Below, one piece after another: positions 1 through 64,000 of a DNA stretch of 64,000 bases. The DNA comes from Antedon mediterranea (lineage: Eukaryota > Echinodermata > Crinoidea > Comatulida > Antedonidae), in NCBI RefSeq assembly GCF_964355755.1, contig NC_092675.1:28418912-28482911 (forward strand), given 5' to 3'. Numbering within the stretch: the first letter of the stretch is position 1; every line of letters starts with the position of its first letter. The notes under the pieces were generated by a model. That model made no database searches. It saw only the letters and a list, made by a program, of their open reading frames with translations, and had not been told where the DNA came from. Made by a program: the position numbers and the translations under genes.

Positions 1-348
1 TTTGATTATGTGTGCATGTTTTGTGAAGATTAATTGGTCCGGAACAATTTCGTTTGAGTAAAGATAGTGGATATAGTTTCTAGCAACTTCAAAGTAAGAT
101 AATGTCAATGGATTTCAAGTTGTTGTACCGCATTAACGACGTAAACTTCATCGGGACAAATCTAGGCCTAATTGCCTAACTTGATTACACGTTAATTTTT
201 GCTGTTTGTTTAGGACGTGTTGCTTCTCTAAAACGACATCTTGGAAGTGAAACTGTTCTGACTGCCGTGGCGCAAACGATTGCCAGAGAGTAGTCTGTAA
301 ATTGTTCAACACGATAGGATATTGATACAACATTTGTAAGTAACCAGA
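1..348. other. 5' flank of the BMP9/10-type gene
   Basis: This stretch precedes the start codon at 349 and presumably holds 5' UTR and proximal promoter. I see no clear TATA box or initiator, and no repeat apart from one TAGGCCTA palindrome near 165. An open frame on the minus strand here has no recognisable features and I treat it as chance. Confidence 0.4.
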
Positions 349-682
349 ATGACATTTCAAAACGTAAAAGTATTATTTATTTATTGCTTTCTACAATTGT
401 CGTTATCACTGTCACTTAAGAAGAGCAGCATTCAGTACGATAAACTTAACAATCAACAAAAGTATTCCGACACTCAGCTAAAAACATCAAAAAATGATGT
501 CATGCATCAGCAGTTTGCTCTTATGGAAGAGAGTGTGTACGAACAGTTTCAAGAAAAGAAAAGAGAATTTAAGGAGAATGATTCTCGCGCACCGCCATAT
601 ATGATAGAACTCTACCAACGCTTCTCATCAAATCGGTACGCCCATCCAAGTTCTAACATCGTTCGAAGTTTTCTAAATGAGG
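349..682 (+). CDS. bmp9/10: BMP9/10-type ligand, exon 1 (signal peptide and start of prodomain)
   Basis: This exon encodes residues 1-111 plus the first base of codon 112 of a secreted BMP precursor. The ATG at 349 is followed by a hydrophobic segment (about residues 8-23, FIYCFLQLSLSLSL) that reads as a signal peptide. At residues 84-92 the motif YMIELYQRF, then NIVRSF at 103-108, matches the prodomain helix region of BMP10 and GDF2, as known for that family. The donor is GAGG|gtaagt with the intron starting at 683, phase 1. That matches the phase-1 acceptor before 1183, and together they restore a Glu codon. The protein is 398 aa when joined, slightly shorter than vertebrate GDF2/BMP10 (about 424-429 aa). 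The start is chosen because it is the first ATG and the signal peptide follows at once. An additional upstream exon cannot be excluded but is not needed. Confidence 0.9.
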
Positions 683-1182
683 GTAAGTTTAATTTAATTT
701 AAAAACAACATTCTTTTCGATCAAATGTGTTCTAGTTTTTTAAATGTCTATTGTTTACTATCAATTTTCCTTTCTTTCTGCACTCTTTATTTGATGTTCA
801 TATTGTTTGTATTAACAAATTAATTAGATCATTTCTTTTTTTACAAAACCAATGAAATAAAAACACTTTTAAAATTAAGTTGCTCTAAACACAGCCTTTT
901 CAGAAGAATAGCTGTTTTTCTGATAATAACTGTTTAATATAACTTTTTACCATCAATTAATTTTTTTAAATAAAAAATTAGCTTTAAAAATGTTGCTCTA
1001 CAAGCACATGATCTTACAATTTGCTATCTCTGTATTATTTTGGGATAAAACCAATCTGAAGCTATACAGTTAGGTTATCAGTTAAATGTACAATTATTAA
1101 AATCTATAAACGTTAACAAATAAATGGTTGATTTGTTTTCCGTTTATTAAACTGATACAGTATACATTTGTTTATACCTTAG
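683..1182 (+). other. Intron 1 of the BMP9/10-type gene
   Basis: This is a 500-bp phase-1 intron with donor gtaagt at 683 and acceptor AG at 1181-1182, preceded by a T-rich stretch. It is AT-rich and I see no embedded gene or repeat. A rival acceptor at 1159-1160 would give phase 0 and break the frame with exon 1. A rival AG at 1183-1184 also gives the wrong phase. Confidence 0.85.
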
Positions 1183-2045
1183 AGGTTGATGAGTTTTCTG
1201 GAAACTACGAGTTGGAATCATTAACAAAGTTTAGTGAGATTTTTTTACGTTTCAACGTTACAATTCCTATTCACGAGAAAGTCGTTCTAGCAGAACTTCG
1301 TCTTTTTGCAATAGTTAAACAAAAACAAGGAACTGGGGCCTTTGTCAAAATCGCTATATATGACAACGATGAAGAAAATGTCAACGGCCATTTTGAAAAG
1401 GTGCTCATAAAACATATATACAAGGAAAATAATGGTTGGGAAACTTTTGATTTGACGGATTACGTCATAAAACGACTTTCGACCAATAACAAACACGTGT
1501 GTTACTTGCGTGTTCAAATTGATGACATCATTCCGCAGATGCTAATAGATACCTCACAACACATCCAGTATCAACCTTTACTTGTTATATACTCTGATGA
1601 TGTTGTAAGCAACGTACATAGGAGAGACTCAAACGAATTGGACAATATGATAGATCAAGAAGTGGCGGCAAACTTTAAAATTGACAACAACCTTGGGAAG
1701 ATCCGAAACAGACGAGGATTAAATAGAAAAAACTACTGCCGGAAAAGAGAGATGACGGTTGATTTTAAAGAAATCGGTTACGATAATTGGATCATTGCTC
1801 CAAAATCCTATCAAGCTTTTCATTGTAGTGGACGGTGTATCTTCCCCTTAACAGATCGTTGGAGTCCCACAAAACATGCTGTTATACAGATATTGGTTCA
1901 CGAATTTAAGCCGAAACAATTCCCAAAGCCTTGCTGTGTTGCAAACAATCTGGAACCAATCTCTTTACTGTATATCAATGAGGGCGTTATAACGTACAAA
2001 CATAAATACGATGGAATGGTGGTTAAAGATTGCGCATGTCGGTAG
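1183..2045 (+). CDS. bmp9/10: BMP9/10-type ligand, exon 2 (prodomain, cleavage site, mature domain)
   Basis: This exon carries most of the TGFb propeptide domain (FNVTIP with an N-glycosylation sequon, then LAELRLF, then FDLTDYVIKRL) and the whole mature ligand. A dibasic furin site R286-N-R-R289 releases a 109-residue mature chain, G290-R398. The cystine knot is complete: C297, C326, C330, C362, C363, C395 and C397. C362 is the expected interchain cysteine of the dimer. Diagnostic stretches are FKEIGYDNWIIAP, SPTKHAVIQ and LEPISLLYINEGVITYK. They fit the BMP9/BMP10 subgroup, where LEPIS and GVxTYK are typical, better than BMP2/4, BMP5-8 or GDF8/11. By family, the product is a secreted dimer signalling through type I/II serine-threonine kinase receptors. 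TAG lies at 2043-2045, and a possible ATTAAA poly(A) signal is at 2134-2139. Confidence 0.94.
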
Positions 2046-5000
2046 AAATGGTTCGTAATTAAACATTATCTAAGCTCCAATAATAGCTTAAATCTTGAAC
2101 CTGCTTTCACTGTATACTCTTAATCTGTATCTAATTAAAGATCATAGTAAAAATTGAATGCAAAAGTCAGTTTTCTTCCATTATAATATTCATACGTATA
2201 ATAGCCAAAGTAGAGCGGTCCAGGTTTAGGAAGTGAGTGTACTTGTTGGGGCGAACGCTCCTTATTTTTTTATATCTTTTATTAAATCCGTCGTCTCTTT
2301 TCTTTATTTTAATTTGCAAAGAATTTGAATTATGTTTTTAACTGGCGGCATTTTACGAAAGATAGCATCAATTTTTGCTTTCATTTCGATTTGAACATCA
2401 TTACGGTGTTTCTTTTTTGTAGATACATGACGATAAATCAAACTATAAAACAACATTGCATATATGACGTATTGAAATTTCCGTCTTTAATAATTGATAT
2501 CACCTATAACATGTGATATATTGATCAGTAAAGTTACTAGACGGCGTCTCGATGGCGACGTAGACTCATTTGTTGTTCGACGCATTAGCTACTAGGTCAA
2601 CGCCACACGTCTATTTGTCGACTGGTACGCGGAAACAGCGAATTCAGTATCTTATATAACATTTTTGCTTGTACTAGTAGTAATCCGTGTCGCTGTGGCC
2701 ATGCAGGATATTGATGAGCTCTGCCTACGTAATCTGTTTAATACTGACTAAACGTTGTATTTAATGAATTACTCATAATTAAAATTGACAAAGTGTAATT
2801 GAAGATGTCTACCTGTGTGCTGGGTGTGTATTAAAGGTAACTGGAATTGATTAAATGCAATGAAGATACTACTTTGTTATATATTTCCTTGCAGAAGTAA
2901 ATACTGTAGGCCTAATGATACTACAATATAAAATAAATGAGTAGGAAGCCGGCTTCGGTCACCTGTAACTTAAAAAATGACGAATTCGTTCAGTCGATTT
3001 TCAAATTGTATCTACTGTTTGTTACAGTACGACTAAAATGTGTAACCAAGCAAACCGTGAGATTCGCGTGGGGAAAATATGCTTTATGTCAATCTCTATA
3101 ATCTATATTAGTACTTTCAGTCAAAGCATTTTACTTTTTGATCTTTAGCTAATTGTAATAAATGTTAATCTCTTTGAAACAAATCTTAAGATAATTAGAA
3201 ATATGTTTCAACATTAAGCTTAAGTGACTAGTTAATTCCATGCAGTGACAGGTCCAGGCAACGAGCAATACTGCATATAAATCCTAGTCGAAAGTTTTGG
3301 TTTTAACCTAGATTTCTCCATATTATCATGGAATATTTGGTAATAAAACATCATATGTGTTTCAGATATATCCAAATGAGGTGCTGTATTACCAAATATA
3401 CCTTGATACTGGGCATATATTGTAGTGTGTGGAGATACAGCACTGAAAATCGTGTCGTGGAATTAAGGTAGTACAAATCGAATTTGATTTTACTTTTAAA
3501 ATTTCTATGAAGTTTTCAAGTAAAAAGAACGATAAGGAATTGAGGAATCCAGTCCAAAAATTCCATCATGATTTTTGCTAATTTTCTTCTTCTATTTCTT
3601 TTCCTTTATGGACGCTGGCATGATCGTCCCCATCTAGTGATTACCTGTATAAAGTCATAAAATCTGCTATCGTTTGTACAGGAATTGTACTCTTTGAGTT
3701 TAGGTTGAAACAGATCAACTTAAATACCTCCTAACATGCATTTTAGTACACAAACCAAGATTCTATCAACATTTATAGAAATTTAAATATCGTTTTTTCT
3801 ATTCTCAAATGACAATTTGTATTCAAGAAATGTTAACCTGCTTCTAAAAGATTGAAAAACAGTCACAAATACCTCTTGGGAATAATTGTTGATTCAACAT
3901 ATTGTTTTGTGCGATGAATATTAAGTAAAATAATAGGCGTAATACTAGGATAAATAGACATTCATTCAAGTTAAATCCTTGACTGTATGAACTAAGATCA
4001 ACCTTTCTTTGGACATATTGTGAATTTTAATTATAGTTCATACAGATTAATGTTTTATTGACTAAACATTATAAACATGCTATCAATGTTCCTTCGGGGT
4101 TATTTGCACGTAGAATTATCATAAATTTAGAAGTATGGTAATTCATCAAAATTATTTATCTATTAAAGATATTTTTTTTTAAATACATAGAATTTTTAAC
4201 TTTGACGTTTCTTGAAAGGTAAATCAATGTAGATCTAATTTCTTTTCCTTTGTTATTTTTTTTGTAACAAAACTATTTTTAAAACAGATTTATAGAATTA
4301 GTAGTTGTACCCAGTAAGAATATTAAATAAAGATATTTCAATGATTAATCGCTAATATACATAGCAACAGAAACATATATTCGAAGTTGTATTGATATTT
4401 AAAAAAGATGAAACGTTTAGGGATATTTTGCCAATTTCAACAGTCTGAGCAACTAAGATACTATCTAAAAAACATGAACGAAATCGGTTTAAACATCAAC
4501 ATTATCAAATGTATTGTCATGTTTTAATTATGATGACGTACACATTAGTAAAATAAACGTGATTGTTATTATTAATTGGAATCTTTAGGTTAACTTTTGA
4601 AACCATTTGGAATTACATTGGGTTTATCACGAACATAGAGGGCTTGGTGTTGTTACCAAGAGCATTATGCGCATGCTCAATCACTGTCAAATCAGCTACT
4701 ACTTGATTGATATGTTTCTCATTTGTATATAATTGACCGAATAGCTTCTAGCATATGCCTACCGCCTTTCATTGAAGATACCAATACATATCTTATTTTA
4801 GGATAGTAAAAATTGATGTTAAAGCAGCTTATGGATTCTGGAACATAATTCAAAATGATTGTTCAATAAATTGTAGCTTTAAATTAAAATGTAAATTTAA
4901 TGGTTTTAATCATTATAGCCATGTGTATGAATAGCTAATAATTAATTACGCCATGACATAATCCTGTAAATTGGTATTTCGGTAGGATAGACCTGAACCT

Positions 5001-5950
5001 CAAGACTATTTTATACTAATATATGAAAAAGCTGAAGTCAGTTGTGTTTATAGAAACAAACAGTATTAAAATTACAGTGCTTGAGCAATAATACTACTAA
5101 TAACACATGGGTCATGACGCAATTAATGTTTAATTTGGTAACGTAGGCCTACATTAGTTACACAAACTTAATTGGTTTCCTATACTAGTGTTTTTTTTCA
5201 GTAAAGAAACACTTGCATTGAATTTGCATTACGCAGCACACAAGCAGACTGCGAAATATAACTTGCGTACAATATTAATCAACATCGTTGCGATAGCTTC
5301 CGCAACTATTCCAAATTACGATTTTGTCAATATAAGCGAATTCAGAAGTTCTAAGCAGGATCTTGCGCGTGTTTATCCTTGTTATAACATCGGAGAACCT
5401 CTTTAATGTAGGATTAGATAATAAAGTCAGTTGAATTACAACAGATTCACCGTACCAATCATTTAAGTTTATGCTTTTGACGTGGCACACGAGCTTCCAA
5501 TTAACCTAGCTTCACGACCAATCATTAATCAACAAACTGTATTTGTCGTTTCGGGATATATTTGATGATCTAGCATAATCTCAGATCGTGAATGAATGTT
5601 ACTTTACTTCTTTACGCTTGTGTATTATAATAACATAATACAGGGTTTTTTTAAACCTCATAAATCTAAAATAAAATTATAAAAACAAAGTTAGATCCTG
5701 AAATTGTTCTACAAATCAGTATGATATTTTATAAGAAAACAAACATTTTTTTTGGATAATGTGTGAACTAAATTCAAAATGTTCGAATTTATTTTTAAAT
5801 CTGTATTAAATAACCTTTCTTCATTCTAAAAAAATATGCAGTTAGTCTGTAATCATGTTCTTTTAAATTAAAAAAAAGAACAGAAATATGAGCACGGGAA
5901 AGTAATTGTATTTTCTTTTTGTATATAACAGTTCTATAATATTACAAATA
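2046..5950. other. 3' flank of the BMP9/10-type gene, AT-rich intergenic DNA
   Basis: Possible poly(A) signals are ATTAAA at 2134 and AATAAA at 2932. A 12-bp inverted pair, ATATTTGGTAAT at 3333-3344 and its complement at 3388-3399, suggests a small decayed inverted-repeat element around 3300-3450. A T-rich tract plus AG near 5190-5201 precedes a 72-codon frame, but nothing in that frame is recognisable. No gene is supported here. Confidence 0.4.
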
Positions 5951-5969
5951 AAAGAAATAGATTGTAGAT

Positions 5970-6050
5970 TGGTCATTGAGAATCTGCTGGGATTCGAACC
6001 ACGGACATTTTCCGACATAGACCCCACTTTATCCAAAAACGCTACTTGTA
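5970..6050 (-). repeat. tRNA-derived SINE-like fragment
   Basis: Read on the minus strand this contains GGTTCGAATCCCA, a good match to the RNA polymerase III B box. It is preceded by GTCC and, about 45 bases upstream, by a weak A-box-like stretch. The arms do not fold into a full cloverleaf, so it is unlikely to be a working tRNA gene. A second copy with shared wording (TGTCCRTGGTTC) lies near 53225-53300. Confidence 0.35.
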
Positions 6051-6118
6051 AATAAAAAGAAACACTGCTTTGAGCCACTTCCGTCAACAGAATGAAATAC
6101 AATTCTTTACACAAAGCT

Positions 6119-6264
6119 AAAGCTCTGTCTATACTATCAACTATAGTTTGACATGCCCAAATATGGTATTGGTATGCTTAAATATGGTATGACATCACCA
6201 TGTCCATATATGGGCACATAACATTTTGTTGTCACATAAAGTGTGATAGTGTAGATAGGGCTTT
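6119..6264. mobile_element. MITE, AAGCTCTGTCTAYACTATCA family, copy 1
   Basis: The left end reads AAGCTCTGTCTATACTATCA and the right end is the imperfect complement, TGTGATAGTGTAGATAGGG. Inside, degenerate copies of AAATATGGTA and GTCACATAAAG recur. Related copies with the same ends and interior words lie at 25122-25250 and 54055-54219. It has no coding capacity, so it is a non-autonomous inverted-repeat element. Confidence 0.7.
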
Positions 6265-9200
6265 ACCCATATTCAGGGAACACAACCATTACGAAGACAC
6301 TTTGTTGATGGATTCCACTTTTACCAAATTGGAACGCTGTGGCTAAATATTTAGAGCTTAGTCTAAATTATGTTCAGAGTAATTCCATTCTATGCAATTA
6401 AATTGATTGAATCAGACGCGTAATGTTTACATACCACCTACGTCTACGTCTGTCTACCCATATTCTACGTTACATTGATGACACATTATGTTTCTTACAA
6501 TCTCTTATCTATTGCAATTCTGACGTCAGTGTTACATAAACGAAATCTTAACCTTCTTTTTGTCAATTATAACGGAATGTTTTAAGAGAAAACAGCCGAT
6601 TTCCTATATCATGAGATTGATGCTATCGCATGTTGTTAGTACATAACGTGTTTGAAAATAAAAAAAAGGGAGATTTCAATAAAAGGCACGTGACTTGCGC
6701 AATTTGAACCGTTTGCACTGTATAAACGATCCTAAACAAGCAATATTTCTTACAAAAAAAACGCCTCTCATCTCACGATAACTACCGTTTACATGCACCT
6801 GACAATCAGCAAATGTTTTAATAGACTCTCTTTTCCCAGACGTGCTTTGGGGGTGTGCGCATGACCAGTCCGAGTTTCTAATCACCGCATGGTAGCTGAT
6901 TCCTTATGCTTCCGTTCTCTTGAATATAACTGCCCAAAGGAGCGGCGAGAAATCTTACAATTTTTATCGTAGGCCTAACAGTACATTGGAATTTATACGA
7001 TCATACTACAATGTTATTTCTGACAAAGATATAAATGCGATTCTGACGTTCGTTTCATAGCATTGTTTTTACCGATTCTTATTTTTGATAAGCAATTAAA
7101 TATTATATTAACAATTTATAGGCCTAGGATTGTTATGATTTTTAAAAATTTAACAGATAAGTTCACAATAAAAATTGAAACTAGCGGCAGTTTTGTTAAC
7201 ACGTCGGTGACTAAACATGCATCGTAGTTTTTACCGCGTTTGATTAAAACCTGAATATGAAATCTTCAAAACCCTTGGATTATAGTTTCTTAAGGGATGA
7301 AATGTGTGACATTGAAATTACAAATCAAGTTCTCTTTACCTTAATTCAGATATGTATCTAGGTTTCATGAAACAGTTTACAACATGATGCCAAACGTATT
7401 TAACTGTCGGACAAATATCATCAGCGTACATTAATGTAGGCCCGGTCATGTGCAATATCGATGTGTGACACCGGTGTGAACAGATCAATAACACGTACAC
7501 ATAGTCATATAAACCTCCTCAGGCTATTCTCAATAATTTCAAATGTTAATGAATCGAATTTTATATTCGTAATATTTCTCATTCCCATTTCTAACTCTAC
7601 CTTTAATAGCCGGTTCTTTATGACAATTCTAAGTTACAGCCACTATTTCTAATAATTCTCCGTATTGTATCAAATACTTATCATGTGTGACGCCTACGGT
7701 TAACCTAATACTAACTTTAACGTAATACATGCGTCACATGTGATACATATGTGACAATGTATTATTGAATTTGCCAATAATGACTGGACAGATATAGTGC
7801 AATATGTGGAGATACAGTACAACGAATCGCCGGTGTCATTTCTTATATTCATATGGGATATTAGGGACTTGATATGATATTATTTTGTCGTCGTTTGTTT
7901 ATACTAATGTCACGTTTTCCTTAATTACACTATTATAGTTTAAAGTGTTCTAAGTTTATAACTAATACATACAACGAAGTGTACTAATTCAATGTGACCT
8001 GATAGTAGATCTAGGTTGGCAACATAAGTTCATTAAAAAAAATCGCACTTTACATGATTAGATCAGGAATAAAGATGACTACAAACAAATAAGGACATTT
8101 CCTGTACTAATAATATTATTGATTTGATGTATATTAATAGTTTAGACATATTCATAATGTATACATCAAAGAATAATGATGATATTAATAAGCATTTTAT
8201 GCATATTAAGTGGTAGAAGATGTGCATTTTTGTATATATTTTATATCAACAACGTATTCATCCTAGAAATTTAGTATATTACAGCGTTTCCATCTGGTTC
8301 AATCCTCGCCAATTTAAACCGCTCCATTGAATATTATATTGATTTTTGTGCCTACGCCACTTGTATGTTAATGATCGCGAGTCATTTTTGCTTGGCAACG
8401 TAAGAGGCGATTCAATCCAACTCCGATATTTAGCTTTTCAGCTGTATATTATAATGTAGGGCCAATTGTATTATGATCAAGAAAAGAATTACCATTAGAA
8501 TGCATTTTCTGACGCAAAATACAACTATATTACTGACCTTTTAACACGAACAAATCACCTTTTATTTAGTCACTCATATGCGTATTAGTTTCTATTCTTA
8601 CATCTACATTAGCACAGAGTGAATAGGCCTTTTAAGAAGGAAATTTAATTTATCACACAAAATTACGTTAAGCTCGACGAGCTTTCATACCATTTCGTCC
8701 ATTCTTAACACAAGTCCTTGGATAAAGTAAGAGATTTGATGACGCTCTGTTGTCTTGGTGGTTTATTGTGATGAAATAATTGAAGGTTCGCGCCTACAAC
8801 AAGAAGCTTAATTGTCTGTAATTACGGTGTTTTTGCAGTTTTGAAGTGATTGAAAATGGCAGTTTTACTTTATTATAAACGTATAATGTGGGTTGATGCT
8901 GTGTTTCTATAGCTCACACAACCTAAGATAATAGCGATGGAAATCCTCGGAAGAGGCTCATTATTAATTTTCTAGGTTCGTGGACAGCGCGGGATTACAA
9001 TGATTGATGGATGGTGAAATAGACAATATTTGAGAGACACTATAAACATGCCATTCGAATTCATTCGTAGCAACAATCGCGTGCCGAGAAATACGCTTTT
9101 GTGATTACCAGTCAAAGTTGAAACAAGAAAAACGAAGGAATTAACTTTCGTTTAGTTAGAATTGACAATTATTGCTAAATTTATTGATATATCCAGAAAT

Positions 9201-10143
9201 TTGAGCATCAAGCAGGCGGAACGGTGACTACGAAGATGCTACACAATGCAGACGATTTTTAATCTAATTTGTATGATCAATTCGCGCTCATTTATTACAT
9301 GAAACGTAAGAGAAGAGGTAAGTAAAATGCTGAGTATGCGATGAGTTTAATCAAGTATACTAATGCATCTAGTGTATTGCTTCGGGGTTGCTCCATTCGA
9401 CAGCTTAATCCATTTCTTGCGCGTTCGTGCATAGTCAGCAGATTATCAGGACTGAATACAATTATATATCAAAAGCAGAAGATCGAAAAATCATGATATT
9501 CTGTTGATTTACGAGGTTATGACCTCATATTCGTCACGCAAAAGACAGTAGTAGTTGTGTCACCAATGCCGACGCATCATTCATAACTATAGTATTTTTC
9601 AATTTTTAGGTAAGATGAATTAGTTGACATGTTTTAATTACAACGTTTGAAGAAGCGACCTGACACGCTCCGAGGAATGTTCAATACACCTGCAAAGAAG
9701 TAAACCAGCGGCCACTGTGTGTAATTGATCCTTGTTCTACGTTTTGATAGTCACAATTATTCTTCTAGGCAAAACAATTAAATGTTAATTTCCATCGATA
9801 ACGTGGATCGGCGATTAGGCCAGTTTCCAAGATAACTCAGTCTGTCATAATGCTAATAATAACAAGCATCTCGCGTGCTTGAAGTTCTACAGCGTACTAT
9901 AATTTTTTGCCACTATCATCTCTGAAGCGTTAGCGCCAACATCGATTTTGAATGCAATACCATTCTGTGTTTAGATTTACATCAGCTAGAAGCTTAACTT
10001 AGAACGCACTCTAAATCTACAGAAATACATAGATTTATTTACCATGCTGTTTCTATAGATACGGATTTTACTTTCATCTATTTTCCCCGACTATACGATA
10101 TTCTTATTTGTGTATACTTACTGTTGTTTACATATTGAGCAAA
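6265..10143. other. Intergenic DNA between the BMP9/10-type gene and the orphan ORF
   Basis: Mostly AT-rich sequence. A sequence around 7793-7825 (GTGGAGATACAGTAC) repeats wording seen near 3420-3445, so a diverged interspersed repeat is likely. A strong donor-like gtaagt at 9318, followed by an AG after a pyrimidine-rich run at 10138-10139, could bound a 5'-UTR intron for the ORF at 10144. The short ATG frame at 9299 does not join it in frame. No other gene is supported. Confidence 0.35.
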
Positions 10144-10569
10144 ATGGTCAATCTACGATACTATAAAAGCGTGGGAGCCCCCTGCACGCGCTTGTTACGG
10201 AAATTGAAAAATCCAATTGAGATTATGTTGTTCCCGTATGAAGGATGGATTTGCGTCGCACTGCAAACGACTTGGACTTTTAAAATACTTTGGTGGAACA
10301 AAAAACGTTGCATGATTATTCAAAAGTCGGCAGGTAAAACGATAAAAACTCATGCTAAATTTATGGACACAAAAGATGGAATGGTGTATATAACTGGAAA
10401 GATTAAGAACGATCCTTTACCGGAATTTGTGTTGGTTCTAACTTCATTCGTTACAAAGTCTGATTTTTATTCCGGCTATGCGTTAACAGGGACGTTACAT
10501 AGACGAAAGAACTCAGAGAGTGAGGCTCAGTTGACGCATTATGCTATGGTACAAAGACAAGAATCGTAG
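10144..10569 (+). CDS. Hypothetical protein, unrecognised 141-codon ORF
   Basis: I do not recognise this protein. The ATG at 10144 sits in a good context (CAAAATGG). The frame also opens further upstream (to 10108), so the 5' end could be the inside of an exon. The product is basic and mixed in composition, with aromatic clusters (TTWTFKILWWNKKR) and an alternating pattern (GMVYITGKIKNDPLPEFVLV) suggesting beta strands. It has no signal peptide and no membrane segment. Base composition is less AT-rich than the flanks, which favours real coding sequence. After the TAG at 10567 the same frame stays open for a further 97 codons, to 10863. It could be a small single-exon gene, the last exon of a gene with AT-rich introns, or a relic of a mobile element. 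Confidence 0.4.
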   Translation: MVNLRYYKSVGAPCTRLLRKLKNPIEIMLFPYEGWICVALQTTWTFKILWWNKKRCMIIQKSAGKTIKTHAKFMDTKDGMVYITGKIKNDPLPEFVLVLTSFVTKSDFYSGYALTGTLHRRKNSESEAQLTHYAMVQRQES

Positions 10570-13500
10570 CCTGTGCTATCCAAATCGCTTTATTATTTTC
10601 GCACCAAGAAAATACTGAATGACGTTTTGGAAGTATCAGTATCTTTTTTCCAGCATTTGTGTGCATTGCCTGACTCTCGAAACCTGATTATCCTACGCCT
10701 GAACTTTGTAACATTCAAATATTTTCAGAAGGACTATATCCTATACATTTGTGTTGTCTGTAGAGTGTATCTTGACAATCATGACAGCCCTATGCGCATA
10801 CAAAAGCAAGCCAATTCAGTAGAAGTAACATTTATTTTTTGCTTGGTGATTGACAAGTTTTAAAAACAGCTATGGCATTATATTACCTGCCAATTCTAGT
10901 ACGGTAGTATATCTAGTAACATCACACAGCCTACAGTATCGTGTATTTGCCTCTTTTAATTTCAACTTTTGCACGTGATATCGTTCAAATCTAGAGAGAT
11001 GAAAGAAAAAAATGAAAACGAAATGGTCACAGCATTAACGATAAACTTGTAATAATTTAAATTCAATAGTGACCAATAAATATTGGCAATACTGTTTCTC
11101 TGAAAAACAAGACCTGTTGATGTAATGTTGATAATAAAGGAGTTCTTCGAGTTTTGCAGAATAAAAAATGGACACCATTTTTAAATTTAAATCACACAAT
11201 CGTTTTGACTTTATTTACTGCAATGTGAAGAAAACTAATATGTATAAACTATGTGAACAGAATATATCTACCTTTAATCTATCTATCTAAATGATAATAA
11301 CTTGTTTTATGACAGCATCTATATTTTCTTGAATATGAAATTTCTGCCTACAAAGAATGAACAATATTTAAACTCTAGAATAGTAACTTTAGAATAGTGT
11401 TAGATGAAAAACACTGGAAATGATGTTTTCAAGACAGTGAACGACGACTCACACCTAATCCCAATTCGAGTGCCCATGGAGAGGTCCTCACTTTCCACGA
11501 AGAAGACAACGTCTAACCTCAAAGTGTTGAAAGAAACAGGCAATTTATAGATACAGTTTATCAGTAATACTTCGAAATCCAGAATAATTATAACTGTTAA
11601 TATTTCAATCTGTATAAATTACAGTATACTCTTTATTTGTATGAAAAGTGGTTTTTTGTTTGACTTTTCAACAACATATTAGGACTAAGTACCATTTAAG
11701 TGCGACAAATATTGACAAACATATCTATGTGAACCAACCTTCCAACTTTCGTTTCAGTTTGTGTAAACAACACATTTTGGACATTCAGTACTTTTTTTCT
11801 CAAGCTAGTATATGGAACAGTGCAATTTTGACTGCGCATGCCCATTGCGTAAGGTACCGTACTATGTACGTGCGTACATTTTAGCCAATTTATATATTTT
11901 CGTTCTCTTTTTGTACCTTTCATAATTGATGTTATATTGATGTTGGTGTTTTTCTTTTGTTTTTATTTCTGTTAGACCTTTAAAATTATTAAAATTATTA
12001 AACGTATTTTTATCTATAAAAAATGTTTTCTTTATCGTTTTTTATTTTTCCTTAAATTCCGTCAACAAGCCATTTTCTCTCAAAACAAGCGAATATCTCA
12101 TTAAAAATAATATCTTCTAGATATTGTCTTCTTAAGGTTGAATTAAGACATCATTCCATTGTAATTACAAATTGCAGTAGTGGCTCATAATTACCGATAG
12201 CGCATCAAAACAATGCCCGAGGCATGTCATCATTAATTCATCACTAAACCTAACTTAATACGAGGATTTAAATTAACATTAACATAAATTACAATTTTCG
12301 TCAATGTTTGAAAAGCTTCAATGTGTACGTTCCATGTCGTTTTTAATTTAATAACCTATTTGATTGGTGTACGTGTGTGTGTGTAAATGATGTAAATTTA
12401 ATTTAGAACATTATATCATTATGCACTGAATGTATAATTTGTATTTTAATCCAATAGACAATATTGTAAATCTCTTGATTTACCTGAAATATGAGGATGC
12501 TTTTAGCCTCTGGTAGACTTGAATGTCAAATCGGAAAACAGTTTGAAATTACCCTTTCCTGTATCTTTGTCATAAATGGAAACGACTAAATGTAAATGCA
12601 AACGAAATGAATTAAATCTTAATACATGTCATTTTGTGTATATCAGTGATAGTTTTAGGCGGTGAATTACCCAGACGATGCCAGTCCATCTAGTTTGCGC
12701 CATTAATTCACTTATATTTGCATCTTAATTCTTCGTAGACTGTTTATAGCCTTTTGTGGAATGACGTTTTGGATGTATCTTTTCGTTTCCATTCATTTAG
12801 TATTGACAAATAAAACTCGTATAAGAACCATAAACATTAATTATAAAAAAATATTTGAAATTGACTGATGTTTTCTAGAATGTTCAAATTGCATTTCAAG
12901 ATAGATTCATCGATTTCGTATCCTACGGTATATAAATAGGAAACGAAATGAATGAATGCGAAAAGAAGCTCCGGTTTTCAACGGTGTTCACATAGTTACA
13001 CTTACAGTTTTGTAAGAAAGTTTATGGAGAGCCGTTTGGGATAATGTTCATTTTGTTACAACATTTTGGGGTGGTTTTTTTTCGAATAACATTTGCTGAA
13101 TGCGCGTAAAACCTTTGAATCTTTACCAATTCTTACAAGGTTCGCTACCTAAACCACATCAAATGTTGGTGTGAATCCGGGACCGCAGGTTCGGGGGAAT
13201 CCCCCCTTTACAGCGAACCCCCCTTAACCGACTGCGAACCCCATCCCCGATATGCCCAATACCTCACCCCCATCTCTGAAAATCCTCCAAATACGTACCC
13301 CATAGTACAAGTGTCCCAAATACTCCCTGGCTGACAGATCCTGGCTATAGTCCTGTAATCTATAGGAGCCTACCTTGAAATACACCTGGATTTTAGATGT
13401 ACGAAAGCATACCAACTTTCACATCAACCATTTCAGGCCTAGTAATAATAATTATTATCTAAACTTCTAAAATGTATATATTGTACAAAACGTCCTTATT

Positions 13501-13600
13501 TATAGCCAATGCAGTTATAACCAATATATCAAACAGGGAAACCTTTTTTTTTTATTAAATTTGAGCTCAGCTCGTATTATGTTTCGACAATCACGAGTTA
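10570..13600. other. Intergenic DNA, no gene seen
   Basis: The frame continues open from 10573 to 10863 after a single TAG, but that stretch looks non-coding. A C-rich patch at about 13190-13330 (runs of CCCC, few G) stands out from the surrounding AT-rich DNA and may be a repeat relic. Nothing else is supported. Confidence 0.35.
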
Positions 13601-13602
13601 AG

Positions 13603-13767
13603 CGTGGTTCCCTTCCGATAATTGTGTTTGCCCCCGCCTGCGTGAAATCAAATCTGCGATGTTTGCTGCATTGTTACGTCGTCGGTTCCCACTTGTTATA
13701 TTACGCAATACAGCACTTTGGGTCAAAACCTCGCTGCGTTACGTTGCGTCGCTAGTGGGAACCACGC
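13603..13767. mobile_element. GCKTGGTTCCCACTAG foldback MITE, long subfamily
   Basis: The left end reads GCGTGGTTCCC and the right end CTAGTGGGAACCACGC. The interior includes an internal GGTTCCCACTTG and a GCAATACAGCACTTTG stretch. It is the reverse-orientation counterpart of the copy at 42357-42541, sharing the internal GTGGGAACCGACGACG block. Any open frame here is incidental. Confidence 0.7.
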
Positions 13768-13771
13768 TTTA

Positions 13772-16700
13772 GAATAATTTGATTGTTGAGATGGAGACGT
13801 AAATGAAACTCATCATGTTTCTGACATAGCTCATCTTAAAACATAACATATTGTATTAATTAGTATCGCTTGATCGATGTCTACTAACCATAATGATTTC
13901 GCGTGCCTCGTGTTACTAATAATAATCGTTTATATTTATAAGGGCTAGCATAAAAATTAATATTAGTAGTGTACCATGGTTTGCCTGAGTGATTACTATG
14001 CTTAATGATTCAGTCAGAGAAGCCTATAAAAACATTCATTATTTAATCAATAGATATATAGGTATAGGCTCATGGAGTAATAATAATTACTCCAAGATAG
14101 GACTAAGTTATTTTAGCTCTCATCTCAGCACTTTTTAGCTTCCGTGCATATCGAAAAAACAGCATAAAATAGAATGAAAAATTCCTTGATCGACTGCAGT
14201 TTTTCCAATTATATATAAGCCTCATACATTTTATGTTATTTAACTTTAATGTATTAAGCAACGTATGTTTTATCTACACTCTAAGCGAGTTCAATCTTGC
14301 ATCGTCTTATTGCCTCTATATGCCTACATCACTCTAAAGTACCCAAGTCCATTAGGGCAATGGTCATTAGGTTATTGTTGTACCGCAGTAGTTTTCTACG
14401 TATTCACCGTATTTGTGATTAGATATAGCAATTTGATTATTTCTTCAATATATCTACACAGACCTTGCCTCGAGTCGTACCCTCGGCGCCGCTGCCGTAC
14501 CGTATATTACGCACAGCCGACACAAACCTACACACTTGGAAATGCCAACGGTTTCGATTGTTTTTCACCGATTATACATTTATACATTTCCATCTTATTA
14601 AGATAATTGAACATAATTCTAGCATGGGAGCCGCAACGCATCCTTGTTGGATCCATGGCGAGTACGCTATAACACTCTATGGAACGCCATTACCATCGTC
14701 TCCTGTTGCGAAGGTTGTTTCAAAAGTCATTACGTCAACCCACAGAACAGACAACGGCGTTTCATACTGCAGCATGTCGATTATAACGCGCGTAGTTTCC
14801 TCTTTATTGCTTTCACACTTGTTTGTTCTTTTGGATTGTATTTCAGCAATGTTCAATAAATCGTGACATTTCGTTCTGTTGACAAAAAATCATTCCATTA
14901 TCACAATTTGAACAGCAATTAACTGTAACCAAAAGAGATAGTCCATCAAGACAAAAATGAGAAAATCTATGTGTAAATAAGGTAATTCGAGAATTCGAAC
15001 TTGTGCTAAAAAATTACGCGTTTGTAACTAGACACTTAGACAAAACTAGGCCTACGTACGATCAATCAGTATGTAGAGTGTATGACTAGGCCCGCCCTAT
15101 TTAACTATTTTTCAAGTGGTTTTTTTTTTTCATATATGAAGCAATAACTGACATTAATTGAAGCCTTCTACTTCAAGTCTGTTTTGTTTTAATCAAGAAC
15201 GACCGATTAATGAATCGGCATGTAATTTCACAGACCTTGCTTGTTCGTTCACAGCTGTAGTTATATAAAAGTAAATTACGTTTTGATTTCTATAGGGGGC
15301 GTTGTTGTGTTTTTTGCAGACTATGTCGGAAATGATAAGTATTAGGCTACTGTATCAACGATTATTATTGAAAACATTACAACAATTGTTGGGGTGGTGT
15401 CCCTAACCTACATTGCGGTTAATTTGAAGTATGAATTATCGACATTATCCTACTTTAATTGGGCTAAAAATTAACATCATTTCTAACTTTGAATAGGCCT
15501 AAGAGATTGGTATCATAGAAATATATCCCTTAAGTATCCCGTGACGTACACATTTGAATTCCAAGCATTTTATATGTAAATCCTGACTCATATTCGGATG
15601 ATGAGAACATTGTATTAGTGATCATCTTTGATGAGTCATATTGCATATAATATCACGAACACAAGGAAGATCATAACAAAACAACGCTAAGCCCTATAAC
15701 ATGCAGCTTTAATATTCTGTATACAACCTCAGATTAAAATCATAATGAGTAAAATTAAAAAATGACAAATATGAATAATTATGTAAATTGTATGAATAAA
15801 TGCTTGAGGGATTAATTGATTGGAATTTTAATTATGATAATATATCAATTACAAAAATGTTATGACAGAGAAGTTTTTTAAAACGGAATATATAAAAATG
15901 AAAGAAATAAATTGGAAATGGAAGCACAGTATCAGCTCGTTACCATCCCACGCACGACTATAGGACTGCTTAAACGAGGCTCTGCACGTAATAATTATAA
16001 TAACGATAGTGATGAGGATGATGATACTGATGATGATGATTATATATCAGTATATCACCTAAGTAAACCTAAGTAATAATTAATTAAACAATAATGTTAT
16101 GCAATTTACATTAGTTGTTTGCAATTTCTCTTGTTTGAATATGACGTCATGGTTGTAGATTGTTATTATTCCTTTGTTATTAACTGTGTTAAGACTTTTT
16201 GTCTCCTACACAACATAACGTAACTCAGTATTGTTGAATCGGTTTCTTAATTTGAAACATCGCGACCTCCACTTTGGATGCTACTTTTGATCACGGTCGA
16301 TGTTTCCGAATGTTTTAAAAGATTTAAAAGGCTTTAGTGTCTTTTTATTATCAAGACAGATTTAGGTTAACGTTATATGGATAAAGAGGGCGCGTGGATG
16401 CTTAGTGTTTTTGCTAAATAGCATGGATCGCCACCAGCAGTACATGTTTTACGGCATGATTTTTAAAAAACTTTTTTTAGTTTTGACAAATTATCATAAA
16501 CGAATTTTATTCGATTAAATGAATATTTTATAATTTTTATAGCATTTTTATCAGTCCTTTTAATGTATTTTATCTATTTTTAACTTGTGAATTATTTTAC
16601 AAAGCTTTAAATCTATACATTTTCTTTTCTTTTTCTCAATTTTCAGATTTTAAATGTTTTTAGGAAACCAAGCTTTATTGTTTATAGGTTATTCTAATTT

Positions 16701-17647
16701 TCTCTGTTACGTTTTGTTTTATTTGTTTCCGTTTTAATTTATTTTATTGTTTTATGAGAATTTCGAATAAAGTCAATCATTTACATCTTTTTAAATTGTA
16801 CAACCAACTTTTTTTTTCTCAATTTATATAAAGACGAATAAGATGATATTGTACTATGTTTTCAGTGCCATCATCACTTTTCAACAACTAACGATTTTCT
16901 GAGGTGTCTACTTAATGTGTCAGGCGCCATCAAGTTGTTCCTAACGTTTTTGAAGAATAATATTTCCACGTTAAATTAGTATTATAGTGCCCTCTGTATT
17001 TTCTACATTTTACCCTCTATTTTTAAAAAATTAATCAAGTTTACTTTTTTTTTTTCTATCAAAGTTAGTTCATAGCTGTGATTATTATTTAACTAATACA
17101 TTATTTGTTACTCGAAAATATCTGGAAAAAAATAATAATATAATATGTATAAATTGACGATTTTACTTTTGATTCCTAAAAAAAGTGAGTAGATCGTATA
17201 ATGTAGGCCTACGAATTTATGATTTTTTTAAAGACTTTCTCTTTTTTAAAATAAATGTTGAATAATAATATTATATGCCATAAATAATGTTAACAGACAA
17301 TGTTTTAAATGTTAGTGCTATGTAATTATATTTACTGTTAAATGCACTGTTATTAACTGTGAACAGTAACAAATAACAACCACGGATCTGCAGTGAGAGT
17401 GTGGATATTCACACATATGATTTCATTCGGTTCTCTAAACTTTCAATCAATGTATATTTAACCGACAGTAACCATGGCAAATGCGAAGGCGTGTGTTATG
17501 TTATTTACTGGCATTTTATAGACACGTTATATCAATGTTTTGTATCGTTAGTTACAGTAGTTCTTAAGTTCAATTCTTTTAATGTATAAATAACTGAGAA
17601 AAATAGATAACTGACACGTTATTCAAAGTCAAACGTAACATTTATTT
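13772..17647. other. Intergenic DNA, no gene seen
   Basis: AT-rich DNA. Overlapping frames of 113 and 133 codons occur around 14265-14866. They compete with each other and have neither domain signals nor a start context that would favour one. Short A/T-only runs and GAT-rich microsatellite-like stretches (about 16000-16040) are present. No gene is supported. Confidence 0.35.
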
Positions 17648-17883
17648 ATAACGACCAGTTCCCATCAAACGTGCATTTATAACAGTTTTTATATCTTAAA
17701 TTTGTTAGCTACGGCCAAACAAGGCAAAGCTTGAGATGCAGCAAATAAAACTGAAAAAGAAAAACAGGACAGGACAAAACTGTACCGTAGCTAACGAATT
17801 TTAGTTTCAGAGTAGGGCCTACCGACTAATTTAAGATATAAAAACTGTTATAAATGCACGTTTGATGGGAACTGGTACGTTAT
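17648..17883. mobile_element. Long foldback element with 48-bp perfect arms
   Basis: The arm at 17655-17702 (starting CCAGTTCCCATCAAACG) is the exact reverse complement of 17828-17875. The pairing continues outward with one inserted base (ATAACG... / ...CGTTAT) and resumes inward at GTTAGCTACGG 17704-17714 and CCGTAGCTAAC 17788-17798. It has no coding capacity. This is either a MITE or a recent inverted duplication. I could not define a target-site duplication with confidence. Confidence 0.7.
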
Positions 17884-18716
17884 CCCAGAGTTTTGGACCA
17901 GTGAACTAAATACTAGGCCTATGTAATAGACGTACAGTAGTTTTGTAAAATGGAATACGTATTTGGTTAGTGCTCCGAGTTTTGTGATTATGTATGATTG
18001 AAACTAAATAAATCATCAAATTGTGAATTGTGAGCAAATTCGGCCATGAAAAAAGAAAAAAAAACACTTTCTCAATAAAGACACCAATGTGTTGATCCTT
18101 CAGTCCCGTCCCATCTAATGTTATTATCAATCAATTTACTAATTTACTTTGTTAAATAGAATCCATGTTTATTATGTAACGGACGTTGAGTGGTCTCTCT
18201 TCCCTATAAAGATTATAAACTAGGAACGTACGTGCATTTTATACTATGGAGCTTGTTTGAAAATGATTGGCATTTGTACTTAATATGTTGTGCTTAAACA
18301 CTTTACTGTGTTCACGTTTCATGAATGTGTCATGTATAATTGTATGGATTTAGTGAACATGTCCATACATGATTCACTACCGTTAAACTAGGACGTTACA
18401 TTTTTAAATGGTTTAAAGGTTAACCTGCTATAAACAATGAAACGTGTTGATGTATTATTTGTTTGGTTAAAAATAATTTTAAAAGTTTATTCACTGGTCT
18501 TTCTGACCTAATAAATGAGAACGTTTTTGTAATCTCTAGATGATTTGCAAAAAAAGTACCGTAATACCGTACCGTCACTTTTCAATTACTTCATTTTTTA
18601 TTTATTTTGGGGTTAATTATTAGGGTGTGTGCCATACAAAGGTGAGGAATCGACGGCTGTAATTAATGTTCGTTTTTATTTGCGCGTCGCTGTGCGCACT
18701 TGCGCTTTCCTTTCAC

Positions 18717-18790
18717 TTGCGTTTCTCTAATGTTCATTTGCGTTTCTCTAATGTTCATTTGCGTTTCTCTAATGTTCATTTGCGTTTTCA
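18717..18790. repeat. 21-bp tandem repeat, about three units
   Basis: The unit GTTTCTCTAATGTTCATTTGC repeats head to tail from 18721, with a partial fourth unit. The copies are essentially identical, which suggests recent replication slippage. Confidence 0.85.
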
Positions 18791-18988
18791 TTGTATTCAC
18801 GTTTAACCCGTTTATCTGGCATTGTTTGTTCTGTGATGTAGCGTTATATGTGTATGATTCGTGGAACTGGACTGAATAAAATAATAGATGTAGACAGTAC
18901 TACATTTTACGCACACGATAGACCTAATGCTAAATCACGGAAACCAGAAACGTAACAGTACTACGTCAGGCAAAAGCATGGGAAGGCT

Positions 18989-19122
18989 AAAGCTCAGTTC
19001 CTTTGTAGTTGGAGGCAATGACTTAGCGACGCAAGGCGGTTGACCAATCACAATCGCGTCATGATTTGTCAAACGGCTTGCGTTACGCTTACGCTATACG
19101 TTGCGTCCTAGTGAGAATCAAA
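18989..19122. mobile_element. GCKTGGTTCCCACTAG MITE, diverged copy
   Basis: The left end is degraded (GCTCAGTTCC). The interior keeps GACGCAAGG and GGTTGACCAATCACAA, and the right half reads TTGCGTCCTAGTGAGAATCAAAC. The order of words matches the 177-bp copies at 42547 and 53012. Confidence 0.6.
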
Positions 19123-19363
19123 CGGAATAGCCAATTATCTGTTCGTTCTAATTATTTGATGTAATCTTGTTTACGTCAATTTCGTTTAACGCATAACTAC
19201 TTAAGTACAATCAAGTAGCTTCCATTTTACAGAAATTAAATCGTATTGAGGTAAAAGGTGTGAAGTACATTGATCAGGGCAGATGCAGTCACTTGATAAC
19301 AATGCTATTTTGGGTACAAGAGACCCGACCAAATTATCACTCGAACCCGAGGAGACATAATTA

Positions 19364-19391
19364 GGGTTGGTGGGGGTGGGGGGGGGGGGGG
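19364..19391 (+). repeat. G-rich tract, possible G-quadruplex
   Basis: Consecutive G runs (GGG, GG, GGGGG and a final run of about 14) are separated by single or double T. This meets the usual pattern for a potential quadruplex. Confidence 0.5.
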
Positions 19392-20473
19392 TTTAGGATA
19401 TAGATATCAAACATATTACATTGTATTATAATACAAAGGTAGTAAAGCCGATTAAAATTAATTATAAAATTGATTAAGACAAAAATACCAAGGGAAAATG
19501 CCTTTCATTGAGCGCCTGAACTAGGTGCCTGTGTAACGAAAGCTGACCCATCCTTCATATAGAATGGTGTTCATTGCTCTAATTACGTGTGTGATGGATG
19601 GGTGTAGAAAATGTCTGAATATTATTAAATCCCACATATTGCCTACATATTCGATTTCTTATGTATTTTCCTGTTCCAATTCTTTCTTTCCCCATTCATA
19701 GCGAACATTGGTCCATATGTGTCTCGTGTCCCTAGAGAACCAATCTGATTGGTTCCGACAATGTGCATTTCTTTTAAACGCTGATTGCTCGAGAATTTAC
19801 ATGTCTTTCAACAATATGTCTATAAATGACGATTCGTATCGTATCAGTATTGTAAAATTTCCTCAAAATTTTCCTTATAATAAATTAATAATGAATAAAC
19901 TATAATAAATAGAGCAATGAAAGATGTGTGTGTAGGCTATGGATATGGTTACGGATACAATGTAAACGCTGTTCAGAGCAGCACTAAAACAATGTTTTGC
20001 CGGGGGCAAACCAACAAGAATGTAGCCCAGCTTGAATCTCTTGAACCTATGAAGTTTTTTTAGAAAGAGGTTTGATTTTGAGGGTCTAATTTAGTCTTTA
20101 GCGTCAGAATGTCTGAAGAAGTTTTAGAAAAATGTAATGTTACTGTCAAAACAAAATGTAAAGAATGCATGTGATGTTTAATGTTGCATATTTTTTTATT
20201 TGTAAAATAAACATTGACATTTAATTCAATTCAACTTTTTTATCAACGGAGGTCCATCTCATCCAGCGCATTAATGCAGCGAAAACTCTTAATGTTATAA
20301 TTGCCCATCTTAATACACATTTTCCAATCTTCTCAGTTCGAGTCTCAGCCTAGGGCGATATTTTCATTCACGTATTATTTCTCATTCCACCTTAATTCAG
20401 CATTAATGTCGGGTGGTTTAGAGTTTTACTTTAGTTATTTGTTATTACTACAGTATTTCAGCTGAATGTTTGT

Positions 20474-20650
20474 CGAGATGAAGCCCTACTACATGAAGCC
20501 ATTTCACCTTATTTATCATTCATCAGTGTTACATGTCATTTTCAGCTGACTGTTATCGGGATGAAGCCCTGCTACATGACGTCCTTCGAAAAAGAAAACC
20601 CTTCTTAATGAGATGAAGTCCTTCTCGAGTTGAAGCCTTTCTCGAGATGA
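20474..20650. repeat. Degenerate short repeat (GATGAAGCCCT-like)
   Basis: Variants of GAGATGAAGCCCTNCTACATGA and of CTTCTCGAG recur several times in about 175 bases. The spacing is uneven, so this is an old or degenerate tandem repeat. Confidence 0.45.
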
Positions 20651-21262
20651 CTAGACAACCTTGACCAGAAATCAGAACAGAACATAACAAAATAAGAACC
20701 TCACTGAAGAATGGTTTAAAACAACTTATTTTTTAAACTCGTTTAATTTTCTGAAGTTGAATCACCTTTAATATACTAAAAAATGAACTCAAACGAATTA
20801 TCGATATTCAACACATTCTAGACTACTAAATCACATTAGAAGCCATTCCTCACGAGAGATGCTTCAAATTGGAGAGGGCAGAACCATGCCTTGAAATTGA
20901 ACCAAAAAAGGAAATCAAAGAAACGGCCTAAAGGCTATTTTATGCCATAGAAATGTAAGTAGGAACTTGAATGCTTTGCCTTCGGGGTAATTACAGGTCA
21001 TTAATTGAAATGTAAGCATATTTGATTTATCAGGAAATTAAATATAATTTGAAATGCATAATGTATAATGATAGAAATTAACATGTCGATAAAAGAAACA
21101 TCAAGAAATGACCTTATGTAAATGCACGGTATAATTGTGATGTTTAGACAGGTCACATGACGTATCATCATGAAAAGGGCACTACAGACATTAGGGTCTA
21201 TGAGTGTAGGCGATAAATCTTAAACCTTCAATTTCAATACGGCAGTTTTATGTACACACTAA

Positions 21263-21285
21263 GGTGGGGGGGGGGGAGGGAGGGG
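21263..21285 (+). repeat. G-rich tract, possible G-quadruplex
   Basis: A run of about eleven G is followed by GGG and GGGG separated by single A. Confidence 0.45.
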
Positions 21286-22464
21286 ATGACAAAAGGCCTC
21301 CTAATTCCTAGGAGTTTTAACAAATAATCTATATTGTTTTGACAACTCTTGTACCATAACCACTGTGTTGCCAATTCCCCCTAACTGCTATGGCAAATAG
21401 AGATTGGTCATAACTTTCTACCGTACATTATGAAGATGATAATGACATTATATATGGCAAATGGTAATATGCGCCCTCGACATCATAAACGTTGTACCGT
21501 AACATTACTCCTGAAACTGAAACATTAATTTTGTAGGCGCGGCATCACATTCAAAAATATCTATTGAAAAGAAACCTGGTTATATTAATACTGTTACTGT
21601 TAAATGATATAACCGATATGCATTCCACACCAGCCGAGTTAGACATGTATGATGAAGCAATCTATACTGGTAATCATGTCTGTATAATGAGTAAGGGTGT
21701 TATTGAAATTAGAATTGACAATTGAAATTATGTCGGTCGTTTTGTTCACATAATTATTGTCCTTTTGGTGTCGAATCGATTTATTCTATAGATATCATGG
21801 TGACGTATGTGAATACGTAGGCTAATTGCATTTCTTAAGATTATTTTGTTTTCTGATATTTTCACAGTTTAGAGACTGATGTAGGCATATTTTCATGGAC
21901 ATTCATTGTGTTTGTCTAAATACCTATTTCTTTCCTTCCGCTTTGATAAGGTCTAAGCCTAGGATACCCTTGTTATACACTGTTTTGGTCTCTGGTTTTA
22001 GTACGAGTATGCTATACCTACATAATTACTACATTTTCTGCCACCTCCGTCCACACACTTAGGCCTATGTTACTTTTGTAGATATTTTGACTTAAGTATA
22101 GTTATAGGCCTATTGTGTGTAGAATATAAATAAAAGAAAATGTTTCTCAGCAATGACTGTCTGGATAGAGTATAAAACTTCACATCTGTTGCAAGCAGAT
22201 CTGGTTGCAAGTGTCTAATTTTGCCAACAAAACAACTTTTCAACAGGGGGGTTAAACCCACATGGTGTACAGAGTTAAGTGATTTCATACTTAAACATGG
22301 AGTTATATTTATTGACACTGGGCGACTGTCATGAGGTGTTAAGGCGACGCATCGAGTACTAACTACATGTGCTGAAGGTTTAATTAAATCATTTTTATCG
22401 AAACCTTGAGAATTCTTAGAAAAAAACGTTTATTCTTTCATGTAGGCTTATTTTCTTTTTTTTT

Positions 22465-22482
22465 GGGATGGGGGGGGGGGGG
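22465..22482 (+). repeat. G-rich tract
   Basis: A GGG, AT, then about thirteen G. It directly follows a T run, so it forms a mixed homopolymer block. Confidence 0.4.
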
Positions 22483-24794
22483 TACATTTTATGTCTTATT
22501 ACCGGTATTAATAATTATTGACATCTTATTATGACCATATTAGGTCATTAATATTTAAAATTGTATTATACGATTATAAATTTTAAAAACTAGGCACTTT
22601 GATATGGCTAGGCCTATTGCTAATTGCTAGGTTTTATTATCAACTGATTTGATTTATACTTATGATACAAAGATCTTTGATAAAATTTAAACTTATTTAT
22701 ACTTATTTTAAATACTGCAGCTTTACTTGTATCCGGCACTTCAAAATTTGCTCTCACATTACACCAATTTTACATAAAGGAGAAGATTGAAATGTAGGCT
22801 TGAATTTCAAACTTGCAGTGCTCCAATAAGAGTAATATTGGGATTCCTCTCCTTGCAGAGCATGCCATCATGAACATTAGATATTTAAAACTCAGTTGTA
22901 ATATTACAATTTAAATATGGTACTCTCAGTACCAATCTATGTAATAAAAAATAATTTTATCATTTCGAGAATGTCGTCTTTTTAGATAAGATAATCTTGT
23001 CTTCAATCGTTAACTTTAGTTGAACTGTTTGAAATTGATTATACGGTGTTTTGCCATCGGGTAGCATCTTCAAATAGTCCCACTGGGATCTACACTGAAT
23101 CGAAAGTCACCAGGAAAAGAGTAAAAAACACAGCAGGAGTCATTTCTTTTTATATTGTATATATACTATTTGGCGTTTTCTAATGAATATGTGTGTGAAG
23201 ACGTTCAGACGTTTCTTCTTTCACAAAAGTATCATTTTAGAATTTATTCACAAATTATCAATATTAACCCTAGGATTCAGCTTTTGCGTTCCACAAATTA
23301 CAATGTGGTTTTAGTAAAATTGATAAATATTGCGAATCTTCTGCATTCTTTTCTAAGCCACACTTTACCAATTACGGTCTGGGTTCGGTAATTTAGTAGC
23401 ATTTCCAAAATAATTCATTTCATCTTAAGAAAGGTAGTTGTGTTGCCAAACCACGATTTTCAAATTATGTAGACGATTTAACTATCCCTAAATTGCAAAA
23501 ATGTTTGTTTTTGACAGCTTAGAGAAAAGGGACAATTTATAATTGGACAGTCATTAACACAATGTGGCTTGAGTTTAAACCTCGACGAGACCAAAGAATC
23601 TAGAATCTTTTATTAAAGGTTTCCGATTGAAACTTCGTGTAGGCCTAATTGTAATCCTAACAGAACAAACTAATTTATTTTAAGTCGTAATGTTACTGCA
23701 ACATACGTTATATAGATTCTTGGGACTTTAGCTATTTCCTCTTGGTCTGAACTGCTTGAAGCATGGGTACTTTACAAGTTGGGACAGGCAGACCAGTTTC
23801 GTGGTTCATTCTTCACCCTGTCTTATCGAGTTAGATTGTAAAGTAATAAGGAAAAGCGAACGTGATGAATTTACTTTCCGTGTTAACTCTGCAGTGTAAA
23901 CTATTCATTTAAATCCAATCATTTTGGAATTTTGAATATATACAGTTTCCGTGAAATTATCTGATTAACGACCAGGTGGGCATTCAACTACCGGTGATAT
24001 CTATAGGCTCTAATTTATTGGTGGGATAATGGTTCAACATGGGTTTGAAAACAAGGAAAACAGATTAGAAAAATTATAATAGTTGAGAAATATTCTATTC
24101 CATTTTAGATGTAGGCCTATATAGGAGGTCTGTAGATTTGAATAGAACTTCTGTTGAACATAAGAAGGAGAGAGAAGGGAAGAGAGGGGAGAAAGCAAAG
24201 ATAACATTAATATGATGCTGAAGACGATATCGCAAACGACGTGATGATGGTATTTGGTACAAAGAGCAAAATAGTTGATTTATGAAGCCTACTCTAGAAA
24301 GAGGACCAACACACTTGCTTATATTGGTCAACTATTTATTATGAATGGTTTAAGTTATACCAACATGTGTCAAATGTATGAAATAAATTATAAAAACGAG
24401 GTGGGTATAAGAAAATCCAATTGCCTGAATTACAGGAAGTACAATCGTCATTGACGAGTGTTTTCTTATTCGTATCTTTTAGAAAAATATACACACAATA
24501 TATATCGTTTCTTGACAACCAATCAGAAAGAAGAAACGAACATTTAGCATATAGTAAAGACACTTAAATTGTGATTTACTGTTTTATATATGCGTTATTT
24601 CAAATGTTTGTTATCAGAAAATAGTTGGTGGTATTTTAACCTATTAATTGCTGTTCCGTAAACATTGTGCAGAATAACGAGAGTAAAAAAGACATTTATT
24701 ACGATAGGTGCTACAGTTATGTATTTTAAATGAGTTAAGTTCAACATCCTATGTCTTGGACATACAGGTTTTGGTTCTACTTGGAAGAAACGCA

Positions 24795-24845
24795 ACACGT
24801 AGGTGGTGCGAACGCAAGTGGGTTGACCAATCACAAGGGTGACTT
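24795..24845. mobile_element. Fragment of the GCKTGGTTCCCACTAG MITE interior
   Basis: Only the internal words survive (CGCAAGTGGGTTGACCAATCACAAG). The family's terminal GGTTCCCAC is not present on either side, so this is at best a decayed fragment. Confidence 0.3.
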
Positions 24846-25121
24846 TTACAATACCAAATTTAAGAGGCGATATAATGATACAATTTAGAGATTTATATAA
24901 AACATTATTGTACACATTTTAAAAAAAGGAAATAAATTAGGCTGGAAATAAATGTCAGTTATCTTCTTATGAAATAATTTATGAAAACGCAAACAGAAAC
25001 ATTCCAAACATTTAAGATGTGCGATAATAATAGGCGTGGCTGCCTATACAGAATTGCCAATGCGAAAATAAATAATGTAAACAGGTTCATTAACAGAATG
25101 CGAACGATCTGAAACGTTGTT

Positions 25122-25250
25122 AAAGCTCTGACTACACTATCAAAGTTTGTGTGACAAAACAATGTAACCCTATTTGGCCATATCATTACCATATTTGAGC
25201 ACATCACACTTTTTTTTTGTCTAACAAGTTTGATAGTGTATAGATAGCTT
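25122..25250. mobile_element. MITE, AAGCTCTGTCTAYACTATCA family, copy 2
   Basis: It begins AAAGCTCTGACTACACTATCAAA and ends TTTGATAGTGTATAGATAGCTT. The inside has CATATTTGAGCACATCACAC, comparable to copy 1 (6119) and copy 3 (54055). No coding capacity. Confidence 0.7.
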
Positions 25251-25868
25251 CAGTTAGGTTATTATGAGGTAACCGACACCTACACTATATTCTATCAAAA
25301 AAAGGTGTTTGCATTGATTTATGTATCAAGTTGTCTTAAACGTAAACTTGGGCATATATTTGCCATCAAAGCTGGCTATAACACGTTTTTGCTAGACCAC
25401 AGTGATGACAAATAGCCTCTGAAGAACAGATTAATAGTATTATTTATTACTGTGGTTGTTGTTGTTGTGATATGGCACACACCACATAAACATAACAGAA
25501 GCATTTGCTGGAATTTAAGATAATAAATTGAATCCTTCCATTTTGTTTTCGTTGACGAGCTGTAAGGTAAACTGGTATCTTCCCTGATATATTAGCCTTT
25601 CATTCTGTATAGTGGTTTTAGAGGAGTTGGATAATAAAAATCTTGGTTGTGGTTTCTGGTCAATTTTTTCATTGAAGACAAAATGTAATATATTACACAT
25701 GTTCAAAGAATTTGGAACGTCAAGTCATCAACTAGTGGGCTGTAACTTACAATCGAAAACAATCAATTTATTTCATTTTTACCCATTACATTAATAACAT
25801 ACTACAGTAAGCAATAATTGTAATTTTTTTTTCAAAACGTCACAACATTTTATTTATTTCGGTATGAT

Positions 25869-25879
25869 AATGCAAATCG
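25869..25879 (+). repeat. Left target-site duplication of LINE insertion
   Basis: AATGCAAATCG is repeated exactly at 26355-26365, immediately after the poly(A) run of the LINE. Confidence 0.85.
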
Positions 25880-26354
25880 AAGAAGATTAACCAAATTCAC
25901 ACTAGAATCCGACTTGGTTTCAGCTGTCTCAATTCGCATTTATTCTTACATGGACTTCGGGACAATCCAAATTGTACTTGTGGCTTTAATGTTGAGAATC
26001 CGCTTCATTTCTTATGTTACTGCCCTAATTATAATACACAAAGAGATATTCTACTTGTAAGCGCTAACTCAATTATTGAGGATATCTTAGCCAAGGATTT
26101 TTCTTTAACATTTAATTTTACATTTTTAAGTGAAATTTTTATTTTTGGTTCCGATCTTCTTTCGAATTGTGAAAATGCTTTATTATTTTATTATGTACAA
26201 CAATTTCTTGTTAATTCTGGAAGATTTAATTGATGTTTCTGTTAGTTGTTTTAAAATGTTGTATTTGTTAATCTGAGGCGCCTTGAAGCTAAGATGGTTC
26301 CATCTTGTAAGGCGCCTCTGTGTAATATACTGAATAAAAAAAAAAAAAAAAAAA
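25880..26354 (+). mobile_element. 5'-truncated non-LTR retrotransposon (LINE) 3' end
   Basis: The insertion is bounded by an 11-bp duplication (AATGCAAATCG) and ends in AATAAA plus about 19 A, the signature of target-primed reverse transcription. An open frame with no start runs from the 5' truncation to a TGA at about 26233. It reads HTRIRLGFSCLNSHL, then CTCG, then NPLHFLCYCPNY. This is the C-terminal, zinc-knuckle-like region downstream of reverse transcriptase in many LINE clades (Jockey, I, CR1 and L2-like). Only about the last 118 codons and a short 3' UTR remain, so it cannot move by itself. The clade is not resolved. Confidence 0.85.
26275..26318 (+). other. Stem-loop in the LINE 3' UTR
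   Basis: GAGGCGCCTT at 26275-26284 pairs perfectly with 26309-26318. A second stem, AAGATGG / CCATCTT (26291-26297 and 26300-26306), nests in its loop. Its place just before the poly(A) tail is where LINE reverse transcriptases are known to recognise template RNA, so a recognition role is likely but inferred. Confidence 0.65.
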
Positions 26355-26365
26355 AAATGCAAATC
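26355..26365 (+). repeat. Right target-site duplication of LINE insertion
   Basis: An exact repeat of 25869-25879, directly after the A run. Confidence 0.85.
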
Positions 26366-27955
26366 GGTATAATATTGCAAATCGGCAGCCGGAAATGAAA
26401 TAAGATGCATTAAATAGAATAAAATAAAACACACATTTTACAAAATACATTGAAACACATAGCAATGTAAAAGAAAAAATTAAAATAGTCAAATAGCAAG
26501 TCCTAACCAAAAAAATGAAAACAACCAGAATTTATAATGAAGTATTGGCCTATTGCATCTTGCATCTTGAAATCAAGATCAAAATAATTACATTCAGTAC
26601 AATAACCGACAAACGAAATCGAGCACTTCTTTAAATGGTTCCATTTTTACTCCTATCCCATTAAAGCAATTATCTTGAAATATTAAACATATGATTGAAA
26701 CTGTCAAAATGAGTTGGAAATACTAATCATTGAAACGGGTATACTGGTAATAATCCAAAACCACCAACATGACAGGAAATTTAATTAATATATCTGTTAT
26801 CATTGTTTAGCTTAATATCGGGCCTTTGGGTTTAGATGTCAGAAAAAAAATAATTAATTACATCTTTCAAATGAATACGGTACTACATTTTACCGAAAAG
26901 AGAGATTATAACCTAAAAAGAATTTTTGTTTTAGAAACAATGTTAGGGCCTATATTTAAACATGATTTTAAAATTATATCTTTTTTAAAGGGCCTATTTT
27001 ACAAATGTACGGACCGGACCGAAAAAGCATATTGTATAGGAATAAAAAATAAGTAGGCCCGTGTTATTATTATTATAGGCCTAAATGACATTATTAACAA
27101 TATAAATCACGATAGGCTAGCTGCCAACAGTTACTAAGACTATAACTTGCATTAGTGTTGAACTGGCGATAGAGAACGTGAGAAACACACATCTTGTCCA
27201 TGCCAGAAATCATGTTACATGTAACATTGCCATCAACTGAGCGTAGACATGTCCCCCCGGGGGAGTATATCACAGGAAGGATTTCTGATGTACTTCCTAA
27301 AACTTTTTTGAACACTACTAATCTACATACCTCCATCAAACGTATATTTCGTTTCTCATCAATGATAAGTTTAGCAAGATAATGAATGTTTCCGTTGTCT
27401 TGTGTTTAGGATCTGACTCAAAATTATTTCAAGTTTGAATTATATTCTTTCTACACAGCGGCAGATACCTTTCTTTTTTGTAGTACCTAAGTATCTCAAA
27501 CATATAAACATTTTTTCTTTAATTACGTTGACCACGTATTGGGATGATAAGTGTTTAAATGTAGGTGGTATGACATACTTCTGAAAGATGCGGTACACGT
27601 GTGGAATTTATGTTTAAACATTGCCTTTAGGATCAGGACATCACGGTTACTTTTAAAAATGTATGGTATTTTAATAACAAATGATTACAAAATGTATTAA
27701 TATCTTTTTGAACGTATTTTATTGTTTTTATTTTGGCCACGTGAACGAAATTTACATTTCACAACTTATAATTTGATAAATCTTTCTAGGCCTACTAAAG
27801 AAGATATACATGGTCAAATCAGATAAGCGTATTTTCATTCTTCCCTGGTTAAATCCATAAATAAATACTGTAAACTAAATTCCAAAATACAAGAGGAAAT
27901 ATAGTTTCTACGAGTTTGTATAAATCAACCGTATTATTACTCCATTCTTAACCAA
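26366..27955. other. Intergenic DNA, no gene seen
   Basis: AT-rich. Frames of up to about 83 codons have no recognisable features. Confidence 0.35.
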
Positions 27956-28022
27956 CCGTCGCGCGCTCTCGACTCGAAGTTTGCGTCGATTCGCCACACT
28001 TGCGCGCTGCACGCGATCACGT
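27956..28022. promoter_or_regulatory. CpG-rich patch about 1 kb upstream of the BMP3/GDF10-type gene
   Basis: About a dozen CpG dinucleotides lie in 67 bases (CGTCGCGCGCTCTCGACTCG and onward) in otherwise CpG-poor, AT-rich DNA. It ends about 975 bp before the start codon at 28998. It could mark a promoter or 5' UTR start. No TATA box or transcription start can be fixed from sequence. Confidence 0.3.
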
Positions 28023-28997
28023 AATAAACGTGTATTCATTGTCAATACAAAACACATCCTGTTCTAGGTTACGATTATTCTAATAGCTTGATAATTTGAC
28101 TTTAATCTTTTACAACAACTTACTTCCGAATAGTTCAATTGCTAATGAAGCACAGTCGAACCCCAGTAATAAATCAAGTGCAGATTTATTTATTTCAATA
28201 TGCATGATATACGACTCATAATTGAGTTCTTATAAATATAACATTGTGCCACACGTCGCTCATTACTGTATTAGCCACTGTTCCAAACAACCACTGTGTT
28301 TCGCACGACTTTTCACACATAAAAACTAAAGCAAAACTTTTGCTTCATAAGTGTATACGTTCCTCAGGGAGGTTGTAGCTTACATCATTAAAGCATTCAA
28401 AAATTGTTAAATTTAATTATTATATTTTGAAACGTTTGTAAGCCTGTAGAATTGGAGAATGATATAGAGTGCGATTAAACAATTACTTTTCTATCAGTCG
28501 ATTCCATTTTAGCTTTTACCCAGCTGGTGTGGTTTCCATACTCGTCTCTGATTGGTCGCATGGGACTTCTAGTTATGACGTTGAATATTTCTCGTAGGCC
28601 TACCCATTGCTTGTTGAAAATGCAATTATTATTTTAGCTATACACTATTGCTATATATCCTCGCGAGTCGAGTCACCTGTGTTTTAACAAATGCGTTATT
28701 TTAAGTTCAAGCTTGCTACGGAAACGACGAGCAGTGTGGACTGACGAGGTAAGGCGGTCGTTTATCTGACATCCTTAAAGCAACTTTGGAAATAGTGTGG
28801 ATAGTATCCACTTGGATCCTTCAGTATTATTTTTGAGTTTGAACGCGTTACAGATGTTTACATTGGATTAAAGTTTTATTATAATACTTTTCAAAACGAT
28901 TTTCTAGATAGCTACGAAAAATAAAGCTTATCAGGATACTTTATACATTCATCTATTGTGTGTGACATAAAAAATACAAATTATCGTAATTGCAAAC

Positions 28998-29286
28998 ATG
29001 GTGATTGTGAAAGCGTGTGTGGTGTTTTTATTCACAACCATGATAGCCGCTGCAGAGTTTACGGCATTGCAGGAAATTCTCTCAGGAAAATCAGCGGTAA
29101 GCTCCAAGTCGGACGGCCTGTTTGCAAGCCTTCAGGCGAAAATCCCAGCAGACCCTGTTGGCCGATCAAGGAAAGACAAATCTAACAAACCACATCGCTA
29201 CATTCTACGGATATTGGAACCTCTCGTAAAAAACGATACGGCGCTAGAAAAAGGCAGTACCGTATACAGTTTTGCAGCCGAAAAAA
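28998..29286 (+). CDS. bmp3/gdf10: BMP3/GDF10-type ligand, exon 1 (signal peptide and start of prodomain)
   Basis: This exon encodes residues 1-96 plus one base of codon 97. The ATG at 28998 has a strong context (CAAACATGG). The first 19 residues (MVIVKACVVFLFTTMIAAA) form a signal peptide. The region ends with a sequon at N79 and GSTVYSFAAEK at 86-96, equivalent to the GNTVRSF region at the same exon boundary in vertebrate BMP3. The donor is AAAAAA|gtaagt with the intron starting at 29287, phase 1. It joins the phase-1 acceptor at 56975 to give Lys97. The intron in between is 27.7 kb and carries a whole LTR retroelement. Splicing across it is inferred from matching phase and homology, not observed. 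Confidence 0.85.
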
Positions 29287-32200
29287 GTAAGTACAGTTAC
29301 TAACTATTAATAATTAATATTAATAAATTATACATATCTAATCAAATTGTAAAATCAATAGGCTGAGATATAATTTTAATGATAAAATAACGTTATTATT
29401 AATTTTAAAAGTGTTTCTAAGATCGTTTATTCATATTATGTGTTTCGGACAAAGCGTTAATTAAGGAGAAAAGTAACGGGCCTTTAAGGTCGCGAACTTG
29501 ACACAAGAAGGTGTGAAAAATATGTGACAACTTTTTGTAGTAATGATGTAAATGTGGTGTGAGCGCAATTAAAAACATGTATAGTATATAGTAGTAGTAT
29601 TTAGGCCCTATACCTGGCCTAAAATGAAGAACAATTTTCATTAAAGGAGAGGGGTGAGGCTTATGAGAGAGTTGTATTAGAAAAAGAAAAAAGGTAACAG
29701 AGTATAAAAATACATAATGCATACAATAAAGCTTTAAAGGGACAATACATGAAAATTAAATGAGCACCAACTTTTTAATTAGACCTACTATTGTCAGGTT
29801 ATAAGGGGTAGTATTTCGTTATTGGGTAACCATTGCTAGCTATGATGACCACGCCTATGCCAGAGACTGAACTGATAATAAATATGTAATTGCATTATAG
29901 ATGCAAAGAACTGAAACTATTTAAATACAGATGTTTTCAAATTATTTAAACTGCATTTAATTATTTCCGGTATCTATGGACTGTCATTGGTGTAAAGATT
30001 GTTTGACAACAGTACAGGGCATGGTTAAAAGGGGAGTGACATGATAAATTGAAAGATTTAAGTGGTCACGTATAATGTATTTGAAATGTAGGAACTTTGA
30101 AATAAATGGATATTTGTTTCCCAAGAGGGTTACTTTTCCTTTGCTCGGTATATTCGGTAAATCCCGGAATAAAGTGCTCCCGTAGCGATACACTTGAGTG
30201 CCAAACATCACGATTTATGTCGGATTACACCTGATCCAGGTGGAAACGAACTATATAGTTTTTAATCGGTTACTCCGAACAACATTTAAATTCATTATAG
30301 ATTTTAAAATCAATTGCTTCTAGATAATACTTCATAAAAGGGCATAGATTAATATATCAAATTGACCTCGTCCCATGAATCGAAATATTCACGTACCATC
30401 AATGTTGCATACGGTTCCATGATTAAATGAAACACAAAATGATTATATTCGATTACGCCTTTAATATTATCAAAATCGTGCCTACATTAAAGTGCGTTTA
30501 CATACATTTTGTTTGTTTCCTAAATAAAAATAAATAAAAATAAAATATACCAATTTGCGATCACGGCATTTTGGTGCTACAGGATTTTGAGCTGGTGTTA
30601 AGGAGCAATTACTCAACATTTTAGACCATTGGAAATCGTTTGTTTTACATAGAAGCCAAAGTATAACGTGTCACACGTAAATGTAGGCCTATCATCATTT
30701 TTTCAAAACTATTTCTGGTTTGAAGTTCTGGCAAAATATGAATTTTACAATAATAATTTTGCTTCTTTGTATAAAGTTTGTTTTTTGAAAAAAATGTGAA
30801 ACCACTTTCCATGGATATGATGAAACTTGAACCTAATTTACATAATGTATAAGAAATATTTGACCAATATCATACGATGGGTCATCCAAGCTACGTGGAA
30901 ATGTGCTGACTCGTATGGCCACATGTAAACGAACCAAAACAACACGAAAGTAATTTTTAGTCATTATCGGATCTAAATTTATCGATTTTCAATTGATTAA
31001 TAATATTTAAAATGGTTGAATCATGAAACGATTAGTTCCCATCAGTCTGAAAAGTAAAAAATGAGTAAAAATATGGTCTATCAGGCTTCACGTGAAATGT
31101 TTGTTTGTGTTAAGTGGAGTTCGTGCAGTGAAAATGTGTGATAACTAACGATATCTGGTACTTGATTTAGATCTAATTATAGGCTTGATTAAGACATTAT
31201 TTGTCACACGACCGACAGACAGATTTAGCCGCGCCTCTTACCGCCCCACTAAGCCCTAGGCTAACAACTCAAACCATTTCTAATTGTCTTTATCCTTATT
31301 AAACTACTGTATAACTGGAGTAGACACACATTTTATCTTGGGGTTGAGGACATAAAAGTTTAAATAAAGTTCGCAAGAATTATTATATTTTAATTATTTT
31401 TTAATATTTTGTAGTATGTGTTCCTAATAATAGGTTGACATGTAAACATAACGTTTCGATAGTTAGTTGCTGTCGATGCTGTATCTAATGTATCCAGTAT
31501 CACATGCAAATTCCATCATCTTATGTGTTTCACATGTGAAGCCTTTGAGCATATCCACATCCTTAACTCAACCTTCCATGATACAGACAACATGTAATAA
31601 AAGCCTATTGGACAAATATTGTCAAATCGGTCAGGATTATATCACTTATCGATACAATTTGCATCGATTTAATCATACCTCATAATGCAATTAATTTACT
31701 CATAATTTACTTGTTAAGGTATTAATATTAATCCGTTATAACGGTTTATTATTATTATTATCAATGGATTTCAATGATTAACTTATTGACAGTGGTCACT
31801 TAGGTCAATACTTTGTTTCCATGTTTTCGTCATTTGGGGATTTTAATTGTTAAATCTATTAAAAAGCACTTTTAGCAACAACTTGGAAGTACTCAGTAGT
31901 AATACAGGATTATGGAGCTCAATTACAGATTGTTTATTTACAAATAATTATTTAGAAATTAAAGCCAAAACGTATATTATTTTTAACCTAAATTGTGGGC
32001 TATATATGGAATATTACTGTAATAGACCTAATTATTTCCATTAAGGAAACTTCTGTACCATAATCATCATCTTTAATTGGTCAAAACTAAGGCCTAGAGA
32101 CAGCTTCTTGATTTCTTACTAGCCTACATTATTTTTCATTAATTGATTGTTTAAAACAAAGAATATAACTGTGTCAAAATACAATATGAGTTATTGACAT

Positions 32201-32656
32201 TTTATCTTCAAAATTCACAATAATTAAGATTTATGGTTTTTGTTTCTATTCATGATATTAAACATCGGATTGCTTGTTATTTATATTAAACTTTATTCGT
32301 TCGAAAGTAGCTAACGATGCTCTATCGTCTTTTTGTCAAATCACCAACTACCAACCCTCGGGCCATCTATGAACTAGACCACAATGACATACTATTAATT
32401 TAAACCTCGAAATATGCAAAATCACACCAATTTTAAAGGAAGAAATATACTCAAATGTCAAGTAATTTTATAGATACGATTTTAGATGAATAAGCAGGCA
32501 TGTTTAACGACGATGATAAGGCGTATTGATAAATACCCTTCCAATTCCTTTATGCACTTTTAAAGTAGGCCTATTGCTAAAGAACTCTAACAATTTTAAA
32601 GATACTCGAGTCGGAAGCTCAACCAGTTCCAAAGAGGCCTATAAACATGGTCTTAA
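29287..32656 (+). other. Start of 27.7-kb intron 1 of the BMP3/GDF10-type gene
   Basis: AT-rich intronic DNA. Near 29736 a GGGACAATACAT stretch repeats part of the terminal sequence of the element at 32657, possibly a solo fragment of that family. Frames of up to 101 codons lack features. Nothing else is supported. Confidence 0.45.
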
Positions 32657-33204
32657 AGATGTATTGTCCCTTTGACTAATTCCAAAAAAATAAAAAATAA
32701 AAGATTTTGAAAAAAGGTGGCTCATTTTGAAGTATCATAATAATTATTAACTATCACCAAAAAATTTTCGAAAAAAAAAATCATTTAACTGAAATACAGA
32801 CGTTGTTTTTGTTAAAAAAATAACTTTGACTTCCAGTCAAAGTTTTCGATAAAAACATATGCCATAATGAAACGCGCTTGTTAGGCTACTCTGTATCCAT
32901 AATAATAAAACTTCCTTATGATCCGTGTGAAAATACCTTCTCAACCGTGACAAGTTGTAATCAATCCTAATTAACGTATGCATAATGCGTACTCATGGTT
33001 TGAAATCTTTGTTTACTTTTGCTTGCGATGATTTTCTAGATGAAATGTAATCAAACTAATTTACCTGTTAATTACGTAAACTTGTTGTTTTTAGCTCGAA
33101 TTTTCGACTTAAAGTGAATAACTTTAATATTACTTTGATATGGCCACTTTAAATTTAGAATATTTTGACCTTCATTTTTTTGTGTTTCAAGGGACAATAC
33201 ATCT
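32657..33204. mobile_element. TTAA-flanked inverted-repeat DNA element
   Basis: AGATGTATTGTCCCTT at 32657 is matched by its exact complement ending at 33204, and both ends abut TTAA (32653-32656 and 33205-33208). Including TTAA, the perfect complementarity spans 22 bp. TTAA duplication is typical of the piggyBac group. The 548-bp interior is AT-rich with no transposase, so the element is non-autonomous. Confidence 0.75.
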
Positions 33205-34683
33205 TTAAGAATTAATCATAAGATAAGAAACAAGACAAACCAAATCCCTCTTTGAGATTTCAAATTAGTTGGAATGTTAAGGAGTAGGCCTACTAGCCAT
33301 TTTACATGGATGAAATCGAAGATGTTCTTTCTTATAGAGAAAGTTTCCATTAAGTTATATTTATACAGCGACGTCAAACATTCTTTCAGACTTACTTTAC
33401 AATTTCCAAATTCCAGATAATTTAGAAAATATTGTTTAAGATTTTTTGAAACAAATCTTAAAAATGGAATCATTCAACAAGCAATGCTGAATTCCTAAAT
33501 CTTGATCTATTTACAGATTTTAATTCGTTTATAATATTAAAATAATACGATTATCCAATAACAGTTCTCAGCTTCCCACTGAGTATCTGATTTGATTTCT
33601 ACTGTTTTTGACCGATTTTAGGAGACAATCTTTTTTATTTTAGAAATTTGATATTTTCTTATGTTTTAACCACCTGATACAGCAACGCTATTTAATGAGA
33701 TTTACAATTATAATAATATGAGTACTCTGAAAATAGCAACATTCAAATGTTTCTTTTTAAGGTGTTTATCTTTGAATCTTGGACCTGTCAGCCTGTGCTC
33801 AGCAAGTCAACATTTCACGTGGCGCTAGCCCAGTGAACCTATTTGAAAAAGGTCATTAGTAAAACTAACATTAGTGTAAATTCACATTTTTGTATATCGC
33901 CATCAGCGAGTGGTTTTATCTTTCCGTGTAGTTCATCATATATACTTCTGTAGGTCGTTATATACTTGTAACAATGCGTGTTAATAGGCTACATAACATA
34001 TTCAAGTTCATTATATTCCCAGCGATGCATTTGCCTGCGGCTAGATATTGAGCAAATACCGAGGGTGCAGTATTTACACAGAATGGAACACCAACCGAGA
34101 TTCAAGCCAATGCGGGTTACTCTAGTTAAATTGTGTAGAAAAGTCTATAGAAAGATTAAATTGTCACGAGAGAGGCCTGAAGGGTGTTAAAGAATGGATT
34201 AATGAATGGATGAAATAAATACATGTAACAGAAGAAAATTACTACAAATATATTACAACTAAACGTGATGTGTTAAACTGGCAAAAGTGTCATTGCGTGA
34301 GAAATCATAACAGTTTTAAGTAACTTTTGAGAGAATATTCTTAAAAACTTGTACAGGAAGTTACGTGTCAGAATATGAACTGCAGTAGCCAACTATAATA
34401 AAAGTTGTTGTCTATAAGGTTAGTGACCCTTAGACCTATTAATAATAATTTAAATAAACAATAATAAGATTAAGCTTTCAAATTAAAGTCCTAAACCATG
34501 GAATTTATTAGGTCCATGTTAAGGAGAATTTACCCTTAATCTTATAAACCATACAAAATTGATTATTGAATTACATAATCATAAGATCTATGTATATGCT
34601 GATGTAATGATACCAAATGTTCTATATTGTATTGAGTGTATTGTGGCCGGTGGTAGGGAACATGTGTGTACGCCCTTTTAACA

Positions 34684-34792
34684 TTGGTTCTCATAGACCA
34701 AACGCAAGCGAGTTAACCAATCATAAGCGACATTTCGGATGATCCTTCAAATCACTTGCGTTGCGCTTATGTCCTTGCGAGTGAGAACCAAG
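34684..34792. mobile_element. GCKTGGTTCCCACTAG MITE, short copy
   Basis: The left end reads TTGGTTCTCATAG and the right end GAGTGAGAACCAAG. The interior AACCAATCATAAGCGACA matches the family core. About 109 bp, internally deleted relative to the 177-bp form. Confidence 0.65.
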
Positions 34793-34797
34793 AATTA

Positions 34798-34907
34798 AGC
34801 TTGAATATAGGAGTTGACCAATCACAAACGACAGCTTGAAAGGTACACGCGGGTAAATTACTTGCAGCGCGCGCTTTATTTTGCGTCCGAGTGGAAATCA
34901 AGTTTGT
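34798..34907. mobile_element. GCKTGGTTCCCACTAG MITE, decayed copy
   Basis: AGTTGACCAATCACAAACGACAG is the family core, and the right end is GTCCGAGTGGAAATCAAG. The left end has lost most of GGTTCCCAC. It lies directly next to the copy at 34684, so the two may be a tandem or nested pair. Confidence 0.5.
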
Positions 34908-37900
34908 GACGCGTCAAATTCATTCGTATACAGATACACTTAATGTATTTTGTATCGTAAAGCTATGATGGGCATTTCTGCATTCTATACCAACATTTAA
35001 ATAATATAATATAATTCAGTTATTATGATAATTTTACATAATGTCTTAATGCAGGCGGTATATCGTGTGTATGAATATTAATGCAAATGAACCTAAGGGT
35101 ATATCGAGCATACAACCTTAATAACAAATGTAATTATTCACTTCAAACACAATTATGTCGGAAAAATGTCGGCACCCTGGAACAGATACATTAGTCCTAG
35201 ACCTGTAGTCTATAATCGAACGCCATCAAATTCAGTAGGCCTACATTTAGTGCATTCATGTGTACCCCGAACATGAATTATAATATCAGGAAAAAGTAAA
35301 ACATATCAACAGTAACTTTTTTTTAACTTGTGATTAAAACGATTAGGCCTACTTGTTTTTTGTTTGTTGTCTGTCTTCATTTCACGCTTAAAGTGTTCTT
35401 CTGAACTTTACTACGCATGTTAGCATTGATAGCAATGATTAAATTATTATAGACTCGAAAGTACCGCCGTAAACAAGATTATTATTATGCTTCCTGCTGC
35501 TCTTTCTGTTCTTAATTCTTGAAAAACAATATATTACTATCTTGTCATTTAGTTTACAGAAAACTAAGACTATTTCGGACTTATACAGTATACATTATAA
35601 TTTTTTTATTTTTTTTTTTTAATGTTGTGTCTTTTTTTGAAAAATTATTTCTAAATTTACTTATTTCTACTACATTTTCAAAATTGATTTTTAAATTTTA
35701 TTGTGCATAGTGTATTCTGTTTTTTATTACCTAACATTTTGCTAAATATTGTTTTATAAACGTTTTTTTTTAAATATTTATTTTCTTTTCTGCATGTCAT
35801 GCTCTTTTCATTGTTTTTTTACATTATTATGTTATTTCATTTTTATACTAGTATATTTATTTGGACAATAAATGAATGGTTATGAGTATAGTAATGATAA
35901 TAGGGCCTAATGCTTATATGAAAAAAAAAGTATCAAGAGAGATCTTCGTAATGTCAAGCAACCATGCATGTGATTGTGATCCTTAATAAACCTATTTCTT
36001 CAATTACTTAACTCTGTAACTTCGGTTTCATAAATACAGATATCATAGATAAATATGCGGTGTATTTCTTTGTTACATATTCATAAAAATATTGATTAGG
36101 ATTGATTAACAGCGGGATGCCTATGAACTGGATATGATCAGTGCCCTATATCAGCGGGTTATCAATCTTAGTTAGAAATATCTTAATATCTTACCATAGA
36201 TTGAACTCAATAAGACCTGAAGACAAACGAATTTCAAACGACACCGTAGCCTCCAGACTCAGTCAGTGATATAACTACAATATATTCCTAACTAGTCTAA
36301 TTCCATTAAAGAAATATATTTCATGAAACTGTACACGTTTCGACAAGACGTTATGTTAGCTATTTTTGTTGAAAATTCAATTAGTTAAGAGTTTTATTTC
36401 CAGTTTCACCCTTTCAGTATAACATATATCATTTTTATTGACTACTTGCTTCTATTTTGTAATTGATGTAAATGTTTTAAGGGTTTTGTGTATATTAGCG
36501 TTATCCTTTCTATAAATAAACAAAGAAATTAAAAAGCAATGGTAAATTTACAAGACCTTTTTATTTAGTTGTTGAATTGCACACACAAAATGCGATGGGG
36601 TCTATTAAAAAAAAAAACATAAAATGTTGAAAAAAAATTTTTTTTTTAATACGAAACTAGCATATCTAGACCGCAAATTCATATTTAATTTATTTGTTTC
36701 CTGAAAATAGTGATTTTTTTGTATAATAACCTACAGTGTTAATTCATTTTAAGAGAGTAGGCCTATATAATTTTATTATCACTGGCCTTCAGTAAAATCG
36801 TATTTTGTTGTTTTCTTAAGAAACAAACGTTTGATAATTGTATTTCATGGTCTGTGGACTTCAACATTTTATTTGCGTCAATTTTTAATTAATAAATACC
36901 AAGGTCAATGAATATTCTTAACCAAGCAGCTAAATATTAAAAACATAATTGGCATTTTAAAATATAAATAATATACAACAGTTTGATGTAAACATGAGCC
37001 TCAATTTAATGACAAAGAATTGATAATTTTAAGAGAGTGACTTAGAAAGAAAGTACATAACGTTTAAACTAATGCAGACATCTAAATATATCTGAAATGT
37101 TTAATATCATGAATCCGCAATAATATTTAAAAAAGAAAGGGAATGTATCCTACATACGTAAACTAAAATGAGTTGACATAAATATAAAACATTATAATTA
37201 TTTAGTTATTACGTAGTTATATCATTTTAAAGTTGAAATATGTTTATATATAATATTATATTATTGTATATATAATACGTTTAGAATAGTCTGTATAGTT
37301 GGAATATGAGAAATAGCAGGTTTTTGTCAAATAAAATGCACAAACAACTAGTTATTCTTCTGCTTAAAGCATACAGTAATTATATAATATCAAAATATAG
37401 CAGATAATTGAGAAATACTATTTTCTGCACTGTAGGCTTACATCATAAAAGAATTATTATTATATTATTATAAATGTTGATATAGGCCATTTCTGTTTAT
37501 ACTATCACAAATGTGTTAAGCAAAATAGATACTGTACAAATTGTTGGATGTTAGGTTGCAGGGGTTACCAGGATGTTTTGAGATTATTTAATCGAAAATC
37601 ATAACATAGGCCTAAATACATTTAGCAACAGTTACTAAAATCTTGGTGGCAAACAGCGTTAGTTTGATTTGTAATATTTGATCATGCAGTGATAATCAAC
37701 ATCAACCTCTTCAAATAATCAGAGAGCCTCCAAACCTGCAGAGATGCATTACTACCGCCAGGTGGACTCTACTGCTTTAGAGGAAATGATCTCTAGAGCT
37801 TGGCAATGAAATTTCGGCAGATCTGCTCCATAACCTCTGGGTCAACTTTACAATTTAATAAAGCGTCTCTAACAGATGTTACAGGCTAGTTACCCTGTTG

Positions 37901-40900
37901 CTTAGTGTCAGCTTTCATTAAAAGAATCACCGATAAAAAATGAATCTATGGAGTATGATTAATATATTTTGACAATCACAATGTAACAAGTTACGAAAAA
38001 GTCATCTTGTTAAAAAAGTTCAAAAGCACGCTCGCGGCTTTGGAGCTGCGTAAGACCACTCAGCGACTCTCATAATTGAAATTCCTGTCTTTTATAGCGG
38101 ACATCATATCATCATTACAACTATTACAAGTAAAGGGCATACTGAGATTATCGGCAGGTTTCCAAAAGTGTGTAATTCTTTCTAAAGGTATGAATCATGA
38201 TGATGGCCGAGGAAACGAGTGTTTTATCGCGTAACTTACTTCACTATCCCAGAGGAGGCAACACTATAGAGAGATACTACAAATTGTTACCTAAATTCAC
38301 TTTGTCCATAAACAAAAGAGTTTTACTATTAATAAAGTTTTTTTTTTTTACGCGTTGAGAAAATATTTTCTAATATGGCATTTACAGATTTATGATTTTC
38401 CCTTAACGTATTAATAATGTCCTAAAAGACTAATACATTTTTACCTAATGCTGTTTCTTCAAACCGAAACACTTTTGAATAACATGATATTTTCTTACGC
38501 ATTGTTAAGTAAATTTGATCAAAATAGCTTTTCCCCAAGCCAATTTAGATATTGAATAAAGCAAGTAAAAAGCATCAAACCTTCTTTATGTTGACATTTA
38601 CCTTTATCGGGTTAAATTTAACTAGAATTAAATATAATTCGCCAAAGTTATAATGAAGGTAAAAAAATGAGAGTCTTAAATTATTTATAGAACTTGTTAG
38701 CAAGAAACCGTCAGGTAATGGATAGCAAAACAAGTCTAAGTATCACAAAATTAATATAGTTTCATTAAATACCAATATTCTGCTTTCAATCAAATTGGTT
38801 CAGCGTACTTCTTTCAGTTTCGCTTTTAGTTATCAGTCTGTGTAAGTATAACACCAGTTCTGTCAAGATAGAAAATACTTTCTTGTTGGTTAAACATTAA
38901 ATGCCCCTCCTCCCCTGCCTCTAAATAAGACAGAACAATCAAATAGATAGAAAATTATGTTAATTCATGAAGAAACCTTTAAGTTCAGGCCATTTTTACA
39001 ATTTGTCAAAATCCTGGTTCCGTACACGAATTTTTGATGCGAGTTCAAATGAGTGTTGAAGCACGACGTATGTATCAACTATATGTGACTCTTCTCGTAG
39101 TGTACTTTGATAACATTACTAGGGAATCAATTTCTGTTTGTATATCTATTACGGCTATTAGTATCTAATGGCCTGAAAGTTTGTCAACGAACGCCTGGGG
39201 ATTCTGACTTTAGGATCATCGTTCGATTGATCCAAATACTCTTTAGTTTTGTAGTTGGCTAATGATTTTAAAATAATGTATGGTAATCTGTGATTACGTT
39301 AAAATGCAAGCCTTGATAAATACATCCGATGGCTTTATTTCATCAATTATCAACTATTTAATTTGGAACTTTAACTCGACAAAAAACGTTTATTAAAAAA
39401 GTGTTTATTATGCGCATGCGCTACACAATATTCCACATGCATGAACATAATTATTTGACTTTGAGAAATCTAACAATTTAATAATCATCACCTCTTCCAT
39501 AAATTTTAGTTTGTTAATGTTATTTTATGTCATCATATCGCTTGGAACTAAAATACGATGAATTTTAAAATAAAAAAATATTCTGTGTAAAATTCAATCT
39601 TGTTTAACCCAATCATGACAAACCCTACCGGGCCGTAAGCATTATTTTTTCCTATGAGGTTAAGGCAGAAATCGTGAATAATTCATTACATTAATTATTT
39701 TATTTTTTTATATAAAAAATGTATTGTTATTATTGCATTATTAATTATGTTTGCTGCTTTTTTTTCTTTTCAATCTCTTTCGTATTTTAAAGAATTCAGT
39801 ATCTTTTAATTATTGGTAAACATATTATTAAAAATAATTGATAATTTTTCTGAATTCCTCATGGATGTGTGCGACTATTTCCTGATTTCACTGTTTTTAA
39901 TTGTCACTGTCTTCAATTATTGTATTTTAAATGAAGATATTATAACTGCAATAAGTGATATCGTATCGTCTATAACGTGGATGGGTGTGATAAGAAAGTA
40001 ACAGGCGATCAAAAATAACCATCCACTTTGTTTTCCCATTCTAAACTATCTAATTTCTTCGTTTTGTGATTCCACCTGTTTTGCGGTAAAATTAAATTTT
40101 TTTACTTAAGAAAAGTCAGATTAATGTAATTAAGTAATTATTCGAACATGATCTCCAAGTACCTGGATAATTTAAAATACACATTAATTTGTTTAAATTT
40201 GCACCTGTTGCTGAAGAGGACTGTTACGTTTTCTTGTTTCCTGCGTTTGTTTGAAGTGACACGGGCTTAAGATGATTCATTCAACAGGCCTACATAATTT
40301 TAAATTCGATTTTCATTTTTTTGTTCCAAAGTGTATATATATATATATAATATTTGTTTAATAGGCATACATATTGGATTGTCATTATTCTGCATATTAC
40401 TCTGCATAGATACAGGATTCCTAGTCTATATTCTATTTCTGTAGCGTTTTCGTGGTAGTTTTGCCAAAAGATCAGAACCATTTAACTTGTTACTACTTCG
40501 CAGCAACCTTTGTTTTGTTGTTCTGTGTTTATATATCTATAGATTTGTTTCAATGGGCCTGTTAGTGGATAGCTGGTATCGGACGGTAGTCTTATCCACC
40601 AAAGTTGTGTTGGAATTGTATGTTGTGCCAAAAAATCAACCTATATCAACCTAATCTCCTGAGCACACTGCTCGTTCCGGGACAATGTAATCGAAGTATC
40701 CCGAATTTAAACTTACTTGGAGACGAGCTATGTGACTGTGACGTCATCAATTGTACTTTTGAACAATTTAATTTTTTTTCCCGAACTTTTTATGTTAAAC
40801 AGAATACCAGAAAAATATATTTATAATTTTTGATAAATATTGCTAATTATTGTTACATTGGGGTTGAAAACCACGACTGAGTTTTCTAATTTTTTTATAA

Positions 40901-41980
40901 TTTGGACTCATACATTGCGCGTGTATTAATTTATTTCGGACATGAATTCAATACAATAAATTAAGATACTACTAGTCATTGGGCTTGTAAATATATATAA
41001 CATCCTTCTATTTTATTAAAGGAAACATTATCGTGGGGTTGATGACTTTTAAAGACAAATCAGTAGTAAATGTCGTGATAAGTTTACGAAGTAATCGGCA
41101 AACCGTTGACCTCAAGTTGTATGTAAACCACGTCCAGGATTGAGACCCCACATTTTCAGACGGGGTGGTGCCTTGAATGTTGATGGAGCCACACTTTCAA
41201 CCGCTTTACAACATTTTATTTAATTCACCTACATTTGTCTGTTAGAATTTGATATAAGAATAATTGTTCAAGGTTTTAATCAATTATTCAATCTGTCATG
41301 TTTTTGTAAAGTTTTTACTTGTTTCAATATTTGAATCACTTTTTAAAAGGCACATATGGAATGTGTTTACATGTGATATGATCCACATCTCCGATTGAAG
41401 TTGAATGTGAGTACATTAGGCCTACGCCTGTATAAAGACTCATTTCCCCTATATTTACAGTCTACAATCTGCTGTTGATTTAACATTATAGAGGCAATGT
41501 GAAATAAAAAGTTAAAATATTGATACGACGGATAAACTTACCTTACTAACTTACCGTATGAACATTTGACTATATTTTTAATTAATGACCTATCTATGTT
41601 TGATTATGATTAGCTTTAGATCTTAAATATTGATACATTGAAGTGAAATTACTGCTAATTTTGTCTTAAACACATATAACCTATAATGTTCCGTAGACCT
41701 ACATTCTATAATTGAAATGTATTGTTCCTTCCCTTTTTAAAATGTGTAGAAATTAATTGAACTGGACGTTTCTTAGTAATCGAAAGTAACACAAAAATGA
41801 TATTAGGCCTATCTCTAAAGATCTTACAACAGCAGGGGAAAATACTAATACACAAACAAGCAATAGTGCAATTGAACTACAGTAGGTTATAAAAGAAATA
41901 CACGTAGGAGTGACCAGTCTAAAACGCAGTATTTGGATCAGTGGAGCAACGCAGAGGCTTGATTCCTCTGGAACCCAGAT

Positions 41981-42157
41981 GCGTGGTTCCCACTAGCGAC
42001 GCAACGCAAGGACGTAATGCAACGCAAGTGAATTGACCAATCACAAGCGATGGCTTATTCGATTGTGATTGCTAACTGTCTATAACTTCGCTTGTCATTG
42101 GTCAACACGCTTACGTTGCGTTTACGTCCTTGCGTTACGTTCTAGTGGGAACCAAGC
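41981..42157. mobile_element. GCKTGGTTCCCACTAG foldback MITE, 177 bp, inverted orientation
   Basis: It begins GCGTGGTTCCCACTAGCGAC and ends CTAGTGGGAACCAAGC. The whole unit is a near-palindrome with a GCGATGGCTTATTCG centre. Its reverse complement aligns with 42547-42723 and 53012-53188 at only a few differences, so these are recently amplified copies. Confidence 0.85.
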
Positions 42158-42161
42158 TTAA

Positions 42162-42352
42162 AGGGCCTTTCACACCTGCTCCGGCACGGTTCCGGTCCGG
42201 CGACGGCAAATCCAATCGAACGTCAATGTTTCGTTTTTACGCGGCTACGCGCATATCGATTGGTGCTTGGCCGCGTGGAGCGTCGTGAAAACGAAACATT
42301 GGCGTTCGATTCGCCGGACCGGAACCGTGCCGGAACAGGTGTGAAAGGCCCT
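42162..42352. mobile_element. TTAA-flanked 191-bp foldback MITE, second family
   Basis: The ends read AGGGCCTTTCACACCTG and its exact complement, and TTAA lies on each side (42158-42161 and 42353-42356). The arms continue with CCGGCACGGTTCCGGTCCGG against CCGGACCGGAACCGTGCCGG. Nearly the whole element can fold as one hairpin. It sits precisely at the junction between two GGTTCCC-type MITEs. No coding capacity; a frame seen here is an artefact of the repeat. Confidence 0.85.
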
Positions 42353-42356
42353 TTAA

Positions 42357-42541
42357 GCGTGGTTCCCACTAGAACGCAATGCAGCGACGTATCGGCGCAA
42401 AGTGTTGTATTGCGTAATCACAAGTGGGAACCGACGACGAAATAGTTTTTAGGTTTTATTTTACGCAGGAGGGGGAAAACACAATTATTAGAAGGGCATT
42501 TGCTTACGTTGCGTAGATGGCGTCGCTAGTGGGAACCAAGC
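42357..42541. mobile_element. GCKTGGTTCCCACTAG foldback MITE, 185-bp long subfamily
   Basis: It begins GCGTGGTTCCCACTAGAACG and ends CTAGTGGGAACCAAGC. It has an internal CAAGTGGGAACCGACGACG and a GGAGGGGGAAAACACAA stretch that the 177-bp copies lack. The element at 13603-13767 is the same subfamily in opposite orientation. Confidence 0.8.
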
Positions 42542-42546
42542 TTTAA

Positions 42547-42723
42547 GCTTGGTTCCCACTAGAACGTAACGCAAGGACGTAAACGCAACGCAAGCGTTTT
42601 AACCAATGACAAGCAAAGTTATAGACAGTTAGTAATCACAAGCGAATAAGCCATCGCTTCTGATTGGTCAATTCACTTGCGTTGGGTTACGTCCTTGCGT
42701 TGCGTCGCTAGTGGGAACCACGC
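42547..42723. mobile_element. GCKTGGTTCCCACTAG foldback MITE, 177 bp
   Basis: It begins GCTTGGTTCCCACTAGAACG and ends CTAGTGGGAACCACGC. It differs from 53012-53188 at about four of 177 positions by eye. It shares a five-base TTTAA junction (42542-42546) with its left neighbour. Confidence 0.85.
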
Positions 42724-44278
42724 TTTAGTGACACTCTGGATGCCGGGCGTATGTAGCCTTTTTTGACATATTTTAATGCCTGTTTTTTTTCTCTGGTCAC
42801 TTCGCAGGCCCTCTCCCCATTAACTCCGGGGCTCCTAGGTTTAGCCAGTGAGCGCTCATATCCGATCATTTTACAACTTGGCATATTTTCTCGTAAAAAT
42901 GCATGCAATGATATCAACCCAGCCAAAATAAATCTACTATGTACTTCAGAGCTCAACCACATAGGCCTAGTAAAATTTTCACTAATCTTTTATTTTTTAA
43001 AAGATCTGCAAGGAAATTTATCATTCTTCCTTTCGGTTATTATAAATGTCAGGTTATTATTCTTTTCTGATGAAATAAATCACTTACCGTATAATATATC
43101 TCAATGAAATGCTGTCTGTTGGCCATTCATTTTAATTATTTAGGCTAATACAGCTAAACTAATGCTTCCATCTTGTATACGCTGCACTAATTGACAAGTA
43201 GTGTGTTGATTGATGACGATGTAATAAGCCAACGTAAAAAAGAACACCCATACACAGTTCACTTTGACATTAACATTGTTGTCATTCATTTCATCTTTTT
43301 TTGCTTTTGTCATAAAACAAGGCCATATACATGGCTGCAGTCGCGTGCTCAAATTTGAGTTAGTGTTTAACCGACCGACCAACCAACCGACCGACCAACC
43401 AACCAACCGACCGACCGACCGACATAGTGAGCTGTAGACTAACAATTGTGTTCTTAATTCTAAATTGGTAACGTATTATTTTAGACCATATAACCCCAAC
43501 CCAACCTGCCATGATACAGGCATTATATGTGATACACACGAGATGCTGTATTGCGGAATTGTCCTATGATATTTGGACAACTATTGTTATTTTCGACATG
43601 GAACTGTCAATCATTATGAAGAACAGATGTGCCGTTACCACTTGATTTAGTTATTTTCACTAATAGGCCTTCCTGATCATTAATTAAAGTAATTAGTTCA
43701 TCTGACACAACAACACAAATTAAGATCATTGTATTAATTCAAAAAAATCACACAGAAATGTAACATGATATTTTGATTGTGATTTTTTGACAGTTCACTG
43801 AAATGCAAATGAACATGCCACACCTGGCCGCCAGTCATTTAAGCGTGGATAATCATGTATTGGCGCTTGTTGTTGAAATCACATTATTTTCCTCAACATT
43901 ATAAACTCAAAAGCCATTTTCTGTGTTTAGTGACCAATAGTTGACCAGAGCAATCTTATAAACATTACGGTATTACTTTTCTGTGGACTAAAACTATTAT
44001 TATTATTATGCAGTCGGAAGCTACACTATTTATTAACAAAATAATTATACATGTATTACTATAGACTTGCCCCAATAAGTAGTTATTTCGAGGCTGTTCG
44101 ATGTTTGTTTGAAATACAAGCTTAAGTAGTATACGTATGAAACGCCATATGTGCCGAAATATTCATCCTTTTACTAATATTAAGTCAAAACTCCGTCTGG
44201 AACCCAGACTATACTAGTATTACTAGGTCCATGGTCTAATATCAAATTAAAGTTATTTGATCATTTGAATATTCAGAG
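42724..44278 (+). other. Intron 1 DNA between the MITE cluster and the LTR element
   Basis: Frames of 84-114 codons on opposite strands at 42708-43107 overlap and lack features. It holds the CCGA/CCAA microsatellite at 43371. No gene is supported. Confidence 0.4.
43371..43423. repeat. CCGA/CCAA microsatellite
   Basis: Tandem tetranucleotides CCGA and CCAA alternate over about 53 bases. An open frame on the minus strand (VGRSVGWLVGR-like) is produced by this repeat. Confidence 0.9.
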
Positions 44279-44283
44279 ACAGT
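44279..44283 (+). repeat. Left 5-bp target-site duplication (ACAGT)
   Basis: ACAGT directly precedes the 5' LTR and is repeated at 48325-48329 directly after the 3' LTR. Five-base duplications are usual for LTR-element integrases. Confidence 0.9.
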
Positions 44284-44786
44284 TGTAACTGCAGCCTACT
44301 TATAGGAGGCCCTCTAGAGTTCAAATAGATAAAAAGTGATAAGAGAGAATAAGACATTTTATAAGACATTTTTTATGACATAAAGTTTAGAGATAATCGT
44401 TGTTCAAAGTATCTTTACCATAGGCTCCAATAAGGCTACAAGGTATTTACACGTGGTTATTCATGTGATTGTAATTATAACTTATGACATGTATTTTTAA
44501 TTAGTTGAGTTTTACTTCATTGCTGAAAGCTAGCCCTAGGCCTTAGGGTATCATGTTCCCCGGCCCCATGAGTCAGACCTGTGCTTGTCTGCCTGTACGA
44601 TGATGATATGATTAGGCCTACATTGTAATGCTAATCTTTGTTTTATTATAGTTTTCACGGTGTTTATTCAAGTTGCTAATGATACTGTAATTTGTAGAGA
44701 TACAAGAGATAGTTCAGAGAATAAATAAAGGAACATCAGTATCTACAAAATTTGTAATTTATTTATGATGGACGCCTACGGTAACA
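44284..44786 (+). repeat. 5' LTR, 503 bp
   Basis: It begins TGTAACTGCAGCC and ends GGTAACA, giving TG...CA termini. AATAAA at 44720-44725 is a likely poly(A) signal near the R/U5 part. It contains the start codon of the element's ORF (44765), which is unusual. AGTTTTCAC at 44650-44658 is complementary to the first nine bases after the LTR. No clear TATA box can be fixed. Confidence 0.93.
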
Positions 44787-47700
44787 GTGAAAACTTAGCT
44801 GATGAAAACTCAATGAATCTAAGAGAACAGAGTGAGAGACGCCCTACAGCTAAGGCCCTGTCAATTAGCATTGCTACTGAAGTAAAACTGTTGAGTCAAA
44901 CTCAGAGAAAGGCTCAAGAAGCATCAAGTGAACTAGAAGATGTTTCAAGTGACGAATTTGAGATACAAACTGCATTATGCAAAGCTAAAGCTGCATTAAA
45001 GGAATATAGTGATGCTTGGTGCGTATTGAATAAATTGTATGCACAAGATAGAGATGGTATTCATCGCGAAGATCACCTGGAGAATGAGAACATATATCTC
45101 ACCATTACCAACTCCATCCAAGCTAGTATAACAAGCGCTATGGATAGGGCACATGCATTAGCCCTGGAGTGTCAAGCCTCAAAATCTGCAGCATCAAGGA
45201 GTTCATGTCGATCTATTGTTAGCATTAAAGCTCAAGCTGTGGCGAATGCTGCTGCAGCCAACAAAACTGCTCAATTTGCTGAAAAAATGGCTAAACAGAA
45301 AGCAGACCTTACAGCAAAGGAAGCTGAAATGGAAATTAAAAAAGCAGAAGCAAGGCTTGAAGAAATAAGGCGGGAAGCACAGCAAAGAACAGAACATGCC
45401 AAAGCTGAAGCAGAGTTCAAAGTTTTAGAGGCTAAACAAGCTGCAGCTGTAGAGAATGCACGAGTTGATGCAATTCAACAGGAAATTCAGAACGGATATG
45501 GAGAAATTATGACCACACCACACCAAACCTCAAATGATCATGCACTAAGGTTTTGCAACCTAACCAAACCTCAACCTCTAATGACACAGACACAAGCAAC
45601 AACAGCCCAACCGACAATGCCTCAAAATCAATCTAGCAGTACCACAGACTTAAACGCTTTAGCAGAAGCCTTTTCTTCAGCCTTCAGTATGAACCGCATA
45701 CCAGCACCAGAGCCACCAATATTCGATGGCGATCCTCTTAAGTACTATGATTGGAACGCATCCTTTAGATGGTTAATCGAAAATAAAGGAATTTCTAAGG
45801 CAGACAGAATTCACTACCTTAAGAGATACATAGGAGGCCCAGCAAAGGAAGTTGTCAGTGGATACTTTCTGCTACAAGGTGAACATGCTTATGAAAACGC
45901 TAAAGCAGTTTTAGAAAAAAGATATGGAAATCCATTTATAGTTTCCGAAGCATTTAGAGACAAATTAGACAGCTGGCCAAGGATTCAAGCAAGAGATTAC
46001 AATGGCCTTAGGCGACTCTCTGACTTTCTGAACCAATGCAACATAGCAATGAAGGAAATGAAAGGCTTAGAAGTTCTTAATGACAGCAGAGAAAACCGGA
46101 AAATTCTTCAAAAATTACCAGATTGGTTAGTGAATAGATGGCGAAGAAACGCAGTGAGCGCTATGCAAATCAAGGGTAGTTATCCAACATTCAATGACTT
46201 TTCCACATTTTTGACGACCGAAGCCGAAATTGTTTGCGATCCTGTTACCTTAATACCAGAAAATGAAACAAAATTCACAGAAAAAAGTTCAAGATATCGA
46301 AACCAATCTCAAACGCTAGCCACCAGTATCAGTGCAATGCCATCATGCTTCATGTGTAAAATGAATAACCATCACCTAAGTGACTGCAGAGCGTTTGCCA
46401 GAAAACCTGAAACCGAAAAACAGCAATACATCAAGCAAAATGGTCTATGCTTCAGCTGCTTACAACATGGCCATGTGTCAAGGAACTGTAACCAGAAAAG
46501 TATTTGTAAAATTTGCCAAAGGAGACATCCAACAAGTCTCCATGTAAAGGAGAGAGATTCAGCTCACGAGATAACTGAAGCACAAATGCAGGTTATCAAG
46601 TTACAAGAGACCGTCACTAAGAAAGAGACACTATTGCAGGATTTAGCCACAAAGTATGCTAAGAAAAATGATGAGTTAGCAGAAATTAAAGAAGAAAGAG
46701 ATCTGGTTAAAGGGAAATCAGATGACGAACTTGCTTATATGAACAAACAACTTCAACAGGCTGTAGCGTCTAATCCATCTAACATTAGTGAACAATTGGC
46801 TTTACTACATGCAGAACTTGATGAGACTTATGGACAACAAATTGTTATGATTAAGTCACAGCTGCAGGAAAGACACCAGAATGAAATGCAAGAATTGCAA
46901 AAGAAATGTGAAGAAGATGCTGAAACTAACAACAAAATTAGAGATGCATTAGAACAGAATTTAAAGGAACTCCAAGACCAATTAGATGAGAAAGAGATGG
47001 ACTTAGAGGCTTGTCAGAACATCCAAAAAGACTTCGAAGATCAAGTTGCACTTCTTAATAATCACAACAAGGAACTAACAGAGAAAATGGAGAAAGAAGA
47101 AGATGTAACTTTGCAACTTCATCGAGAGCTTGATGAAGCTAACCAAGAAATAAAGAAGAAAACTTCAGAGTTAGATGAAAGAGTTACCCAGTTTATTGAT
47201 GAAAAGGAAAGATTGGAAAATGAATATCGGAAAAGGTTTGAAGATGAAAGTGCCCATCAAGAAGATATCCATCGCATTGCATTAAACCAACAGCGTTCTG
47301 AAGTTGTTGCTGAAATTGATCGCAAAATGAAACCCAAAGTAGAAGAAGTTGAAGACCATTTCAAGGTTCAATTCTGTACTGAAAAATCGGACAAAGAGAA
47401 CGAATTTGTTCAAGAATTCCAGAACATTCGACAGCAGTTAGCAGAATCTCATGCAGAAGAGATTGAAGCTGTTACAAAGAAAATCACAGATGAATTAACT
47501 GAAAAGCATGAGATTATGCTAGAGGAGGAAACGAAAAAGCTCTTCAAAGGAATAAATGATATATCTGAAGAGAAGGTATCAACGGAGCAGAATCGGAATA
47601 AAGATTGGATTGAAAATCAAGGAAAAGAATTAAAGGAACAAATTGTAAATATAAAAGTCGAGCTTCAACAAGTGAACAAAAAGAATTCAAAAATACAAAC

Positions 47701-47809
47701 TGTTAACTTATTCTTTATAGTTTTGGTAAATATTGTTAATATACTTCCAGTTTTGCATTACTTGTGTTTATTCTGGCAAGGGTGGGAGTTAAGGTTAAAT
47801 CATAGATGA
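44765..47809 (+). CDS. Gag polyprotein fused in frame to an AKAP9-like coiled coil
   Basis: The product is 1014 aa and intact. Residues 1-260 are Ala/Glu/Lys-rich and probably helical, followed by a Q/T-rich linker. Residues about 315-490 are the DUF1759 Gag core of BEL/Pao elements (PPIFDGDPLKYYDW, then LEKRYGNP). Zinc-knuckle motifs follow: C528-X2-C-X4-H-X4-C541, C562-X2-C-X4-H-X4-C575, and C581-X2-C-X3-H-X4-H593. In a normal element protease and RT would come next. Here about residues 606-970 are continuous heptad-like coiled coil. Residues 683-694 (AELDETYGQQIV) with the following QERHQNEMQ closely match, from memory, human AKAP9. The tail has a hydrophobic segment at 980-1004. By family, Gag packages element RNA, and the coiled coil may drive multimerisation or centrosome/Golgi targeting (inference). 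The start lies inside the LTR, and an ATG-ATG pair opens the frame. Confidence 0.9.
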   Translation: MMDAYGNSENLADENSMNLREQSERRPTAKALSISIATEVKLLSQTQRKAQEASSELEDVSSDEFEIQTALCKAKAALKEYSDAWCVLNKLYAQDRDGIHREDHLENENIYLTITNSIQASITSAMDRAHALALECQASKSAASRSSCRSIVSIKAQAVANAAAANKTAQFAEKMAKQKADLTAKEAEMEIKKAEARLEEIRREAQQRTEHAKAEAEFKVLEAKQAAAVENARVDAIQQEIQNGYGEIMTTPHQTSNDHALRFCNLTKPQPLMTQTQATTAQPTMPQNQSSSTTDLNALAEAFSSAFSMNRIPAPEPPIFDGDPLKYYDWNASFRWLIENKGISKADRIHYLKRYIGGPAKEVVSGYFLLQGEHAYENAKAVLEKRYGNPFIVSEAFRDKLDSWPRIQARDYNGLRRLSDFLNQCNIAMKEMKGLEVLNDSRENRKILQKLPDWLVNRWRRNAVSAMQIKGSYPTFNDFSTFLTTEAEIVCDPVTLIPENETKFTEKSSRYRNQSQTLATSISAMPSCFMCKMNNHHLSDCRAFARKPETEKQQYIKQNGLCFSCLQHGHVSRNCNQKSICKICQRRHPTSLHVKERDSAHEITEAQMQVIKLQETVTKKETLLQDLATKYAKKNDELAEIKEERDLVKGKSDDELAYMNKQLQQAVASNPSNISEQLALLHAELDETYGQQIVMIKSQLQERHQNEMQELQKKCEEDAETNNKIRDALEQNLKELQDQLDEKEMDLEACQNIQKDFEDQVALLNNHNKELTEKMEKEEDVTLQLHRELDEANQEIKKKTSELDERVTQFIDEKERLENEYRKRFEDESAHQEDIHRIALNQQRSEVVAEIDRKMKPKVEEVEDHFKVQFCTEKSDKENEFVQEFQNIRQQLAESHAEEIEAVTKKITDELTEKHEIMLEEETKKLFKGINDISEEKVSTEQNRNKDWIENQGKELKEQIVNIKVELQQVNKKNSKIQTVNLFFIVLVNIVNILPVLHYLCLFWQGWELRLNHR
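44787..44795 (+). promoter_or_regulatory. Putative self-priming site after the 5' LTR
   Basis: The first bases after the LTR are GTGAAAACT, not the TGG that begins a site matching a tRNA 3' end. They are the exact complement of AGTTTTCAC at 44650-44658 in the LTR. This arrangement resembles the self-primed reverse transcription known for the yeast element Tf1. The site is also coding sequence of the Gag ORF. Function is inferred. Confidence 0.4.
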
Positions 47810-47821
47810 TTTGGGTGGGAG
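47810..47821 (+). other. Polypurine tract before the 3' LTR
   Basis: TTTGGGTGGGAG directly precedes the TG of the 3' LTR and follows the ORF's TGA by no gap. This is the expected plus-strand primer site. A near copy, AGGGTGGGAG, lies 36 bases upstream inside the ORF. Confidence 0.75.
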
Positions 47822-48324
47822 TGTAACTGCAGCCTACTTATAGGAGGCCCTCTAGAGTTCAAATAGATAAAAAGTGATAAGAGAGAATAAGACATTTTAT
47901 AAGACATTTTTTATGACATAAAGTTTAGAGATAATCGTTGTTCAAAGTATCTTTACCATAGGCTCCAATAAGGCTACAAGGTATTTACACGTGGTTATTC
48001 ATGTGATTGTAATTATAACTTATGACATGTATTTTTAATTAGTTGAGTTTTACTTCATTGCTGAAAGCTAGCCCTAGGCCTTAGGGTATCATGTTCCCCG
48101 GCCCCATGAGTCAGACCTGTGCTTGTCTGCCTGTACGATGATGATATGATTAGGCCTACATTGTAATGCTAATCTTTGTTTTATTATAGTTTTCACGGTG
48201 TTTATTCAAGTTGCTAATGATACTGTAATTTGTAGAGATACAAGAGATAGTTCAGAGAATAAATAAAGGAACATCAGTATCTACAAAATTTGTAATTTAT
48301 TTATGATGGACGCCTACGGTAACA
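47822..48324 (+). repeat. 3' LTR, 503 bp
   Basis: Reads as identical to 44284-44786 over all 503 positions. It ends GGTAACA and is followed at once by ACAGT. Confidence 0.93.
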
Positions 48325-48329
48325 ACAGT
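48325..48329 (+). repeat. Right 5-bp target-site duplication (ACAGT)
   Basis: Matches 44279-44283 and completes the signature of integrase-mediated insertion. Confidence 0.9.
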
Positions 48330-51140
48330 AACCTGTAGGTATAGGCTACATAATAATGTTGTTATGCATCGCTATGTACAAGTCCCCCGACGTGAATTTG
48401 TCAACACAAGGACCTTTCGCATTGACGGACCTAAGGGAAGCCAATGTCAAGTATAATAAAGACTAACCCCAGAGAAGCGAACGCGTATGACTCGGTCAAG
48501 TACTATCGAGGATGGATGCTAAAAAGAGAGCTATACTCCCCAGGAAGGTTACTAACAAGCTGGATCTGGTATTTGTCCATTTTTATCTTTTCTCATTTTC
48601 TATAATAAAATCAATTACCACAGTTATAGTGGTACATAAACACTGGCACTTGTATAGTTATATAGTTGAATTCAATTTCCTTCTCAATTTATAAAATGCT
48701 CTTTTTAACCTCATTGACGCTTACCATTTGCTCAAGGTTTACATTTTAAAATGTTGCCTGGCTGATTTTCTTTGATAATGTTTGAGGAAGAGGAGTATAG
48801 TTAACCCTGGCGTTTTTAAACAGTTTAAGGTCAACCCAAGTTTGTTTGTCACACCAGTACTCTGGAATCTATTCTCAATCTTGTTTAGTTTGTACTTGTA
48901 AAAACGCAGGGTTGGTGAAATATGTCCATTATAGGGCCATGGTTTGTCCATAAGTTTTTTTTGTTCACAATTGAGGGCACTGTTGTTCAATTAGGGGCTT
49001 TTTTAGGATAAGAAGCGCCCTCTGTGATTTGCGTTGTAGAAACTTTTATGTGTTTGGCCTGGGGTCATCGTACTAAATAATGCTATGCTACCTATATAAT
49101 AATTCTATTGATCACGATACGATTCAAATTGACTAAATACTTGTAAATGTAAATGTTTGATGTACCGCTGAGGTCGTACTGGGCAACAACATGGTCTCCC
49201 TTTATAACTTGTTCCATCTCTACAACTCGTGTATCATTGCCCATTACACTTTCTGATTACATGAACTTACACGTTAATAGCTTGACTTGTGGGCACATAC
49301 GCGTGTGTTTGTTAACGTCGGGTCTTGTTTGTCACTGTCAGACGATGTACCAGTCTCATCGCATTCAATAATAATATTTTTGATAATAAACAGCATCTGG
49401 GAGTTTGTGCATTCCATTACAAAATAAAATTATAGTACAACATTCATGTATATTATGATTGTACTTTATGTTTTCTGACAAATATAATATTTGTTCTATA
49501 GTTCGTATAAAAAGTGAACATTGCAACATAGGATTGTCAACTCCACAAACTGTTAAAACTAGGTGTCTATGTATGCATTATATCCAGCCAGTTACGAAAT
49601 CAAACACATTTCCTCAAAATGCTCATCAAAATTACTATAGATCAATTATCAATTATTTTTTACTTAAACCTATAATAAATTTAAGTAATTTTTAATTTTT
49701 TTTTAAATGACTTATAAAGGTTTCGACTTTTTGTCAGATTATAATCAAACTGGATCAAACACTATGCTAATCCACATCACTGTAAGTCAGCGAACAGGAG
49801 TTTTCCAAAATATATTTGCGAACCCAATTTAATATTTGTATGATAGCTGTTTATATAAAATGTCACTCAAAGGGCTGTAAGTCTATGTTGTTCTAACAAT
49901 ATTTGCCTAGAGAGTTTCCTGTAGGCCTAATTAGTTTACTGAAGGACACGCTTGGTGAAATCTAAATAAAACGGATAAAATAGAACGCATTTTTTACTTC
50001 TGTTTACTAGATTCCTTTAGTACACGAACACGAATTATGAGTACATTCGAGAAAGTGATGTTCAAGACAAAACAAAAGCATTTGCGTACTGTTTAGTATC
50101 ATTCGGGTAATAAAATGCCCCTTTCTGCTCATTCGTGGCTGTTGTTTTTATAGGCCCTAATCACGTCACATCTAAAAAAGCGCAGAATATTATAACAAAA
50201 CTACACACCTGTTATCTTTCACTCAGGAATTTAATAGTTTTAAATTTTATCATTTCATCAAACAATTAGGTAAAGTAGACACGATTACCACGAGCACTAT
50301 TATTCGCCTGCTTAGCATCATAACACAACAAAGTAGCGATCGAATAAAACCCACAGAAATTCTTTGATTGACAATCAACTAAATAAACGTCGGCGTTAAT
50401 TTCCCGCAAAGTACAGATTAAACAAACCAACCGTCATTTAAAATATATACGTGGAAAAACATTGACTCAGTGATACTAAATTTTTCCCCTTAGCACACCC
50501 CTTATCTCCTTATTCGATAAATTGGAGAAGACTTTTTTAGTTGACTCTAATTTTTTCGTCTAGCTTGCGGTCAATGGAGCAAGGTCTTACGATTTTGTTT
50601 CTTTTTAAAACCCCTTGGCAGGTGGGAAGCAGCGGGTAAATTGATTTTAATACAAACGGGCAAATATCGTCGAGAACACAATTGGATGGCGGCAGAGATG
50701 AAGCCATGTTTTCGGCAAATCTGTCTCCATAAAAGAAACTCGTTACAGTCTTGTTTAGTTCCTCTGCACTACGATAGGGTAGTTGATTCGTACCTGTTAA
50801 GCTTTATCATCCAGTATTTTGGCGCATTTATTATATGCATTTTTTATTATGATTATGCTTAGCAGATTCTTGGTACTGTATCAACATCTATAGGCAAATT
50901 CCGTGATACATCATAACATGTGGTTCTCATTCGACGCCTACATCCTAATACAGTACAGTACAATAAGCTTCCCTATTTCAGAATCCTGGATCAGCCACTG
51001 TAGTCAGGGGGAAAATGGCAAAAGTTTTCCTACTTTCTAGGATTTTTATCAGATAATCTATAACATGACCACATTGCTAATTTTGCCATTTTTTGATCTG
51101 ATTGATAAAATTCATAACCCAAAACAAAGCCTTTTCATTT

Positions 51141-51241
51141 CTTGTGGTGTAGTAATCTATGTGACGCGTGCCCCAGCAGTCTTTTGTACTTCTTATTGTG
51201 TAGTAATCTAGGTGACGCGTGCCCCAGCAGTCTTATTTATC
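51141..51241. repeat. Tandem duplication, period 51 bp
   Basis: GTAGTAATCTATGTGACGCG at 51149 is repeated with one change at 51200, and both units continue GTGCCCCAGCAGTCTT. Two copies only. Confidence 0.8.
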
Positions 51242-52713
51242 ATCAATCCATTCAACATTTTCTTAATCGCTTTCTTCACTTCACGTTGTCGGTTTTCTCA
51301 CTTGTGTCCATCATCATAAGCGTCTAGGTGTTTCCCTGTTTTCCTGTTAATTCCACATTGTCTTCACAACACGTCACGGGTGACATTTTATATTTAGCAA
51401 ACGTAGGTGTTAATCAACGATCGATTGCATCTCTGTTGGAAAGTATTGAGACCAGAAAATACTTAAAACGAATAAGCAGCTCAATTCCAAGCTGAACATC
51501 TTGGTTATTTGCAACAAAAACAAAATCTAAAACCTAAAACAATAATTGGATGTTTATCGATACTTTATTGTTCTATTGCGAATAAAGATCAGAGCTCTAA
51601 AAAGTATTGTTATTCATAAACATTTATTCAAAAAAGAAAGTCATCAAAACAGAGAATGTTAAATAAATCGTACATTTAAACGATAATTAAGGTAAATAAT
51701 ACACTAGACTACTGGGATTAAGACCAACCACTCGTTATCATTATAAGAACCAAATACATCTAAACTTCTGAATTAAAATTAGATTAACTATAAATCTCGT
51801 TACATGAATGTTTTAAAAAGTCACTGTAATCAATCAGCGCGTTTTATAAAAGGAAATACAGAATTAGTAGGCCTACCAAAAGGACAACTCAATCGGCAGC
51901 CAGGTGGGTCCAGACCTCGCCACATTAATGTTGTGTTCGTGCTATATTATAATTACTGGTATATGATTCATTTTATGCCGTAACCTACAGTAGATGTGGA
52001 CTCGTGAGAAGTTGATAGTAGAGTTTTGGGTTAAGTCTGACATCGCATGAAATCGTAGTCTCACTACCAAACTTTGAAAACTCGAGCAAACTCTAGTTGT
52101 ACAGCAGCAGTCATGTGGTTCTTCAGATGGACAAAATAACAGCCTCTAGTAACAGAGACTTTTAGTTTGAGACTCGTCTCCAAATGGTAAACTCTGAGTT
52201 CTCAAACAATTAATTAGTAAAGTTTGTTATAGTACAATGGGTTATTAAGGAGCTTTCGATGAAGTTGGGTACGTTAATTCGGATGTGGAGACACTCAATT
52301 CCTTAATACAGTTTTGGAGGATTCTAGGTCCAGGCTATGATGTATGCATTAGGCTCTAGGTCCTCAATTCAAAATTTTAAACAAAACTTTGTATATACAA
52401 TTACCTATACATCTAAACTATAGAAACATAATTGCTACTACATGGATTTTTACGAGGAAACACATCAACATACCCTATTTTTTTTTTTAAATGCTATAAT
52501 TATCGTCTGTCACGTATAGAATGTTTAAATCTAATTGATAAATGTTTACATCAAATCGAAAGTGCATACAGAGGTGGTTCAAACATTGAAAGTACAACAT
52601 ATTCTGTGGTTTATTGTTTCATAGTTTAAACTTGAAGTTTAGTAGCGGAGGCTTGGAATTGCCTACTTTAAATAAATGAAATACTTTCTATGCGCATGCA
52701 GCTAACCAATTAC

Positions 52714-52849
52714 AGGACTAGGACGGACGCGCGCAAGAACGAAAGCACAACGCAAACGAATTAACCAATTACAAGCGACAGTTAAAATAAATTATTTGCG
52801 TTATGCTAATGTTCTTATGTTCTTGCGTTGCGTCCTAGTGGGAACCACA
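52714..52849. mobile_element. GCKTGGTTCCCACTAG MITE, left-truncated copy
   Basis: It starts GGACTAGGACGGACG, missing the terminal GGTTCC. It has the core ATTAACCAATTACAAGCGACA and ends TTGCGTCCTAGTGGGAACCAC. Confidence 0.65.
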
Positions 52850-52871
52850 GATTAGTCTCATTTGAGCCTTA

Positions 52872-53007
52872 AACTTAGTTTTGCAGTGGGATGAAACGCA
52901 AGAAACGTATAGTGCACAGAGGTTAGTTGGCCAATAACAACCGATGGATCATCCGAACTGTCGCTTATGATTGGTCAACTCACATGCGTCCTTGCGTTGC
53001 GTCTCTC
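52872..53007. mobile_element. GCKTGGTTCCCACTAG MITE, diverged copy
   Basis: The left end is degraded (TTAGTTTTGCAGTGGGATG). The core GTTGGCCAATAACAACCGATG and GCTTATGATTGGTCAAC are kept. The right end is lost where it abuts the 53012 copy. Three copies thus lie within 475 bp here. Confidence 0.55.
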
Positions 53008-53011
53008 TCAA

Positions 53012-53188
53012 GCTTGGTTCCCACTAGAACGTAACGCAAGGACGTAAACGCAACGCAAGCGTTTTAACCAATGACAAGCGAAGTTATAGACAGTTAGCAA
53101 TCACAAGCGAATAAGCCATCGCTTGTGATTGGTCAATTCACTTGCGTTGCGTTACGTCCTTGCGTTGCGTCGCTAGTGGGAACCACGC
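53012..53188. mobile_element. GCKTGGTTCCCACTAG foldback MITE, 177 bp
   Basis: A full-length copy nearly identical to 42547-42723 (about four differences by eye) and to the reverse complement of 41981-42157. The right end CCACGCTTTAA is the family norm. Confidence 0.85.
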
Positions 53189-53224
53189 TTTAAGGAATAA
53201 AGTAGAAACAGACATGGGTTACTG

Positions 53225-53300
53225 TGGTTGAACCATGGACATTGGGATTAGAAGGAACGTCTTTTAACCATCTAGTGTACGGCTCTTCTGACCATCCTGC
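53225..53300 (-). repeat. tRNA-derived SINE-like fragment
   Basis: On the minus strand it reads GCCGTACACTAGATGGTTAA (A-box-like), then CTTCTAATCCCAATGTCC, then ATGGTTCAACCAC (degenerate B box). The order and spacing are those of a tRNA body, but the stems are imperfect, so it is most likely a SINE or tRNA pseudogene. It shares wording with 5970-6050. Confidence 0.4.
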
Positions 53301-56300
53301 GACCCGTAATATTTCCATATTAATATAGGCCTATATTATTTGAAATGTTTAATATTTTTTTATAGGTTTATAATTTAAAGTCAAGGTCAACAAGAAGGAT
53401 TATAAAGCATACAAATAATCCCTCGATAATTTTGCTAATTTGTATTGACATTATTTTCTTATTATGATAACCAAAACACAACTTTGAAAATAATGAGTTT
53501 GAATACATTAATACATCCGCAATTCAATTACCGTATTTTTCAATCAAGATTTTCAATTTAAAAGATAGCTATAAAATAGGCCAATAACCCTAATTAAACG
53601 TCAATGCCTAATTAAATATAATCATTAACTATCACGAACACGCATTCGGACTCTTCTCGATTGATGTTGATAGAATAATTAACAATAACTTTGATGTAAA
53701 CCAGGCCTAGGCCAATCTTGTGTTTCTGGTTCGGAATCATCGCGACAAAGTGTCTCAGAGGGCAGGATTTCCGTTCTAACCAGTATCTGTGGGTTAGGCC
53801 TAACAGGTCTAACCTTCACCGGGTATATGTTTAATAAGGAACAGACTAAACCATATAGAAAAAAACTCACAAATAGATTTTATGAATTCGTACAATAGTC
53901 CCATGATTTGTTACAAATCAGGGCATCATTTTATTGACCCTATCAACAATTATATAACGTTCACACAAAATTGTTTTTTTAGAATTTCACTAAAGAACCT
54001 TTGAAAATCGTGAGAGCACAAGAATCTCGAGTGTTTAATACAGTCAATATGTTTAAGCTCTGTTCCCACTATCAAACTAGTCGGACAAAAAAGTGTGATG
54101 TGCCCAAATGTGGTAGTTATATGCCCAAATATGGTAGTGATATGACATCATCATGTTGTCCATTGGACACATCGCATTTTTTTGTCACATAAAGTTTGAT
54201 AGTGTAGACAACACTTTAGGCCAGGTCTATTTCAGCATTTTTAACAACAGTGATAATAAAATTATGATACGAAAGTTTAATCTATAGGATGACACACGTC
54301 ACGCGTATAGTATATCAATGATTTAAGATGTATCTATGCCCAAAATGTCAAAACAAGTAATAACACTGATCATGTTTACCTCGTTATTTAGGCCCATAAA
54401 TCAATTGATTATCATTAAGCCGGACAAAATGTATTTTTACGTCGTCGTGGGAGGCCCATAATGATACGGATATTTATATTTTGGGCCTAAATCATTCAAC
54501 ACTAACATTTATAACTATAGCAATGAGTCCTAAAGTTAATACAGTATACTTGAATCAACCTTTATTATGCAATGGAAATAAAATAACTTATCCATAGCTG
54601 TGCACCGTTTGTATATGGTCTCATGGACGGTATTAATGTCTTGGAGGGGTGTTGACACTTTTCGTGTCATCTCTCCATCGGAAAATGGCCTATGTCGGTT
54701 TATCCAGGTAGGATAGAAACAAGCACCGAAAATCGAATAATAACTGTAAATAACATAGTAAACAGTAGGCCATATGGAAAGTTGAAACAGAAATGGAGTA
54801 ACTGTAACAATATATAACAATGTCTGTAACAAGGTCTGACTAAATCAATGTTTTTTAAATATGTGTTTTGTCTTATGATTTATTCTAGGCTGATTATTTT
54901 TTAGCATGTTCTTATATAAAGTGTGTGGTATAGACCCGCATAATAAACGAATACATTTTCAAAGTGCTCCTACTAGTATAAGGTGAATAAGAAAAAAAGA
55001 ACAATTTTTGATTTCAGAATACATTAAACACTACAATTAAACTACAATTCATGAGAATCTTCGTCACTTTCAACGAATTGTGTAAAATTTTTTTTATTTT
55101 ATTTTTTCCCCTGACTAACACGGTAAAGCAAGTCTGTCTATTCATTTACATTCATTTACATTCAATGACACCTGGCCAGCTGTTCACCTGTAATTACTAA
55201 CAACCATCGTGATAAATGGTTAATAAGGCTAAACGACTAGATAAGAGACTTAACTCTCTTAATCATAAAAAATAAGGGTCGCCCAAGTACCATCATAATC
55301 CCCTTCCTATTAGTTTTGACAGGTATGGTTTCTTTGCATTTTTTCAAGGTACCTCATCGAATCAAGTACTTTTCCACTAGAATATATACTCGCCAAAATG
55401 GGTCCCACGAGAGGAGTGGATGTGAATTTGTAACTAGCAAACGTCTTTCCTGATTCTAATAAAATGGCCAGGATGTATTTCAACAGCTTGTCACCTGAGT
55501 AACCCAATAAGTAACTTTCATAATGTTAGGCATCACCTGTGGAAAGATTGAGATAAGAACGCCGCCGAACAAAACCTCAATTCTCCTCTCACTTTTCCTT
55601 TCAATCAAACGCTTGACAACTGTTAGTTTCTGAGATTTTGTATTCTATGAGGCTAACGTATCCATGTGACCCTTTATTACGTTTGGCTAATGGCTACTCT
55701 GTGACTTAGTTTTAAAACTTTGTTTTAGTAAACACTGAATTCAACAACAAAATTGTTTTTACATTATTATTTTGACACATGTCTTTGTAGAAAGGTAATT
55801 GTTTTTAGTATTAACATCACTATCAAATAAAAGTTTCAGTTTGACTAACCACTGGTGGCGCTCTATAATGCAAATAACTTTGAAATACTGATTTAGAAAA
55901 ACATGTAATGTTCATATAATTGTTATGTTAGAAAAACATTATTAAACGTAAATAATAAACCATTTTGTACGTATATTAAATGAATGAGTTAATTGAATAC
56001 AGCATCTTATACCAATACACCTGCATTTTAATTAGGCAGTGAATGCTCGTATACTCGGTGTAGTGAATCAGAATACACCATCGAATCAAGGAATTCCTTT
56101 GAATTCCATTGAGATTGGTGACGTCGGCATTCTTTGTGTGCCTATGTACGTTGATGGTGATAATAATGTTAGGCCTAGAATATGTTTATAAATTCAGCGT
56201 AAAACTAAACGAATACAACCTACCGTAATTATAACGTAATTTTAGTACGTATTTCTATGGGGTAAATCCAATTCAGTATTCTTGAATTCGTGTAATGGTA

Positions 56301-56974
56301 TCCGGCATGTTAGACATTGATGCATTTTACAACAACGGTTTTCACTAACCGCTTGACTGCCACATACCGTATATGTTACGTAATTTACTGTAGCAGGTGC
56401 CTAGTCAAATAAGGTCTTAAAAATAAAATAGATTCAGTATTGTCCAGGTTGTAATAAATCCAATAAATGTGATTGGTCAAGATAGTGATGTAGGTCTATT
56501 TATTGTTTTTAAATTAGACCACCACTATCGGTCTTAACAAAAATCGAATATTACCATTAACAACAACCGGCCTCTGCCAAATTCAAATGGTATACGTCAC
56601 AAAAAAAAATCACGGCAGTGAAAAAATACAATTACGGTGTTACAGAATAATTTAAAAAACTATTTATCCCTTTATTTGTATACATTTTGGAAATACGAGT
56701 GTATTTTTTTCATACTAACAAGAATTCATAGAGAAGATGAGTTCCATGTTTTAGGAACCTGCTACACAAGAAGTACCCATATGCTTCGAATAATCTATAA
56801 CATGAACAGATAATTTGCAACATATTTAATTGCAGATTGAAAACAAAGATTAGTCCACGAAAATACCTGTTTTATTCACTTTAACAAAGCGAATATTCAA
56901 ACTGTCTGATAATTTATTTGATGCAAACAGTTTGGATTTATATATTACAAATATTATTTATTTATTTCTTTCAG
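53301..56974 (+). other. End of intron 1 of the BMP3/GDF10-type gene
   Basis: AT-rich DNA with one MITE (54055). It ends with the acceptor TTTATTTCTTTCAG at 56961-56974. Frames of up to 98 codons have no features. No gene is supported. Confidence 0.5.
54055..54219. mobile_element. MITE, AAGCTCTGTCTAYACTATCA family, copy 3
   Basis: It begins TAAGCTCTGTTCCCACTATCAAAC and ends GTTTGATAGTGTAGACAACACTTTA. The interior repeats CCCAAATRTGGTAGT and shares GTCACATAAAG with copy 1. No coding capacity. Confidence 0.7.
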
Positions 56975-57930
56975 AATCTACTTGCACTGACAAGCACATG
57001 TTTCTTATAAAGTTGAAACCAAAAGGCGAAAAGAAGAATATCCTTAAATCTGAGCTTTACATAAGTAATCGAAAACCGCTACAACCGTCGCAATTTAAAA
57101 ATACCAACATGAGCGAACTTGTAATAATGGCCTACGATGTACAAGATAATGACAACTGCGCCAAAATCGGTACGTTTTCGTTAGCTGAGTTTGGGGGCGA
57201 AGGATGGCAAACGCTTGACATAACATCACTTCTTTCACAACTCACCGAAGAATTAACGAAGAAAGCAGTATTGGGACTAACATTCAAAGTAAAAAGCAAA
57301 AGGTCTGATGAAAATAACGAAATTGATTATAAAAACGACTGGTGGAATAAGTTGATGTCAAAGAAAAAAATGTTGCAGAAGCGAGGACGACCATTTATTC
57401 TTGTTCACGTAGAAGACAAGTCTGTGGATACATCCCTGACGTCACCACCATTTCAACGATTATCAGAAACCGTGACAAGCGCCATCAACAGTCGATCAGC
57501 AAGGAGTGTTTTTGTTCCAAACCCAAAGCCAATCAACGAATCAAATTATTACACGTATAATATGATGTCCAACGAATATCCAATGGCACCTGTTGAAGTT
57601 GTAAAAGCACCAGAACAAAAATTTCCCGAATTTCTTGACCAAAATTCCAGGCGAAGGAAAGAGAGAAAAAACAAAAAACGTAAAAACAGGCGAAAGAATG
57701 GAATTGCTCCTTTTGGTGGTGAAGATACCAAACCTTTATCAAATGATGCAGAACAAATTGTTAATCTGCAAAAGACTGAAAATGAAGGATACAAAAACAC
57801 AGAAGGACTATGCTCAGTTAGAAAATTGAGTGTTAATTTCAAAGATCTTGGTTGGGATAATTTTGTGATTGCTCCAGACTTGTTCACACCTAACTATTGT
57901 GCAGGCTCCTGTCCGTATCCACTTCAAAAG
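56975..57930 (+). CDS. bmp3/gdf10: BMP3/GDF10-type ligand, exon 2 (prodomain, basic cleavage region, first half of mature domain)
   Basis: The acceptor TTTCTTTCAG ends at 56974. The exon supplies two bases of codon 97 and residues 98-415. The prodomain continues with MFLIKLKP, KSELYIS and GWQTLDITSLL, the last typical of TGFb propeptides. A strongly basic run at 322-337 (RRRKERKNKKRKNRRK) offers furin sites RKNR and KNRR, giving a mature chain of about 140 residues. The knot begins at C376 with FKDLGWDNFVIAP, C405 and C409. The exon ends SCPYPLQK|gtaata (intron at 57931), phase 0. The split inside the mature domain at this residue is, as I recall, the intron position of vertebrate BMP3 and GDF10. 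It strongly supports that subfamily over other BMPs, whose mature domains are intronless. Known BMP3 members often act as modulators or antagonists of BMP signalling. Whether this one does is not visible. Confidence 0.92.
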
Positions 57931-58530
57931 GTAATACAGGCAAAGATTATATCATCTTTGATACAGTAACAAGCATGATTATAAAAAAAAACATTCATTA
58001 ATATTGTATATTTTCAATTTTAGTTAACAAATTGATCATTCGCCTTATTGATCAAAAGTTCATAAACTTTTCAATTTTGGATTTGAAAACAGTCACTCTC
58101 TAAAAAAAACCTGGATAAATACTTTTTATCATGACTGATTTTCATATGGGGGTCTTACGAGAAAATAAATACTACAATATTCCATTGATAAGCCTGGTTC
58201 CCACTAGGATACAACGCAAGAGGAGTAAGCGCAACTCATTTACGTAATGTGACCAATCATGACACGATGGATCATCATCTATCACGTAGTGATTGATCAG
58301 ATCACTTGCGTTGCCCTTACGTTCGGTCAACTGTTAAAAGTAACTTTTACGCTCATTTGTTTTTGTTTTTAATATTTATTGCTATCCATAATATCCACAA
58401 TATCATAAATTTTTTTTTTAAATTAACAAAATCATACAGATACCCTACCACCACTACAAAGCGTATACTACCGGCATTCTTAATTATTATACTTATTTAT
58501 ATCTTCGAAATATTTCTTCTTTTTTTTTAG
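57931..58530 (+). other. Intron 2 of the BMP3/GDF10-type gene
   Basis: A 600-bp phase-0 intron, GTAATA...TTTTTTTTAG. It contains a truncated GGTTCCC-type MITE (58190-58316), so part of its length is transposon-derived. Confidence 0.85.
58190..58316. mobile_element. GCKTGGTTCCCACTAG MITE, right-truncated copy in intron 2
   Basis: It begins AGCCTGGTTCCCACTAGGAT, with the core TGTGACCAATCATGACACGATGG and GTGATTGATCAGATCACTTG. It ends near TTACGTTCGG without the terminal GTGGGAACC. Confidence 0.65.
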
Positions 58531-58716
58531 TCACTGAATCCTACAAATAACGCACTGATCTTGGGCATGGTGAAGTCAATGGGGATCCCAGTGCCGGCGC
58601 CTTGCTGTGTACCAACCAAAATGTCATCAATCAGTATTGTATATTTGGACGATGAATCGAATGTATCACTGCGCAACTATCCAAACATGCAAGTGGAGTC
58701 GTGCGGTTGTATGTAG
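58531..58716 (+). CDS. bmp3/gdf10: BMP3/GDF10-type ligand, exon 3 (second half of mature domain)
   Basis: The exon follows a long T run and AG at 58529-58530. It encodes residues 416-476 and TAG at 58714-58716. It begins SLNPTNNALI, the counterpart of SLKPSNHATI in vertebrate BMP3. It continues APCCVPTKMSSISIVYLD (C440, C441) and ends VESCGCM (C473, C475), completing seven cysteines. The final residue is Met where most family members have Arg. With exons 1 and 2 the precursor is 476 aa, against about 472-478 aa in vertebrate BMP3 and GDF10. An AATAAA lies at 58887-58892. This exon is easily missed by ORF finding because it has no start codon and the frame is short. Confidence 0.92.
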   Translation, partial: SLNPTNNALILGMVKSMGIPVPAPCCVPTKMSSISIVYLDDESNVSLRNYPNMQVESCGCM

Positions 58717-61315
58717 CCTGCGCATGGATATCGCGACTCTGCAGTTTTCATTATTGGACAACCATAAGAGAGATTTCTCTCTGCAGTATCAAAATCTACA
58801 TGGACACAATGTTTTCTAGTGCAGAGCCTGATATCTTCAACAGTATTACAATTTATATTGATCTGTTAGAAAAAGTTACCTCATAAAATAAACTGGAAGT
58901 GCTTAAGTCGATGTGCGCATGTCTGTTGTGACCGTTTGTCACTGCCATATTGTATCGCTTTGTCCTAATCTCCAACTCCATCTCTGTGTGTTTCTATATT
59001 TAAGATTTTAAAATAAATTTAATTATTATGAAGTAGATTCTTTATAAAAAAAATATGTTAAAAGTGCTTATTAATTTAAATTATCAGCATTGCCCAGTTT
59101 GTCGCACTTTTGTGAAAACTAAATTGTATGTATAACTGCTAAAATTTAACTTATTTCAAAAACACTTATATAATAAATTTGTACAAGTGATATTGTATTA
59201 TGTAATAAGTACACTCTCCGATATGAAAATAAATGTATTAAATTTGTACACAAGAAAAAACATTTTATAACTTGTAATAAAAAATTAAAGAAAATTGTAT
59301 AAAATGCTAAGGCTTACTTCTGTAATTTAGCGCCTTTTATGGAATCTAACAAAAATGTGCTTTTTGTCTAGGGTGTAACAATGAAGGTATTACAATAGGC
59401 CAACTTTAAATATCTATAACAGGTTTAAATAGCCTATTTAGTTTATTGAGAGGACTACCGTATTTCATGGAAAAGAAAAAATAGAAAAATTTTTAGGTAA
59501 ATTTAAATATTGTAAATTGTATGAACTATAAATAAATAATGACGTAATCCTTGTAAATGATCGAGTGAGTTTTTTATGTTGCCTACGACTATACCCACCA
59601 ATATTGTTTTTCAATGCAAATTTATCAACAAAAACAAAAATTGTTTCTTAGAATTATAAGCTTCGAAAGTTTATACTGTAGCATATTTATAAATAAAATG
59701 AATTTTAACAATGTAAGTCTGAATCGATTGTGGGTGGGTGATAGAGTTATTGATTCAGCTGCTATGTGATTTGATGAACGAAATATGTAATATGGAGTAA
59801 AGAATCTAGAATTGAAAGTATTTGTATATGATAGCATTAGATACATTTGAAATTATCGAAGTATAAAAACTACTAAGATATTTATTCCAACGACAGTTTA
59901 GATTTAGGTATATATTATATACTTATTTGATTGTAATAAAATTTAATCCTTTGTCTTGTAAATTGTTGTTTCTATTTTCTCTTTTTTCTTCTTTAAAAGT
60001 TGAGATCCACCATAGTGACAAAATTTGGCAAAACTATCTCATTTTACCCATCTAGAATCTAAGCATTATTGTTATGCATCATTTCCGAAAAATTTAGCAT
60101 GATGTTAAATAGCAATTTTGTATGCGTATTTTGGAAAAGTAATATTATATTTTTAAAATCTTTAGCATAATTTCCAGTCAAATCTAACATTTGTCGAAAA
60201 CACAATAACCCATTTTTATGTCAAATCTAGCATTTGTCGAAGATACAACTTTTTTTTGATAGATCAGACCTCTTGTACAATGAAGGTATTGATGAAAATT
60301 GGGCATTTATATCAAGTTTCAGTACGTCTAGCATAATTGTGTGCTGTATCTGACATTATCTGTCCAATCACTGGCCACCCTGGATTCCACATAAGCACTA
60401 TTTGATTTTGTTTATCTTCTAGTAACTTCAACGGGACAATGAAACAGCCTGGTTTACAAGTATTGGTGAATCCAAAAATGAATTGATTCCATGTGCGCAT
60501 GCGTTAATAAATGTAGCATGAACCTCGATCACCACCGGGACCTTGTCTTTTCTCGCTTTCTTTTGATAAGTGGTTCGGAATTGTTACGGCATGCAGCATT
60601 ATAACAACCGATTAAACTAACTCACAGACACTAAGATCTATATACATTTATCATCGCGTGTCAACTATTAAAATGTGTGTTCCTCGTGCGGAACAACTAA
60701 ATCAAATTATTGTTGAAGTTAAAGTTTAGTGCGTGTTCCGACACAACGTATTATTAGATCTGCCGTCTGTTGTAATTGCCTTGTTTAAATCAAACTCATT
60801 CAACATTAAGATCTATTTCAACCCTAATGGAATTATAATGTAGGCTACAAATTGATTGGTAATTCATCTTAAATTCATCATCTGTTTACAATCGAATTTT
60901 AATTGCTAGAAATTTAGACATTTTTTCACAATCGGAAAACCAAACGTCTGAAACTTTTGAATTGTGACCAGGATATCAGTACATTGAATAGTATAGTTTA
61001 TTTGTAGATCTAGAAAACTCAGATATATTTGAGATCCGAGTTTTCTAGATCTGAGTTTCTAGGCACCCTATAGTTTACGTTCTTTCCTCAGTTTCAAAAT
61101 GTCAATTTGACTGCGCCACTTTATTTGCTATTTTCACATCCTCAAATTCCAATTATTAATTCAAAATTTTCAGATACATTATATTAAGATGTCATATTTA
61201 TTTCACCACCAGACATTATCTAAAATGAAACCTTGTTCGGATACTGAATCATTTCGAGTGACTTCGGTATTTACAAAACATTTTTTATAATAAAACACAG
61301 GGAACACTTTCTTTA
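58717..61315 (+). other. 3' flank of the BMP3/GDF10-type gene
   Basis: The likely 3' UTR holds AATAAA at 58887 and others near 59010 and 59230. A pair of imperfect direct repeats containing GTCAAATCTARCATTTGTCG lies near 60178 and 60222. A 15-bp-arm inverted repeat is at 61006. No gene is supported. Confidence 0.4.
61006..61052. repeat. Short inverted repeat, 15-bp arms
   Basis: AGATCTAGAAAACTC at 61006-61020 is the exact complement of 61038-61052, with a 17-base loop. It could form a hairpin. No protein-binding role can be assigned. Confidence 0.7.
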
Positions 61316-61637
61316 GAGAAGCTTCACTGGTTTCCTGTTGTGTAGAGAATCTCATTTAAGATTATGTTGCTTATATACAAAGCCATACACAACTCTTCAC
61401 CAACATTCATAAAGAACTTATCAAATTATAATATGCTCCTAAAAGAACTCGGAGGTCTTCTTCTGGGTCTAATCTCTTACACTCTGTCCGCCCTTCTACA
61501 CAGTTTTATAGAAGTCGCTCATTCATCTGTGCCTCAGTTGCTCTTTTGAACGACTTACCACCTGCAATTCAACAAGCATCCACCATCGTTACATTCAAAC
61601 AATTATTAAAAACTCGTTTTTTAAAAGTTATCTTTTG
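61316..61637 (+). pseudogene. Decayed LINE ORF2 C-terminus
   Basis: LHWFPVV, a stop, then RISFKIMLLIYKAIHNSSPTF match the C-terminal LHWLPV...RI.FKIL.L.YKA motif found downstream of reverse transcriptase in CR1/L2/Rex1-type LINEs. After a frameshift the tail continues LLNDLPPAIQQASTIVTFKQ and LLKTRF, again family-like. At least one stop and one frameshift interrupt it, so it is dead. I see no poly(A) or target-site duplication. Confidence 0.65.
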
Positions 61638-61724
61638 ACTAATTTTTCACTGTCTATTTTTGTTTTAATCATTTTTTAAAAGTTATCTTTTGACTAATTG
61701 TTCACTGTCTATTTTTGTTTTAAT
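61617..61724. repeat. Tandem duplication of about 55 bp
   Basis: TTTTTTAAAAGTTATCTTTTGACTAAT, followed by TTCACTGTC and onward, occurs twice in direct succession with one difference. It lies at the 3' end of the LINE relic and may be part of its 3' UTR. Confidence 0.8.
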
Positions 61725-62722
61725 GTAAAGTCTGATTTATTATTATTATTGAAGATTTTGATTAGCAATAAATTCTGATCAATCTAGGAAGTGGGAAACA
61801 TATTTGAATTGTGTTTTTTGGCTATACCATTTGATAATGTGTAGCAGTGAGGTGGTACTGTACTCGAAAATATTCTTTGAAATAGTAGTATAGCACAAAC
61901 AACATGAAGAGAAGACAAGTTACTTGATAGTGATCACATTCTATTCCATTATACAGCAATCTATGTAACACCCTATGTCAGTCACTATTACATATACGTA
62001 CAATTGTTATGTATATACAATATACAATTCTACAAAATACAGTTTACAATAAAATACTTGAAGAAATCCTAGAATTACGGCCGCAATTCGGCCGCACTGT
62101 AGTAGTCTTTACACTCGTTATAATATTAAGAAAAAATAGGTTTGGATTATTCGAATATTTTTCAGTTATTTACAAATCAATGTAATCTTTATCGTCAAAA
62201 ATATTTCCCTAGTCTCCATTAATACCATCAACTGTATTCCAAATGTTCAGGTCAAAGGTTAACTTGAAAAAAGCCTTTTAAAATATTGAATAAAATATAA
62301 TATTTAAAATGCAAATACGATAAATATAACTCAGAGGAGGAAGCAATTTTTTATAACTAATTTTAAATACACTGATGCATATAATCAAAATCATAAATTA
62401 ATAGTATAAATCATATTTAAAACACACAAAAATGTAATGATTTTACATATTTGTTTACTACTAGGCTACTACTGGTAAACATATTATCATTTAAAACAAA
62501 ATAATATTTTCAATGTGAGAAACATTTAAATTATTTATTAATTAAATATTATACAATAGAACAGCTTTATGTTAAAGCATTTATGTGACAGAGGTTAGTT
62601 GAATGCGAAATGCCTGTGCCTGATAAACCTGTGTCTTTCATGTTGATTGGCTAAACTATGTATGGGCATGCACGCATTTGCTCTGTATTAATTGTACTTT
62701 CATGGCAAGGTACTCTACGTAC

Positions 62723-62850
62723 GCTTGGTTCCAACTTGGTCACAACGCAAGGACGTAATTTGACGCGATGAATCCACAAAACTGTGATTGGTAAGCGCAC
62801 TAACGTTGCACGTACATAATTGTGTTATGTACAACAAATGGGAACCAAGC
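62723..62850. mobile_element. GCKTGGTTCCCACTAG MITE, diverged copy
   Basis: It begins GCTTGGTTCCAACTTGGTCAC and ends AAATGGGAACCAAGC. The interior CACAACGCAAGGACGTAAT is family-like, but the centre is shortened. Confidence 0.7.
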
Positions 62851-63327
62851 TTTACATTTAGAAATTCATAAGAAATACTACTCATATACTAGATATCCAT
62901 TATATGAATTACATAAACTTCAAAATCTATCATTGTTGAACAAGTAAAGAAGAAATTAGTTGAGACTAGAATTAATTCATCCGTGGTGTAGTAATATAAT
63001 TATAGTTTAAAACCATGCTTGCTCTGAGCAAAGCAATGTGTATTAAATACAAACATTTTAACTCAAATTTATTTATTTTAAATAGTATGCACCCTGATAT
63101 TAGGTTAATTTGTTGGCAGTTACCAGTTAAGTTAAAGAAAAATTCAAAAAAATTTGAATTGATAAATGGGGCTAATCTCTGTCTAAGCAAATTGTCGATA
63201 AAAAATAAAATGCATTTGGCAAAAGCTGACAATATAAATAACATCTGGAAATGAGAGAAAGCAGCATATATATTAAAGGCTAGTTGAAGCTTGCACAAAT
63301 CAATTGGAAATACATACGGTAGTCTAA

Positions 63328-63480
63328 GCTTGGTTCTCACTAGGACGCTACACAATGTCGTAGTCGCAATCCAGGTTGACCAATCACAAGCAATAGTTTG
63401 GAAGATCTATCGTGTTGTGATTGGTTCAATTATTTATGGTGAGATTATGTCCTTGTTTTGCAATCGAGTGGGAAACAAAC
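63328..63480. mobile_element. GCKTGGTTCCCACTAG MITE, diverged copy
   Basis: It begins GCTTGGTTCTCACTAGGACGC, with the core GGTTGACCAATCACAAGCAATAG and GTTGTGATTGGTTCAATT. It ends CGAGTGGGAAACAAAC. Confidence 0.75.
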
Positions 63481-63548
63481 TTAAGCAATGAAATAGAGTC
63501 AATATTTTCACATTATGGCATCATGAAAAGTATGACGATGATAATCAC

Positions 63549-63632
63549 AAAACTGGACACACTAATTCCAAAACCGGACACCCTTGGTGCAAATCTGGAC
63601 TCCCTTGGTCAAGAATTGGACACGCTTGATCC
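63549..63632 (+). repeat. Four 21-bp units with codon-length period
   Basis: Units start at 63549, 63570, 63591 and 63612, each like AAAACTGGACACCCTTGGTNC. In one frame they encode a seven-residue repeat (KLDTLIP, KPDTLGA, NLDSLGQ, ELDTLDP) before a TAG. The 21-base period and the conserved L/D/T positions could reflect coding origin, but no complete gene surrounds them. Confidence 0.7.
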
Positions 63633-64000
63633 TAGCTAAAACACTTCTCAGAATGCAATTCATATTAAAAATAAATAATTAAGGATTAGGAGTATAAGAA
63701 AATTTTGTTTTGGGGAGGGTTGACCATAGTAAAATAGCATTTATTTCATTTACAACATAATTAAATTAATGAAATAGGCAGTATACTTATGTTGTCTCTA
63801 CTAGGTAAATGTATTAAGTACAGTAAACCACCTTTCAAATTCATTTCAAAATATACAGTTTTAAATCACTTACAGACATACAGTCATATCATATCTGACA
63901 TGAATTTAAACAATTTATGTATATAAATTAAATAACTAAAATTAGCCATGGTTTAAAATGAGGTTTTAAGATTTACATAGCAGTTATAATAAATTGAAAA

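What the first reader, a model, noticed from the sequence alone, without database searches (positions are those of the whole stretch)
44765..47809. BEL/Pao-type Gag fused in frame to a captured AKAP9-like coiled coil
The ORF runs without a break from a DUF1759 Gag core and zinc-knuckle motifs into about 370 residues of coiled coil, in the place of protease, RT and integrase. AELDETYGQQIV and its surroundings recall a specific AKAP9 stretch, not just generic heptads. AKAP9-type genes have many introns, so an intronless copy implies capture of spliced mRNA, like retroviral transduction of host genes. The fusion frame is fully open in a very recent insertion. This suggests it is translated and perhaps useful to the element, for example by multimerising Gag or directing it to the centrosome. 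The function is inference.
Basis: partly seen in the sequence, partly recalled or inferred. Interest (0 to 1): 0.92.

Follow-up and report, generated by a model that had tools for sequence, protein, structure and literature searches.

The report
Retrotransposon carrying a stolen centrosome-gene fragment
In a feather star's genome, a jumping element has replaced its own enzyme genes with a piece of the host's AKAP9/pericentrin gene, fused in frame to its coat protein, and this chimera has copied itself to several chromosomes.

Summary
Window 44284-48324 is a complete 4,041-bp LTR element with identical 503-bp LTRs, an ACAGT target-site duplication and one 1,014-codon frame: BEL/Pao Gag (DUF1759, zinc knuckle) followed by about 378 residues of coiled coil. 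The coiled coil is a captured piece of a host gene on contig C1 (93% nucleotide identity), an AKAP9/pericentrin orthologue by its PACT domain and colinear matches. Parents are present: four 7.1-kb copies with the same LTR and Gag and a 2,023-codon frame without the tail. Both joints and an in-frame 387-nt internal deletion lie at short similarities, as expected of reverse-transcriptase template switching. At least nine loci carry the chimera, from six independent insertions with their own 5-bp duplications; three of the six keep the whole frame open.

The captured piece lies inside one host exon, so lack of introns does not show capture of spliced mRNA. It lacks PACT, so centrosome targeting is unlikely. 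Tail changes among copies fit neutrality (low power), so usefulness is unproven. Most likely: a non-autonomous chimera moved in trans by its parent, a new animal BEL/Pao variant of known host-gene transduction.

The parts
44279..44283 (.). target-site duplication, left copy (ACAGT)
   Evidence: directly read; same as 48325-48329
44284..44786 (+). 5' LTR (503 bp, TG...CA); carries the Gag start codon near its 3' end
   Evidence: 100% identical to 3' LTR
44765..47809 (+). single open frame: Gag + captured AKAP9/pericentrin coiled coil + short read-out of the element's 3' end (1,014 aa)
45722..46153 (+). DUF1759 Gag core
   Evidence: Pfam PF03564, E = 8e-15
46445..46492 (+). CCHC zinc knuckle
   Evidence: PF00098, E = 0.35, below cut-off; motif visible in sequence
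46551..46572 (+). 5' joint Gag/host: short similarity between parent element and host exon, including ACGAGAT in both
   Evidence: parent pieces L032/L034/L036 and host L016 compared
46559..47630 (+). captured host block A; one 18-nt in-frame gap relative to host near 46914
   Evidence: 93% nt identity to the exon at C1:14958608-14962738
47622..47630 (+). internal deletion joint GAAAAGAAT: 387 nt (129 codons) of host exon missing, in frame
   Evidence: 387 counted from its alignment coordinates
47622..47695 (+). captured host block B
   Evidence: 89% nt identity over 74 nt
47690..47821 (+). parental 3' end, joined one frame off Pol, so the chimera reads past Pol's stop into non-coding sequence; ends in the polypurine tract TTTGGGTGGGAG at 47810-47821
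   Evidence: L033/L035/L037; tract read by eye
47822..48324 (+). 3' LTR
48325..48329 (.). target-site duplication, right copy (ACAGT)

Best explanation
A non-autonomous chimeric BEL/Pao LTR retrotransposon. During reverse transcription of an autonomous 7.1-kb parent, the enzyme switched templates at short similarities onto an RNA of the host AKAP9/pericentrin gene and back. This replaced the Pol region (protease, RT, integrase, as judged from relatives) with part of one host exon, in frame with Gag. The result (LTR, Gag-coiled coil, polypurine tract, LTR) then spread using the enzymes of intact parents in trans, much like a defective Gag-onc retrovirus with its helper. The coiled coil most likely rides as a tolerated C-terminal extension of Gag. 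Shown: structure, donor gene, parent, joints, repeated insertion. Inferred: an RNA (not DNA) donor, trans-mobilisation, translation of the fusion, and the tail being a passenger.
For: Donor exon in a PACT-bearing host gene. Four parent copies with a 2,023-codon frame, 3 of 4 without stops in the matched part; a parent 3' piece ends in DUF5641, E = 3.7e-28, and relative P0009 has Pao peptidase, RT, integrase zinc-binding and DUF5641. Similarity at the joints. Six TSDs: ACAGT, AGACC, ATAAT, AGGGG, CTCAC, AAATC. LTR pairs with 0-6 mismatches. No second ORF of 80 aa or more inside the element. Tail evolution among copies fits neutrality.
Against: Silent-site divergence host/tail (19 of 199 sites) is about three times that of Gag between the window copy and one parent copy (12 of 383; 11-17 for the eight copies compared), P = 0.0016 (0.001-0.018 over that range). 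A single recent capture from the present host allele thus does not fit without a divergent donor allele or later exchange of Gag and LTRs with parents. The branch shared by C6 and C2 has 4 synonymous and 4 non-synonymous tail changes, a hint of constraint (P = 0.04 or 0.15 by the neutral fraction used). No RNA or protein data. A DNA-level origin is not excluded because no intron is spanned.
Confidence: 0.82

Rival explanations
1. The captured coiled coil is selected: it multimerises Gag, or tethers it to Golgi, dynein or gamma-tubulin partners of the AKAP9 N-terminal region, which helps particle assembly or transport.
For: Frame kept open through the joint and two in-frame gaps of 18 and 387 nt. 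Six independent chimera insertions were found against four full-length parents (lower bounds). In mammals the N-terminal part of AKAP450 binds GM130 and p150Glued, and GCP2/GCP3 by one report (passages of PMC4113106). C6/C2 branch 4 S: 4 N.
Against: Tail changes among six insertions fit neutrality (6 S: 20 N, 7.1 S expected, P = 0.77), while Gag shows mild constraint (20 S: 35 N, 13.4 S expected, P = 0.024); tail and Gag do not differ significantly, P = 0.31. A smaller element may spread for other reasons. The same paper's authors found no gamma-tubulin interaction of the most N-terminal part, and whether the captured piece covers any of these binding sites is unknown.
Confidence: 0.15
2. The captured fragment makes the element a source of small RNAs that match, and may silence, the host AKAP9/pericentrin gene, as LTR-borne PxyMasc retrocopies do in the diamondback moth.
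For: 26% (290 of 1,109) of 26-mers of the window tail match the host locus perfectly; longest perfect stretch 133 nt. Precedent: PMC9674220 (passages).
Against: The tail is in sense orientation, so antisense transcription would be needed; no small-RNA data available here.
Confidence: 0.06
3. The chimera arose by DNA-level recombination or repair between a genomic element copy and the host gene, not by template switching on RNA.
For: No intron is spanned, so RNA is not proven.
Against: Both joints and the 387-nt deletion lie at short similarities; the host segment is in sense orientation. Template switching at microsimilarities between element RNA and cellular mRNA is the described route for such chimeras (passages of PMC5408686).
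Confidence: 0.12
4. The tail is only a generic coiled coil or an ancestral domain of this Gag lineage.
For: Heptad-like composition.
Against: 93% nt identity to an exon of a PACT-bearing host gene; the tail search did not hit the four parent copies, whose Gag reads on into Pol in the pieces seen (3 of 4 copies).
Confidence: 0.01

Closest known systems
Maize Bs1 LTR element (captured segments of plasma-membrane H+-ATPase and two other genes)
   Same: LTR element carrying cellular gene segments that form a hybrid ORF (passages of PMC13317346; original papers not read)
   Different: Plant element and genes; here an animal BEL/Pao element, one captured exon, and full-length parents still present
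LTR-mediated retroposition in metazoans (Tan et al. 2016, seen only as cited in PMC5408686; paper not held)
   Same: Chimeras explained by template switching at microsimilarities between LTR-element RNA and cellular mRNA (passages)
   Different: Here the product is a replicating family with its own Gag-host fusion frame; the captured piece lies in one exon, so splicing cannot be judged
Acutely transforming retroviruses with Gag-onc fusions (recalled; only a search listing seen)
   Same: Host coding sequence replaces pol and is fused in frame to Gag; defective element needing a helper
   Different: Germ-line LTR retrotransposon of a crinoid; captured gene is a structural coiled-coil protein; no known phenotype
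PxyMasc retrocopies beside LTR-element gag, Plutella xylostella (passages of PMC9674220)
   Same: Host cDNA piece next to LTR-element gag sequence, multicopy
   Different: Those are W-linked arrays giving antisense piRNAs to the host gene; here sense orientation, dispersed, no role shown

Membership tests
BEL/Pao LTR retrotransposon | DUF1759-type Gag with zinc knuckles | tested here: met
   PF03564 E = 8e-15; knuckle sub-threshold; Gag relative P0009 (53% identity over 50% of the Gag) carries the Pao peptidase PF05380, RT and integrase zinc-binding domains
BEL/Pao LTR retrotransposon | Paired LTRs TG...CA, 5-bp TSD, polypurine tract before the 3' LTR | tested here: met
   tract recognised by eye
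BEL/Pao LTR retrotransposon | Own protease, RT, RNaseH and integrase (autonomous member) | tested here: not met
   no pol sequence between Gag and 3' LTR; one ORF of 80 aa or more in the element. The parents have a 2,023-codon frame; their Pol domains were not scanned in full
BEL/Pao LTR retrotransposon | tRNA primer-binding site after the 5' LTR | not tested
   no TGG directly after the 5' LTR by eye; not pursued
Transduced host gene (LTR element with captured cellular sequence) | Captured segment traceable to a separate host gene | tested here: met
   C1 exon, 93% nt identity; PACT domain downstream on the same strand, E = 2.4e-24
Transduced host gene (LTR element with captured cellular sequence) | Joints at microsimilarity with a parent element | tested here: met
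   no chance estimate was made for the similarities
Transduced host gene (LTR element with captured cellular sequence) | Origin from spliced mRNA (introns lost) | tested here: inconclusive
   source lies in a single exon
AKAP9/pericentrin (donor gene) | C-terminal PACT domain | tested here: met
   L039:7754-7996(-), PF10495. That it belongs to the same gene as the exon is inferred from strand, colinear coiled-coil frames and recalled AKAP9 fragments. Not in the captured piece

The most novel reading that the evidence does not exclude
The Gag-AKAP9 fusion is a working protein: the captured N-terminal coiled coil gives the element's particles a grip on the host microtubule/Golgi machinery, or on the host AKAP9 protein itself. 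A transposon would then have stolen an intracellular transport or assembly device from its host and outgrown its autonomous parent with it.
Probability: 0.12. Interest if true: 0.88.

Novelty: new variant of a known kind. Interest (0 to 1): 0.62.

Why it matters
Host-gene capture by LTR retroelements is well known from tumour retroviruses and plants. Here donor gene, autonomous parent and multiplied chimera all lie in one animal genome, so both switch points can be read and the fate of the captured piece followed. It makes a specific question testable: does a captured scaffold-protein piece on Gag do anything for the element, or is it freight?

Tried and rejected
Generic coiled coil: rejected (host-gene match). 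Solved structures: only weak hits (apolipoprotein E, a heat-shock protein, a designed miniprotein), E of 0.02 or more. Pfam on the tail: one sub-threshold hit to a flagellar protein, E = 0.012, taken as chance. Protein-database search with the tail: only the window's own protein; that search does not reach proteins much longer than the query, so absence there means little. Search with the host exon: one hit, P0029 from Lytechinus pictus, called 'trichohyalin-like'. It matches four stretches in three exons of the host gene, in order, and its N-terminus resembles human AKAP9 as I recall it. Polarising host/tail amino-acid differences with P0029: of 44 differences 4 agree with host, 9 with tail, 31 with neither; changes avoid sites where host and urchin agree (4 of 98 against 40 of 266, P = 0.003), which shows constraint somewhere on the host or element branch but not on which. 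Structure prediction was never run. A genome search for further PACT genes did not complete, so I do not know how many there are. The four loci on C10 and C1 share flanks and count as one insertion. Five of the 42 LTR matches, at three places (C4:9.16 Mb, C4:14.77 Mb, C3:12.94 Mb), were not looked at.

Literature: searches (25 of 259 papers listed; 8 of 8; none found, perhaps for its wording; 12 of 149; 7 of 7; 8 of 1,187; 12 of 84) showed no BEL/Pao element with an AKAP9-type gene in the rows listed; the library is partial.
Full report
WHAT IS THERE. The window holds a complete, recently inserted LTR element at 44284-48324. The two LTRs are identical over 503 nt and the insertion is flanked by ACAGT on both sides. 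One frame, 44765-47809, runs for 1,014 codons. Its start codon lies within the 5' LTR. It begins with a BEL/Pao-type Gag (DUF1759 at residues 320-463, E = 8e-15; a zinc knuckle below Pfam's cut-off) and goes on, with no stop, into about 378 residues of coiled-coil type (hydrophobic period 3.5, reached by 6 of 2,000 shuffles). No second frame of 80 codons or more lies in the element.

WHICH ORGANISM. The best Gag relative is P0002, named as a protein of Antedon mediterranea (98% identity over 79% of the Gag). The length of its contig, 36,192,472, equals that of contig C4 of the window's own assembly. The window is therefore inferred to be from this crinoid; it is C6:28418912-28482911.

WHERE THE TAIL COMES FROM. 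A search of the own assembly with the tail gave 15 matches. Fourteen lie in nine loci that carry the same chimera; one lies elsewhere, C1:14961602-14962696. That place is an exon with a 1,377-codon open frame, starting after a splice acceptor. The tail matches it at 93% nucleotide identity, then skips 387 nt (129 codons) and matches 74 nt more at 89%. About 46 kb further down on the same strand lies a PACT domain (PF10495, E = 2.4e-24), which targets AKAP450/AKAP9 and pericentrin to the centrosome. One of them matches the window tail directly with 38.1 bits; 200 shuffles of it reach at most 19.6. The only database relative of the exon was a sea-urchin protein, P0029, whose matches fall on four stretches in three exons of the host gene, in order. 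AKAP9 and pericentrin share PACT, so 'AKAP9/pericentrin orthologue' is the safe name.

WHERE THE ELEMENT COMES FROM. Searches with the LTR and with P0002 show four 7.1-kb copies with paired LTRs 95-96% identical to that of the window. Each has a 2,023-codon open frame; 3 of 4 have no stop in the part matched by P0002, one (C7) has one. A parent 3' piece encodes DUF5641 up to Pol's stop, and the Gag relative P0009 has Pao peptidase, RT, integrase zinc-binding and DUF5641 domains; the middle of the parents was not read. Pieces around the joints were read for C6, C10 and C7 (3 of 4). At the 5' joint the parent Gag resembles the host exon over about 20 nt, including ACGAGAT in both; the chimera switches within it. 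At the 3' joint the chimera passes from host GAATTC..AATATA to the parental AAAATACAAAC, next to Pol's stop codon and one frame off, so that it reads into non-coding sequence and gains a short C-terminal read-out. The 387-nt deletion has the 9-nt repeat GAAAAGAAT at its ends. All three points fit template switching or slippage by reverse transcriptase; no chance estimate was made for the similarities.

IT HAS MULTIPLIED. The nine loci are C6 (window), C2, C4, C8, C3, C10 and three on C1; the tool scores only the best candidates, so nine is a lower bound. Target-site duplications are ACAGT, AGACC, ATAAT, AGGGG and CTCAC for the first five. The C10 and C1 loci have AAATC on every side that was recovered (the left side of C1b lay outside the fetched stretch) and shared flanks: C10 and C1a are 99% identical over 8.8 kb, the 3.6-kb element included. 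They are copies of one insertion carried in a larger duplicated stretch. So there are six independent insertions. LTR mismatches between the two ends are 0/503, 1/503, 0/503, 6/490 and 5/493 for C6, C2, C4, C8 and C3 (the 5' LTR of C8 is interrupted by extra sequence), 3/283, 2/283 and 3/283 for C10, C1a and C1c, and 2/253 for the cut C1b. Frames: C6 and C4 are open to codon 1,014, C3 to 1,004; C2 has a stop near the very end of the tail; C8 has a frame-shifting insertion in gag; the C10/C1 group has stops and shifts in the tail. Three of six independent insertions keep the whole fusion frame.

IS THE TAIL USED? Among the six insertions (C1a stood for the C10/C1 group) the tail has 26 segregating events, 6 synonymous and 20 not; 7.1 synonymous are expected from the same mutation types placed at random (P = 0.77). 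Gag has 20 synonymous and 35 not, 13.4 expected (P = 0.024). The two do not differ significantly (P = 0.31). With all nine loci the tail has 8 synonymous and 26 other derived events. So Gag shows mild constraint and the tail none that can be detected, but power is low. In favour of use: the branch shared by C6 and C2 has 4 synonymous and 4 other changes (P = 0.04 or 0.15 by the neutral fraction taken), and the joint and both gaps keep the frame, which chance alone would give in about one of 27 cases (my estimate, made after the fact). The host/tail comparison (19 S, 34 N; 12.3 S expected, P = 0.02; dN/dS 0.36-0.50 against single copies) mixes host and element branches.

The source segment starts about 46 nt inside one exon and ends in the same exon, so being intronless proves nothing about splicing. 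Sense orientation and the joints still make RNA the likelier donor. The captured piece lacks PACT; in mammals centrosome targeting rests on PACT, whereas the N-terminal part binds GM130 and p150Glued and, by one report that the paper's authors could not fully match, GCP2/3 (passages of PMC4113106). If the tail does anything, Golgi, dynein or gamma-tubulin partners are better guesses than the centrosome; whether the captured piece covers those binding sites is unknown.

MOST LIKELY WORKING. LTRs drive a 4-kb RNA that encodes Gag-coiled coil. It has kept the polypurine tract and LTR ends of the parent, and uses the parent's enzymes in trans. Trans-mobilisation is inferred from the absence of pol, the presence of intact parents and the repeated insertions; it was not tested.

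UNEXPLAINED. Silent divergence between host exon and tail is 19 of 199 sites; that of Gag between the window copy and one parent copy is 12 of 383 (P = 0.0016), with 11-17 for the eight copies compared (P 0.001-0.018). Either the donor allele was already divergent (a very polymorphic host, or a related species), or Gag and LTRs of the chimera were later exchanged with parents. The second is made plausible by the C10/C1 group, whose LTR is a different, shorter type (283 nt) beside an otherwise about 98% identical body.

COMPARISON. The kind is known: maize Bs1 (passages of PMC13317346), LTR-mediated retroposition by template switching at microsimilarities in metazoans (passages of PMC5408686), and, from recall, Gag-onc retroviruses. 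I saw no BEL/Pao case with an AKAP9-type gene in the rows listed; most listings were cut short, and the library is partial. I rate it a new variant of a known kind: an animal BEL/Pao element whose Gag-host fusion forms a replicating family, with donor and parent both present in the same genome.

Noticed in passing
L017-L020 (C10 and three C1 loci): Four copies of one chimera insertion sit in near-identical flanking DNA (C10 and C1a 99% identical over 8.8 kb, element included), so a larger duplicated or mobile stretch has carried the element along; the C1c locus also repeats its 3' part.
   Followed up: partly
window 44765-44811: The Gag start codon lies inside the 5' LTR, and no canonical TGG primer-binding site follows the LTR directly, so the coding frame would run through the primer site; the primer is unknown.
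   Followed up: no
L017-L020: A second LTR type (283 nt against 503) is joined to an about 98% identical chimera body, suggesting LTR exchange between element lineages.
   Followed up: partly
L032 (parent gag end): The parent carries a tandemly repeated segment of about 32 codons (VKERD...KTSN) just after the zinc knuckles, at the very place of the chimera joint.
   Followed up: no
window 1110-2045 and 56854-57969 (+): Two frames that look like TGF-beta/BMP-type ligand exons (by eye, recalled motifs) lie on the same strand on either side of the element.
   Followed up: no
window 41979-42727 and 53010-53192: A repeat family with inverted copies (arms of 206 nt, 90% complementary) upstream of the element and a 98% copy about 10 kb downstream.
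   Followed up: no
C4:9164029-9165750, C4:14769413-14769695, C3:12941025-12941091: Five further LTR matches at three places, not assigned to a parent or chimera copy; possibly solo or broken LTRs.
   Followed up: no
P0029: A sea-urchin protein named 'trichohyalin-like' in the database looks like the N-terminal part of the AKAP9/pericentrin orthologue, so the name seems wrong.
   Followed up: partly
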